From Terriglobia bacterium (GTDB taxonomy: Bacteria; Acidobacteriota; Terriglobia; Acidiferrales; UBA7541), in contig JAIQES010000032.1 in assembly GCA_020073705.1 (NCBI GenBank), positions 1 through 50,112 of the forward strand: 50,112 nucleotides of DNA, written 5' to 3'. The translations under genes were made by a program, and so were the position numbers. The number at the start of each line of letters is the position of its first letter. Within the stretch, counting starts at the first letter, position 1. Positions 1-50,112 of the stretch are shown here, in pieces. The notes beneath the pieces were generated by a model. The model worked only from the letters and a program-made list of their open reading frames with translations, searched no databases and was not told the DNA's origin.

Positions 1-370
1 GAGTCCGCCGCGCAAACACAGAGAGTTCCCGCAGAACTTTTTCCGCGCCGGGATCACCCAAATCGGCCTCCACCGTGACGCGGTAGGACACCTCGCCGCT
101 TGCATCCGTGAGGATGCGAACATTACCCAGGTTCGTGTTGAGCCGAAGGCGCATTCCATCCTTCGTGGGAAGCGTTCCTGATTTTTCCGCCAAGACGCGC
201 GGCACATCCTCAGAAGAATCCATGGGAAAAAGATCAACCAGGGAAGGGCTAATGGGGCTGTCTGCCGGCGGATTGGTGAGAGTGTGATGACGGCGGGCGA
301 ATATAGGCGGCGGCAGGGCCGCAAGCAGAGCCAGCGCGGCCGTCGCAACGAGCTTTCGCCGGTTGGTCAT
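1..370 (-). CDS. Secreted protein of unknown function (3' end outside window)
   Basis: The gene runs leftward off the window edge; 123 codons are visible with no stop. It opens with a signal peptide: MTNRRK, then a hydrophobic stretch rich in Ala and Leu up to about residue 25 (ending near IFARR). The mature part has segments such as LNTNLGNVRILTD, which resemble the repetitive beta-strand style of DUF4097-type putative adhesins. That family guess is weak. It lies 55 bases downstream of the anti-sigma gene on the same strand, so it is probably the third gene of the sigma/anti-sigma operon. In Acidobacteriota such sets often end in a secreted protein. The start is the first ATG after the gap, and no other start is evident. 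Confidence 0.7.
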   Translation of the reverse strand, partial: MTNRRKLVATAALALLAALPPPIFARRHHTLTNPPADSPISPSLVDLFPMDSSEDVPRVLAEKSGTLPTKDGMRLRLNTNLGNVRILTDASGEVSYRVTVEADLGDPGAEKVLRELSVFARRT

Positions 371-425
371 AAAACTCTCTCTTCGATCTCCGTGACGGGA
401 TACTAAGATGGCCGGCTAAGCCCGC

Positions 426-1481
426 CTAGGGGAGGTCGCCGGAACCCAGTTGACGCAGCGCTGCCGCGCTTTGCAGGCGAATGTAATTATTGGGATCGTT
501 CCGCAGGCGATCCCGCAGCACACTGAGAATCTGAGGATCCGCCGAACCGGGTTGACTGTCCGCACGGAGCGCATTGACAAGGAGATTGATGGCCTCTACG
601 CGCACACCGGAATTGCTATCGTTCGCGAGCGCTTCGATCAACGTCTGCTGGACCAGGGCATCCTGCCCGAGACCTTGCAGCGTTTCGAGAGCCTTCATGC
701 GCACGCCCGGATTGTGGTCTGTGCGTGCCGCGGTGCAGATCGCGCGCCGCACGTCAGGGTCTGAGGAGCGCGTTCGCAGCACTTCGAGCGAATCCAGCCG
801 CACGCCCGGATCGAATCGCTGGCCGTTCGCCAATACGAAGGTCAGCGCGCGCTGCACGTCGGTGTCGTCCGGCGAGCCCACGATGCTCATCGGTGTCTGC
901 GACATCAGCTGCACCTGCACGGTGGGCGCTTGCGAACCGGACGGCGTCACCCAGGCGACATTGGCGCTTGCAGCGCTCTGGAGCTGTTGCTCGGTCAGCT
1001 TCGGCGCGGCGGAAACCGTCACAACCGGGCGTGGCGAAACAGGGGATGTGACGTGCGACCTCTGGCCCGCCACGCCCGCCAAAAACCCCGCCACAACCAG
1101 CACGGCCATGCTCAGCGCCGGGTGATAGACCAGCGCGCCGCGAAGCGCCGCCCACCACGCCGCCGGCAAAAACGCCGCGCGCCAACCCGGCTGATCCGCC
1201 CGCGCTTGTTTATCGTCGAGCGCTTCGGCCAGCTCGCTGCGGCACTGCGAGAGCAGCAGGCCGGAACGATCGAGCGTGTCGGCTGGCTGGTCGAACGAAG
1301 CAATCACACGGTGCATGCGCGCCTCACGCGATAACACGGCGGCGCATGCGGGACATTGCTTGCCATGCGCCTCGAGTGCCGCACACGCGCCGGGATCGAG
1401 TTCGTCGCAGGCATATAGGACCGCGAGCTGCTCGATCTGTTCGCAGCGGATGATGGTCTCGTGATGGTTTCGTTCACTCAA
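426..1481 (-). CDS. Anti-sigma factor with zinc-finger (zf-HC2) and HEAT repeats
   Basis: This 351-residue protein probably holds the neighbouring ECF sigma factor at the membrane. An N-terminal zf-HC2-like module has the H-x3-C-x2-C signature (HGKQCPAC, about residue 40). One membrane span follows (around MAVLVVAGFLAGVAG, about residue 140). The extracytoplasmic part ends in three to four HEAT/Armadillo-like helical repeats of about 35 residues, with recurring D-x-GVR-x-x-A-L-E-x-L patterns. The start is chosen as a TTG that overlaps the sigma-factor stop (TTGA), which suggests translational coupling. A longer reading upstream in the same frame would run through the sigma gene and is rejected. 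The HEAT sensor domain is a known variant in Acidobacteriota. The signal it senses cannot be read from sequence. Confidence 0.85.
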   Translation of the reverse strand: MSERNHHETIIRCEQIEQLAVLYACDELDPGACAALEAHGKQCPACAAVLSREARMHRVIASFDQPADTLDRSGLLLSQCRSELAEALDDKQARADQPGWRAAFLPAAWWAALRGALVYHPALSMAVLVVAGFLAGVAGQRSHVTSPVSPRPVVTVSAAPKLTEQQLQSAASANVAWVTPSGSQAPTVQVQLMSQTPMSIVGSPDDTDVQRALTFVLANGQRFDPGVRLDSLEVLRTRSSDPDVRRAICTAARTDHNPGVRMKALETLQGLGQDALVQQTLIEALANDSNSGVRVEAINLLVNALRADSQPGSADPQILSVLRDRLRNDPNNYIRLQSAAALRQLGSGDLP

Positions 1482-2236
1482 AGCAATTCTTCCAGTTGCG
1501 CGCGCAGCTTGCGCGTCGCGCGAAACAGCGAATTTTTTATTGTCTCCTCGGTTGTGCCGAGTGCTTCCCCAATGGCGTGCAATTTCAAGCCCTGGTAATG
1601 CTTCATTTCGAATACCATCCGCTCGCGCGGCGTCAGCCGTTCGAGCGCCGCGGAGATTCGCCGGCCGATTTCCAATCCCATCAGGCGCCGCTCCGGATTC
1701 GATGCCGCGCCCGGCTGCGGTTGCCGGTCGAAGAAATCTCCGGCCGGGGAGTTGCCAGACCGATCGGGGATGGATTCCGGCGCCTGATCTTCGGGGCGGC
1801 TGTTCCGGCGGCGGAGGTGGTCCAGGCACACATTTGTTACGACACGGTACATCCAGGTATGGAAACTGCACTCGAAACGGAAACGGGGTAGATTCTTGTA
1901 AATTTTCAGGAAGGCTTCTTGGTAAACGTCGCGAGCATCTTCGGGTTTGTGCAGGATGTTCAGAGCGATTCGCAAAACATCGCGGTCGTAACGATGCACG
2001 AGCGTTTCAAATGCTTCACGATCGCCCGCCTGTGCGCGTTCGATCAGGATCCGGTCGTCATCTGGCGTGGCCAAGGCTCGCCCCGTGGTTCTGATGGCCG
2101 CGGAGCCTTCTCCGTGGTTTCCGCAACCGTCTCCAGGCCATGCGATCATCATTCCGTCGGCTGCCATCTTGCCGCTTTCTCGGAGCGCAACGCCGGCTAC
2201 TTGCCTGCCTGCATGAAACACGCGCTCCTCAGCCAC
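1478..2236 (-). CDS. ECF-family RNA polymerase sigma factor (RpoE-like)
   Basis: A 252-residue sigma-70 family protein of the extracytoplasmic-function type. Region 2 is seen around residues 62-135 (FETLVHRYDRDVLRIA, then DVYQEAFLKIYKNL and FHTWMYRVVTNVCLDHLRRR). A Pro/Gly-rich linker follows. Region 4 starts near LERLTPRERMVFEMKHY and contains the helix-turn-helix IGEALGTTEETIKNSLFRA. The chosen start is GTG with a GGAG eight bases upstream. The conserved domain begins only near residue 57 (TPDDDRILIERAQ), so a downstream ATG at residue 24, 29 or 30 is possible. The stop overlaps the anti-sigma TTG start. It probably transcribes this operon in response to an envelope signal. Confidence 0.9.
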   Translation of the reverse strand: MAEERVFHAGRQVAGVALRESGKMAADGMMIAWPGDGCGNHGEGSAAIRTTGRALATPDDDRILIERAQAGDREAFETLVHRYDRDVLRIALNILHKPEDARDVYQEAFLKIYKNLPRFRFECSFHTWMYRVVTNVCLDHLRRRNSRPEDQAPESIPDRSGNSPAGDFFDRQPQPGAASNPERRLMGLEIGRRISAALERLTPRERMVFEMKHYQGLKLHAIGEALGTTEETIKNSLFRATRKLRAQLEELL

Positions 2237-2420
2237 TCAGACAACTCCAGTTGTTTAGACGCAGAGAAGCAAACAAAGGTGAGCTTCATCCTCACTGATA
2301 GAACTCCCTTGCAAGCGATTTGTTTCTCAACTGTCGCCGGTTGACAGCCCAGGAACAGCTAACCTCTTGCCTTACCATGATATAAAGCTTAACGGAGGTG
2401 AGGCAAGTGGAGACTCCGCA

Positions 2421-3779
2421 TTGAACCTAACACGTGCGAACCGGTCGAGATCTGGCGGTGAAGGCGCCGGCAAAGGGGCGCTGCGCAAGATCTCTGTCGT
2501 GCCCATGATTGCGGCGACGTATTTCATGGTGGCGGGCGGTCCGTACGGGCTTGAAGAAGTCGTACAGAAGACCGGTTACCGGGCGACATTGCTGATCTTG
2601 GTCATTACCCCGCTGCTCTGGAGTCTGCCCACAGCCATGATGGTGAGCGAGCTCGCCACAGCAATTCCCGAAGAGGGCGGCTTTTACATCTGGGTTCGGC
2701 GCGGCATGGGACGCTTCTGGGGATTTCAGGAAACATGGCTGACGCTGGCGGGCAGCATGTTTGAAATGGCGTTGTATCCGAATCTTTGCGTGGCCTATTT
2801 GGGCCGGTACTTTCCTGGGCTTCAGTCGGGACACCGCGGACTTCTGATCGGTTTTGCGATGATTGCGCTGTGCACGGTGTGGAACATCTTCGGCGTGCGC
2901 GCCGTCGGTGAAGGTTCGGTTTGGCTCAACGTCGCGTTGTTCGCACCGTTCGTCGCACTGATTATTTTCGCGCTTGGAAGCGGCAGGGCTGGCGAGACGA
3001 TTTCGGTTCCGCTGCGCCATGTCGATCTGCTGGGCGGCGTGCTCATCGCCATGTGGAATTACATGGGCTGGGATAATCTCTCGACCATCGCGGGGGAAGT
3101 CGAAGCGCCTCAGCGAACCTATTCTCGCGCCATGTTTGGCGCGCTCTTGCTCGTCGTGGTGAGCTACCTGCTGCCCGTGGCAGCCGTGGCGCGCACGGGA
3201 ATTAATCCCAACGGCTGGACGACCGGCGGCTGGGTCGATATCGGACAAATCATCGGTGGACAAATCCTGGCCATCGCCATCGCGATCGCGGGAGTCGTCG
3301 GGGCGATCGGAACCTTTAATGCCCTGATGCTCTCATTCACCCGGCTGCCCATGGTGATGGCCGAAGATGGCTACTTGCCGCGCATATTCGCGTGGCGGCA
3401 CCCGCGCACCGGCGCTCCCTGGTTCGCGATTGCGGCCTGTGCGGTCTTCTGGGGAATCTGCTATCCGCTCGGATTCGAAGGGAACCTCATCCTCGACGTG
3501 CTGCTGACCGGTTTGAGCATTCTGCTGGAATTCTGGGCATTAGTGGTGCTGCGAATCCGCGAACCCGGACTCGCGCGCCCCTTCCGCGTTCCCGGCGGCA
3601 TGGCGGGAGCCGTCGCCATCGGTCTGCCTCCGCTGGCGCTGATGCTTGCAACCGTCGTCCGCAATCACAAGGAGCTGGTCGGGGCCACCAATGAACTGGC
3701 CATCGGGACCATCATCATAGCGGCGGGAGTTGCGGTGTATTTTCTCAGCCGGTTGATTCCACGCAAGAAGGCAGCTTAA
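2421..3779 (+). CDS. APC-superfamily amino acid permease
   Basis: An inner-membrane amino acid/polyamine transporter with about twelve hydrophobic helices, 452 residues from the chosen start. The first helix carries the typical APC opening (VPMIAATYFMVAGGPYGLEE). Later segments such as WNYMGWDNLSTIAGEVEAPQRTY match helix 6 and the following loop of APC permeases, and FTRLPMVMAEDGYLPRIFAWRHPRTGAPW is the usual cytoplasmic loop before helix 9 in pieces. The start is uncertain: TTG at 2421 has GGAG eight bases upstream, while TTG at 2367 is the longest reading. The gene is divergent from the sigma-factor operon and has no partner in its direction. The substrate cannot be predicted. Confidence 0.88.
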   Translation: MNLTRANRSRSGGEGAGKGALRKISVVPMIAATYFMVAGGPYGLEEVVQKTGYRATLLILVITPLLWSLPTAMMVSELATAIPEEGGFYIWVRRGMGRFWGFQETWLTLAGSMFEMALYPNLCVAYLGRYFPGLQSGHRGLLIGFAMIALCTVWNIFGVRAVGEGSVWLNVALFAPFVALIIFALGSGRAGETISVPLRHVDLLGGVLIAMWNYMGWDNLSTIAGEVEAPQRTYSRAMFGALLLVVVSYLLPVAAVARTGINPNGWTTGGWVDIGQIIGGQILAIAIAIAGVVGAIGTFNALMLSFTRLPMVMAEDGYLPRIFAWRHPRTGAPWFAIAACAVFWGICYPLGFEGNLILDVLLTGLSILLEFWALVVLRIREPGLARPFRVPGGMAGAVAIGLPPLALMLATVVRNHKELVGATNELAIGTIIIAAGVAVYFLSRLIPRKKAA

Positions 3780-3986
3780 AGCAGTTACGCGGCAGCAACC
3801 GGGGTTCGTCAGACGGGCAAGAACGGGCCGTCGGAACACCGTTGACTCGCTGGGGACCCGTTCTGGCGGCAACTTCGTTGAGTCTGGAACAGGGGAAGCA
3901 TATGATGCGCGAGTCGGAGGTCCAAATCGGAAATTCCGGATCAAAGGTTCTGCCGTGCGCTGCACCATGAACTTTGAGGAGGTTTC

Positions 3987-6239
3987 ATGCCTCTCTGTCC
4001 TTACCGGTCTTTGCTCCCTCTGCTATTGATTCTAGTTGTCGCTTCGCCCATCGCCGGCCAGCAGGCACCTGAATCCTCGTCTCCTGCCAAACTGGACCCC
4101 AACAGCGCAACTTCGGCCTCTGCCCATGCGGATCGCCCGAAGATCGGTGTGGCTCTCGAAGGGGGCGGCGCGCTGGGTCTCGCTCACATTGGCGTCTTGC
4201 AGTGGTTTGAAGACCATCACATCCCTATCGACTACATTGCGGGAACAAGCATGGGAGGGCTCGTGGGAGGTCTTTATGCAAGCGGCAAGAGCCCAGAACA
4301 ACTCCGCGAACTCGTCGAGCAACAGAATTGGGACATCATCATCGGTGGCCGGACGCAATATCAGGACCTCTCCTTTCGTCGAAAAGAGGATCTCCGTGCT
4401 TATCCCAACTCCCTGGTCGTCGGCCTCAAGGACGGTCTCACCTTGCCCGGCGGCCTCAACGCTGGGCAAGAAATCAGCCTTTTGATTGATCACGAGACAT
4501 TGCCGTATTCGCGGCTTAGTTCGTTCGATCAGCTGCCGATCCCCTTCCGTTGTGTCGCCACCGATCTTGTTTCGGGAAAGGAAGTCGTCTTCCAGGATGG
4601 CTCGCTCGCCAAAGCGATGCGCGCCACCATGTCCATTCCCGGACTTTTTTCGCCCATTCGCGATGGGGAAAAGGTGTATGTCGACGGCGGGCTTGTCGGA
4701 AATCTTCCTACCGACGTCGTGCGAAGGATGGGCGCGGATATCGTCATCGCGGTTCATCTTGAGACGGCTCCTGCAAAGCCCGAGGACATTCAATCTCTTT
4801 TCAGTGTGTTCGGGCGTTCCGTGGACGTGGTCATCCGCGAAAACGAAATTCGCGGCCTCTCCGGTGCGGACTTGATCGTCAACGTCAATCTGCGCGACTT
4901 CACGTCCATGGACTATCCAAAAGCGAAGACCATCATTGATAAGGGCGAGAGCGCCACGGAAGAAAAAATGCGCATCCTCATACCCTACTCACTCAATGAC
5001 GCCGACTGGGAACGCTACCTTCACGCGCGCGACGCACGGAAACAGTTTCTCGTCCCCGTCCCCCGTTTCGTCCATGTCGAAGGAACGAGCCCGGAGGGGC
5101 AGAAGCAGCTTGAGCGTTCTCTGAAATCTCTAGTCGATAAGCCGATCGATCCACAATCGCTCGAAAAAATTCTCAACCGGATCACGGGCATCGGCAGATA
5201 CGATTCCTCTGGCTACCAGATGGGGGAAGAAAACGGGCAAACGGGTCTAATCGTCACTGTCCACGAAAAGAATTACGCGCCGCCTACTCTCCAGTTCGGC
5301 TTCGAAATGGATGGCTCCGAAAGTAACAACGTAAACTTCACGCTGGCTTCGCGCCTGACCTTCATGGACATTGCAGGATTCCGCTCCGAATGGCGCACGG
5401 ACGTTCTTTTTGGCAACACCTATGGCGTCGCAAGCGAGCTGTACCGCCCGTTCACCGCGTCCAGCAAATGGTTCTTCGCGCCGCATGCGAACGCGGGTGA
5501 CACGGCCTTCTACGTCTACCGCAAGGGTGATCCTGTTGCCGACTACCGTGTGGCTCGTGCCAATATCGGCGGTGACCTTGGCTATGGATTCGGCCGCTTT
5601 GCCGAGGTAAGGGCCGGATACGAAGTGGGATATCTGGATGCTCGCTTCCGGCTGGGAACTCCACAATTTTCTTCCGTCGAAGGCCGCACGGAAGATTTCA
5701 AATTCCATTTTCTGGTTGATCACACCGACGACTCCGTGTTTCCGCGCCGCGGCTTCGGCGCAGAAACGACGTTTCGCTGGTTTGAGTCCAGTCCGGGAGC
5801 AACTGGGCCCTTCCCCACAATGCAGCTGAACGTTCGGTATTTTCAGCCGATCACGCAGCCGGCCTCGCTCTTTGTCACCGCGGAAGGTGGCTCAACGTTT
5901 GGCTACCAAGGCACTGGAATCCCTCAATTCTTCCTGGGAGGGCCCTTGCGCCTCAGCGCCTACGGTACAAATGAGCTGTTCGGAAATCAGTACTACACCT
6001 TCCGCATCGGCTACCTACACGAGGTTGCTTCGCTACCGCCCTTTCTTGGCAAGAAGGTCTATGCCGTCGGTGAGTACGAATTCGGCAAAATGTACGGCTT
6101 CGCAGATCAAAGCAAATTCCCAAACGACGTCGCCGCGGGCGTCATCGCACAGACGGTGTTTGGCCCTTTCTTCATTGGAGGAAGCGTCGGCGATGCGGGC
6201 CACCAGAAGTGGTTTTTCCAGCTCGGCCGTGTGTTCTGA
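3987..6239 (+). CDS. Patatin-like phospholipase with POTRA and outer-membrane barrel (PlpD-type Vd autotransporter)
   Basis: A 750-residue fusion with the layout of type Vd secreted phospholipases (PlpD of Pseudomonas, FplA of Fusobacterium, about 730-760 residues). A signal peptide (residues 1-24, ending in SPIAG) leads into a patatin domain. That domain has the oxyanion loop EGGGALGLAHIGV (about 58-70), the nucleophile elbow GTSMGG (Ser88) and the catalytic Asp in VDGG (Asp233). A POTRA-like segment follows (FVHVEGTSPEGQKQLERSL, about 360). The C-terminal third is a BamA/Omp85-like barrel with alternating aromatic strands ending in FFQLGRVF, a C-terminal Phe. A strong ribosome site (GAGGAGG) precedes the ATG. 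It appears to be a single-gene unit. Lipid substrate and whether the lipase is released are unknown. Confidence 0.9.
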   Translation: MPLCPYRSLLPLLLILVVASPIAGQQAPESSSPAKLDPNSATSASAHADRPKIGVALEGGGALGLAHIGVLQWFEDHHIPIDYIAGTSMGGLVGGLYASGKSPEQLRELVEQQNWDIIIGGRTQYQDLSFRRKEDLRAYPNSLVVGLKDGLTLPGGLNAGQEISLLIDHETLPYSRLSSFDQLPIPFRCVATDLVSGKEVVFQDGSLAKAMRATMSIPGLFSPIRDGEKVYVDGGLVGNLPTDVVRRMGADIVIAVHLETAPAKPEDIQSLFSVFGRSVDVVIRENEIRGLSGADLIVNVNLRDFTSMDYPKAKTIIDKGESATEEKMRILIPYSLNDADWERYLHARDARKQFLVPVPRFVHVEGTSPEGQKQLERSLKSLVDKPIDPQSLEKILNRITGIGRYDSSGYQMGEENGQTGLIVTVHEKNYAPPTLQFGFEMDGSESNNVNFTLASRLTFMDIAGFRSEWRTDVLFGNTYGVASELYRPFTASSKWFFAPHANAGDTAFYVYRKGDPVADYRVARANIGGDLGYGFGRFAEVRAGYEVGYLDARFRLGTPQFSSVEGRTEDFKFHFLVDHTDDSVFPRRGFGAETTFRWFESSPGATGPFPTMQLNVRYFQPITQPASLFVTAEGGSTFGYQGTGIPQFFLGGPLRLSAYGTNELFGNQYYTFRIGYLHEVASLPPFLGKKVYAVGEYEFGKMYGFADQSKFPNDVAAGVIAQTVFGPFFIGGSVGDAGHQKWFFQLGRVF

Positions 6240-6291
6240 CGATTGCAGCGTGAGTTACTCAAAGTTTTGGTCGCTAAATTCGAATCTTTTT

Positions 6292-6414
6292 TCAACACAA
6301 ACACTCATGCAGGTTTGGTTGCGTGACCAGGGTCCCTGCAACGCCAAACACTGCACCAAGAGCAAGGCCAACGGCAACACTGATGTTTAGCTCTATGTGC
6401 GTGGTTGAGTTCAT
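6292..6414 (-). CDS. Candidate 40-residue single-span membrane peptide
   Basis: A short open frame in the 220-base gap downstream of the CPBP gene. It has an ATG preceded by GGAG at a seven-base spacing, which is a good ribosome site. The predicted peptide begins MNSTTHIELN, has one hydrophobic run rich in Gly, Ala and Val (ISVAVGLALGAVFGVAGTLV), and ends with Cys-Leu-Cys. This is the composition expected of a small single-pass membrane protein. The start lies 46 bases after the CPBP stop on the same strand, so it could be co-transcribed. I do not recognise a family. With only 41 codons, chance cannot be excluded; the support is the ribosome site plus a coherent transmembrane segment. Confidence 0.45.
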   Translation of the reverse strand: MNSTTHIELNISVAVGLALGAVFGVAGTLVTQPNLHECLC

Positions 6415-6460
6415 TTAATTTCTCCGGGATTTCTATTTTGGCCGTCCGGAACGCATACCA

Positions 6461-9400
6461 CTACGCTGTATTTTTCACAGTCCCGCGGCGCCACAACAGC
6501 AGTGGCCACGCAAGCAACACCAGCGCAAACGCTGCGACGGCGTAACCATTTGCGCGGAAGTAGGCATTGGGCTGCTTGAGCAACTCGATGGCGCCGGGAG
6601 CGAGCACGATCATCGAGGCGAGCAGGAAATAACCCATCACATTGAACCGCACGACGCGCGTCACGCCAAGCCACAGAACCGCAATTGTCAGAAGGTGGAA
6701 CGCGGCATCCCGAAGAAAGGCCCCGGGCGTAGCCACGTTGGTTGCCATTAGCACCGCGACAAAAACCGACAGTCCGGCGCGCATCCATAGGGGGCGAACG
6801 TACGCGGCGATGAGTGCCGCCGACAGTGCCACCAGTCCGGCGACAAAAAAGCTTCCCGAAATCGCGGAGGCAATCGTTCCCGCAGCCGGATTGAGTGTGT
6901 CCAGACCGTCCGGCACGGCTGAACCGAGCGTGTGCCGCAAAAGCGGCCAGCGAGCGAATAGTCCCGGCAGGCGTTCGAACCCTAGCACTGCCGCCGCACC
7001 GAACAACGCGACGCAGGACGCATCGCGGTAATATTCGGACCGCATCCCGGTCCATGCGGGAATGCGCCCGCGGCCGAACGCACGTTCACCGAAAAACCAC
7101 GAAAGACCCAGCAAGAGGAGCGCAGCCGCCAAATAGACCGCCGTGATGAATAGCAGCGAGATAAAAAGAATCGCGTAAAACGTCTTGAGCGGCCACGTAG
7201 TCGTGTAATTGGCCAGAAGCTGCGGGGCCCGGTTCCCAAAGACCACAATCGCCGCCAGCAGCACCCATGCAGACCACTTGCCCAGCCGCCGCCATGGAAC
7301 CTGCGCAATTTCCGGATGTTTCAGGCTGCGCAAAGAGATGACCAGCACCGTGATCAGAGCCACACCAACAAGGAGCGCCCTGCCGAATGTTTGCAGGATT
7401 TGCGCCGCTGTAGTGCGACTTTCCGAATCGCGCCAGACCTCGGGAATCTTGATGAACACGCGATAGCCGGAGACCTTGTCGCCCTGCACTTGCACTTGCA
7501 TGCGAACGTGTGCGCCCGGGGATCCTGCCGCCGGATCGAGCGCCGCCTTCTGTTCCCAGACGAACGTGTGGTCGGTTCTAGCAGGGTGCTTGTCAGTGTC
7601 CGACTCGACTAGATTCCAGGACGAGAGGTCGAGTTTCTTCTGATCGCGCAGATAAGCCTCGGCGCGCGCCAAGGCCTCTTCCTTGGTCAGATTCGCGCCC
7701 GGGGCCTTTTCATCGAGCGTGTGGTGGAGCGAATGCAGCGAGCCGTCCGGCTGCAGGACGGCCATGTATTCTTCGTTTTGTGAATCGCGGAAGTAGCGGA
7801 CCGTCCAGAAGGCGGAAGGAACCTGGTCGCGATAAACGCGGTTTGCGGCGGCGATGCCGATCGTGCGTCGCAAGTATTCGTTGGCATAACCGTCGAACGT
7901 GTAGGTGATTGTCGTTGCGTGCTGGTAGCTTGCGGGATCGAGTTTGTTATCGCGCAGAACCTGGTCCGCGCGGGCCGTGGCTTCACGCGCATGGATCTGG
8001 AAACGGACGAAATCTCCGATGGCTTCACGTTTGACGCCTGCCAGCAGCGCGGCGCCCAGCACGCCGCAAGCAACCAGAACGGCGAGCGTGCGCGAAGACA
8101 TAGCTGTGTATCCCGGCCGCATTTCTGGAGCAGCTTCTTGGGTGGCGCGCGATGCCGCATCCACCCGCAGCAGGGAAAGGGGGTGAGCGCTGTTCAGCAG
8201 AGCCGCATCCGTCTCAAATCTCCCGCGCGATAAATAGGAAATCCCTGCGATGGCAAGCGGGATCAATGCGGCCCCGCCGACAATCGCCCCGGAAATGCGG
8301 AGATACGCTCCTTCCGACCGCAGCAATGATGTGCTGATGAGGAATGCGTCCACGGTGTAATGCCAGATCAGCGTCGCCCAGATCCCCCAGCGCAGCATCA
8401 CCAGCCCCGCGACGATGCCGATCAGGCCGACTTCAATGCCGCGAATGTAGGCCGGTTCCTGTGGGTAATTACTGTGGAGAAATCCCCATGCGAAGGCGGG
8501 CAGCACGACGGCCAGGAATTTTGACTTGGTCGTGCGCAACAGAAATGGAATCGCGAACAGGCGAAACAGAAATTCTTCGCTCGTGGCGGCGTAAATTCCA
8601 ATTGCCAGCGGATACACCCAGGGCAGCGATGTGCTGACAACATTGGTGTAATTCAGGTCCTGCGGCGCCCAGGCGCCGAGCTTTCTGCTCACGACATAGA
8701 AGACGGTGATGTAGCCGATGTGCGTCGCGGCAAGACAAATCCCGATCACGTTCGCGCTGAAAAACTCCTTCGTGCGGATCCCGGGGAGCCGAAATCCAAC
8801 GTCCAGCCGGATTTTACCGGGCTGCAAGACTCGATAAAGCGGTTCGCCCGGCGCCACGGCGAGCACGACGAGCAACGCGCTGATGATGCTGATGAGCGCG
8901 GCTTGGCCGGCCTGGCTCAGGAAAAAGCTGGAGTAGGGCGTGTTTGTGTCGTACCCGGCGCGATCCAGCGGCCACTGATTCATCGTCATGATGAAATACA
9001 ACACGGTGAGGAACACGCCGAGCGCAAGGCTCCCGCGCCATTCGAGCAAGCCACGGCGTCCCAGCAAGAAAATAATAAAAAGGCACCCGCCGAGCAAAAA
9101 AGCATAGGGGATCAGCGCGATATACTCGATGAGATTATTGGACGACCGGAGACGCTGGTAATTAAGCTTCCACGCTTCGGGGACCTTCAGAAATTCCTCG
9201 TACCCGTCCACGCGGTCCCCGGCGAGCGTCACGCTCAATCGGTACGGCGCGTCCTTGGCGCGAAATCCGCGCTGCTCCCAGGAGAAGCTCCAGTCGCGGC
9301 GATTGGGCCGCTCTGTGAGGTTCGCCTCCTCTTCGCGAAAATCATAGCGGGACAGGTCCGCGTGCAAGGTGTCACGCAGGAACGATTCAGCGACCGCTTG

Positions 9401-9895
9401 CGCCACGGCGCGTTCGAGGCGCGCGCCCGCAGCAGCCTCCTCCTGCGTGTGCGTGTATCCGACGACGCCCCCGGCAGGATCAACGCGCACGTCGAATTCT
9501 TCCTTCTGCAGTGGGCGAAAGAAGCGCGCCTCCCAGTACCAGATGTGAACATCGCTCTTCATCATCTGGTTGGCTTGTTTGAGGCCTACTTCACGCTCCA
9601 GGTAAGTCTTCGCTGTCTCGTCCACGTCAAAAATAATGCTCGATTGGTATCCGTCCAGTTGCGCTCCCTGCGCAGACGCAAACAGTCTGGCCTGTTCGAG
9701 CGCAGCCGCGCGCGTAACTTTGAATTCGACGGAAGCTTCGGGAAAGGCCTGGAAAAAATATTTGTACGCCACGCCCGCGCCGAGCAGGCCTGCGAGAATC
9801 CAGATGAGAAGAACTTTCTTGTCGTTCCCGTCGAGATGCTCTCGTGACAAACACGCCTCCCGCAGTTCGGGCAGAAGCGATTCATCATTTCGCAT
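6461..9895 (-). CDS. Very large CPBP-family intramembrane protease with duplicated extracytoplasmic domain
   Basis: An 1144-residue polytopic membrane protein, several times the usual 200-300 residues of CPBP (Abi, CAAX-type) glutamic proteases. Residue 28-46 is a membrane span, followed by a soluble segment (about 50-245) and more spans. The CPBP core holds all three motifs: EEFLFR (Glu440-Arg445), F-x5-H ending at His474, and WHYTVD (His512). A second span near 604-620 is followed by another copy of the soluble segment (about 635-820). The copies share landmarks: W-x-x-R-[FY]-F-R, N-terminal helix A-x-A-x-x-x-L-R-D, and a closing GY-x-x-F-[LI]-K-[VI]-PE-[AV]-W. About eight further spans complete the protein, without a second protease motif set. 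It is divergent from recG with a 57-base gap. Confidence 0.8.
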   Translation of the reverse strand: MRNDESLLPELREACLSREHLDGNDKKVLLIWILAGLLGAGVAYKYFFQAFPEASVEFKVTRAAALEQARLFASAQGAQLDGYQSSIIFDVDETAKTYLEREVGLKQANQMMKSDVHIWYWEARFFRPLQKEEFDVRVDPAGGVVGYTHTQEEAAAGARLERAVAQAVAESFLRDTLHADLSRYDFREEEANLTERPNRRDWSFSWEQRGFRAKDAPYRLSVTLAGDRVDGYEEFLKVPEAWKLNYQRLRSSNNLIEYIALIPYAFLLGGCLFIIFLLGRRGLLEWRGSLALGVFLTVLYFIMTMNQWPLDRAGYDTNTPYSSFFLSQAGQAALISIISALLVVLAVAPGEPLYRVLQPGKIRLDVGFRLPGIRTKEFFSANVIGICLAATHIGYITVFYVVSRKLGAWAPQDLNYTNVVSTSLPWVYPLAIGIYAATSEEFLFRLFAIPFLLRTTKSKFLAVVLPAFAWGFLHSNYPQEPAYIRGIEVGLIGIVAGLVMLRWGIWATLIWHYTVDAFLISTSLLRSEGAYLRISGAIVGGAALIPLAIAGISYLSRGRFETDAALLNSAHPLSLLRVDAASRATQEAAPEMRPGYTAMSSRTLAVLVACGVLGAALLAGVKREAIGDFVRFQIHAREATARADQVLRDNKLDPASYQHATTITYTFDGYANEYLRRTIGIAAANRVYRDQVPSAFWTVRYFRDSQNEEYMAVLQPDGSLHSLHHTLDEKAPGANLTKEEALARAEAYLRDQKKLDLSSWNLVESDTDKHPARTDHTFVWEQKAALDPAAGSPGAHVRMQVQVQGDKVSGYRVFIKIPEVWRDSESRTTAAQILQTFGRALLVGVALITVLVISLRSLKHPEIAQVPWRRLGKWSAWVLLAAIVVFGNRAPQLLANYTTTWPLKTFYAILFISLLFITAVYLAAALLLLGLSWFFGERAFGRGRIPAWTGMRSEYYRDASCVALFGAAAVLGFERLPGLFARWPLLRHTLGSAVPDGLDTLNPAAGTIASAISGSFFVAGLVALSAALIAAYVRPLWMRAGLSVFVAVLMATNVATPGAFLRDAAFHLLTIAVLWLGVTRVVRFNVMGYFLLASMIVLAPGAIELLKQPNAYFRANGYAVAAFALVLLAWPLLLWRRGTVKNTA

Positions 9896-9952
9896 GCCGC
9901 GGGCGATTGCAAGTCTCGGCGCGGGCAGCCGTGCGGTGATATAAAGATATGG

Positions 9953-12070
9953 ATGCGCGTTACACCCTCAACGGAAGTGATGTACCTGAAAGGTGTGGGA
10001 CCGAACCGCGCGGAACTGCTCGCGAAACGCGGCATCCGTACGTTCGAGGACCTTCTCGGTTACCTGCCGTTCCGTTACGAGGACCGCATCCGGTTCGCAA
10101 AGATCCTCGAAATTGCGCCGGGACAAACCTACACCGTGCAAGCGGAAGTTTTGAGCGGCAGCCTGGTGCGTTATACGCGCGCCCGAGGCGGCGTGTATCA
10201 CCTGTTCGTCCGGGACAGCTCCGGCTCGCTTTCCTGCAAGTTTTTTCATGGCAACTATCTCGAAGGAAAACTCAAAGCCGGACAACGTATCGTCCTTCAC
10301 GGGAAAGCGGACTTAGACCCGAACCGCCCCGGCCGGATCGAGATGATCAACCCGGAGTACGAACTGCTCGGCGCCGGGGCAGCGGACTCCACCGAAGTCG
10401 GCCGGATCGTCCCGATTTACGAAGCGATCGGCGGAATCACCTCGCGGGTGATGCGGCGGATCATCTATACGGCGCTTGAAAATCTTGGGGGTGTGATTCC
10501 CGATCCGTTGCCCGCGGAGCTGCTCGCGCGGTACAAGTTTCCATCCCGGCGCGACGCGATCCACTTCGTCCACTTCCCGCCGCAGACGGAATCGGTCGAA
10601 GCGCTGAATTCGTTTCGCTCGCAGGCGCAGCAGCGCCTGATTTTTGAGGAATTTTTCTTTTACCAGCTGAGCGTTGCGCTGCGCAGGAAAGCAGCGCAGC
10701 AGCAACCGGGCATCGCATTCCGGGTGCGCGAGCCGGCCATCCGTGAGGCGCTCAAGCGCGTGCTGCCCTTCAAGCCTACCGAGGCGCAGAAGCGCGCGCT
10801 CGGGGAAATCGCCGCGGACCTGGAGCGTCCCATGCCGATGAACCGTTTGCTGCAAGGCGACGTCGGATGCGGGAAAACGATCGTGGCGCTGGAAGCGGCG
10901 GCCATCGTGATCGAAAATGGCTGCCAGGTCGCGCTGATGGCGCCGACAGAAATTCTTGCCGTGCAACACTACCTGTCCGCACGAAAAACGTTTGCGCGCG
11001 CGGGTTACGCTGTGGACTTGCTAATCAGCGGGATGAAGCCGGCGGAAAAAAAGGCGGCGCTCGAGCGCGTGCGATCCGGCGCGGCGCAGCTCATCGTGGG
11101 GACGCATGCGCTGCTTGAACCGCAAGTCGAATTCGCGCGTCTGGGCCTGGTGATCGTGGACGAGCAGCACCGCTTCGGCGTGCTGCAGCGCAAGGAATTG
11201 ATGGAAAAGGCGGCGTTACCGGACGTGCTCGTGATGACGGCCACGCCCATTCCGCGCACGCTTTCGCTCACGCTCTACGGCGATCTCGACATCTCGGTGA
11301 TCGAGCAGATGCCGCCAGGCCGTGTGCCGATCGAAACGCGATGGTCATCGGAGGCGCATCTGCCGGGCGTGTGGGAGTTTCTACGGCGCGAAAGTTCAGC
11401 CGGCCGGCAGGCGTACATCGTCTATCCGGTGATTGAGCAGTCGAAGTCGGCCGAATCGCAGCGTTCGCTCAAGGCAGCGATCGTGGAATACGAACGCCTG
11501 CAGAAGACGGTTTTCCCGGAACGAAAGCTCGGCCTGCTGCATGGCCGGATGAAAAGCGAGGAAAAAGAAGACGTCATGGAACGTTTCCGCCGGCGCGAGC
11601 TCGACATCCTGGTAACGACGACGGTGATTGAAGTCGGCGTCGACGTGCCGAATGCAACTGTGATGGTGATTGAGCATGCCGAACGATTCGGCCTCTCACA
11701 GCTGCATCAGCTCCGGGGACGCATCGGCCGGGGCGGCGAAAAAGGCACGTGCATCTTGATTGCGCCCAAGACGCCGGGAGAGGACGCGCGAGTGCGGCTT
11801 GAGACGATGGTGCGCACCACCAACGGATTCGAAATCGCTGAAACCGATTTGAAGTTGCGCGGCCCCGGCGAATTTTTCGGCACGCGGCAGCACGGACAAC
11901 TCGGGTTCCACATTGCCAATCCGCTTCGCGATTTCGAGTTGCTCGAGTTGGCCCGCCGCGAGGCGCTCTCGCTGGTGGAATCTCCCGGCGCGGAGCCTGC
12001 GCGTCAGCGCCTGCTCTCCCAGCTTCCACAGGAATGGCAGCGGCGCTACCAACTCGCTTCCGTCGGGTAA
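9953..12070 (+). CDS. recG: ATP-dependent DNA helicase RecG
   Basis: RecG reverses stalled replication forks and processes Holliday junctions. The 705-residue protein has the full order. The N-terminal wedge/OB domain begins with VMYLKGVGPNRAELLAKRG (in the family, KGVGPK). The helicase core has Walker A GDVGCGKT (about residue 305), DEQH box VIVDEQHRFGV (about 400), motif III VMTATPIPRTL, motif IV-VI ending in QLRGRIGRGGEKG, and the TRG-like C-terminal region FFGTRQHGQLGFHIANPL. The start ATG is chosen because an alternative at 9980 would cut the conserved N-terminus. The stop is seven bases before rsmD, so the two genes very probably form an operon. Confidence 0.97.
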   Translation: MRVTPSTEVMYLKGVGPNRAELLAKRGIRTFEDLLGYLPFRYEDRIRFAKILEIAPGQTYTVQAEVLSGSLVRYTRARGGVYHLFVRDSSGSLSCKFFHGNYLEGKLKAGQRIVLHGKADLDPNRPGRIEMINPEYELLGAGAADSTEVGRIVPIYEAIGGITSRVMRRIIYTALENLGGVIPDPLPAELLARYKFPSRRDAIHFVHFPPQTESVEALNSFRSQAQQRLIFEEFFFYQLSVALRRKAAQQQPGIAFRVREPAIREALKRVLPFKPTEAQKRALGEIAADLERPMPMNRLLQGDVGCGKTIVALEAAAIVIENGCQVALMAPTEILAVQHYLSARKTFARAGYAVDLLISGMKPAEKKAALERVRSGAAQLIVGTHALLEPQVEFARLGLVIVDEQHRFGVLQRKELMEKAALPDVLVMTATPIPRTLSLTLYGDLDISVIEQMPPGRVPIETRWSSEAHLPGVWEFLRRESSAGRQAYIVYPVIEQSKSAESQRSLKAAIVEYERLQKTVFPERKLGLLHGRMKSEEKEDVMERFRRRELDILVTTTVIEVGVDVPNATVMVIEHAERFGLSQLHQLRGRIGRGGEKGTCILIAPKTPGEDARVRLETMVRTTNGFEIAETDLKLRGPGEFFGTRQHGQLGFHIANPLRDFELLELARREALSLVESPGAEPARQRLLSQLPQEWQRRYQLASVG

Positions 12071-12077
12071 CCAAATC

Positions 12078-12641
12078 ATGCGCGTCATCGCGGGCAAATA
12101 CCGGAGCAGGACACTTCGCAGCCTGAAAGGCCAGGCGCTGCGGCCCACCAGCGATCGCTTGCGGGAAACACTGTTCAATATCCTGGGACCGGCCGTTGCA
12201 GGAGCCACGTTTGTGGACCTCTATGCGGGAACGGGCGCGGTCGGCATCGAAGCGCTGAGCCGGGGAGCGTGCACGGCGATCTTCGTCGAACAGCACGCGC
12301 CTGCATCGGTATTGATCCGGCGCAACCTGGAATCGCTCGGCATTGGCGGCGAAGCGGAAATCCTTGTCATGGATGTCCTGCGCGGGATCGAGCGGCTGGA
12401 GGCGCGCCATGTGCACGCCCAATTCATTTTTCTCGACCCGCCCTACGCGGCAGCCGAAGAATATGAGGGCGTGCTTGAATTCCTGGGTGAGTCGCCGCTG
12501 GTGGCTCCCGGTGGCCTCGTCATCGCGGAGCACTTGCGGAAGCGCGCTTTGCCGGAGCGTAGCGGAGAACTCGAACTTGCTCGCGTAGTCGAACAAGGTG
12601 ACACGGCGCTTAGTTTTTACAGGCTTGCGCTGGCCGCGTGA
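12078..12641 (+). CDS. rsmD: 16S rRNA (guanine(966)-N(2))-methyltransferase RsmD
   Basis: A 187-residue SAM-dependent methyltransferase that modifies G966 of 16S rRNA in the small-subunit assembly pathway. It starts MRVIAGKYRSRTL, the characteristic N-terminus (RIIAGxxRGRxL). LRPTSDRLRETLFNIL is the conserved RPT-x-D-R-x-[RK]-E motif. The SAM site is FVDLYAGTGAVGIEALSRGA, and the catalytic DPPY motif is seen as FLDPPYA (about residue 120). Length matches the family. It follows recG by seven bases; RsmD commonly neighbours coaD in other bacteria, but that gene is not here. Downstream, the gene abuts a long palindromic element that could act as a transcription end. Confidence 0.95.
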   Translation: MRVIAGKYRSRTLRSLKGQALRPTSDRLRETLFNILGPAVAGATFVDLYAGTGAVGIEALSRGACTAIFVEQHAPASVLIRRNLESLGIGGEAEILVMDVLRGIERLEARHVHAQFIFLDPPYAAAEEYEGVLEFLGESPLVAPGGLVIAEHLRKRALPERSGELELARVVEQGDTALSFYRLALAA

Positions 12642-12645
12642 AGAT

Positions 12646-12799
12646 CAGGTTGCACAGGCTGCGGAAAAACTCAAAACGTTGTCATTCCGAGGCACGCTGC
12701 GTGCCGAGGAATCTCTCTTTCCCTGGGTTTTGAACAAAGAGAGATTCCTCGCTTCGCTCGGAATGACACCCTAACTTTTTCCGCAAGCTGTGCAATCTG
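12646..12799. repeat. 154-base near-perfect palindromic element
   Basis: Nested inverted repeats spanning the whole gap between rsmD and the AsmA gene. The outermost arms (about 12646-12672 and 12773-12799) pair with few mismatches: GGTTGCACAGGCTGCGGAAA against the complement of the right side. Inside are GTCATTCCGAG (12681-12691) with CTCGGAATGAC (12757-12767), and GAGGAATCTCTCTTT (12706-12720) with AAAGAGAGATTCCTC (12736-12750). A small hairpin GGCACGCTGCGTGCC sits in the left arm only. The centre is a 15-base loop. The ATTCCGAG/GGAATGAC core resembles palindromes I remember as dispersed repeats in Acidobacteriota. The element probably ends transcription of both convergent genes, as its right edge touches the AsmA stop codon. 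Confidence 0.85.
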
Positions 12800-14614
12800 T
12801 CAGGGTTTCTTGAATAAGTTTTTTAGGGTGTCGAGCGGGTTTTGAGGAGCAGCGGGCTGGCCGGATGGTGCAGAAGAGGGCGCTGCGCCGGATGCCGATG
12901 CTGGCGGCGCAAAGCTCGGGATGCCGTTGCCGGGCTGCACTTTCGGATTCTCGATCGTGCCGCCGAGAGTGATCGGCACGGTAATTTTTCCCACGCGGCT
13001 GCCCATGAGGCCGCCTACGATACTACCCAGCGCTCCCGATCCGGCGACCGCACCAGGGTTGACCGAAACCTGCCCCTGATAGTCGAGTGATCCGTCGAAG
13101 CCCACGCTGCCGCGCAGATCCACGGTTCCGCTCGGTGAATCGAGATGAATCTGCTTGCTCGAAACGCGCTGGCTTGCGATATTGATGTCGCCTTCAAGAA
13201 CCGTGAAGGGAGTGTCTCCGCCAGCGCCGCTCAATCTCTCCAGAGATTGCGCTGCGCCACCGAGGTTCACGCCCGGCAAGTGACCGTTGCGCACGGCAAA
13301 CTTGCCGGTGCCGGATAACGTTTTTGCCCACGCGTCGCTCATCTTTCCAAGAAGTTGCAGATCGAGTTCGCCAGTGCCTCCCATCTTGCCACGCGCGGAC
13401 GGCGAGACTTGGAGCACTTTGGCCACGTTCAGATTGCGCATCTGGACGTTGGCGGTGAAGCGCGCGGGAGTGGTGACGCGGTCCACGCGCGAAGAGACCT
13501 GTAGCGTGCCGCCGTACATGCCAATCGAGATCGGCCAGAGTTCGGCGCGATCCGTGAAAACGCGAATCTCGGCGTTTGCGGGACCCACCGTGTAAGGCTT
13601 TGCTATAATTTTTTCGATGTTGATGTGCCCGCGCGCCACCAATTCACTTGGCCCGGACGGCGGATCCGCCGCCTTAGCTGGCGCTGCAGAAGACCCGCCG
13701 GCTTCTCCGCCCACCGCAGCCATCAGTTTGTCGATGTCGAGTTCCGACGCGCTCATCTCGAAATTGACTTGCGCATGTTCGACGTCAGGTATGCTCAGCG
13801 TTCCTTTGATGTCCGAAGCTTTCGCAAGATTCGCAACAAACTGCGCATCCAGTTTCCCGCCTGAAAGCGTCACCTGGCCTGAGTGGAACGCAATCGGCGC
13901 GCTCCAGCCGCCTAGCGCGAGCGTCACGCCAGAGAGATTCGAATCTGCCTGCCAGTCGTGCACGCGCATCGGACTCACGGCAAAGTTGTGCATCGTGACG
14001 TTGATGCCCTTGGCGTCCGCGGACGGCGCCACCACGCCGCGCACAGTGCTGCCCAGCAGGACTTCCGCGTCGGTCAGCAAGATGCTGTCGATTTGATCGA
14101 GCGAAACGCCGGGGGAGGCCTCGTCACTTCTTGCCGAAGCTCCGGGCGCGGCGCTCCGCGCGTTCTGTGGCATCTTCTGCGCCGAAGGGGAAGAAGGGAA
14201 CGTGTAATTGTCCTTTCCGCTGCTATCGGTGACGAGCGTCAACTTTGGGCGCACCAGATCGAGCGAGTTGAGATGAATCGTGCCGTGCAGCAACGGCCCA
14301 AGCGCGAGATTCCCACGGATTTCATCGGCGGCGACCAGATCGCCCGCGGGAAAACCCTGCGGGTTGCCAATGTGCAGATCTTTGACAACAAACCCGAGTT
14401 GAGGCAGAAATCGTGCCTGAATCTTGCCAAGCGTAACGTGCCGGCCCGTCTGCATCTCGATTGCTTGAGCGATCGTGTCGCGGTAGCGGTCTACATTCAG
14501 GAAATACGGCGCAGCCAGCGCGATCACCAGCAGCACAACGAATACGGCCAGAGCAATTTTGGCCCAAAGCGGGAATCGGCGAGGAGCCGTATTCGAAGGA
14601 TTTGTTGTCGCCAT
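12800..14614 (-). CDS. AsmA family protein
   Basis: A 604-residue envelope protein of the AsmA/YhdP type, a family implicated in lipid transport between the inner and outer membrane. After a short basic tail (NTAPRRFPLWAK) there is one membrane span (IALAVFVVLLVIALAAPYFL). Then comes the typical AsmA beginning NVDRYRDTIAQAIEMQTGRHVTLGKI and repeated beta-rich motifs. The C-terminal AsmA_2-like domain includes GTGELDLQLLGKMSDAWAK pieces and ALGSIVGGLMGSRVGKITVP. It closes with a Pro/Ala-rich tail and LFKKP. The ATG is preceded by an excellent ribosome site (GGGAGGTGAG). It is transcribed alone, convergent with rsmD and divergent from the TonB gene. Confidence 0.9.
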   Translation of the reverse strand: MATTNPSNTAPRRFPLWAKIALAVFVVLLVIALAAPYFLNVDRYRDTIAQAIEMQTGRHVTLGKIQARFLPQLGFVVKDLHIGNPQGFPAGDLVAADEIRGNLALGPLLHGTIHLNSLDLVRPKLTLVTDSSGKDNYTFPSSPSAQKMPQNARSAAPGASARSDEASPGVSLDQIDSILLTDAEVLLGSTVRGVVAPSADAKGINVTMHNFAVSPMRVHDWQADSNLSGVTLALGGWSAPIAFHSGQVTLSGGKLDAQFVANLAKASDIKGTLSIPDVEHAQVNFEMSASELDIDKLMAAVGGEAGGSSAAPAKAADPPSGPSELVARGHINIEKIIAKPYTVGPANAEIRVFTDRAELWPISIGMYGGTLQVSSRVDRVTTPARFTANVQMRNLNVAKVLQVSPSARGKMGGTGELDLQLLGKMSDAWAKTLSGTGKFAVRNGHLPGVNLGGAAQSLERLSGAGGDTPFTVLEGDINIASQRVSSKQIHLDSPSGTVDLRGSVGFDGSLDYQGQVSVNPGAVAGSGALGSIVGGLMGSRVGKITVPITLGGTIENPKVQPGNGIPSFAPPASASGAAPSSAPSGQPAAPQNPLDTLKNLFKKP

Positions 14615-14776
14615 AAGGGCTCACCTCCCCCGAGTTCGAGCCACTGCATTCTCAGCCAGCCGGGCCACTGATTCGAAAGCCTATCGTTGCAAATCGCGTG
14701 GACAACGGCAAGCTATTCGTTCGTGTTGTCAGGTTGAAAGAGCGGCCGGGCCCGGGGAGCGTATACTTATCGAAGG

Positions 14777-16450
14777 ATGACTCAAGCCCGCGCCGCTGAT
14801 CCTGTGCAAGTGGGACAAGGTTTGACGTTTGGGGCCGGTCCGGACGAAAAACCACGTGCCCCGCAGTTCGCAATTCCGTGGATTGGGTGGCGCAAGCAGT
14901 TCACATCCAGCGTTCTGGTTCTGCTCCGCGGGCCAGTCCCGCCGAAGAAGTTTTGTGGCGCGCCATTCTTCCGCGATTGCTGGATCGAGCAGCCTTCTCC
15001 GAAGTTTGCGTTTGCGGCTGCGGTCGTCTTCCAGGTATTCCTGGTCCTGTTTCCTCCGCCGATCTGGAACATTCAGCCATCACGCCGCGAAACTCCTTCA
15101 ACGCATATGGAGTTGACGTGGTACGGTCCCGTGAAGGATTTCCCGGCCATCCTGCCCGCGGCGCCAGCGCCGAAAGCCATGCTCCAAAACCACGCCGCGA
15201 AGGTTCCGTCCCGGCGCGGTGCGGACGCATTTCATCCCCGGCAGACGATCATCTCCCTGCCGTTGCACCCAACGCATCCGCGGCAAACGCTGATTCAACC
15301 GGCCGCGCCGCTGGAGCCGCCCAAGATTCTGCCGCAGCTTCCCAATATCGTTCGGCTCGCCGAGTCCGAGCCGGCGCGTCCGAAGCTGCAACTGACTGCT
15401 GAGCAACTGGCGGCGATGCGCCCCAAAGCTCCCGCGTCGCGTGCGCCGCAGGATGCCGCCATTCCCGAGGTAGCCACGCCGGAAAAGCAGATGGGCGTGA
15501 TCGATATCGCTTCGTCCACACAGGCGCCGCCCAAACCGGCAGTCCCTGTCAGCCCGATGTCGGCGCCGCGCGCGGCACAGCGAAGGGACGACACAAACAC
15601 AGCCGCGCCTGAAATTGCGCAACACGTGACCGCAGATAGCGGGACGCTGATCGTGCTTTCCGCGACGCCGGCGCCCGTTGCGCCTCCTCCCGCTGTCCCC
15701 GCCGGAAATCTTTCAGCGCGCATTTCAATCTCTCCGGAAGGACCACAATCCGGCTCGCCCGGCGCCGCCACGGAGGTCAACGATACGCACGGGGGAACTG
15801 GAGGCAGGGGCGGAGGCCGTGATCCGGAGGGGATATTCATCAGCGGCGGAAGCAACGCGAACACTGCGACAACATCCGGACTCGGCATCGACGCAGCGTC
15901 GCTTGGCGTGGGGCATCCGTTGCCCTCGCGGCCGGTTCCACGCGTGAACAGCTCCCTTTCGGGTTCGAAGGCAACTCCACCCGATTTCGGTTCCACACAT
16001 GCGAATCCCAAGGTGGGCGTGCCGCCCGAGGACGTGCTGGGTTCAAAGCATGTCTACACGCTGCACGTGAATATGCCAAATCTAACCAGCGCAACCGGAA
16101 GCTGGGTGCTTAATTTTGCCGAACTGGATGCGATGGATGAGGGCCCGTTTCCGAAATCCGCGGCGTCAGACCTGTCGGGGCCGGTTCCACTGCGGAAGGT
16201 GGATCCGAAGTATCCGCCCGAGCTGCGCACCGCGCATGTAGAAGGAGAAGTAGTGCTCTACGCCGTGATCCGCAAGGATGGCACCGTGGACAGCATTCAA
16301 TTGGTGCACGGCGTGGACCCGCACCTTGACGTGAATGCGATGGATGCTCTCGCGCAGTGGAAATTCCGGCCGGCCGAAAAACATGGCGCGCCGGTCGACC
16401 TCGAAGCCGTCGTGCACATTCCATTCCGCTCCCGCGCGCCGGAATATTGA
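14777..16450 (+). CDS. TonB-family energy transducer protein
   Basis: A 557-residue protein with an unusual N-terminal region before a membrane span (FAFAAAVVFQVFLVLFPPPIW, about residues 76-96). It then has a long Pro/Ala-rich periplasmic linker (about 100-450) and a C-terminal TonB domain (about 470-550). The TonB signature is clear: KVDPKYPPELRTAHVEGEVV, then the G-x-V-x-x-I-x-x-[VL] strand, a D-x-x-A-x-x-A-[ML]-D-A-L-x-x-W-x-[FY]-R-P segment and a final beta strand. There are no ExbB/ExbD genes next to it, so it may serve a distant system or span the periplasm for another purpose. A Gly-rich patch (THGGTGGRGGGRD) sits mid-linker. The gene is single and divergent from the AsmA gene. Confidence 0.88.
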   Translation: MTQARAADPVQVGQGLTFGAGPDEKPRAPQFAIPWIGWRKQFTSSVLVLLRGPVPPKKFCGAPFFRDCWIEQPSPKFAFAAAVVFQVFLVLFPPPIWNIQPSRRETPSTHMELTWYGPVKDFPAILPAAPAPKAMLQNHAAKVPSRRGADAFHPRQTIISLPLHPTHPRQTLIQPAAPLEPPKILPQLPNIVRLAESEPARPKLQLTAEQLAAMRPKAPASRAPQDAAIPEVATPEKQMGVIDIASSTQAPPKPAVPVSPMSAPRAAQRRDDTNTAAPEIAQHVTADSGTLIVLSATPAPVAPPPAVPAGNLSARISISPEGPQSGSPGAATEVNDTHGGTGGRGGGRDPEGIFISGGSNANTATTSGLGIDAASLGVGHPLPSRPVPRVNSSLSGSKATPPDFGSTHANPKVGVPPEDVLGSKHVYTLHVNMPNLTSATGSWVLNFAELDAMDEGPFPKSAASDLSGPVPLRKVDPKYPPELRTAHVEGEVVLYAVIRKDGTVDSIQLVHGVDPHLDVNAMDALAQWKFRPAEKHGAPVDLEAVVHIPFRSRAPEY

Positions 16451-16596
16451 GGGTAAATCTGAATCGCGATGACATCACCTCTTAAGACGGCCCACTTCGA
16501 TTTACGGCCGGACTCGGTTCGGTTTCGCTAGCTGAGTTGGCCGAAGTGCGCGCCAAACTTCGTGCGCTCATCGGCTGATTATGCGAGAGTTGCCAC

Positions 16597-17172
16597 TCAG
16601 CGAGCCGGCGGCTGATCTGAAGGCCAGGCGTGGCAGGTGATGCAAATAGTCGGGGCATTGTGCGCCTGATGGCACCCGATGCAGCTTCCCATCGACGTCA
16701 CGCTGGTGATCTGCGCCATGGCGTCGACCTGGCTCACGTCGCCGTGGCACGCGATGCATTGTATGTCGGCTTGCAGGTGCTTCCGGTGAGTCCAAGTCAC
16801 GCCGGGAGTGACTTGATACACCCGCACCCACGGAATCGGCTGTCCGGATTTGGCGAACTCCGCGAGCCCCACGATTGCCGGCTTATCTTTCGCGTCGGAA
16901 GCGTGGCAGGTCATGCAGGTGCTCGTCGCAGGGAAAGCCATCAGGCTCCCAGGATCGGGATTGGTATGGCACATCTGGCATTGCAATCCCAACGCGAGGT
17001 GTGTCTTGTGGCTGTAGGGAATCGGCTGCGTAGGCGCAGGGTGCGGCCCAAGATTATCGAGCACTTCCTGCTTGGCCGTCTGGGGCGCCTGCTGCGCGCG
17101 CGCGCCGGAAGCTCCCAGAAGTAGAACCGCGGCGCCCAGCGACGCGCCCCAGATTCCCCACCCGCTCTTCAC
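16597..17172 (-). CDS. Periplasmic pentaheme c-type cytochrome
   Basis: A 191-residue exported electron carrier. It has a signal peptide (KSGWGIWG followed by a hydrophobic run to SGARA) and five CxxCH heme-attachment motifs: CQMCH, CMTCH, CIACH, CIGCH and CITCH. Extra His residues (YSHKTHLALG, TWTHRKHLQ) can supply distal ligands. This is the multiheme cytochrome c3/NapC-NrfH-like cytochrome style of short paired-heme units. The start is a GTG with GAGGTG eight bases upstream; the longer upstream reading overlaps the preceding gene and is not credible. It begins about 40 bases after the FAD oxidoreductase stop on the same strand, so an operon is likely. The exact redox partner is an inference. 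Confidence 0.88.
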   Translation of the reverse strand: MKSGWGIWGASLGAAVLLLGASGARAQQAPQTAKQEVLDNLGPHPAPTQPIPYSHKTHLALGLQCQMCHTNPDPGSLMAFPATSTCMTCHASDAKDKPAIVGLAEFAKSGQPIPWVRVYQVTPGVTWTHRKHLQADIQCIACHGDVSQVDAMAQITSVTSMGSCIGCHQAHNAPTICITCHAWPSDQPPAR

Positions 17173-17212
17173 AAGGCCACCTCGCTTTCGGGAATACGCC
17201 TGCCAGCAGGCG

Positions 17213-18838
17213 CTACGCATCTTTCTTGCTGCCTTTGCCCACTTCCTCGATGCTCGTGCCCAAATCCTTGAGCAGCACCGCGGCCGCATTGCGCCCTGGA
17301 AGCCCGGTGATCGAGCCGCCCGGAGGCGTACACGCACCTGTCTGGTAGAGACCGGATATCGGCATCTTGTAGGACACAAACTGGGGTATGCGCCGGTCTC
17401 CGTGGTGCGCGCTTCCGCGCCACATCGCCGGATTCATGCGTTCGATGTCCAGCGGACTTTCCAGGAACTTCGCTAGGATCTTGTCCGGCGTCAGATTTGG
17501 GGCCGCGCGGCGGAGGCGTCCAAAGAGAGTATCCGCAACCTGGTCCTTGATGTTGTCCCAATGCCCGGGACCTTCCTTGAGCGCGTAGGGCAGGGTGCCC
17601 TCGATCTTTACAGTGGCGCAACCCGCTGGCGCGCGGCTCGGATCGCCAACCGAGGGGCTGACGATCTGCAGCGGGATATCGTCTAGGTAAAGCTCGCCGC
17701 GCGCGTTGTAGGAGTTCATGAGCAGGACGGTTTCAGGGTGCTCCATAATTGCCGCTTCATCGCATGAGAGCGTTCCGCCGCCTGGCAGCGGATACTTCGG
17801 CGGTTCCTTGGTCGCGTAGTGAAACGAAAACATAGCCTGCTCGGGCTGGAACGCATCGAGATCCCTCAGAAATTCATCCCCCCAGAGTTCGCGCGGCGCC
17901 ATATTCACGACATGCTTCAGGTGGATCGTGGAAACGACGGCCTTCTCGGCCCGGTACTGGCTGCCATCCCCGCATTCCACTCCGACGCATTTACCGCCCT
18001 CGACGATCAGGCGCCCGACAGGCTTGTTCGTTAGAATGACGCCATTGTGCGCCTCAATGAAGCGCCCCAGCGCTACGGTCAACATCCCCGACCCGCCCTT
18101 GGGGATCGGGCGCCCGGTGAGTACTTCGCCCATCAAAGAGAACACCTGGGCGCCCGTGCCAATGTCTCCTCCAGGCACTCCGCCAAAGTGGCCCGTCGAA
18201 AGGGATGCGGCGCGCATGTGGTCGCTCTCAAATAGTACCCGGACAGCATCGTAGCCCGACATCGCCGACAGGCGTTGCCAGTAGCTGGCTACCCGGGGAC
18301 CGGCGCCCCGCTCGTTCTGCCCATCACGTTCTGCGAGGTTTTTCCTGTATTCCGGGAACACGCGCCGGAACGTTTCGGCATCCTTCTTCGAGATTCTGGC
18401 GATCGTTTCGCAAGTGCGATCCAGATCGCGCCAAACGGTGATCGACGCCCCGTCTTGAAAAGGAATGTGCATCACCGGATCGGGATCGATGTACTCGAGG
18501 CCGTAGTCGCTCAGGCTGAGTTCGCGGAACGCGGGATTCGTCCGAAACGCTCCGTGAACACTCGAGCACAGATCTTCCTTGAATCCGGGGAGACACACCT
18601 CCTGCGTCTTGCAACCGCCGCCGATGGTCGGCCGCCCCTCCAGCACGACGACCTTGTACCCGGCCTTCGCGAGATACGCCGCGCAAACCAGGCTGTTGTG
18701 TCCCGCGCCCGCAACGACAATATCGAAGCGGTCGCCCGCGGCTCTGGGTGTCTGCTGCCCCATGGTCGGAAGAGACGTCAGCGCGAGGGGCGCCAGTGTC
18801 GCACCCTTCACAAATTCACGCCTGGTCATTGGAGTCAT
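17213..18838 (-). CDS. Tat-exported FAD-dependent oxidoreductase (phytoene desaturase/PYROXD2-like)
   Basis: A 541-residue flavoprotein. The N-terminus MTPMTRREFVKGATLAPLAL is a twin-arginine signal (T-RREF-V-K), implying folding with cofactor before export. It is followed by the FAD-binding Rossmann fold FDIVVAGAGHNSLVCAAYLA and VVVLEGRPTIGGGCKTQE, the dinucleotide site of amine-oxidase/desaturase-type proteins. The C-terminus holds a second FAD motif (LYQTGACTPPGGSITGLPGRNAA), typical of the PYROXD2 / crtI superfamily. Substrate is unknown: carotenoid-like, alcohol and peptide substrates all occur. The ATG has GGGAG six bases upstream. It precedes the pentaheme cytochrome in the same operon, so electrons from FADH2 may pass to that cytochrome. 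This pairing is an inference. Confidence 0.87.
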   Translation of the reverse strand: MTPMTRREFVKGATLAPLALTSLPTMGQQTPRAAGDRFDIVVAGAGHNSLVCAAYLAKAGYKVVVLEGRPTIGGGCKTQEVCLPGFKEDLCSSVHGAFRTNPAFRELSLSDYGLEYIDPDPVMHIPFQDGASITVWRDLDRTCETIARISKKDAETFRRVFPEYRKNLAERDGQNERGAGPRVASYWQRLSAMSGYDAVRVLFESDHMRAASLSTGHFGGVPGGDIGTGAQVFSLMGEVLTGRPIPKGGSGMLTVALGRFIEAHNGVILTNKPVGRLIVEGGKCVGVECGDGSQYRAEKAVVSTIHLKHVVNMAPRELWGDEFLRDLDAFQPEQAMFSFHYATKEPPKYPLPGGGTLSCDEAAIMEHPETVLLMNSYNARGELYLDDIPLQIVSPSVGDPSRAPAGCATVKIEGTLPYALKEGPGHWDNIKDQVADTLFGRLRRAAPNLTPDKILAKFLESPLDIERMNPAMWRGSAHHGDRRIPQFVSYKMPISGLYQTGACTPPGGSITGLPGRNAAAVLLKDLGTSIEEVGKGSKKDA

Positions 18839-19066
18839 TGGATTCTCCCTGTGCCTATCGACTGGAGCAGATCCAAAAGCCGAGTTTCATCACACGCGAG
18901 AGGCCCATTGATCCAGATGCGATTTGGACCTCTTGCTCGTGCGCATCTTACGCTTTTCGTGTCCTCGGCACAACGAATTTGCCACCAGAGCAGGCCCCAG
19001 CGCGAGCAGCAGGGTTCCGACGCTCGTTTTTGCCGTCTGACGTTCCGCGCGCCCGGTTGGGAAGGT

Positions 19067-19753
19067 TCAGAAATGTTCGCGTAGATCCCGGAAGCTCGAC
19101 AGGATGAGCAGCCGGCCCGCCCCGGTGCGCACCTCTTCGTGCTCCAGCGCCCAAGTGGCCGGATGCGGGATGAACACTGCGTTGAGGCCGGCCTCGAGCG
19201 CCGGGTTGATATCGCTGCGCGGGCTGTTGCCGACCATCCATCCGCGTGATTTCACGACGTGGTGCCGGTTCACCAGTGTGCGGTATGTCCTCACGTCCTT
19301 TTCGGCCACGATTTCAATCGCCTCGAAATGAATCTGCAATCCAGACCGCTCGACCTTGGCCGCCTGCTCCGCCGGCTCGCCCTTCGTGAACAGAATTAGA
19401 CGATGACGTTCAGCGAGGTAATCCAACGTTTCAATCACGCCGTCGAGGATGCTCGGCGGCGTGCGTTCGAGTTCGTCCATGCGGTGATGAATGGCCTCGA
19501 CCGTGGCGCGCTCGGCCAGATGTCCCGCAAGCTTCATATAGGTTTCCTCGAGCGACCGGCCGAAGCTGCGCACCCCGTAGCCGTGCTGCCGGATGTTGCG
19601 GCGCTCGGTTTCATTCAGAATGTGGCGCGCGTATTCACGCGGATAGCCGGACGGTTCGAGCAGTGTCAGAAATTCTTCGATGGTCCGCTCGAAGAAAACA
19701 TTGTTTTCCCAGAGCGTATCGTCGGCATCGATCAGGATTGTTTCTCGCGGCAT
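19067..19753 (-). CDS. HAD-superfamily hydrolase
   Basis: A 228-residue phosphatase-like protein. It has motif I ILIDADDTLWENN (D-x-D-x-T, nucleophile Asp and acid Asp), motif II LILFTKGEP (Thr in the S/T position), motif III Lys around IVAEKDVRTYRTLV, and motif IV VGNSPRSDINPALEAGLNAVFIP. An alpha-helical cap lies between motifs I and II (about residues 20-110, C1 type). The closest style is the YjjG/nucleotidase-like group, but the substrate is not resolved. The start follows a weak GGAA site. It is a single gene after the FAD/cytochrome operon on the same strand, with a 228-base gap that holds no supported gene. In that gap a Leu-rich run continues the same frame after the stop. Confidence 0.9.
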   Translation of the reverse strand: MPRETILIDADDTLWENNVFFERTIEEFLTLLEPSGYPREYARHILNETERRNIRQHGYGVRSFGRSLEETYMKLAGHLAERATVEAIHHRMDELERTPPSILDGVIETLDYLAERHRLILFTKGEPAEQAAKVERSGLQIHFEAIEIVAEKDVRTYRTLVNRHHVVKSRGWMVGNSPRSDINPALEAGLNAVFIPHPATWALEHEEVRTGAGRLLILSSFRDLREHF

Positions 19754-19983
19754 GGTTCCGGCCCGCCTCCGTCGCCGGCCCTCTCAGTGTAATACGAATG
19801 CCTCAGCTCAATTTGTGTTCCAGAGCGAAGCCGCTTCCACGGCGCGCATAGGACCTGCTCTGCCCGGCATGCGAGGAACACGATGCAAGATCGTTTCGCC
19901 ATCAAAGGCGGGCCCGGGCCGCAGGGCAATGCCCCATTACCGATGCGCGTACGGCGTGCGATCGGGTGTGGCGGCGCCGCCCG

Positions 19984-20211
19984 TTACGAATTCTTGGGGA
20001 CGCTCGCGGCGAGCTTTTCCAATATTTCGAGCGCGACCTTTTGTGTTTCACCGTAGTGAGACAGGTAGCTTTGAAATTCACGGTTCAGGTCGAGCGCATC
20101 TCCCACATTAAGTTGCGTGCGCAGGATCATGTCGCGCAAGCGCACCGGATGCGGCAGCATGGCATCCTCTCTCAATTCATCGAGCGCCGATTTAGCATCA
20201 TACTGATCCAT
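19984..20211 (-). CDS. Small hypothetical protein, 75 residues
   Basis: A short soluble protein of unrecognised family, rich in charged and Leu residues. It begins MDQYDAKSALDELRED and ends KLAASVPKNS. It has helical heptad-like pattern (LALEILEKL, DALDLNREFQSYL). The start is strong: GGAGGAACG directly before the ATG. Conserved-looking ordering (LPHPVRLRDMILRT) suggests a genuine gene. It lies downstream of the PilZ gene on the same strand with a 116-base gap, so co-transcription is possible. I would treat it as hypothetical. Confidence 0.65.
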   Translation of the reverse strand: MDQYDAKSALDELREDAMLPHPVRLRDMILRTQLNVGDALDLNREFQSYLSHYGETQKVALEILEKLAASVPKNS

Positions 20212-20327
20212 CGTTCCTCCAGACGAACACTGCACAGAAAGATTTTACTGCGAAAAGGAGAGCAACGGGGAAAAGGCCGCGTCGCGAGAGAAACCAGGGA
20301 TGCTTCCGTTGGAGAAAACCGCAAAGA

Positions 20328-20654
20328 TCAAGCCGCGGTGGGCAGAAATTCGTAGCGATCGATGCGAGCCGCGATGCCCCGGCGGCCGTTGTGTGGCTCG
20401 ACCCGCACGATCTGTGCGAAGCAGCGGATATGGACATCGCCGGCCATGGTGACCTCGCGAGGCAAGGTGAGAATGAATTCGATGGATGTGCCCGGCTCAA
20501 AATCAGCGTCAATCAAAAAGTAAAGGCCGCGGAAGCTGACGTCCCGCGTTTGTCCTTGCTGTTCAATCCCGCCTTCCGGTCCGCTTGTGCGGACCGTCAG
20601 CGGAAGCGTCATCGTGAATCGCCGCGAAGCTCGGCGTTCGATTGAATTTTCCAT
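20328..20654 (-). CDS. PilZ-domain protein (putative c-di-GMP receptor)
   Basis: A 108-residue single-domain PilZ protein. The N-terminal R-x-x-x-R motif is present as RRASRRF (with MENSIE before it), matching the c-di-GMP-binding RxxxR. The second motif D-x-S-x-x-G is DVSFRGLYF (about residue 45), the other part of the nucleotide site. The remaining beta-barrel strands are seen in FILTLPREV and ARIDRYEF. The start is chosen as the ATG with GGGGGAG upstream; the longer upstream reading is not supported. It is divergent from the alpha/beta hydrolase. No GGDEF or EAL partner is present in the window, so the process it controls cannot be told. Confidence 0.9.
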   Translation of the reverse strand: MENSIERRASRRFTMTLPLTVRTSGPEGGIEQQGQTRDVSFRGLYFLIDADFEPGTSIEFILTLPREVTMAGDVHIRCFAQIVRVEPHNGRRGIAARIDRYEFLPTAA

Positions 20655-20806
20655 CACTCCCCCGGAAGAGGGCATTCCAGGTTCGACACACCGTAGCATC
20701 GTAGGACAAAAATCGCAATGGCAAACGCACATTGCGGAAAAATCGAATGGCGTCCTGCAATCCCGGCGAAGGTTGGATTTGTTGAACGGTGCGGACGTGT
20801 GGTTTG

Positions 20807-21514
20807 ATGGAATCGGATATGGTGCAACTGCTTCATCGAACTCTGTTCTTGCCTGGGCCGGTAGGGCGTCTCGAAGCGGTGTTATGGTCCGTCCCGGAGC
20901 GCGAGGGCGGCGCGCGCCCGCCGCGCGCAGCCGTAGTGTGCCATCCGCATCCGTTGTTCGGCGGGACGATGCACAATAAAGTGGTCTACCAGACGGCGAA
21001 AACGCTGCATCGCTTCGGCCTGCCCGTTTTACGTTTCAACTTCCGGGGCACGGGGTTGAGCGAAGGCAAGCACGACGAGGGACGCGGAGAGCAGGGCGAC
21101 GTCTCGGCAGCGCTCGATTTTCTTGCCGCGGAGTTTCCCGGCGCGCCGCTGCTGCTTGCGGGGTTCAGTTTCGGTTCGTGGGTAGGTCTGCGCGTTGCGT
21201 GCAGCGATCCGCGTGTCACGGACCTGATCGGTCTCGGCCTGCCCGTAGGCAGTCTGGGCTACCGGGAGTTTTCCTATCTTGACGCATGCGACAAGCCGAA
21301 GCTATTGGTGTCGGGGGAACTCGATCGCTACGGCCCGCCGGAGAAGCTCGAGGCCATGGCCGGGCGATTTTCCCCGCATGTGAAGGAGCGCACGAGCGTC
21401 GCCATTATTTCAGGCGCCGATCATTTCTTCGCGGGGCGCCTTGCGGAGTTGGATCGAACCATCGCGACGTGGCTGGTCGAGCGTCATCCAGGCCTCGTGG
21501 CACACGACGCATGA
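20807..21514 (+). CDS. Alpha/beta hydrolase (YfbR/Ypfh-like family)
   Basis: A 235-residue single-domain hydrolase. The fold landmarks are visible: VVCHPHPLFGGTMHNKVVY (HPHP-x-x-GG near the first strand), FNFRGTGLSEG, and the nucleophile elbow GFSFGSWVG (Ser). A likely acidic residue lies in VSGELDRYGPP and the catalytic His in ISGADHFFAG. This is the pattern of the COG2945-like group of soluble esterases/hydrolases of unknown substrate. The ATG was picked over a GTG six codons upstream; a second ATG four codons downstream is also possible, since ribosome sites are weak. The gene is alone and divergent from the PilZ gene. Confidence 0.9.
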   Translation: MESDMVQLLHRTLFLPGPVGRLEAVLWSVPEREGGARPPRAAVVCHPHPLFGGTMHNKVVYQTAKTLHRFGLPVLRFNFRGTGLSEGKHDEGRGEQGDVSAALDFLAAEFPGAPLLLAGFSFGSWVGLRVACSDPRVTDLIGLGLPVGSLGYREFSYLDACDKPKLLVSGELDRYGPPEKLEAMAGRFSPHVKERTSVAIISGADHFFAGRLAELDRTIATWLVERHPGLVAHDA

Positions 21515-21815
21515 AAGACTTAAGACGTCTCTGAGCGACGTCGCGTCGCATAGGTTCTGATGCGAGCCCGGCAAAATGCGTCGTTAACTATCTTCCGAAC
21601 CTATTGTCGCCCGAATTCTTGCACGGGCAAACAAATGGTGAAAGGAGACCTATGCCTATGTAAATTTGGCGATTCCAGCACAAATTGAACCCATGAAAAC
21701 TTCTTCTCCACACCCAATTTATTGCTAACCTATTTAGGTGTAGCCAATTACGATCTGGCATTTAGATTGCTAAACATTTATCCGCTGCCAGGATTGCTTT
21801 CATCGTAGGAACCAC
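21515..21815. other. Intergenic region without a supported gene
   Basis: About 300 bases between the alpha/beta hydrolase and the outer-membrane-like gene, visibly AT-richer than its neighbours toward the right. A tight ribosome-like sequence AGGAG precedes a three-codon frame (ATG-CCT-ATG-TAA near 21652-21663). It may be a remnant or a chance. No convincing promoter or terminator stands out. The next gene has AGGA five bases before its ATG. Confidence 0.5.
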
Positions 21816-22727
21816 ATGAGGACAATCACGCACATGAAAGCACGCCACTTACTCTTAGTATTGGTGTTTGTTGCGACGAATCTTGCCGCACTTAGGGATG
21901 CCCATGCTCAGGCAACAGCAAGTCCCACCGGGCACGAACGAGGATTTGTCATCTACGAAGCATTTGAAGGGAGCACGAATTCCGACGGTGTCATTACAAC
22001 GCTGACCACCTCCGCAAGTTACAACTTCAATAATCACTTTGCTGCGGGGATCGGAATTCCGATTTATTTTGATCACACTTCGTCTTCGACAGGATCGACT
22101 TCAAGCTCCGGAATCGGGAACGTCTTTCTCACGCTGCGCGGCGTATGGAAAAATCCCGTATTGAATTACGGAACTTCTCTGACCGGATCGGCGCCTACGG
22201 GCAATCAGAATAAAGGGCTCAGCACAGGCCATGCGACATTCGACTGGGACAATCGCGTGGAGCATGACTTTGGCTTGCTCACTCCTTTTGCTGATGCGGG
22301 ACTGGCCAATTCCGTCACCGATACCCGCTATTTTCTGCGTCCCTTCACTTCCTTCGGCAAATTGTTGCACTCCGAAGCGGGCGCGGATCTAGATCTGTCC
22401 CATTCCTTCACACTGACGTTGTCAGCCTACGATATCTTGCCATTTGGAACACAAACGGTATTTAGCAGGTTTGTGAATGCGGGAACGGTGGGGAAGGGCG
22501 GACTGCACGGTCGTGTTTTTGAAGTAAACCACGCGACCTCCGGCACAGCGGACCTGACGCGGGACAACGGCTATACGGCGGGGCTCGACTATAGTCCCAA
22601 GCCTTATCTCAATCTCGATGTTGGTTACACGCGAAGCGTTCACTTTGCTCTGAACACGATCTCGTTTGGCGTGGGTTTCAACGTTAGTTCGTTTTTGTTT
22701 AGAAATAGTCAATCTTCCACTCGATGA
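21816..22727 (+). CDS. Secreted protein, probable outer-membrane beta-barrel
   Basis: A 303-residue protein with a signal peptide (MKARHLLLVLVFVATNLAALRDAHA from the second Met). The mature part alternates hydrophobic and polar residues in short strands with aromatic ends (ITTLTTSASYNFNNHFAAG, NTISFGVGFNVSSFLF). That is the look of an outer-membrane barrel such as those of the MetA-pathway/transporter (COG4313-like) group. The group assignment is tentative. The start ATG has AGGA five bases upstream; the second ATG (21834) would give a more conventional signal peptide. Its stop overlaps an ATG, and a stronger start lies 24 bases later for the next gene, so the two are probably co-transcribed. 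Confidence 0.75.
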   Translation: MRTITHMKARHLLLVLVFVATNLAALRDAHAQATASPTGHERGFVIYEAFEGSTNSDGVITTLTTSASYNFNNHFAAGIGIPIYFDHTSSSTGSTSSSGIGNVFLTLRGVWKNPVLNYGTSLTGSAPTGNQNKGLSTGHATFDWDNRVEHDFGLLTPFADAGLANSVTDTRYFLRPFTSFGKLLHSEAGADLDLSHSFTLTLSAYDILPFGTQTVFSRFVNAGTVGKGGLHGRVFEVNHATSGTADLTRDNGYTAGLDYSPKPYLNLDVGYTRSVHFALNTISFGVGFNVSSFLFRNSQSSTR

Positions 22728-22750
22728 GAAATGAGAAGGAGGTAATTCAC

Positions 22751-23293
22751 ATGAGACGCATGACAGTCATTTCCTTGGTTGTTCTTCTTCCGGCTTTTTC
22801 CGCCGGGATCGGCAGCGCGTACGCGCAGCACGGCCATGGCGGGGGAGGCGCGGGCGCTATGGGCGGGGGCATCGGGAATATGAGTGGCGGCAAGTCTGGC
22901 AATCGTGAAAATGCGGATTCCCATGCGATGGGTGCGGGTGGAAACGCCTCGCACGGCGGCTCTCTGGCTGCCAGCACGAATCCGGGTAATGTGTTGGATC
23001 ACAATGCGCAGCTTTCGACAAAGCTCGAAGGCATGCTGAATCTTTCGGGCCCGAACGCCCTCAGTGCGTTGAAGACCGATGCCAGCGGATTTAAGAACTT
23101 CGGTCAATTCGTGGCGGCGGTGCACGTCTCCCACAACCTGGGCATTCCGTTCTCCGATCTTCAGAACAAGATGACGGGGCCGAGCGCCGTCAGTCTCGGA
23201 AAAGCGATCCAGGACCTGAAACCGGATGCTGATGCCAAAGCGGAGGCGAAGAAAGCAGCGAAGCAAAGCGACGAGGATATGAAGGGGACGTAG
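22751..23293 (+). CDS. Secreted Gly/His-rich protein of unknown function
   Basis: A 180-residue exported protein. The signal peptide (MRRMTVISLVVLLPAFSAGIGSAYA) is followed by a low-complexity zone of Gly, His and Ala (QHGHGGGGAGAMGGG) and then a conserved-looking region (LEGMLNLSGPNALSALKTDASGF and SLGKAIQDLKPDADAKAEAKK). The start is decided by a near-perfect AAGGAGG five to six bases before the ATG; an earlier ATG at 22724 overlaps the previous stop and lacks a site. The Lys/Ala-rich C-terminus ends SDEDMKGT. It follows the barrel gene directly. A His-rich mature part could bind metal, which is a guess. Confidence 0.8.
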   Translation: MRRMTVISLVVLLPAFSAGIGSAYAQHGHGGGGAGAMGGGIGNMSGGKSGNRENADSHAMGAGGNASHGGSLAASTNPGNVLDHNAQLSTKLEGMLNLSGPNALSALKTDASGFKNFGQFVAAVHVSHNLGIPFSDLQNKMTGPSAVSLGKAIQDLKPDADAKAEAKKAAKQSDEDMKGT

Positions 23294-23364
23294 AGGTGGA
23301 GGGCCTCGAACGAATTGGCGGGCAGCTGATACTCAGTCACGCACGTGGAATCGGTACCTCGTGC

Positions 23365-24474
23365 CTAGGGGGTACGCCCGCGTTCAAACAGTCTCGAGAA
23401 TTCATCCCGCGAAGCAGGGGACACTCCCGCGAGCGCGAGATTTGCGCGCACGTGCTCGACGCGGCTCATGCCCACCAGAGCCGTCGTGATCCCAGGCGTC
23501 GAACGCACAAACTGCAGCGCGCGTTCCGCATCGTTCTGCAACCCCAGCGCGGAGACAACGAACGAGGGCAAGCCGCGCGACAACTGGCCCTGCAGCAACG
23601 CGGCGCTCGCCACCAGCGTGATGCCAAGCTTGTTCGCGATCTCGACCATGGGCACGCGGCGCGCGTCGAGCGGCTGGTTCGAGCGCGTCAGCGCTTCGGT
23701 CATGCCCAGGTTGCACGGCAGTTGCACGAAGCGGAAATGGTGCGATGCGCCTGCGACATCGCGCGCGAGTGACTCCATGGCGGCGAGGGAAAGATAATCC
23801 TGCGCATTCTCGGTCTGTCGGAAAGCATTCCACGTGGTCATACCGTAGAAGCGAATCTTCGTGGCGGCGACCGCGGACTCCAGAAACTCAAACGCCGCGC
23901 GCACCCGATTGTTGAACATCTTGCGCGGCACTTCGCCCAATTGTGTTTCCGGGTTGTGCAGGTAATAGACGTCGATCGTCTCGACGCCGAGGTTGCGCCC
24001 GCTGCGCTCCAGCTGGTCGGCGATGAAGAGGGGCGCCATGGAATGGCACCCGGCAGCGACATCTCCTTCGCGCAAGATGTCCGTGGCCACGTATTCGCGT
24101 TGAAAATATTCGTTCACGTCGGCGGGCATATCGCTGTCGGGCGTCAGGAAGCCCCCCTTGGTGCAGATCAGCACCTCCTCCCGCGCAAAACCGCGCCGCG
24201 CCAGCTCTTCGAGTGCCGCGCGCACGGAGCGCTCCGAGCGCTGCAGGCGATAGTTGATCGCGGAATCGATCACGTTCGCGCCAGCCTCGACGGCGGCAAC
24301 GATCGCCTCGGTGTACTGCTGATCGGTGCGCGCATCGGCCTCTCCCAGATAGGTGCCGATGCCAATGGAGGAAAGCCACAGGCCCTGCTGCTCCCGGAAG
24401 TGTCCCGCGGCGGCGCGCCCGGCAAATCGCGCCGCGTATTTCTTCGTGCCATCCGAAGTTGCAAATGAGCTCAT
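23365..24474 (-). CDS. Aldo/keto reductase family protein
   Basis: A 369-residue NAD(P)H-dependent oxidoreductase of the aldo/keto reductase (TIM-barrel) family. Landmarks are LSSIGIGTYLGEADART (start of barrel), EAGANVIDSAINYRLQRSERSV (catalytic Tyr in NYRLQ; the expected Asp in DSAINY), a Lys in LICTKGGFL, and a His-containing segment DVYYLHNPETQLGE. Later the nicotinamide site region FVRSTPGITTALVGMSRVEHVRANLALA is the usual end. The N-terminal extension to residue 30 is longer than many family members. The gene is on the minus strand, separate from the following UvrC-like gene by 51 bases. The substrate is unknown. Confidence 0.88.
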   Translation of the reverse strand: MSSFATSDGTKKYAARFAGRAAAGHFREQQGLWLSSIGIGTYLGEADARTDQQYTEAIVAAVEAGANVIDSAINYRLQRSERSVRAALEELARRGFAREEVLICTKGGFLTPDSDMPADVNEYFQREYVATDILREGDVAAGCHSMAPLFIADQLERSGRNLGVETIDVYYLHNPETQLGEVPRKMFNNRVRAAFEFLESAVAATKIRFYGMTTWNAFRQTENAQDYLSLAAMESLARDVAGASHHFRFVQLPCNLGMTEALTRSNQPLDARRVPMVEIANKLGITLVASAALLQGQLSRGLPSFVVSALGLQNDAERALQFVRSTPGITTALVGMSRVEHVRANLALAGVSPASRDEFSRLFERGRTP

Positions 24475-24518
24475 CTCACCCCGCAGGAAAGAAAGCGCCG
24501 ATTATATGTGATCCACTC

Positions 24519-24550
24519 GCGTTTATCAGTGTCCATCTGCTGCGGTTTCT
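24519..24550 (-). repeat. Small dispersed repeat (AACCACAGATGG family), copy 1
   Basis: Read on the minus strand this is a variant of a repeat that recurs at 31189-31223 and 37593-37620 (AACC-CAG-AGATGGACAC-TGATAAAC style). It overlaps the last codons of the UvrC-like gene: the residues ETAADGH and the stop codon are repeat-encoded. Copies are imperfect, with short insertions between CACAGATG/GACAC blocks. Confidence 0.6.
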
Positions 24551-25752
24551 GCCTCCGGCGGGGCCAGCAGGCGCGAGCAGGCGCGGAGAATTCTTCGATA
24601 GGGCCATTCGCTGTTGCGGCGCGCGTTCGCGGCATCCTGTGGGCTGGCCGAGGAAGAGCGCGCCGTGCCTTCGCGAAAGAAGATTTCGCCAACTCTCGGC
24701 TTTCCGTAGAACCAGCGCGCGAGCAGGCTTAACTGATCTTCCAGTTCGCGGTAGCCCTGCGGCGCTGTGCCCGGTCCTGTGGAGGACGAATTCTGATCTG
24801 CTGCCGGCTCCATCCATTCGCGAAGAATCTGCTCGACCGGGCGGGGCTCACTGGCCAGTTCCGCGAATCGCAGCATGCGCGGCTCATCGATGCGCCCGCC
24901 GCGCACCAGGAACACTTCGACCGTGTGTTCCTCCGCCGCACGCTGGAGAACGACGGCGTTGAGGTCGTCGAGCCGCCGCGCCAGTTCGGGCAATCCGCGC
25001 AAGGCTTCGGCGGTCTTCTCGACGCGGCGATGGACTGCGGCGGCGCGCTCAAAATCGAGCGCTTCGCTTGCTGCTTCCCGCTCGCGCTCCAGCTCTGCCA
25101 TGAGCGACGCGCCGCCTGTCGCCAGAAAGGAGACCGCGCGACCCACTTCGGCGTCGTAATCCTGCTTCGTGCAACCTGCAAAGCAAGGAGCAAGGCACAT
25201 CTTCATCTCAGAATACATGCAGCCGGGGTAGCTCGGATCACGTCGAATCTTGATCTGGCAGCGGCGGATCTTGAACAGGTCGAGGAATCCGGAGGCGAAC
25301 GCATCGGCCGCGCGCCGCGAAGGGAACGGACCGAAATAGAATCCGGTCGCACTGATGCGCCGCGTGGCATAGCAACGCGGATAGGCGTTTGTGAGGCTGA
25401 CCTTGAGCACGGCGGGCGGGCGCAGCCGCAACCTCTCGCGATACGCCGAAGGCCAGAGCCGCCTGGCGTGCTGCCAGTGCAGGAAACTCAATTCGAAAGG
25501 GGAGCCCACGACCCGGTAATGAACGCGCGCGGCGAATTCGCGCAGGTTCAGCCTCTTCGAGGCAGGATCGGGCGGGCCGAGCAGCCGCACGAGGCGTTGC
25601 CGCAGATTTGCCGTGCGCAGCAGGTAAGGTTTCGCGCCGGTTAGTTCTTCGCGCGGCTCGACGGCAAACACGGCAGGCCGCGCCGGCACTACGGCGAAAA
25701 ATTCGCTGTCGCGTGCGGCGTCAAACTCCGCGTTCGAATCAAGCTCCTGCAT
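24526..25752 (-). CDS. UvrC N-terminal-half homologue (degenerate GIY-YIG, UVR domain)
   Basis: A 408-residue protein homologous only to the first half of UvrC. In place of GIY-YIG there is AVFAVEPRE and PYLLRTANLRQRLVRLL, so the two catalytic tyrosine motifs are altered and the usual catalytic Glu is not obvious (PFELSFLHWQH). It keeps ATRRISATGFYFGPF, the cluster-type cysteines (CMYSEMKMCLAPCFAGC), and a UVR (UvrB-binding) motif ASEALDFERAAAVHRRVEK. The C-terminal RNase H-like nuclease and helix-hairpin-helix domains are absent. It could be a regulatory or accessory binding partner of UvrB. Start: ATG at 25752 lacks a good ribosome site; the longer reading enters the repeated region. The C-terminus is repeat-derived. 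Confidence 0.8.
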   Translation of the reverse strand: MQELDSNAEFDAARDSEFFAVVPARPAVFAVEPREELTGAKPYLLRTANLRQRLVRLLGPPDPASKRLNLREFAARVHYRVVGSPFELSFLHWQHARRLWPSAYRERLRLRPPAVLKVSLTNAYPRCYATRRISATGFYFGPFPSRRAADAFASGFLDLFKIRRCQIKIRRDPSYPGCMYSEMKMCLAPCFAGCTKQDYDAEVGRAVSFLATGGASLMAELEREREAASEALDFERAAAVHRRVEKTAEALRGLPELARRLDDLNAVVLQRAAEEHTVEVFLVRGGRIDEPRMLRFAELASEPRPVEQILREWMEPAADQNSSSTGPGTAPQGYRELEDQLSLLARWFYGKPRVGEIFFREGTARSSSASPQDAANARRNSEWPYRRILRACSRLLAPPEAETAADGH

Positions 25753-25873
25753 AAAGGAGGCCTGCCTCGTGAGTCGCTTGCCCAGAGCCCACCTCAGCGG
25801 GCGAAGGGTGATTCGTGGAAAGACTACGATGCGGTGAACGGAGTTGAAAGTCAAAAGTTGCAGGCCGAAAGTC
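25649..25873 (-). repeat. 225-base direct repeat, copy 1 (intact UvrC-like 5' end)
   Basis: The same 225 bases reappear in the same orientation at 30879-31103, with 15 mismatches by eye and no insertion or deletion. This copy covers the first codons of the UvrC-like gene and its upstream region. The boundaries are sharp: sequence on each side is unrelated. It marks the left edge of a roughly 5 kb cassette. Confidence 0.92.
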
Positions 25874-25957
25874 CGATGAAAATCGTTTCACAGTGTCGCG
25901 AAGAAGCGAGAGGGGTGTACTATGGTGCCGTTTTCGAGATCAAAAAGGGGATTCCAG

Positions 25958-27076
25958 ATGATGACCAAGCTGCAGGACACGGAAGTCGTGTGCGTGAGTC
26001 GCCGGGAGGCAGTCGCGCGTTTGATGGCTGCGGGAGTCGGGATGGTCTCGATGTTGAGAGGGAATGTAGCGAGAGCACAGCTTGGAGCGCCGCCGGTCGT
26101 GACACCCCCTCCTGATCCAAAATTCCCGATACCAGCCAGTTGGAAGACAGAACTCAGGAAACTCGGCCCCAACGTCTTCGCTTACATCCAGGCCGGGGGC
26201 GTGGGCCAGGGCAGCGGCGCTGGCGTCAGCAACGCCGGCGTTATCGTCGGGGATGATCACCTATTGGTAATCGACACCCTGGGACAGCCGCTTCTCGTGA
26301 AGGCTTTTATGACGGCGGTCCGGAACACGATCGGGAACAAGCCGTTCGGCCGCGTGGTCAACACGCACCAACACTCAGACCACGTAGGCGGCAATCAGTT
26401 CTTCATGCCGGCTGAGATCGTGGCGCACCCGTTTTGCCGCGAGACCGTCATCAAAATGGCGGCTGCCTTGCCGCCGGGCGCAAAATTTGAAAAGCACGGG
26501 GGTTGGGCCGACGGCACGGAAGACCGGAGACAAATCGTCCCAGGCACAACCGTTACGGACAAGTTGACCTATTACAACTACAATAACGGTACGGCCGTGG
26601 AGATCTTCCACCCGGGTGTCGCCCACACATGGGGCGACCTGATGGTTTACCTGCCCGATTACAAGATTCTGTTTGCCGGCGACATTGCGGTATTCAGCAT
26701 GACGCCGTGGACCCACAATGGATATGTGACCGAGTGGCTGAAAGTCCTCGATAAGATCATGGGCATGGACGTCGAGACGATTGTTCCCGGCCACGGCCCG
26801 ATCGGTGGCAAGAAGGAGTTGGCGGAGGTACGCGAATACTTCCTGATCCTCAAACGCGAAGCGAGGAAACGCTTCGATGCCGGGATGAGCCCCGGGAAGG
26901 CCGCCGCTGACATCAAGATGGGCAAGTTCGACAACTGGATCGGCGCGGAGCGGAACCTTCTGAACACATTCCGCCTCTACTGCGAATTCGACGGCACCAT
27001 CACACCCATATGGGACATGGACCGATTGCGTCGGGCGATCGACGAGTACAACGCCATCCTAAAAGCGCGTGGCTAG
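25958..27076 (+). CDS. Metallo-beta-lactamase fold hydrolase, Tat-exported
   Basis: A 372-residue MBL-fold protein. A twin-arginine-type N-terminus (SRREAVARLMAAGVGMVSML) ends in ARAQ, so it is probably exported folded. Metal-site motifs are complete: NTHQHSDHVGG (H-x-H-x-D-H), GVAHTWGDL (His), LFAGDIAV (Asp) and VPGHGP (His). The C-terminal extension (about residue 290 on) is helical. The start is ATG-ATG at 25958 with AAGGGGA upstream; an earlier ATG at 25922 is less supported. Substrate is unknown (lactonase, SoxH-like or arylsulfatase-like). It is the first gene of the cassette and is followed, 45 bases later, by the Abhydrolase_10-like gene. Confidence 0.88.
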   Translation: MMTKLQDTEVVCVSRREAVARLMAAGVGMVSMLRGNVARAQLGAPPVVTPPPDPKFPIPASWKTELRKLGPNVFAYIQAGGVGQGSGAGVSNAGVIVGDDHLLVIDTLGQPLLVKAFMTAVRNTIGNKPFGRVVNTHQHSDHVGGNQFFMPAEIVAHPFCRETVIKMAAALPPGAKFEKHGGWADGTEDRRQIVPGTTVTDKLTYYNYNNGTAVEIFHPGVAHTWGDLMVYLPDYKILFAGDIAVFSMTPWTHNGYVTEWLKVLDKIMGMDVETIVPGHGPIGGKKELAEVREYFLILKREARKRFDAGMSPGKAAADIKMGKFDNWIGAERNLLNTFRLYCEFDGTITPIWDMDRLRRAIDEYNAILKARG

Positions 27077-27121
27077 AGACGAGTACTTAGTTCGTAACGC
27101 CGAATAAAAGGAGTGCGGTCA

Positions 27122-29248
27122 ATGTCTGACCAAACTGACCGGCGAGGTTACCGCCGCGCGACTTGGATGATTGGCGCCTGTCTCTGCGCCTGTTTTATCG
27201 GCGTCATCTGGGGGAGCACCGTGCTGGCGAGATCGCAAACAGGGCCAGCGCACAAACCGGCGCTCGCCGCGGCTGGCCGGCACGCATCGCGAATTACGCA
27301 CGTGCAGATTGATTCCGTGGAATCGCCGACCTTCGAAGGTCACTCGTTCGGCAGCGCGGGCCGATATGAAAGGCTGCTCGGACGCTTTTCCGGCGAACTC
27401 GATCCCGCCGATCCGCTGAATGCGTTCATCGTCAACATTGATCGCGCTCCTCGCAACGCCCAGGGGATGGTGGAATATTCGGCCGACTTCCGCATCCTGA
27501 AACCAATCGACATGTCGCTCGGCAACGGGAGCATGTTTTATGACATCCCCAACCGCGGTACCCAGCGTGCATTCAACCTCCACGAAGACTTCAAGGGAGC
27601 CCTCGGGAGCTATCCACCCAAAATGGAGAATCTGGGCGATGGCTTTTTGCTGGAGCAGGGGTACACGCTGGTCTGGAGTGGATGGCAGGCCGATGTGCCG
27701 CCGGGTGACGGCCGCATCACAGCCCGGCTCCCGATTGCAAAGTTTCCGGACGGCAGTTCCTACCGGCGTTGGATTTCGACAGAGCTCCTCTTTGAGCGCC
27801 CCACGCGCTCGGGGGATATCGACTACCCAGCCGTCGAAGACACCATGCCCAAGGCGATGTTGTATAGACGAGCGACGCCGCACGCGTCTCTCGAACTTGT
27901 TTCACGTGATTCATGGTCCTTCGCGAAGTGCGGCGGGTCCGGCGCGCCAGTTGCCAGTAATAAGGATGTGTGCCTGCCGGCCGGGTTCTCGACGGATTTT
28001 ATCTACAACCTGGTCTACGAGGCCCGGGATCCATACGTCATGGGGATTGGGTTTGCCGCGATTCGCGATTTTGTGTCCTTCCTCCGGTACGACACCACGA
28101 ACACCAACCCAATCGTCACGCGTCGCGGCGGGTCAGGTGGTAAGGGTAACTCTATCAGGTCGGTCATCATGTTCGGCCAGTCCCAGTCCGGACGGCTCGT
28201 CAGGGACTGGATCTATCAGTCGGGCAATCGAGACAACGCGGGACGCAAGGTCGTCGACGGCGCCATTGCCCATACCGCTGGGGCACGCCGCACGTTTACG
28301 AATTACGTGTTTTCGGAGCCTGGTCGCTTTCAGAGACAAGTCGAGGATCACTACTTTCCGGGGGACCAGTTCCCATTCAGCTACGACACGATGACCGATC
28401 CGGTGAGTGGCAGGATCGATGGCCTGCTGGAGCGCTGTCGCGCCGCGGGGACATGCCCAAAAATCATGCAGTGGGATTCCGGCAGCGAGGGGTGGATCGC
28501 GCGCGCCTCGCTCGTCGTCACCGATCCGCTCGGGGTGACGGATCTCCAGTTGCCGGCGAACGTAAGGCTCTTTTACTTTTCCAGCACGCAGCACCAGGCG
28601 GGAACTGGCGACGATCCGCCGCCTGACTCGCGGGGCATCTGTGAGCAGCTTCCCAATCCGAATCCGTATCGCGAGACCCAACGCGCGCTCTTGGGCGCGA
28701 TGCGTGCCTGGGTAACGAAGGGAACCCCGCCGCCGGCCAGTCAATATCCGAAGCTGTCAGATGGAACGCTGGTACCATCGCTCCCCCAGGCGGCGCAAGG
28801 ATTCCCCGCGATCCCGAGGGTCCGCTACACGGGGAAATTCAACGACCTATTCATCAATGACTATTTTACTGTGCCCACGCGCCACACGATGGCCGAGTAT
28901 ACAGTGCTGGTGCCGAAGGTGGACCGCGATGGCAACGACATCGCAGGCGTCCGGTCAACCATGGTTCAGGTACCGCTCGGCAGCTATACTGGCTGGAACG
29001 TGCGCCGGGCGGGCTTCATCGGGGGCGAGGTCTGCGGCACAAATGGCTCCTATATCCCATTTGCGAAAACAAAGGCCGATCGCGGCTCGGATTCACGGCT
29101 GTCGCTTGAAGAGCGCTACGGTACACAGGGCCGCTATGTGGACCAGGTGCGGGCGGCCACAGAGCGGCTTCAGCAGGAGGGCTTCCTGCTCCCGAAGGAT
29201 GCGGAGAGACTCATCCGCCAAGCGGAGCATCGCAATCTCGGTTTATAG
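27122..29248 (+). CDS. Alpha/beta hydrolase domain-containing protein (Abhydrolase_10-like)
   Basis: A 708-residue exported protein of the large alpha/beta hydrolase group typical of Acidobacteriota. A membrane-spanning signal lies near residues 15-37 (WMIGACLCACFIGVIWG). A VQIDSVESPTFEG-type opening is followed by a beta-rich N-terminal part. The nucleophile elbow appears as MFGQSQSGRLVRDW (G-x-S-x-S-G form). The likely acidic residue is in the GQ-rich mid-part and the His in a C-terminal motif (VPTRHTMAEY); these assignments are tentative. AAGGAG eight bases before the ATG decides the start. It follows the MBL gene on the same strand. The stop is directly followed by a transposase remnant. 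Confidence 0.8.
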   Translation: MSDQTDRRGYRRATWMIGACLCACFIGVIWGSTVLARSQTGPAHKPALAAAGRHASRITHVQIDSVESPTFEGHSFGSAGRYERLLGRFSGELDPADPLNAFIVNIDRAPRNAQGMVEYSADFRILKPIDMSLGNGSMFYDIPNRGTQRAFNLHEDFKGALGSYPPKMENLGDGFLLEQGYTLVWSGWQADVPPGDGRITARLPIAKFPDGSSYRRWISTELLFERPTRSGDIDYPAVEDTMPKAMLYRRATPHASLELVSRDSWSFAKCGGSGAPVASNKDVCLPAGFSTDFIYNLVYEARDPYVMGIGFAAIRDFVSFLRYDTTNTNPIVTRRGGSGGKGNSIRSVIMFGQSQSGRLVRDWIYQSGNRDNAGRKVVDGAIAHTAGARRTFTNYVFSEPGRFQRQVEDHYFPGDQFPFSYDTMTDPVSGRIDGLLERCRAAGTCPKIMQWDSGSEGWIARASLVVTDPLGVTDLQLPANVRLFYFSSTQHQAGTGDDPPPDSRGICEQLPNPNPYRETQRALLGAMRAWVTKGTPPPASQYPKLSDGTLVPSLPQAAQGFPAIPRVRYTGKFNDLFINDYFTVPTRHTMAEYTVLVPKVDRDGNDIAGVRSTMVQVPLGSYTGWNVRRAGFIGGEVCGTNGSYIPFAKTKADRGSDSRLSLEERYGTQGRYVDQVRAATERLQQEGFLLPKDAERLIRQAEHRNLGL

Positions 29249-29366
29249 GACAACCTGGGCAACCTGTGGCGGTGGCTGGTGCTGCCGAAGAGAATCGACC
29301 ACTGGTCGCTCATGAGCTTGCAGCAGCGGCTGGTGAAAAACAGGCGGACGGCTGATCAAGCACGCC
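29249..29366 (+). mobile_element. Transposase 3' remnant (IS1380-family-like)
   Basis: Translation right after the hydrolase stop gives DNLGNLWRWLVLPKRIDH and continues WSLMSLQQRLV, a pattern I recognise as the conserved C-terminus of IS1380-family transposases (YNLGN-LWRRLVLPK-ID-WSL-SLQQRLVK). After VK there is one extra A; in the next frame the sequence resumes as TGGRLIKHA, again matching. So the transposase is truncated and frameshifted. The N-terminal part and inverted ends of the element are absent. Confidence 0.7.
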
Positions 29367-29369
29367 GTC

Positions 29370-30692
29370 TTATTTCCACGCGGCTGAACGGAACGGCTGG
29401 CCGACCAAAAGCTCTGGCCGTGCACCTTGCCGGGGACGGAACTTTTGCGCTCGACCGTTGGAGACCTCGGCCATATACAGGTTGCCTTCCTGGTCCACGC
29501 TGATCTGGTGCGCGCCCCACATTGCTCCCGGCCAGTCACCCTGGCTTCCCCAGGAATACAGGAAGTGACCGTCCTCGTCGTATTCCAAGAGCTTCCACGT
29601 TCTGCTGTCCGGGGCCCAGATATGGTGATCCGCCGTTATCAGCAGACAATATACAGTGGATTGAGTCCCGGTGCTCCACATGTCGAGGAACTTCCCGTTC
29701 TCGTCGAAGACCTGGATGCGGCGGTTACTTCTGTCGTTCACAAACACCTTGTGCGTATCGGGATCGTAGGCAATGCCATGCACAGCATTGAAGTAGCCTG
29801 GGCGGGTCTCAACTTCTGGAATAGACATATTCACGCGAATGCCCGGTTTTCCCCAATCCAGCAGGAATTTGCCGTCCTTGTCAAATTTCGCGACGCGGGT
29901 GCCATTGTATCCGTCCGCAACCCACATGGTGCTGTCGGGCGCCCAGGCAATAAACGTCGGCCTGTTGAAGTGCGTAGCATCGGCGCCTTCCTTGCCAGGC
30001 GTGCCCAGCGTCAGCAACAGCTTTTTCCCGTCGTGGGTAAACTTGTAGACGGAGTGGCCCGCATCATCGACCACCCAGACGTTCTTCTCCGCATCGTACG
30101 GGTTGACGTAAATGGCGTGCGGCCGCTTCAGCATTTTGTCCCATTGCGACCAGTTCTCGACGATATCGCCATTGGAATTCACCACAACCAACACGTGCTC
30201 CCAGCGGCCGTCAACGCCAATCTTGCCTTTCCAAAGGCCATTCTCTAAGCCCGTCCCCGCTGCGCCAGGCCCGCCTTCTCCAGGCAACGCGGCTACGGGA
30301 CCTTGTGAGGCATTGCGGAACGGTACTTCGTTGACCGGGAAGGAGAGGCTCGGCCCGAACTGCGGCACTGGAGTGTTTGGCGGTCTTTTCAAAGCGGGGA
30401 GCTCGCCTCGCTGAAGGATGTAGACCCGGTCAGGGCTCTCGGCGAAGATGCCCTCCACTGCTCCCCAAGTCCACTTCTCGTGTCCCGGCAACGAGGTGAG
30501 AGGTTTTGGCCAATCCGCAACGACGTCGTACGGACCAGAAACATCTTGACCACCTTTCTCTCCCGGCACCGCCGCGAAGCTGGCTGGGGCCTTCGCTCCT
30601 TCCTGGGTCGGCGGTGCTGTCGAACAGCCAACCAGTGAAATTACGCTGAACGCAGCAGCAGTCGTAATTGTCTTAATCGCAGATCTGAGCAT
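29370..30692 (-). CDS. NHL-repeat beta-propeller lipoprotein (peptidyl-amidating-lyase-like)
   Basis: A 440-residue predicted lipoprotein. The signal has MLRSAIKTITTAAAFSVISL and a lipobox LVGC, with Cys near residue 23. The rest is a six-bladed NHL beta-propeller: repeats such as NVWVVDDAGHSVYKFTHDGK, TMWVADGYNGTRVAKFDKDG, KVFVNDRSNRRIQVFDENGK and LYMAEVSNGRAQKF. Such propellers occur in peptidylglycine amidating lyases, but the function is not set. AGGAGG six bases before the ATG fixes the start. It is the last gene of the cassette, convergent with the hydrolase. Its extreme C-terminus (GQPFRSAAWK) lies beside the transposase scar and may be altered. Confidence 0.85.
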   Translation of the reverse strand: MLRSAIKTITTAAAFSVISLVGCSTAPPTQEGAKAPASFAAVPGEKGGQDVSGPYDVVADWPKPLTSLPGHEKWTWGAVEGIFAESPDRVYILQRGELPALKRPPNTPVPQFGPSLSFPVNEVPFRNASQGPVAALPGEGGPGAAGTGLENGLWKGKIGVDGRWEHVLVVVNSNGDIVENWSQWDKMLKRPHAIYVNPYDAEKNVWVVDDAGHSVYKFTHDGKKLLLTLGTPGKEGADATHFNRPTFIAWAPDSTMWVADGYNGTRVAKFDKDGKFLLDWGKPGIRVNMSIPEVETRPGYFNAVHGIAYDPDTHKVFVNDRSNRRIQVFDENGKFLDMWSTGTQSTVYCLLITADHHIWAPDSRTWKLLEYDEDGHFLYSWGSQGDWPGAMWGAHQISVDQEGNLYMAEVSNGRAQKFRPRQGARPELLVGQPFRSAAWK

Positions 30693-30878
30693 ATGTTTCC
30701 TCCTGAGGGTTTCGGAACGAGGGCCCAGTGAGCTTGATTTGATATTGGGATACATCAACGGGAATTTCCGCCTACAAGCCTACTTTCGCGCGAAGAGTTA
30801 CACACGGTGCCCTTTCGTGTCAAGCGCAGCCGTCCCATCTTAGTCTCAGGCGGATCACACCGCGCTTCGACCGTTCTG

Positions 30879-30982
30879 TCGCGCGGCTCGACGGCAAACA
30901 CGGCCGACCGCGCCGGCGCCCCAGCGAAAAATTCGCTGTCGCGTGCGGCGTCGCACTCCGCGTTGGAATCAAGCTCCTGCAT
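30879..30982 (-). pseudogene. 5' fragment of UvrC-like gene
   Basis: Within the second repeat copy the frame begins MQELDSNAECDAARDSEFFA and matches the intact gene at 24526-25752, then turns into unrelated sequence after about 34 codons. A remnant without an effective protein. Confidence 0.8.
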
Positions 30983-31103
30983 AAAAGAGGCCTGCCTCGT
31001 GAGTCGCTTGCCCAGAGCCCGCCTCGGCGGGCGAAGGGTAATTCGTGGAAAGACTGCGATGCGGTGAACGGAGTTGAAAGTCAAAAGTTGCGGGCCGAAA
31101 GTC
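30879..31103 (-). repeat. 225-base direct repeat, copy 2
   Basis: Second copy of the 225 bases at 25649-25873, offset by 5230 bases, same orientation, 15 mismatches, ungapped. It carries the upstream region and first 34 or so codons of the UvrC-like gene, but the reading frame diverges at once after the copy. It marks the right edge of the cassette. Confidence 0.92.
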
Positions 31104-31188
31104 TAAAGGCGTCCTTGCTTCGGACCGCCATTTGTTGGGTGTGAGTTCTTAATTCAATCTTGATCTCCAGTTCTTGCCGGGGAATCTC

Positions 31189-31223
31189 TTATCCGTGTTC
31201 AACTATGTCCATCTGTGGTTTCC
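31189..31223 (-). repeat. Small dispersed repeat (AACCACAGATGG family), copy 2
   Basis: Read on the minus strand: GAAACCACAGATGGACATAG, then TTGAACACGGATAA. It lies just 3' of the HIT-family gene, about 30 bases past its stop, whereas the other two copies overlap gene ends. Confidence 0.6.
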
Positions 31224-31249
31224 ATACGTTTTCAGCACCCAGGCGGAAA

Positions 31250-31732
31250 TCACGAACTCAAAGCACGGCCGAGTTTCGCATAGGTTGTCGCCAGTTCCTC
31301 CGGTTCGAGTCGCGTCTCGCTGATGGAGGTCATGAAGTTGGTGTCGCCCATCCACCGCGGCAGCAGGTGGAAATGCAAGTGGTCGGCGAGGCCCGCGCCA
31401 GCCGAGCGGCCCAGATTCAGGCCGAGGTTGTAGCCTTCCGGATGGTAGACCGCATCGAGCGCCGCTTGTACCCGTTGCGCAAGCAGCATGATTTCCGCCG
31501 TTGTTTGCGTGTCCAGCCGCGCGAAATCCGCCGTATGCTCGTACGGGACAATCATGACGTGGCCTGACGTATAGGGGTAGCGGTTCAGGATGACGAAATT
31601 CTTTACGCCGCGCAAGACGATGAGCATTTCCTCGTCGCGGTTTGCAGCCGGGGCCTCACAGAAAACGCACCCGGCGAGCTTGCCAGCTCCGGCGATGTAG
31701 CGGTAGCGCCAGGGCGTCCAGAGGTAATCCAT
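31250..31732 (-). CDS. HIT-family nucleotide hydrolase/phosphorylase
   Basis: A 160-residue HIT-family protein. The start MDYLWTPWRYRYIAG and CVFCE (zinc-type cysteines) are hallmarks of the Ap4A phosphorylase/HIT branch found in actinobacteria and acidobacteria. NLGLNLGRSAGAGLADH precedes the catalytic triad DHLHFHLLPRW (H-x-H-x-H). The reaction is probably hydrolysis or phosphorolysis of dinucleoside polyphosphates. It is 47 bases downstream of the ihfB-like gene on the same strand and may be read from the same promoter. Confidence 0.93.
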   Translation of the reverse strand: MDYLWTPWRYRYIAGAGKLAGCVFCEAPAANRDEEMLIVLRGVKNFVILNRYPYTSGHVMIVPYEHTADFARLDTQTTAEIMLLAQRVQAALDAVYHPEGYNLGLNLGRSAGAGLADHLHFHLLPRWMGDTNFMTSISETRLEPEELATTYAKLGRALSS

Positions 31733-31779
31733 AGGGGAGGTTGGTCATTGGCGGCGGAGGGAGCCCGCCGGATACGCCT

Positions 31780-32121
31780 TCAGCTCTGCGGCGCGGCCGG
31801 TGTAGCGCCCGCGCCAGGGGAGGCTGGCGCACCGCCATTGACGTGATCTTTCAGCTCCTTGCTGGGCTTAAAAAATGGGATGCGCTTGGGCGGCACTTCC
31901 ACTTTGGCGCCTGTTTTCGGGTTGCGCCCGACGCGGCCGCGGCGCTGGCGGGTGCGAAAACTGCCGAAGCCGCGGATCTCGATGCGGTCTCCGCCCTGCA
32001 GCGCGCCGATGATGCTCTCAAAAATAGTTTCCACAATGGCTTCGGATTCTTTGCGTGGAAGTTCTGCGACGCGGACAACCTCTTCAACAAGGTCCGCTTT
32101 TGTCATGGTGGAATCGGTCAT
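31780..32121 (-). CDS. ihfB: HU/IHF-family DNA-binding protein (IhfB-like)
   Basis: A 113-residue nucleoid protein, longer than the usual 90-95 because of an Ala/Pro/Gly-rich C-terminal tail (PASPGAGATPAAPQS). The core is clear: MTKADLVEEV, IESI-like helix, GDRIEIRGFGSFRTRQRRGR and the DNA-intercalating arm with RNPKTGAKVEVPPK, then FKPSKELKD. The arrangement downstream of rpsA matches the rpsA-ihfB order of proteobacteria, which supports the IhfB name, though HU cannot be excluded. The start at ATG 32121 has GGAG nine bases upstream; a second ATG five codons in lacks one. The gene is read from the rpsA strand. Confidence 0.9.
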   Translation of the reverse strand: MTDSTMTKADLVEEVVRVAELPRKESEAIVETIFESIIGALQGGDRIEIRGFGSFRTRQRRGRVGRNPKTGAKVEVPPKRIPFFKPSKELKDHVNGGAPASPGAGATPAAPQS

Positions 32122-32308
32122 CGATTTATACTCCGCAGAGTTCTGAATTGCACCCGGAGGTGCTTGGCGAATCGGGCCAAATGGGCGCGCCACTGGTTTG
32201 CCGGATACCCTGTCTAAGACGCGCCGCCTTTGGTGGCATTTCCATATCACTAAATGAGCGTGAAGGGAAATAAAATTTACAGCTCCGGCCGGGGAGCCGC
32301 CGAAGCCT

Positions 32309-34288
32309 CTACAGAGAACGCTTGGCCATGATGGCATCGCCGATCGTGGCTGTCGCCGAGGATCTCGACGAGCGGTAATCCTCCATGTCGCGGCGCTCCG
32401 CCTGTTTCTGCGCCGCACGGTAGCTCAGCCCGATCTTGTGCTGGTCGGGACTGATTTTCACGATTTTGAATTCGTACTCGCGGCCGGGATCGAGCAAACC
32501 GCCCTTCCGCGCGCGCGGGCCCGGCCCCGCGGTTTGCGGCTTGTCTCCCTTGGGGCGCCGTTCATCAATTTCGGAGATGTGGCAGAGGCCTTCGATTCCG
32601 TCCGCAATTTCGACAAATGCGCCGAATGTTGTGACGCGCGACACCTTTCCGCGAACCAAATCGCCGACCTTGTGTTTCTCAAACCAGCTGGACCAGATGT
32701 CGTTCACCTGTTTGACGCCGAGCGCTACACGCCGCGACGCTGCGTCGATCTTCAGCACCTTGGCCTCGACCGCGTCGCCCTTCTTGAAGACCTCGGCGGG
32801 ATTTTTCACCCGCCCGGTCCAGGATATGTCGCTGACGTGGATCAGGCCATCGAAGCCTTCCTCGATTTCCAGGAACGCACCGAATTCCGTCAGGTTCCGG
32901 ATGCGCCCGCTGACCACTGTGCCGACAGGATACTTCTCGGCGAGTTGCAGCCACGGATCGGCCTGCGCCTGCTTCATGCCGAGCGAAATGCGCCGCTCGT
33001 TCGAATCGACGCCCAGCACGACGACATCGACGTCATCGCCAATCTTCACAATCTTTGAAGGGTGCTGCTTGCGCTTCGACCAGCTCATCTCACTGACGTG
33101 CACCAAGCCTTCGATGCCCGGCTCGAGTTCAACGAATGCGCCGTAGTCCGTGAGGCCCATAATCTTGCCGGTGAGCTTCGTGCCGACCGGGTAGCGCTCC
33201 GGCACCGAGACCCAGGGATCGGGCAGAAGTTGTTTGCGCCCGAGCGATATGCGTCCCTTTTCACGATCGTATTTCAGGATCTTGACTTCGACTTCCTCGC
33301 CTGGGCGTACGGCGTCGAGCGGGCTTGCCACGCGGCCCCAGGACATGTCCGTGATGTGCAACAGGCCGTCAATGCCGCCCAGGTCCACGAATGCGCCGTA
33401 ACCCGTCACGTTCTTCACGACGCCGCGTACGATCTGTCCTTCCGCCATCGCGTCGAGCATTGCCTGCCGCTGCGCTTGCGCCTGCTCGTCCAGAATCGCG
33501 CGCCGGCTGACCACCACATTCCCGCGCTTGCGATTCATCTTCAGCACGCGAACCGTGAGTTCACGGTCTTTCCACTGATCGATGTCACGTACCGCGTGCG
33601 TATCGGCCTGCGACGCCGGCAAAAACGCGCGCACGCCGATGTCCACCACCAGCCCGCCCTTGATGTGATCCACAACCTTCCCGATCATGTCGGTCTTGTT
33701 GCGGTAGGCTTCTTCAATCTTGTTCCAGATGCGGCGGCGGCGCACCCGCTGGTAAGACAACAATACGTAGCCGTCCTTGCGGTCGCCGGTTCGCTGGACT
33801 TCGACCGGCTGCCCGGCCAGCAACGGGAACGGCCCATCCAATTCAGCAAATTCCTGCGCGGGGATCAGCCCCTCGGTCTTGCCGCCCAAGTTGACGACCA
33901 CGCCGAGGTCGGTCACAGCCACGACCTGCCCGGATTCAATCTCGCCTTCAGCCGGCACCTGATGCGGCGCGGCATACTGCTCCATGAGCTGTTCCATCTC
34001 TGCGGTCGATTCGGTGGAAGCCTCCCCCGATTCCACCGCGGAACTCACGTTGGAATGCTCCACTGCGGCAGGGCCTTCCGGTTCCGAAACGGGTTCGGCA
34101 GGAGCAACTGTTACGGCGGCTGGCTCCACAGCGACGGGGCCAGAAAACGTATCGTGAGTTTCAGCCGCAGCCGGAAGCGCTTCTCCTGTCACTACAGTTG
34201 GAATTGTGGATTCTGGCGCCGATGTGGCGACGGTCGCGGATTGTCCGGCGGAAATTTCCACGCCGGGGTTTTCGTTGTCGGATAACAT
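32309..34288 (-). CDS. rpsA: 30S ribosomal protein S1
   Basis: A 659-residue mRNA-binding ribosomal protein with six S1 (OB-fold) domains. Each has the G-x-V-x-x-[IVL]-x-x-[FYG]-G-A-F-V-[DE] core, for example VKNVTGYGAFVDLGG, MGLTDYGAFVELEPG and RNLTEFGAFLEIEEG. A nonstandard feature is an N-terminal extension of about 115 residues rich in Ala, Pro, Glu and Val. Between the last S1 core strands is an inserted basic/Pro-rich loop (ERRPKGDKPQTAGPGPRARK). GGAGG seven bases before ATG fixes the start. The order S1-IhfB-HIT suggests one transcription unit; the gap to ihfB is about 187 bases and could hold an extra promoter. Confidence 0.95.
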   Translation of the reverse strand: MLSDNENPGVEISAGQSATVATSAPESTIPTVVTGEALPAAAETHDTFSGPVAVEPAAVTVAPAEPVSEPEGPAAVEHSNVSSAVESGEASTESTAEMEQLMEQYAAPHQVPAEGEIESGQVVAVTDLGVVVNLGGKTEGLIPAQEFAELDGPFPLLAGQPVEVQRTGDRKDGYVLLSYQRVRRRRIWNKIEEAYRNKTDMIGKVVDHIKGGLVVDIGVRAFLPASQADTHAVRDIDQWKDRELTVRVLKMNRKRGNVVVSRRAILDEQAQAQRQAMLDAMAEGQIVRGVVKNVTGYGAFVDLGGIDGLLHITDMSWGRVASPLDAVRPGEEVEVKILKYDREKGRISLGRKQLLPDPWVSVPERYPVGTKLTGKIMGLTDYGAFVELEPGIEGLVHVSEMSWSKRKQHPSKIVKIGDDVDVVVLGVDSNERRISLGMKQAQADPWLQLAEKYPVGTVVSGRIRNLTEFGAFLEIEEGFDGLIHVSDISWTGRVKNPAEVFKKGDAVEAKVLKIDAASRRVALGVKQVNDIWSSWFEKHKVGDLVRGKVSRVTTFGAFVEIADGIEGLCHISEIDERRPKGDKPQTAGPGPRARKGGLLDPGREYEFKIVKISPDQHKIGLSYRAAQKQAERRDMEDYRSSRSSATATIGDAIMAKRSL

Positions 34289-34483
34289 CTTACGGCCTCC
34301 AAGAGGGCCAACCCTGCTTCCCGGAAGAATACTCCGGGGAATCTTCCCAGTCACGGGGCAAGTGCAAGGAAGGAGATGCGGCATCCCACCCAGGGGCCGC
34401 ACCGAGGCGATGATACCCGCGCACCGTCGCCTGTGTCAATCAAACTGACTCGCCTGCCCTGGCCCCGCGAAGCGGTGCGAAGG

Positions 34484-34504
34484 GTGACCCGTGATTCGTG
34501 AATC
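34484..34504 (+). repeat. Heptamer tandem repeat, three units
   Basis: Three 7-base units GTGACCC, GTGATTC, GTGAATC in register. The same unit type recurs at 37533-37553, 39182-39209 and 39245-39265. Confidence 0.7.
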
Positions 34505-34753
34505 GCACCCTCTGCCGTGGACAGAGTAGAAGAAGAAAGTGGAAGAACTGAAACCGAACAATCCATTAAAGCGCTAATGTCGGGAGCTGATCTGCTTCCC
34601 GGCCTGCAGGCCGGGGTGCCACGTCAACTTCCGAGTCGGCGACGATCCGAGAATTATCGCATAGTGGCTCGAACCGGAATGTCGAGTGCGGCTACTTCTC
34701 CCGGTAGCGCGTTACATGAATAGTTGACGCGTCCGGAGTGCTTGTCACACATG

Positions 34754-34783
34754 TTGGTGATCCACTAATTGTGATGCCATAAT
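34754..34783 (+). promoter_or_regulatory. Possible sigma-70 promoter for the metal ABC transporter
   Basis: TTGGTG (34754-34759) and CATAAT (34778-34783) with an 18-base spacer, about 43 bases before the first gene's ATG. Neither box is perfect. GTGAT is repeated inside and just before, but I see no clear Zur or Mur operator. Confidence 0.35.
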
Positions 34784-34825
34784 GCAGCGGCTGGCCTGCG
34801 CTCGGGGGCTGAGTCGGACTTAAAC

Positions 34826-35524
34826 ATGACGCCTATACTTTCAGTGCGGGATCTCACGATTAGCTTCGGGAATCGCACTATCATCCAGCACTTGAACTTT
34901 GCGGTCGATCCCGGTGATAACTTGGCGATCATCGGACCAAACGGTGCTGGCAAGACTGTCCTTCTCCGGGCCTTACTGAATTTGTTGCCCTACGAGGGTG
35001 CCATTCAATGGGCACCGGATGCCAAATTAGGCTACGTTCCCCAGAAAATCGCTGCAGATCGGCGCCTGCCACTATACGTAAACGACCTTCTGGCCGCAAA
35101 AGCGCGGTTACTGAAACTCCCCGCCCAGGATGTTCGACTGGTCGCAGACAGGGTGGGACTTACTCCAGAACTACTCGAAACCAGCGTCGGCATACTCTCC
35201 GGAGGAGAATTCCAAAAGGCTCTGATCGCATTCGCTTTGCTGGGGGATCCAAACGTACTGCTGTTCGACGAACCGACGGCCAGTCTCGACGAACTAGCGG
35301 AGGAACATATCTACGAATTATTGCGAGACTTACAGCGCGAGCGTCATTTAACTCTTCTTCTGGTCTCGCATGATCTCAGTGTCGTGTACCAGTCCGCGAC
35401 CAAAGTGCTCTGCCTCAGCAAGGGAAAGCCCTGTTTTGGTCCTCCCAGAGAGATCTTGACCCCGGAGACTTTAGAAGCCGTTTATTCCGCGCCACTAAAA
35501 TTCTACAAGCATTACGGTCATTAG
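34826..35524 (+). CDS. Metal ABC transporter ATP-binding protein (ZnuC/MntB-like)
   Basis: A 232-residue ABC ATPase. It has Walker A GPNGAGKT, Q-loop VPQK, signature LSGGEFQKALIAFALLG, Walker B VLLFDEPTA and the H-loop switch SHDLSVV. This is the ABC_Metallic family (Zn2+/Mn2+/Fe2+ uptake), with the permease of the same family right after it. Start: ATG 34826 with GGA seven bases upstream; weak, but an upstream alternative is not seen. No substrate-binding protein gene (ZnuA type) is next to it in the window. Confidence 0.92.
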   Translation: MTPILSVRDLTISFGNRTIIQHLNFAVDPGDNLAIIGPNGAGKTVLLRALLNLLPYEGAIQWAPDAKLGYVPQKIAADRRLPLYVNDLLAAKARLLKLPAQDVRLVADRVGLTPELLETSVGILSGGEFQKALIAFALLGDPNVLLFDEPTASLDELAEEHIYELLRDLQRERHLTLLLVSHDLSVVYQSATKVLCLSKGKPCFGPPREILTPETLEAVYSAPLKFYKHYGH

Positions 35525-35535
35525 GGGATCAGCAG

Positions 35536-36318
35536 ATGTTTCATTCAGGCGAAATCTACGCGATCATATTGGCTCTGCTCTTCGCTGTTGCCGCCGGCCT
35601 GGTCGGTAGCTTTGCACTCATGAAACGGATGCTTTTGGCCAGCGATGTGATCTCGCACGTGGCGCTTCCCGGACTAGGCCTGGCCTTTCTTTTCCATTTC
35701 AATCCGCTACTTGGCGGTTCCGCGACCTTGCTTGTGGGTACGCTGTTGATCTGGCAACTCCAAAAGCAAACGGGCCTCGCGACCGAGGCCATGATCGGTG
35801 TGGTATTTGCAGGGTCAGTCGCCATCGGCGCCGTTTTGACTCCGAAGGAAGACCTGGTCGAGGCATTGTTCGGGCGGTTCCAGGATCTCTCGCTCGTGGC
35901 GTTCTTGGTTGGAGCTGCCGCCGTTCTGCTTATTATCCTGGTTATCTTCCGATTCAGGGATGAACTGATTTTGGGCCTGTTCGCACCCGAATTGGCCGCC
36001 GCAACGGGCATGAAGCTTGAAAGACTGAACCTATATTTCCTCCTGGCGTTCAGCCTGTCCGTTCTTGTAGGCCTGCGTTTCCTGGGCGCGCTCCTCGCCG
36101 GATCGTTGATAATCATTCCTGCAACCACCAGCCGGCGGCTTACAAATAACCTGTCGCACTTTCTAGTCGTTTCTTGCCTTGCCAGCGTGGTGGCTGTCGG
36201 ATCGGGCTTTGCCGTGACTCGTTACATGTTGCCCCAAATCAGCCCGGGACCAGTTATTGTCATCATTTCCGCGGCTCTATTCATATTGAGCCTGCTTAAG
36301 AAGCCTGCTCCCGCTTAG
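35536..36318 (+). CDS. Metal ABC transporter permease (ZnuB/ABC-3 family)
   Basis: A 260-residue inner-membrane permease of the ABC-3 family. It has about eight hydrophobic segments and conserved loops, e.g. MLLASDVISHVALPGLGLAF (cytoplasmic coupling and metal-path residues) and GLRFLGALLAGSLIIIPATTSRRL, which is the diagnostic C-terminal block of ZnuB-type permeases (LRFLG-LL-SLI-IPA). It starts 11 bases after the ATPase stop, so the pair is an operon. The specificity for Zn2+ or Mn2+ cannot be set from sequence. Confidence 0.93.
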   Translation: MFHSGEIYAIILALLFAVAAGLVGSFALMKRMLLASDVISHVALPGLGLAFLFHFNPLLGGSATLLVGTLLIWQLQKQTGLATEAMIGVVFAGSVAIGAVLTPKEDLVEALFGRFQDLSLVAFLVGAAAVLLIILVIFRFRDELILGLFAPELAAATGMKLERLNLYFLLAFSLSVLVGLRFLGALLAGSLIIIPATTSRRLTNNLSHFLVVSCLASVVAVGSGFAVTRYMLPQISPGPVIVIISAALFILSLLKKPAPA

Positions 36319-36558
36319 GAGTATCGCCTTGTGATCTTGGCGGATTGCGCCCGTATCACGGGGCATTCGGACACAAGCAATTCTCGAGGGGTGGCCGACC
36401 ATTCGTCCAGAAACGGTCGGCTTGCATCGGATCCGGCGAAATAGTGAGTTAGGTGCCGACTTCATATAGCCTTGCATTGCAAATGTTCTGCGAGTCGTTG
36501 GATGGAAATGGGCCAATCGAAACCAGCCGGTGAAGGCAAGCGGGTCACGAATTGCGGC

Positions 36559-37425
36559 TCACGACCGCACGCGCCCGGCCTGGCGAACCTCGCGGCGATA
36601 ATCTGGGGCGAAAAGCTCGATCGTTCGGCACATTTCATAGAGGCGCGAGCGGATGCGCGCGCCCAGGCGGTCGGAGAGCGTGTCTTCGCGAGCAGCGGTG
36701 ACTGCTTGGCCCGATGGCAGGCGTGACGTTGCGGGCGCGGATGCGGCTCCTGCGCCATCGAGGTAATTCGTTGTCAGCAGGGTGATGCGCCGCTCGTTGT
36801 ACCGTGTATTGAGGATGTGTCCGACCGTTTCGAGCGCCCAGGGTGAAGGTTTGCTGGCGCCCAGGTCATCCAGCAGGAAGACGTCGGCTGTGAGCACCGG
36901 TTCGAGCACTCCCAGCTCTGTCGTCTGGCTTTCAGGATTGTAGCTGCCTTGAATTTCCTTGAGCAGTTCGCGGTAGTCGTAGAAGAGTCCTGTGTGCCCG
37001 CGCAACACGATCTGGCGAAGCGCGGCGACGGCCAGATGCGTCTTGCCCGCTCCGCAGGGGCCCATCAGCAGCAGTCCGGTTTCCGTCCCAACCGGATAAT
37101 CTCGCGCAAATGCCTCGACGACGAGCTTAGCCTGCTCGAGGCTGCGGTTCCACGCGGCGGATTCGCGGCTGGCTTCATAGAGGTCCGTGTCAAAGTTGTC
37201 GAAGTCGCAGTGCTCGTACCGGCGCGGGATGCGGGCGCGCGCCATCGTCCGCGCGGCGCGATCGGTGCCCGTGCAGTCGCAGGGCACGGCCCAGACCCGC
37301 TTCGTTTCGCCGGTGCCAGCGACAGGTCTCTCCCAGGAAACGCGCTTTGTTTTTTCATCCGCCGCGACGCGCTCGACGGTCTTCCATCCTGTGCCGCCGC
37401 AAAGCGGGCAATCGGGTTGCGCCAT
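36559..37425 (-). CDS. DnaC/IstB-like AAA+ ATPase with zinc motif
   Basis: A 288-residue AAA+ helicase-loader-type protein. The N-terminus has CPLCGGTG and CDC, a compact zinc motif unlike simple DnaC. The core has Walker A MGPCGAGKTHLA, a Walker B LLDDLG with sensor around ITLLTTNYL, and the Arg finger around DRLGARIRSRL. This architecture is found near the heat-shock genes in acidobacteria and could load replicative helicase or act on ssDNA. The start is chosen at the ATG before AQPDC, as the frame upstream enters non-conserved sequence. The gene ends without an obvious terminator, convergent with the ABC permease. Confidence 0.85.
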   Translation of the reverse strand: MAQPDCPLCGGTGWKTVERVAADEKTKRVSWERPVAGTGETKRVWAVPCDCTGTDRAARTMARARIPRRYEHCDFDNFDTDLYEASRESAAWNRSLEQAKLVVEAFARDYPVGTETGLLLMGPCGAGKTHLAVAALRQIVLRGHTGLFYDYRELLKEIQGSYNPESQTTELGVLEPVLTADVFLLDDLGASKPSPWALETVGHILNTRYNERRITLLTTNYLDGAGAASAPATSRLPSGQAVTAAREDTLSDRLGARIRSRLYEMCRTIELFAPDYRREVRQAGRVRS

Positions 37426-37532
37426 GTCGCCAGCATAGGCGTGCTGCCCGAGATGCGCAAGCGGTCGCAGCCTGTGGAAAGTTGTGGCGGTGTGGAAAAG
37501 ACGGGGAAGCACAGATGAGGCGCCGTGAAATC

Positions 37533-37588
37533 GTGACTCGTGATTCGTGAAGAGCCGCCTCTGCTGCGTTTGACGAATCACGAATCAC
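37533..37588. repeat. Heptamer tandem repeats in both orientations
   Basis: GTGACTC, GTGATTC, GTGAAGA in register (37533-37553), then, 21 bases later, GAATCAC GAATCAC (37575-37588), the same unit inverted. The two blocks can pair as a hairpin between the hspR 3' end and the DnaC-like gene. Confidence 0.7.
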
Positions 37589-37592
37589 TTTC

Positions 37593-37620
37593 CTCATCTG
37601 TGTTTATCTGTGGTTGCTTC
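37593..37620 (-). repeat. Small dispersed repeat (AACCACAGATGG family), copy 3
   Basis: On the minus strand GCAACCACAGATAAACACAG then ATGA. It provides the last codons (ATTDKHR) and the stop of hspR. Compare copies at 24519-24550 and 31189-31223. Confidence 0.6.
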
Positions 37621-38025
37621 ATTCTTCTGAACGCGGATGACTTTCGGCTGCGGAACGCGCACGAGCGCATTGTCCGGGGGCCGCGCGCCCACGGATCTGA
37701 GCCCGCGGGACAGTTCCTGCTGCACAAACGAAGTGAATGCCTCCATCTGGTGCTGCATTTCGGCCATTTTTTCGCGCATGTTGAGGATGATTTCGATCCC
37801 GGCCAGGTTGACGCCCATCTCGCGGGTCAGGGTCAGGATGACCTCGAGCCGTTCAAGGTCGGAGTCGGTATAGAGCCGCGTGTTGCCCTGCGAGCGCGAG
37901 GGTTTCAGCAGTCCCACCCGCTCATAGAGGCGCAGCGTCTGCGGATGCAGTTTGTAGAGTTCGGCCACAGCCGAGATCATGTACCCGGCGCGGGCCTTTT
38001 TTCTTTTTACGCTGGTGCGCGGCAT
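37594..38025 (-). CDS. hspR: MerR-family heat shock repressor HspR
   Basis: A 143-residue MerR-type winged-helix regulator. The recognition helix region SAVAELYKLHPQTLRLYERVGLLKPSRSQGNTRLYTDSDLE (in pieces) is diagnostic of HspR, and the RREM-type C-terminal coiled coil follows. In actinobacteria HspR binds HAIR operators with DnaK as co-repressor. A matching operator lies upstream of dnaK here. AAGGAG seven bases before the ATG decides the start. It begins 11 bases after the dnaJ stop, so the two are co-transcribed. The last residues EATTDKHR and the stop are encoded by a dispersed repeat, so the native C-terminus may have been replaced. Confidence 0.93.
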   Translation of the reverse strand: MPRTSVKRKKARAGYMISAVAELYKLHPQTLRLYERVGLLKPSRSQGNTRLYTDSDLERLEVILTLTREMGVNLAGIEIILNMREKMAEMQHQMEAFTSFVQQELSRGLRSVGARPPDNALVRVPQPKVIRVQKNEATTDKHR

Positions 38026-38036
38026 AGCTGCGCTCC

Positions 38037-39176
38037 TTACGCCTTGGTGCGTTCGAACAGATCCTTGCGTGGATCTTCAGGGGCGAGGCGGTCCAGTTCC
38101 CGCAAAAGTTCCCGTACGCGTTCGTCCACTGGCTTCGGGACAATGACCTGTAACTCGACGTATTGATGTCCGCGGCTCCCCGGCTGGCGAAGCGACGGGA
38201 TGCCCTTGTCGCGCAGGCGCAGCTTCTGACCACTGTTGGTGCCCGGCGGAATGCGCAAGAGGGAGCGGCCGTCCAGGGTCGGCACTTCGATTTTCGCGCC
38301 AAGCGCCGCTTCGGTTACGGTAATGGGCACGACGGTATACAGGTCATCGCCCCGGCGCTCGAAAAACGAATGCGGCTGGACCTCGGTAATGATGTACAGA
38401 TCGCCCGGGGGCGCGCCGGCGGTTCCGGCATTTCCGCGGCCCGGAACGCGCACACGCGAACCGGTCTGCACACCCGCGGGAATTCGAACGTCGATGGTAT
38501 CGACACGGCGCACGCGACCGTCGCCGCCGCACAGCCGGCAGAGATTGCGGATGCGCCCAGTGCCACCGCAGCGCGTACACGTCAAATTAAAGCGCATCCG
38601 GCCACTGGTTTGCGTCACCTGTCCGGTGCCGCCGCAGGCCGTGCAGGTCTGCGGTTGGCCGACGGTTCCAGTGCCGCGGCAGTCCGTGCAGGCATCGAGG
38701 CGCGCAATGGTGAGTTTCTTCACCGTGCCGTGCACGGCTTCCCAGAAAGTGATCTCGATCTGATACTCGAGGCTCGAGCCGGGTTCCGGACGGGAACGCG
38801 CCTCGGCGGCCGCGCCGCCTCGGAAATACTGGCTGAACAGGTCGCGGAAGCTCGGTCCCGCGCCGCCTCCTCCACCGAAATCGAATCCCCCGAAATCAAA
38901 ATGCGCTTCGCCGAAGTCCGCTCCACCCGGCGCGCCCCCCGCCCCCGGCGTTTCGAAGCCGAACTGATCGTACGTCTGGCGTTTCTTACTGTCAGAGAGG
39001 ACGTCGTAAGCTTCCTGCACCTGTTTGAACTTCTCTTCCGAGGATTTATCGCCGGGGTTCAGGTCAGGGTGATATTTGCGCGCAAGTTTCCGGTAGGCCT
39101 GCCGGATTTCCTTCTGCGCCGCCTTGCGAGAGACGCCCAGCAGTTCGTAATAATCCTGTTTAGTTGAAGTAGCCAT
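38037..39176 (-). CDS. dnaJ: Chaperone DnaJ (Hsp40)
   Basis: A 379-residue type A Hsp40. It has a J-domain with the HPD motif ([10 protein letters not shown]), a Gly-rich linker ([11 protein letters not shown]), four zinc-binding CxxCxGxG-type repeats ([24 protein letters not shown] and CRLCGGDG), and the substrate-binding C-terminal barrels. It recruits clients to DnaK and stimulates its ATPase. No clear ribosome site precedes the ATG; the bases just upstream are a heptamer tandem repeat. Adjacent genes are hspR (11 bases downstream) and an unknown gene about 230 bases upstream. The last residues [15 protein letters not shown] look normal. Confidence 0.97.
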
Positions 39177-39181
39177 GTTTG

Positions 39182-39209
39182 GTGACTAGTGACTGGTGAC
39201 CAGTGACTT
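39182..39209 (+). repeat. Heptamer tandem repeat, four units, next to dnaJ start
   Basis: Four units in register: GTGACTA, GTGACTG, GTGACCA, GTGACTT. It starts six bases from the dnaJ ATG (which is on the minus strand), in the place where a ribosome site would be expected. Related units are at 34484, 37533 and 39245. Confidence 0.75.
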
Positions 39210-39244
39210 GTGCTTGTCCTGAGCTCCGCGAACCGGCGCGAAAG

Positions 39245-39265
39245 GTGATTCGTGACGTGTGATTC
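39245..39265 (+). repeat. Heptamer tandem repeat, three units
   Basis: GTGATTC, GTGACGT, GTGATTC in register. Preceded by a TTGTCCTGAGC-x-CGCGAA-type stretch (from 39213) that resembles the stretch before the 34484 repeat. Confidence 0.65.
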
Positions 39266-39316
39266 GTGCGTTTCATCGCAACATTTCGCTCAACGGTTAC
39301 CGCCGCATCTTTGTGG

Positions 39317-39360
39317 GTCGCGGCTCTTGTGGTGAGCTCAAGCGAACCATCAGCCGCGAC
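39317..39360. other. Inverted repeat between unknown gene and dnaJ
   Basis: GTCGCGGCT (39317-39325) pairs perfectly with AGCCGCGAC (39352-39360) around a 26-base loop with an inner CTTG/CAAG pair. It may end transcription or be an mRNA processing site in the dnaK-to-dnaJ spacer. No run of T follows on the minus strand. Confidence 0.5.
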
Positions 39361-39405
39361 TTACAGGGTCTCGAAAAACGGACGATTTAGCCCCTGAAAT
39401 TCCAA

Positions 39406-39864
39406 TCAAAGTTTCGCCCACCGGGCGTTGATCGCCGCCAGTTCCTGCTGCTCGCGTAGATATTCTTCACGCCGCCGCTGGCGCTCTTCATCCAATTTCC
39501 CGCCCAAGGTGGCTTCTTTCTGATTGGCGCGTTCGATCCAGCGATCGATCCAGGCCGTCTTCGCCTCCACACTCGCGGCGTCGGTGCGGAACCTCAACTG
39601 GCATCCGCTGATGTCGACAGCGCGAGGAAGAAAATCCGGCGGCGGCGCCTGCTGTGTTTCGTAAAACAATCGTTTCCAGTCGGCGCCGGGCGTTTCCGAA
39701 AGCATCACCTGCACCATGTACAAATCCTCGCGCAGCTTTTGAATGGCTTGTGGCGGCCCGGCTCGTTTGATTCCTTCGTGCGTCGTCAATGACGGCTCCC
39801 ATGAGTCGTAAAAAAACTCCGGCGTCACGCCGAGGCCCGGGCTGACCTGCCTTCGGCGTGACAT
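39406..39864 (-). CDS. Unknown gene between dnaK and dnaJ, 152 residues
   Basis: No family recognised. The protein begins MSRRRQVSPGLGVTPEFFYDSW and has a mid-region with aromatic and Pro residues (WKRLFYETQQAPPPDF). The C-terminal 60 residues are highly charged with strong helical, coiled-coil-like character (IDRWIERANQKEATLGGKLDE, then RRREEYLREQQEL). It sits where grpE is found in actinobacterial dnaK-grpE-dnaJ-hspR clusters, yet it does not look like GrpE. The ATG has no strong ribosome site; a GTG 12 codons in is an alternative. The tight flanking between dnaK (44 bases) and this gene supports a real gene in the same unit. Confidence 0.65.
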   Translation of the reverse strand: MSRRRQVSPGLGVTPEFFYDSWEPSLTTHEGIKRAGPPQAIQKLREDLYMVQVMLSETPGADWKRLFYETQQAPPPDFLPRAVDISGCQLRFRTDAASVEAKTAWIDRWIERANQKEATLGGKLDEERQRRREEYLREQQELAAINARWAKL

Positions 39865-39908
39865 CCGAATTTTCGGTGTTCCGCGGCTGCACCGCGGACG
39901 CGACCGTC

Positions 39909-41858
39909 TTAGTTCGGCTTCTTCGTTTCATCGACGTCCACGTACTCAGCGTCGATAACCTCGCCCGGAGGCGCGGAACTCGAGCCTGGCGCTGGCTCGC
40001 CCTGCGCGCCAGGGCCTTTGTCGGAGCCTGCGGCGCCCGCCTGCGGCCCGCTTGCTTGAGCGCTTTGGTAGAGCACCTCGGCGAGCTTATGCGAGGCGCG
40101 CTCGAGTTGTTGCGTCGTCGACTGGATTTGGTCGAGGACGCCTCCCGCAAGCGCCGATTTCGCCGCCGCAAGGGCTTCTTCCACCGGTTTTACATCGGAT
40201 TCGGAGAGCTTCTCGCGATTGTCGCTGAGCAACTTCTCGACCTGGTACACCCGGTTGTCGAGGATGTTCCGCGCCTCGATCTCCGCCAGCTTCTTCTTGT
40301 CCTCCTCGGCGTGCGCTTCGGCGTCGTTGCGCATCCGCTCAGCTTCTTCTTTGCTGAGGGCAGTGGAAGAGGTTATCGTGATTTTTTGCTCTTTGTTCGT
40401 CGCGTGATCCTTCGCGGAGACATTCAGAATGCCGTTGGCATCGATGTCGAAGGTCACCTCGATTTGCGGCATCCCGCGTGGCGCCGGCGGAATCCCCATC
40501 AGGTGAAACTTGCCGAGCGTGCGGTTGTCGCCAGCCATCTTCCGCTCGCCCTGCATGACGTGGATTTCGACCGACGGCTGGTTATCCGCCGCGGTTGAAA
40601 ACGTCTCGGACTTGCGCGTCGGGATCGTCGTGTTTCGCGGGATCAGCACGGTCATGACTCCGCCCAGGGTCTCAACGCCGAGCGACAATGGGGTAACATC
40701 GAGAAGCAGGATGTCTTTCACCTCGCCGCCCAGCACGCCGCCCTGAATTGCCGCGCCCACCGCAACGACTTCGTCCGGGTTGACTCCCTTATGCGGCTCT
40801 TTGCCGAAGAGTTCCTTGACCAGCGCCTGAATGCGCGGCATGCGCGTTTGCCCGCCGACAAGCACGACTTCATTAATCTTGCTGGCATCAATCCCGGCGT
40901 CTGTCATGCATTGCCGGCACGGTCCCACTGACCGTTGGATGATTTCTTCGACCATGACCTCGAGTTTGCCGCGCGTGAGTTTCTTGACCAGATGTTTTGG
41001 GCCACTGGCGTCGGCTGTGATGAAAGGCAGATTGATCTCGGTCTCCATTGTGGTGGAGAGTTCTATCTTGGCGCGTTCGGCAGCATCGCGGAGACGTTGC
41101 AACGCCATTTCATTGCCCTTGCTTCCGAGATCAAGACCTTCATCCTTCTTGAATTCCTCAAGGAGCCAATCAACGATACGCTGGTCAATATTGTCGCCGC
41201 CGAGGTGCGTATTGCCGTTGGTGGCCTTCACTTCGATCACACCCTCGCCAACTTCAAGGATTGAAATATCAAAAGTTCCACCGCCGAAGTCGTACACCGC
41301 AATCGTTTCGTCTTTCTTCTTATCCAGACCATAGGCCAGCGCCGCCGCCGTGGGTTCGTTAATGATCCGCTTCACGTCCAGCCCGGCGATCGTGCCGGCG
41401 TCTTTCGTTGCTTGGCGTTGCCCGTCGTTGAAGTAAGCCGGCACCGTGATGACTGCCTCGGTGACCTTTTCGCCCAGAAAATCCTCCGCCGCCTTCTTCA
41501 GCTTCTGGAGGATCATGGCGGAAATCTCAGGCGGGGTGTATTCCTTGCCATGTGCCACGACGGCCACGCCTTCGCCCTTGTGAATTACCTTGTAAGGGAC
41601 CATCTTCATTTCTTCACTCACTTCGTCATAGCGCCGCCCCATGAAACGCTTGATGGAGTAAACCGTGTTTTCGGGATTCGTCACGGCCTGCCGTTTCGCC
41701 ACCTGTCCGACCAGTCGCTCGCCAGACTTGGTGACGCCAACCACCGATGGAGTCGTCCGACCGCCCTCCTGGTTAGGGATCACCACTGGCTCCCCGCCTT
41801 GCATGACGGCGACAGCGGAGTTGGTTGTTCCAAGGTCGATGCCAATAATTTTGCTCAT
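39909..41858 (-). CDS. dnaK: Chaperone DnaK (Hsp70)
   Basis: A 649-residue Hsp70. It starts [19 protein letters not shown] and contains the nucleotide-binding signatures [12 protein letters not shown]-like (here [15 protein letters not shown]) and [17 protein letters not shown], then the substrate-binding domain ([26 protein letters not shown]) and a helical lid with a Gly/Pro/Ala-rich tail ending [11 protein letters not shown], close to the EEVD-like acidic end. It refolds proteins with DnaJ and a GrpE encoded elsewhere. An ideal ribosome site (AAGGAGG) precedes the ATG. Upstream lies a consensus promoter overlapped by a HAIR-like operator. Confidence 0.98.
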
Positions 41859-41921
41859 TGCGCCTGTCCTCCTTCAAACCCTTGTCCGGTAAAGCCCGGC
41901 ATGAGTACGTAAGACGCAACC

Positions 41922-41951
41922 AGTATAAATATTGAGTGTCACATTGTCAAG
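41922..41951 (-). promoter_or_regulatory. dnaK sigma-70 promoter with overlapping HAIR (HspR) operator
   Basis: On the minus strand the -35 box TTGACA (41950-41945) and -10 box TATACT (41927-41922) are separated by 17 bases, near-perfect for sigma-70. Over the -35 and spacer lies CTTGACA-N7-ACTCAAT (41951-41931). The HAIR consensus of HspR is CTTGAGT-N7-ACTCAAG; 11 of 14 arm positions match, with exact 7-base spacer. HspR bound here would block RNA polymerase. Confidence 0.75.
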
Positions 41952-42293
41952 TATTTTGATGATAGCATATCTGGTGTGTTTATAGTGTATTACGTCTGGT
42001 TATGGACTCCAAGATACCGGCCATTCCTTCATGCTTCCAGGGGCGGGGGTACCCAATGACTTTGCCATCCATCTACCGTCCATAATAAGCGCTCCCATCA
42101 CGTAGGGTAGAAGGGATAGCCTTGAAGACTGACCTTTACTTTCGTAAGAAGCGGCCAACATCTGCATCGGTTCAATGCGTCCAACTTTGGGCTAGGATAT
42201 AACCCTAATCTGTGAGTTCTACGTCTATAAGTGCAGAAGAGGCCAAATTGGGGTTAAAATACGCGGGTCATAAGAACTTAAGGAGAGCAACAA
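41952..42293. other. Intergenic region between dnaK promoter and DsbA-like gene
   Basis: AT-rich compared with the window. No gene is supported on either strand. Toward the right a TAAAAT (42254-42259) could be a -10 element for the plus-strand gene, but a matching -35 box is not evident. GGAGAG precedes the DsbA-like GTG. Confidence 0.4.
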
Positions 42294-42971
42294 GTGAAAT
42301 CGCCTGCCTTCAACCGCATTGGGATTTATCTCTTCGTTGTGGTCCTCGCGACCCTATCAAGTGTATCCGTATGCGCACAGACGAAGAGACCCACGAATCC
42401 GGCGGCAAAGTCAGCGGCTGCGACCGCTCCCTCTACCAATGGAAAAGCAATAGGCTCGAAGAACGCGCCGATCACCATTGAAGTTTTTGAGGATTTTGAA
42501 TGCCCCGCCTGCCGGAATTTCTACGAGACCAGTTTGCAGCAGGTCATAAACAACTACGTGGACACAGGCAAGGTTTATCTGATTCACCGCGATTTCCCGC
42601 TCGAAATGCATCCCTACGCGCGACAGGCCGCGCGTTTTGCCAATGCCGCCGCCGGACTCGGCCAATTTCAGGCCGTCGAGCAAGCGCTTTTCGACACGCA
42701 GAATCAATGGTCTCAGAACGGGAATATCGACGAAGCCATGGCCCCATCGTTTTCTCCCGCGCAGCTTAAAAAGATCCACGATTACGAATCACTGCACATC
42801 AATGAGATCAATGCCTCGATTGAACGCGACCGCACGATGGGGATTCAGCGGAATGTCAACCAGACGCCGACTATTTATGTGACATCGCATGGGAAGATGG
42901 AAGCGCTCCCGGGCGGCGGCGTCGACTACAAATTGCTGCAGCAATATCTCGACTTTCTGTTGCGCCAGTAG
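42294..42971 (+). CDS. Secreted thioredoxin-fold protein (DsbA/DsbG-like)
   Basis: A 225-residue exported oxidoreductase. A signal peptide ends near VSVCAQ. The thioredoxin fold shows the start strand APITIEVFEDFECPACRNFYE with a CPAC active site, and a cis-Pro loop NQTPTIYV. The fold insertion is all-helical, as in DsbA and the DSBA-like family PF13462. It could introduce or isomerise disulfides. GTG start with AAGGAGAG eight bases upstream. It is two bases before the next gene (MauE/DoxX-like), and a likely operon. Confidence 0.88.
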   Translation: MKSPAFNRIGIYLFVVVLATLSSVSVCAQTKRPTNPAAKSAAATAPSTNGKAIGSKNAPITIEVFEDFECPACRNFYETSLQQVINNYVDTGKVYLIHRDFPLEMHPYARQAARFANAAAGLGQFQAVEQALFDTQNQWSQNGNIDEAMAPSFSPAQLKKIHDYESLHINEINASIERDRTMGIQRNVNQTPTIYVTSHGKMEALPGGGVDYKLLQQYLDFLLRQ

Positions 42972-42973
42972 CG

Positions 42974-43480
42974 ATGGTCACTCCTGCTGCTATTTTGAAA
43001 TCGTCACCGCGCCCGGGCGCTTTGCCGCGCACGCTCCTCGTTTTGGGGCGTATCGCGCTCGGTTTCATCTTTCTCTACGCCGCATACGCAAAACTTTATT
43101 TTGGGGGCGATTGGCATCTGGCCGATTACCAATTCTTCTTCGCCATGGCCATTGATTCCTACAAGATGCTGCCCATGTGGGCGGTCGAATGGATGGCGCG
43201 GGTTCTGCCGTGGTTCGAACTGGCGCTTGGCGCTCTGCTCATCATCGGCGCTGGCTTGCGCTGGATCGGCTCGATCAGCTGTGCTCTGTTGCTGGTTTTC
43301 ATCGGCGCGATGACGCGCGCCAAGATTCTCGGCCTGGAAATCAACTGCGGCTGCTTCAGCAATAACGAGAAGCTGGGAACGGCCACATTGGTCCGCGACA
43401 GCAGCCTGCTCTTGCTGGCTCTCGCCGTCACGGTCGGCGCATTTCTAATCAAGAAACGCGGGGCTACAGTTTCCTCCTGA
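42974..43480 (+). CDS. MauE/DoxX-family membrane protein
   Basis: A 168-residue protein with four membrane spans (LLVLGRIALGFIFLYAAYAKL and further spans ending LLLLALAVTVGAFLI). The LEINCGCFSN segment, a Cys-x-Cys pair, is typical of MauE-type proteins that supply reducing or oxidising equivalents for periplasmic thiol maturation. Gap of two bases after the DsbA-like gene supports function together. It has no partner methylamine dehydrogenase here, so a general redox role is more likely than MauE sensu stricto. Confidence 0.85.
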   Translation: MVTPAAILKSSPRPGALPRTLLVLGRIALGFIFLYAAYAKLYFGGDWHLADYQFFFAMAIDSYKMLPMWAVEWMARVLPWFELALGALLIIGAGLRWIGSISCALLLVFIGAMTRAKILGLEINCGCFSNNEKLGTATLVRDSSLLLLALAVTVGAFLIKKRGATVSS

Positions 43481-43522
43481 TCTTCGCGTCCTCCCGAGTA
43501 TTTGCGCTAGAATAAAGTTCTC

Positions 43523-45886
43523 ATGGTGGATCTGCCGCCGATCACGCTGCGACTGCGCGGCCGCAAGGTTGCCGGACGTGTCGCCTTTGCAATGCTGCTG
43601 CTCGGCTCGATCGCCGTAGGGGCGCTGGCAGGGCTGGTCTTTGTCTATTCGAGTGACCTCCCCCAAATCCGCGCCCTTGAAGATTTTCGTCCCGATATTG
43701 TCACCGAGCTCTACGCAGACGACGGCCAGATTGTCGGGAGTTTCGCCTTGCAGCGCCGCATCCTGCTCACCTACGAGCAGATTCCGACGGTCCTGAAGGA
43801 CGCCATTCTCACCACCGAAGACCAGCACTTCGAACAGCACTGGGGTGTGGACTTCACACGCGTGGCGGGCGCGGCCTGGCGGAACCTGCTGGCGCATCGT
43901 GTCACCGAGGGCGCCAGCACCCTTACGATGCAACTTGCCGGCACGCTCTTTCTCGACCGGTCCGATCGCACCATGCGACGCAAGATCCAGGAAACGCTGC
44001 TGGCCATCCAGATCGAGCGTCACTACTCGAAGCAGCAGATTCTCACGATGTACTGCAACCAGATCTATCTATCTCACGGCAACTACGGATTCGAAGCCGC
44101 GTCGGAGTATTACTTTGGCAGGCCGGTGGGCAAACTGACCCTGCCCGAGGCTGCGCTGCTGGCGGGCCTGATCCGTGGACCGAGCTATTCGCCGATCCTG
44201 CGCGCGCAACGAGCGCTCGCACGGCGCAACGTCGTGCTGGACCGCATGGCCCGCGCCGGCAAGATCAGCGAAGCACAGGCGCGGCAGGCGATCGCGGAGC
44301 CGCTCGGGCTGCACGTACAGGCGCCCCGCAACACCCTGGCGCCTTATTTCGTCGAAGAGATCCGCAAATACCTCGAAAGCACCTACGGCACCGAAACGGT
44401 GCACGAACGCGGGCTGCGTGTGTACACGACTCTCAACGTCGAAATGCAGAGCATGGCCAACCATGCCATCCGCGACGGCCTGCACGCCTACGACCGACGG
44501 CACGGCTGGCGCGGCAACCTTGACAACATCCTGCGCGACCATCACGACACCCTCCAGTCCTACGAGGACGACGACTGGCGCTGGCCGATCAAAAAGGGCG
44601 ACTATGTTACGGGCCTGGTCACGGCGGTCGACGACAAGGCCGCGACCCTCAAGATCGGTCCTTATCGCGCCCTGCTCACCCAGCCGGATTTTGCCTGGAC
44701 CCGCCTCCATTCTCCCGCCGGCCTGCTGAAAGTAGGCGATCTTGCGCAAGTCAATATCAAGGACATCAACGGCAGCGTCGCGCATGTCCAGCTCGAGCAG
44801 GAAGTGAGTCCGCAGGCCGCCATGGTGGCGATTGACAATCCCACCGGCGAGATCAAGGCCATGGTTGGCGGTTACAGTTTTGAGGAATCGAAATTCAATC
44901 GCGTGACGCAGGCGCAGCGGCAGGTCGGTTCCTCGTTCAAAATCTACGTTTATTCGGCCGCGATCGAACAGAGCTTCACACCATTCGACACGATCCTTGA
45001 CGCGCCGTTTACAGTGATGAGCGGCGGCCAGCCGTATTCACCCCATAATTATGACGAAAAATTCGAAGGCAGGATTACGCTGCGGCGCGCTCTGGAGGGC
45101 TCGCGCAACGTTCCTGCGGTGAAGCTCGCTGAAAAATTGGGCATGAACAGTGTGATCGAGATGGCTCGCCGGTTCGGTATCACCAGTCCGCTGCCGCCCT
45201 ATCTCCCGATCGCGCTCGGCGCCGCTGACCTCAACCTGCTCGAGCATACTTCCGCATTCACCGTCTTTCCTGACGACGGCATCCGCATTGACCCGCACAT
45301 GATTCGCCGTGTGACCACCTACGACGGCGCATTGCTCGAGCAGGCGCATCCCGCCGTCCATGATGTGATCGAGCCTGATGTGGCGCGCACCATGACGGCT
45401 ATGCTGGAGGATGTCGTGCAGTTCGGAACTGGAACGCCTGCACGAGCGCTGGGCCGTCCTGCCGGCGGTAAGACCGGCACGACCAATGATTTCACCGATG
45501 CTTGGTTTATTGGGTTCACGCCACAGTTGACCGCCGGCGTTTGGGTCGGTTATGACGATAAAGCGGTGTCGCTGGGCAAGCCCGAAACTGGTGCGATCGC
45601 CGCGCTGCCCATCTGGCTCGAATTCATGCAGGGTGCGCTCGCCGGTAAACCCATAGAGAATTTCCAGAACGTGGTGCCGCTTGAAAAGCTGGCGCTGACG
45701 AGGACCGTGGAGGTAGACACGCCGGACAGTGCTCCGACCGAGGCGGGGGAAGGACCAACACGCACCGAGGGTCCTTCGGAGAATGGAACGCCGCCATCGG
45801 GCATTGCACCTGCCCCGAAAACACCACCCGCGCAGATCCCCCCGCCAAAGCAGACGCCGACTTCCACGGGTGATCCTCGCGGATAA
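43523..45886 (+). CDS. Class A penicillin-binding protein (PBP1A family)
   Basis: A 787-residue bifunctional peptidoglycan synthase. After a membrane span (FAMLLLGSIAVGALAGLVFVY), the glycosyltransferase (GT51) motifs are ILTTEDQHFEQHWGVD, GASTLTMQLAGTLFL and RKIQETLLAIQIER. The transpeptidase has SSFK (active Ser, in QVGSSFKIY), SRN (SxN) and KTGTT (in GGKTGTTNDF). An inserted OB-like domain sits between them. The C-terminal 80 residues are Pro/Thr-rich and variable. The start ATG lies 42 bases after the MauE-like gene. PBP1A forms glycan strands and cross-links them in the periplasm. Confidence 0.96.
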   Translation: MVDLPPITLRLRGRKVAGRVAFAMLLLGSIAVGALAGLVFVYSSDLPQIRALEDFRPDIVTELYADDGQIVGSFALQRRILLTYEQIPTVLKDAILTTEDQHFEQHWGVDFTRVAGAAWRNLLAHRVTEGASTLTMQLAGTLFLDRSDRTMRRKIQETLLAIQIERHYSKQQILTMYCNQIYLSHGNYGFEAASEYYFGRPVGKLTLPEAALLAGLIRGPSYSPILRAQRALARRNVVLDRMARAGKISEAQARQAIAEPLGLHVQAPRNTLAPYFVEEIRKYLESTYGTETVHERGLRVYTTLNVEMQSMANHAIRDGLHAYDRRHGWRGNLDNILRDHHDTLQSYEDDDWRWPIKKGDYVTGLVTAVDDKAATLKIGPYRALLTQPDFAWTRLHSPAGLLKVGDLAQVNIKDINGSVAHVQLEQEVSPQAAMVAIDNPTGEIKAMVGGYSFEESKFNRVTQAQRQVGSSFKIYVYSAAIEQSFTPFDTILDAPFTVMSGGQPYSPHNYDEKFEGRITLRRALEGSRNVPAVKLAEKLGMNSVIEMARRFGITSPLPPYLPIALGAADLNLLEHTSAFTVFPDDGIRIDPHMIRRVTTYDGALLEQAHPAVHDVIEPDVARTMTAMLEDVVQFGTGTPARALGRPAGGKTGTTNDFTDAWFIGFTPQLTAGVWVGYDDKAVSLGKPETGAIAALPIWLEFMQGALAGKPIENFQNVVPLEKLALTRTVEVDTPDSAPTEAGEGPTRTEGPSENGTPPSGIAPAPKTPPAQIPPPKQTPTSTGDPRG

Positions 45887-45888
45887 CG

Positions 45889-46887
45889 CTACTTTCGTTT
45901 GCGGATCGGGCGCTTGCGGAATGGGTCCCAGCCTTGCGCTGGGAGGGGCTCGGCTCGGCCCGCGTCATCAATCAGTAGGATTCGTTTTTTCAGCGTGATT
46001 TCGCCAATGGTTGTGACAGGGACACCCAGAATTGTGCGCGGCAGGCGCAGCGCCAGTCGTGGTGGCACGGTGAAGAGCAATTCGTAGTCCTCGCCGCCAT
46101 CAAGCGCCAGGCGGAGCGGGTCAAGACCGAGGTTGCGCAATTCCCTCGGCACGGCAACTTTCGGAAGTCTTTCAGACCATACCCGCGCCCCGACGCCGCT
46201 GGCCTCACAAATATGCGCCAGATCGGTTGAGAGGCCGTCCGAGGTATCAATCATTGCAGTAGCCCGTCCGTTCTTGGCGAGCCATTGGCCCAGAGCCAAC
46301 CGCGGTTCAGGGTAGAAATGCTTTTGTAGGAGCTTCTTCCACTCCTTTTGATGGTGTAATTTTCGCAGCATGAGCCGCAATCCCAACTCCGCGGCGCCTA
46401 GCCTGCCGCTGATACACAGGAAGTCTCCCGGCCGCGCGCCGGAGCGTAAGACGGCCCGGCCGGGAGCGGCCTCGCCTATCACGGTGATATTGATCGCGAC
46501 CAGAGGATATTTTGTAGTGTCACCTCCAGCCAGAACGAGACCGAATTTACGCGCCGCCCTTGACATTCCGTCCAGGAAATCGTCAAGCCATTTCTTGGTG
46601 CAAGCCTCCGGAAGCGCCAGGCTCAGCAGAAAATAAAGCGGACGGGCGCCCATAGCGGCTAGATCGCTGGTTGCGCGGGCTAGTGCTTTATAGCCGACAG
46701 CCTCCGGCGGATGCAACGGCAATAGAAAGTGCACATTTTCGAGAAAAGCATCGGTCGTGAGCACCCACTCGGCAGGCTGGCGGGAACGTATTACACAGGC
46801 ATCGTCCCCTATCCCGACACGTAGGCCGCCAGCCCTCGAAGGGAGCTTCCGGTGGACCCGTTCGATCAGTTGTCCTTCACTGGTCAT
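45889..46887 (-). CDS. thiL: Thiamine-monophosphate kinase
   Basis: A 332-residue ThiL, which phosphorylates thiamine monophosphate to thiamine diphosphate. Signature segments: GIGDDACVI (Mg2+/ATP Asp pair), TTDAFLENVHF, KALARATSDLAAMGA, GLVLAGGDTTKY, and ATAMIDTSDGLSTDLAHI, and DGGEDYELLFTV. It lies convergent with PBP1A, ending two bases after that gene's stop. The start was picked at the ATG of MTSEGQLIERV, because the frame upstream is non-conserved; ribosome site weak. A TTG six codons upstream is possible. Confidence 0.95.
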   Translation of the reverse strand: MTSEGQLIERVHRKLPSRAGGLRVGIGDDACVIRSRQPAEWVLTTDAFLENVHFLLPLHPPEAVGYKALARATSDLAAMGARPLYFLLSLALPEACTKKWLDDFLDGMSRAARKFGLVLAGGDTTKYPLVAINITVIGEAAPGRAVLRSGARPGDFLCISGRLGAAELGLRLMLRKLHHQKEWKKLLQKHFYPEPRLALGQWLAKNGRATAMIDTSDGLSTDLAHICEASGVGARVWSERLPKVAVPRELRNLGLDPLRLALDGGEDYELLFTVPPRLALRLPRTILGVPVTTIGEITLKKRILLIDDAGRAEPLPAQGWDPFRKRPIRKRK

Positions 46888-46995
46888 TGGTACAGTTGTC
46901 AAAAGTCCGCCCAGTATGTTCTCATATGGGCTATAGTAAGCGTAAAGCGTTGGATGGAGTAAGGGTTTCGAGCATCCTGGATTGGAAAAAAAAGG

Positions 46996-47025
46996 TTGAC
47001 TCTCCCCACAGCCTGAATCTAGACT
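46996..47025 (+). promoter_or_regulatory. Possible promoter of the M23 peptidase gene
   Basis: TTGACT (46996-47001) and TAGACT (47020-47025), 18-base spacer, plus strand. The resulting leader would be about 110 bases. Confidence 0.4.
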
Positions 47026-47142
47026 GTGACGGATTTCGAACCAAGACTCTCGGCTCAAACGGCCCATTGCAGAACAATCTGCTGTCCAGGGAATGAACGG
47101 CGTCGATCTTTCGTACGAACTTAAGTTAGATTTGCAGATTTT

Positions 47143-48030
47143 ATGATGAAGCCAGAGGCTTACACATTTTTTGTGGCGTCCAGCCGTAAGGGGACCTTCC
47201 GCAAGATTGCGGTTCCCGTCTATGCGCTGCATTTGCTTGCCATTCTTGCGGTTGTGGGCGGCGTCACCGTCCTCGCGGCGGCTGGTTCTTACACACGAAT
47301 GCTCTGGAAGGTTGGAAACTACAATACCCTGCGCCGCCAACAGGACACTCTGAAGCATAATTACGAGCAGCTTCAGTCGAACGTGCAGAACACCAATCAG
47401 CGTCTGAACTCATTGCAGTCGCTGGCCACTGAAGTGGCCATGACTTACGGATTTATGCGTTTTCGCCACGGTCCCTTCGGCCTTAACGAAGTTTCGACCG
47501 GCTCCGATCTGGGATTCGAGCGTTCCGTGGCACAGTTCAACTTCCTGGAAAAAAATGTCACGTCTGCCGCACTCCCCGCTGGCGGCTTGCATCTGTTCCC
47601 GGTGGCTGTTTTGAGCGATTTGACTTCTACACCTTCGCTGTGGCCGGTGATCGGACATCTGACTGGAACCTTCGGTGAGCGGATGGACCCGTTCAGCGGT
47701 GAGGGCGCCTTCCACACCGGCGTGGACATCTCATCACAGTATGGCGATGCGGTCCGAGTTGCGGCCGACGGCGTTGTGATTGAAGCGGACACTCGTGGCG
47801 GTTACGGGCGCGTGGTGATTGTCGACCACGGTTTCGGTTTGACGACCTGGTACGGCCACCTCTCGAGCTTTAACGTCATGCCGGGTGAGCAACTTAAGCG
47901 CGGGGACACAATTGGTAACGTCGGGGTGAGCGGACGGTCCACCGGACCCCACGTGCACTACGAAGTCCGCATCAATGGCGCACCCGTCAATCCGATGCGC
48001 TTCCTGCGTTACGCCTCTTCGGCGGACTGA
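47143..48030 (+). CDS. M23-family murein peptidase (LytM domain) with membrane anchor
   Basis: A 295-residue protein with an N-terminal cytoplasmic tail, one span (AVPVYALHLLAILAVVGGVTVLAAAG), a coiled-coil region (NTLRRQQDTLKHNYEQLQSN) and a C-terminal LytM domain. Zinc ligands: GAFHTGVDIS (His and Asp), TWYGHLS and HVHYEVR (H-x-H). Such proteins cut peptidoglycan cross-links or activate amidases in division. The start at ATG-ATG has only a weak ribosome site (AGATTT). Divergent from thiL. Confidence 0.92.
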   Translation: MMKPEAYTFFVASSRKGTFRKIAVPVYALHLLAILAVVGGVTVLAAAGSYTRMLWKVGNYNTLRRQQDTLKHNYEQLQSNVQNTNQRLNSLQSLATEVAMTYGFMRFRHGPFGLNEVSTGSDLGFERSVAQFNFLEKNVTSAALPAGGLHLFPVAVLSDLTSTPSLWPVIGHLTGTFGERMDPFSGEGAFHTGVDISSQYGDAVRVAADGVVIEADTRGGYGRVVIVDHGFGLTTWYGHLSSFNVMPGEQLKRGDTIGNVGVSGRSTGPHVHYEVRINGAPVNPMRFLRYASSAD

Positions 48031-48062
48031 TCCCCCAGAACTTTTCCCGCGCTCCATCAGGC

Positions 48063-49067
48063 TTACCGCTGCTTTTGCGAACCACTCAACTTCAAAACGT
48101 CGGGAGTAATTTCGACCAGAATACGGACACGTTCAGCAGTCTCCGTAATGTCGGCTGTCTTGAGCAGAGTTTCAAGGACGCCAAAGGTGGCCGGGTCCAT
48201 TGTCTGGCGCGTCTTTGGGCTTTCGAGTCCCGCCCGCCCAAGCAAGCGCAGCATTTCAAGCGCCGACTGAAGCTGGCGGGCATCGGTACTCGTTTTGCAT
48301 TCTCCCTCGAGCGAAACACGCATGTCCTCGCCTTCGGGGCGGGCGGCCAGCGTAATCCATTGCACGGATCGAGCCAGGCTGGCGAGCTGCGCGGCCTGCA
48401 TTCCGCCCGGAGCAAAATTGTCCGGAACTGCGGGGACATGAATGATGGCAAACACGGCCGCGCCCGCCAAACGCGCAGCCCGCTCGCGTGCCGGGTCGGT
48501 AATGGAGGCTACGGCATGAGGCGTCAGCATGGGCGCGATGCTGGAACCCTCGACGAGTGCAACGCGATGATCGTCCAGAAATAAAAGTGAATTCCAGGCA
48601 TTTGGGGCGCTGGCCGGAAACAAAAATACATCGTGTCCCTTCTGCTGATCGAGCTTGCCGTTCCTTTTCACGTAATCGTGGATCTTCTGGCGGTCGAAGC
48701 GGCCGTCAGCCACCACAACGGTTTTCTTCTTGCCTTGAACGAAAGACTGCGGCCACGACGCGATCACGACGCGGTCCAAATCCTTTTCGAAATCAAAACC
48801 CGTCGCCTGGACAAAATTTGTGTACTCGCGGTCAGGCACGGCGATGGGCGCGCGGTCCGACCGGTGTTGATAAAAGCTGGATGCCCGCACGGCAGCCAGA
48901 TCGATATAAATCAGCGTGGCCGCGCCTGGAGGAACTTCAGAGAGCAATTCCGGAACGGGCGGCGCGCCCGCTACACCTCCGCGCCGGACTGCCGCATAGA
49001 AAGCCACTGCGGTTGCGGCCAGCGCGAATCCGGCGGCAACCAGCAGGACACCTCTGTATTTCCGCAT
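48063..49067 (-). CDS. Membrane-anchored protein of unknown function (acidobacterial type)
   Basis: A 334-residue protein with an N-terminal signal/anchor (MRKYRGVLLVAAGFALAATAVAFYAAV). The rest looks like a soluble alpha/beta protein with repeated sections: ATLIYIDLAAVRASSFYQHR and a later INDIRECT reappearance (VFAIIHVPAV, LARSVQWITLAARPE). It resembles proteins that I recall only as hypothetical in Acidobacteriota. The ATG has GGGGGATGGG upstream. It is alone on the minus strand, convergent with the M23 gene (32 bases apart). Confidence 0.75.
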   Translation of the reverse strand: MRKYRGVLLVAAGFALAATAVAFYAAVRRGGVAGAPPVPELLSEVPPGAATLIYIDLAAVRASSFYQHRSDRAPIAVPDREYTNFVQATGFDFEKDLDRVVIASWPQSFVQGKKKTVVVADGRFDRQKIHDYVKRNGKLDQQKGHDVFLFPASAPNAWNSLLFLDDHRVALVEGSSIAPMLTPHAVASITDPARERAARLAGAAVFAIIHVPAVPDNFAPGGMQAAQLASLARSVQWITLAARPEGEDMRVSLEGECKTSTDARQLQSALEMLRLLGRAGLESPKTRQTMDPATFGVLETLLKTADITETAERVRILVEITPDVLKLSGSQKQR

Positions 49068-49203
49068 CCCATCCCCCTTTCCTGATTCATTCTCTCATTC
49101 GCGGGCTCGAGACACCACGGTCGGTCGAAAGATTTCTTCCCCCGCCAGCGTCCAAGGGTGTAGAATAAGTCTTTCAGCACGGTCTTGAAGATCGAACGCG
49201 GGT

Positions 49204-49225
49204 GTGGGCTCTATTTTGAGCCCAC
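49204..49225. other. Perfect short hairpin upstream of the tRNA cluster
   Basis: GTGGGCTC-TATTTT-GAGCCCAC: an 8-base stem with a 6-base loop. It is 44 bases before the -35 box of the tRNA promoter. No T run follows. It may be a terminator for something to the left or a structural boundary; no gene reads into it. Confidence 0.5.
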
Positions 49226-49268
49226 CGGGAAATGGGTGAAGTTTGCACAGGTCTTCCACAGAGGGCCC

Positions 49269-49297
49269 TTGCAATTTCTGTACCCTTTTGATATATT
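49269..49297 (+). promoter_or_regulatory. Promoter of the tRNA-tuf cluster
   Basis: TTGCAA (49269-49274), 17-base spacer, TATATT (49292-49297). Transcription would start about ten bases before tRNA-Thr(TGT). The region is the AT-richest stretch nearby. Confidence 0.7.
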
Positions 49298-49314
49298 TTT
49301 TAAGTTTGCGCCGT

Positions 49315-49387
49315 GCTGGCGTAGCTCAGTTGGTAGAGCATCTGATTTGTAATCAGAGGGTCGGGGGTTCAAATCCCTCCGCCAGCT
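49315..49387 (+). tRNA. tRNA-Thr (anticodon TGT)
   Basis: Complete cloverleaf of 73 bases. Acceptor GCTGGCG pairs with CGCCAGC; D-arm AGCTCAGTTGGTAGAGC; anticodon stem TCTGA/TCAGA around loop TTTGTAA, giving anticodon TGT; T-loop TTCAAAT. The CCA end is not encoded. Confidence 0.97.
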
Positions 49388-49525
49388 CTGCCGAAATTTT
49401 CGAATCAGGGGAAGAATTCCATTTGATTGCGGGAGGCGGGTTCCTGCATCGCGGAGAAAGTGTCATCGTGTCTCTCTAAACTTCGCTGATGCACAGTGGC
49501 CTTCTTTGTCGATTTTCCCCCGTGC

Positions 49526-49614
49526 GGACGGGTGGGTGAGTGGTTAAAACCAGCAGACTGTAAATCTGCCGCTCCTTGCGGGCTACGGAGGTTCGAATCC
49601 TCCCCCGTCCACCA
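49526..49614 (+). tRNA. tRNA-Tyr (anticodon GTA)
   Basis: Class II tRNA. Acceptor GGACGGG pairs with CCCGTCC; anticodon stem GCAGA/TCTGC around CTGTAAA (anticodon GTA); long variable arm with GCTCCTTGCGGGC; T-arm GGAGG-TTCGAAT-CCTCC. The CCA end is encoded. Confidence 0.97.
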
Positions 49615-49755
49615 CCTGATCGCACCGCTGGTGAAGTCCTGAAAACGCGAGAGGGCAGAGAGCTGTGGTGTTCTCGAAACTCGGCCGCGCTGTGAAATCC
49701 GATGGAGCCAGACTTTCGATGTAGGGGATTGCGCTGCATGCGGCTAACAGAACTC

Positions 49756-49831
<76 letters not shown>

Positions 49832-49856
49832 GAGGTCGTTTGATTTGGCAGGCGGG

Positions 49857-49931
49857 GCGGGGGTAACTCAACGGTAGAGTCTCGCTCTTCCAAGGCGATG
49901 GTTGCGGGTTCAAATCCCGTCCCCCGCTCCA
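49857..49931 (+). tRNA. tRNA-Gly (anticodon TCC)
   Basis: Acceptor GCGGGGG pairs with CCCCCGC; anticodon stem TCGCT/GGCGA around CTTCCAA (anticodon TCC, one G-T pair); T-loop TTCAAAT. CCA encoded. It lies 27 bases before the tuf ATG. Confidence 0.96.
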
Positions 49932-49957
49932 GAAATTCGGCGTGAGGTTTCGAAGCG

Positions 49958-50112
49958 ATGGCAAAGGAAAAGTTCGAGCGAACCAAGCCGCACCTGAACA
50001 TCGGGACGATCGGGCACATCGATCACGGGAAGACGACGCTGACGGCGGCGATCACGAAGGTGTTGTCGAAGCACAACCCGAAGGTGGCGTTCCGCGCGTT
50101 CGATTCGATCGA
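49958..50112 (+). CDS. tuf: Elongation factor Tu (5' part; runs off window)
   Basis: The first 51 codons of EF-Tu: [20 protein letters not shown], then [12 protein letters not shown], the P-loop (G-x4-GKT form GHIDHGKT). EF-Tu brings aminoacyl-tRNA to the ribosome. The gene follows four tRNAs as in tufB of many bacteria. The start ATG has a weak GAGG about twelve bases upstream. Position at the end of the tRNA cluster agrees with read-through from the tRNA promoter. Confidence 0.98.

Follow-up and report, generated by a model that had tools for sequence, protein, structure and literature searches.

A block of 5,005 bp at the start of a uvrC-like gene in a Terriglobia bacterium is best read as an insertion into a locus that related genomes keep without it, a reading supported by comparison with those genomes. 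The block is bounded by two 225-bp direct copies of the beginning of the uvrC-like gene. The finding holds up, although as an insertion with partial gene duplication it is a rearrangement of an ordinary kind. The block begins with a repeated promoter-like element and lies next to the deletion of a neighbouring gene, acd, two features that a sequence-only reading of the same DNA had missed. The features discussed below lie in the 50,112-nucleotide stretch of DNA that was analysed (the window).

24526..25752, minus strand: intact UvrC-like gene, 408 aa, with a UVR motif and weak UvrC similarity
25649..25873, minus strand: repeat copy 1, joined to the intact uvrC-like gene
25874..25957, plus strand: core of a dispersed promoter/leader-like element, with a -10-like TACTAT at 25918-25923
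25874..30878, no strand: inserted block, 5,005 bp, its proteins without a match in 80 uvrC-like loci
25958..27076, plus strand: MBL-fold hydrolase (MBL; PF00753), probable ATG at 25958 or 25961 by eye, directly after the element
27122..29248, plus strand: Abhydrolase_10 protein (ABH; PF20091), ATG at 27122 by eye, with a GTG listed at 27113
29250..29366, plus strand: internal piece of a DDE_Tnp_1_4 transposase gene, 117 bp, 95% identical to contig C77
29370..30692, minus strand: NHL-repeat protein (NHL), convergent with ABH, its start resembling a lipobox by eye
30879..31103, minus strand: repeat copy 2, the uvrC-like gene cut off after 34 codons, together with the 121 bp upstream of it
31188..31253, minus strand: acd remnant, the last ~11 codons (31221-31253, stop lost) plus 33 bp of downstream sequence
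31250..31732, minus strand: HIT-family gene, its last codons and stop lying within the HIT/acd deletion joint

The two repeat copies lie on the same strand and align without gaps, with 15 mismatches in 225 positions (93.3%), while outside both edges identity drops to background, at 1-5 matches per 10-base step. The sharp edges and the identity of about 93% had been noted before and are confirmed, as is the attachment of one copy to a complete UvrC-like gene and of the other to its first ~34 codons only. Each copy comprises 34 codons and 2 bases of the uvrC-like start plus the 121 bp upstream of it; if one gap is allowed, the alignment extends to 231 columns. The pair is the sole self-match of the window at E<=1e-5 (E=2.6e-94), and five first-order Markov shuffles of the window gave no comparable self-match (best E=0.014). 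When copy 1 was searched against the host genome (97% complete, 78 contigs), two places were found, both already in the window, which rules out the ordinary dispersed repeat family that had been named as a possible refutation. The name UvrC-like stands in so far as a UVR motif is present (22.1 bits); the relationship is weak, with a TIGR00194 score of 86.8 bits against a cut-off of 285. Another UvrC-type protein is encoded in a 636-codon open frame on contig C40.

In four relatives (G001, G002, G004 and G005) the gene order is rpsA, HU, HIT, acd, uvrC-like and aldo-keto reductase (AKR); in a fifth (G003) the contig stops inside acd, after HIT. Alignment of four proteins gave 143 related stretches, of which the best 80 were kept. 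Their records are metagenome-assembled genomes, with titles that include Acidobacteria, Terriglobia and Candidatus Acidiferrales bacterium. In these best 80 of 143 uvrC-like loci, the MBL, ABH and NHL proteins of the block had no match at E<=1e-5, an absence tested over unequal distances, the loci being 3-17 kb long and 44 of them about 17 kb. HIT and the uvrC-like gene were both present in 33 of the 80 loci, and acd lay between them in 32, the exception being L192. In the relatives the uvrC-like start occurs once and the block is absent; the 121 bp upstream are not recognisable there, and the single-copy state, which the sequence-only reading had proposed to look for, is visible for the coding part of the repeat only. 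The survey suggests that the gap between acd and the uvrC-like gene takes insertions repeatedly. In L185, L189 and L196, from other genomes, this gap measures about 5.2, 2.1 and 1.8 kb.

Nine of the 15 mismatches between the repeat copies fall within codons and six outside, and all six of the latter are transitions. Six of the 34 codons differ, two of them silently. Conserved residues, defined here as common to copy 1 and at least three of the four relatives G001, G002, G004 and G005 and read from alignments, are lost in copy 2 alone at three positions (F to C, V to A and P to S). At one residue both copies depart from the relatives, and at none does copy 1 depart alone. Copy 1 has undergone silent change too: all four relatives side with copy 2 at codon 6. 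Because the conserved residues were lost in copy 2 and kept in copy 1, the repeats likely diverged after the duplication, on modest evidence from few sites (34 codons). The pattern fits an intact copy that has stayed under constraint and a truncated one on which constraint eased once the segment had been duplicated. The sequence-only reading had left open whether the repeats diverged or came from a diverged donor; later divergence is now favoured and a diverged donor is the less supported of the two.

The three proteins recognised earlier between the repeats are confirmed by Pfam as MBL, Abhydrolase_10 and NHL, and all three have export-like N-termini by eye. What had been called an IS1380-like scar is a 117-bp transposase piece with 95% identity to an internal part of a DDE_Tnp_1_4 (PF13701) gene on contig C77. 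This scrap lies 1 base from the end of ABH and 3 bases from the end of NHL, so the block is pieced together from parts. Genomes of the host genus each carry several members of the family of the NHL protein (29370-30692).

In composition, the block resembles its surroundings. Its GC content is 59.3%, compared with 59.5% for the rest of the window. The GC z-scores of MBL, ABH and NHL are -0.34, 0.25 and -0.43 relative to the 20 other window ORFs taken as genes, the codon GC3 of the block genes is no outlier among window genes, and the tetranucleotide distance of the block is equalled or exceeded by 11 of 91 windows. A clearly foreign composition was thus rejected, in a comparison with the window rather than the whole genome, and the proposed check of cassette codon use and GC against the flanks showed nothing that sets the block apart. 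A search of 399 class genomes, a plasmid collection and contig scans also found no donor molecule, plasmid or second genome carrying the block. The flank-like composition and the empty donor search lend no support to the earlier claim of entry from a related genome; a donor may exist outside the collections searched. ABH had matches in 17 of 61 genomes (host included), the best outside the host at 47% identity. Among the 399 class genomes drawn, it was found at E<=1e-140 in the host and G047 only (47% identity in G047). In the plasmid collection it matched 21 records, of which the ten listed were 36.6-38.4% identical, and in the collection of genome contigs it gave 33 stretches, none of them from a relative. 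Paralogues of MBL and ABH are present in the host genome.

The three proteins had been proposed to act as a secreted catabolic unit. This was surveyed at 40 loci, made up of 31 of 33 ABH-homologue places (the window place excluded) and nine of ten close-MBL places. None of the 40 carries close homologues of MBL, ABH and NHL together, and these loci show no fixed unit. Among the 31 ABH loci, an NHL protein lies nearby in five and a distant MBL in four; among the nine close-MBL loci, an NHL lies nearby in one and an ABH in none. All three families occur together within about 7 kb in two ABH loci of genus g7, a different genus of the same family, L286 (G011:C373) and L287 (G032:C168), with identities of 38-39% for ABH, 55% and 49% for NHL, and 31% and 24% for the distant MBL. 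A loose association of the families is therefore possible. A shared role of the three proteins is possible, as a guess.

On the other side of the block, acd has been deleted at the window locus. Starting 84 bp beyond repeat copy 2, positions 31188-31253 align to the final 33 bp of acd (acyl-CoA dehydrogenase) and to 33 bp past its end. The stop codon is gone, the acd remnant frame continues as FVISAWVLKTY, and HIT now ends in the joint. A homologue of acd with 86% identity lies on contig C60 (G000:C60:37956-39095), next to a methylmalonyl-CoA-mutase-like gene (named by eye from its translation); the next best in the genome is at most 53% identical. The C60 acd is followed, after 72 bp, by another transposase scrap, of the family already represented in the block. 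An origin of the two scraps from a single element split in two was considered and rejected, since the block scrap is 95% identical to the C77 copy and the C60 scrap 81%. A tie between the departure of acd and the arrival of the block was considered, and nothing connects the two events. In genus g7, only 15-131 bp separate HIT from the uvrC-like gene in L192 (same contig as G032:C602), G011:C48 and G023:C140; acd is missing in these three genomes too, apparently through independent loss.

The left edge of the block is marked by an element that recurs in this bacterial family. The block starts exactly where the alignment to the dispersed element starts (25874). Several other copies have a further upstream part that the window copy lacks, repeat copy 1 standing in its place. 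BLAST located the element at 22 places in 10 of 61 family genomes. A sequence-only model built from 13 copies, with 50 candidates scored per genome, matched at least 45 of 89 family genomes at E<=0.01, many of the matches near 0.01 being weak, and seven places in the host. At E<=1e-10 there were 37 places in 16 of 89 genomes among the matches listed, the model's own sequences included. Further host (G000) copies lie on contigs C42, C34, C15, C46 and C62, with a weak one on C63. Several copy pairs align 58 to 177 bp further upstream of the core. One cross-species pair, from G001 and G004, extends over 221 bp at 91% identity and precedes AAA-domain and NHL proteins; at the uvrC-like locus the same two genomes are 76-82% identical.

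None of the 13 aligned copies departs from the T, A and T of a TAnnnT motif, and this conservation, together with the position of the element, would support a promoter role. In an orientation test, 42 copies were located in loci and the 39 at E<1e-4 were counted, the window included. A frame of at least 150 codons starts on the same strand within 150 bp downstream in 31 of the 39 copies, compared with three of 39 upstream on the same strand and 17 of 39 on the divergent strand. Orientation toward downstream genes is strongly preferred, not absolute; no long frame follows the L148 and L153 copies. Scans of ten downstream proteins placed them in ten different Pfam families, which include Amidohydro_3, Epimerase, Amidase, Peptidase_M20, GT87 and Beta-lactamase. 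Near close homologues of the MBL gene (45-51% identical, perhaps not orthologues) the element was found at none of nine loci at E<=0.1, and the 31 ABH loci gave one weak match (L289, E=0.032). A simple consensus promoter scan did not call the element, and no known RNA family was found in 24000-33000. The element thus occurs upstream of non-homologous genes and is absent at close MBL homologues, the latter comparison concerning the window gene only. By these features it looks like a spreading promoter-leader and may belong with the 'mobile promoters'. We tentatively read it, with the balance tipping slightly towards doubt, as a mobile promoter-leader of an Acidobacteriota family, about 85-220 bp long, which spreads between unrelated genes and species and brings captured genes (such as the MBL-ABH pair) under a shared promoter. 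The main alternative is a regulon promoter kept by selection. At positions 8260-8340 of L086 (G000:C77), after a DDE_Tnp_1_4 transposase gene and before another gene, a stretch resembles the leader end by eye. This is perhaps a second element family; the element model has no match there at E<=0.1.

These observations can be arranged as two remodelling events, in the host lineage, of an ancestral locus rpsA-HU-HIT-acd-uvrC-like. In one event, acd was deleted from the end of HIT to its own last ~11 codons, a homologue surviving on C60. In the other, the 5-kb block, with the promoter-like element, MBL, ABH, the transposase scrap and NHL as cargo, was inserted where the uvrC-like gene begins, and 225 bp became duplicated. 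The route we favour is a single crossover (Campbell-type integration), in which the incoming DNA would have carried the 225-bp segment and been circular, or circularised by end joining. Since the duplication includes the 121 bp upstream, which presumably hold what the uvrC-like gene needs for expression, the intact copy would keep its own 5' region and the insertion would be tolerated, while the other copy decays. The inserted DNA lies between two direct copies of a single segment, and a single crossover would explain this anatomy in one step, with an experimental parallel in Escherichia coli. We regard this route as evenly balanced between acceptance and doubt: the earlier proposal of Campbell-type integration holds for the insertion and the anatomy, a circle and a foreign donor being putative. 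The circle, the crossover, the order of events and the source of the DNA are what we infer from the arrangement. The duplication of 225 bp is far longer than the usual target duplications of transposons, and no inverted-repeat pair of at least 25 nt was found in 22000-36000; both points speak against a transposon insertion.

Break repair or replication with template switching explains the anatomy as simply as a single crossover does, and we consider it possible, if rather doubtful. Synthesis would leave the uvrC-like gene at codon 34, copy the block from elsewhere in the genome and resume 225 bp earlier, the duplication being the overlap, without a circle or foreign DNA. The sharp edge in mid-gene, the flank-like composition and the MBL and ABH paralogues in the host agree with such copying. 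At the right edge of the block a 5-base GTTCT match with one extra G leans the same way, and illegitimate joining or template switching fits that edge as well; the HIT/acd deletion and the joints from ABH through the transposase scrap to NHL also point to illegitimate joining. Against copying, the 4 of 44 first-look candidates in the genome that were scored included no further near-identical copy of the block, and the route would need later loss of the source. Ku-dependent end joining is disfavoured, because no Ku gene was found in the 97% complete host genome by a search that, among 14 control genomes, matched only B. subtilis. Native tandem duplication of a larger uvrC-like segment, followed by insertions and by deletions down to 225 bp, would account for more than one joint inside the block, yet several deletions would have had to leave exactly one ungapped 225-bp pair in a window with no other self-match at E<=1e-5, and we judge it improbable. 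An artefact of assembly is conceivable in a metagenome-assembled genome in 78 contigs, judged from the assembly rather than from reads, but is very improbable: the longest exact run common to the two copies is 35 bp, both flanks belong to one ancestral locus, and the block is like the flanks in composition.

The locus is a clear case of a large insertion tolerated beside a conserved operon, and its wider interest lies in the promoter-like repeat, which most deserves further study. If the element moves on its own, unrelated genes of these soil bacteria could be switched to common control.

The closest experimental parallel to the proposed single crossover comes from E. coli, where, in the available excerpts of PMC3240628, re-circularised DNA integrated so that 56 of 60 tested clones gave a duplication-type PCR product, and 14 sequenced clones carried duplications of 109-950 bp. 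As there, a direct duplication (225 bp here) flanks the insert, and one gene copy is complete and the other truncated. Unlike in the E. coli case, the copies here differ by 6.7%, and the integrated molecule, its circular form and its donor are putative. One homologous anchor combined with one illegitimate joint at short microhomology also recalls homology-facilitated illegitimate recombination as outlined in the same excerpts; there, recipient DNA is generally lost at the joint, whereas a duplication is found here, the acd scar starting 84 bp past copy 2.

A literature search found no paper on such an element in Acidobacteriota, and promoters are unmentioned in the accessible portions of two acidobacterial genome papers. 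Many short repeats, which could include elements of this kind, have been reported in Ca. Solibacter usitatus (excerpts of PMC3174227). Mobile promoters (Matus-Garcia 2012; van Passel 2014, as cited in passages of PMC8049555 and PMC9208149) are described as short repeated promoter-like sequences. Like them, the element stands before genes unrelated to one another, in a single genome as well as in different species; it differs in the length of the shared stretch, up to about 220 bp for the longest pairs, and its promoter activity is predicted from sequence. Like MITEs and REP-like repeats, it is short, non-coding and dispersed, with several copies per genome. Unlike them, it lacks inverted repeats of 10 bp or more, as tested in two long copies, has no convincing conserved fold (nine pairs at -1.7 kcal/mol, with a single compensatory change in one of them), and shows a preferred orientation toward downstream genes.
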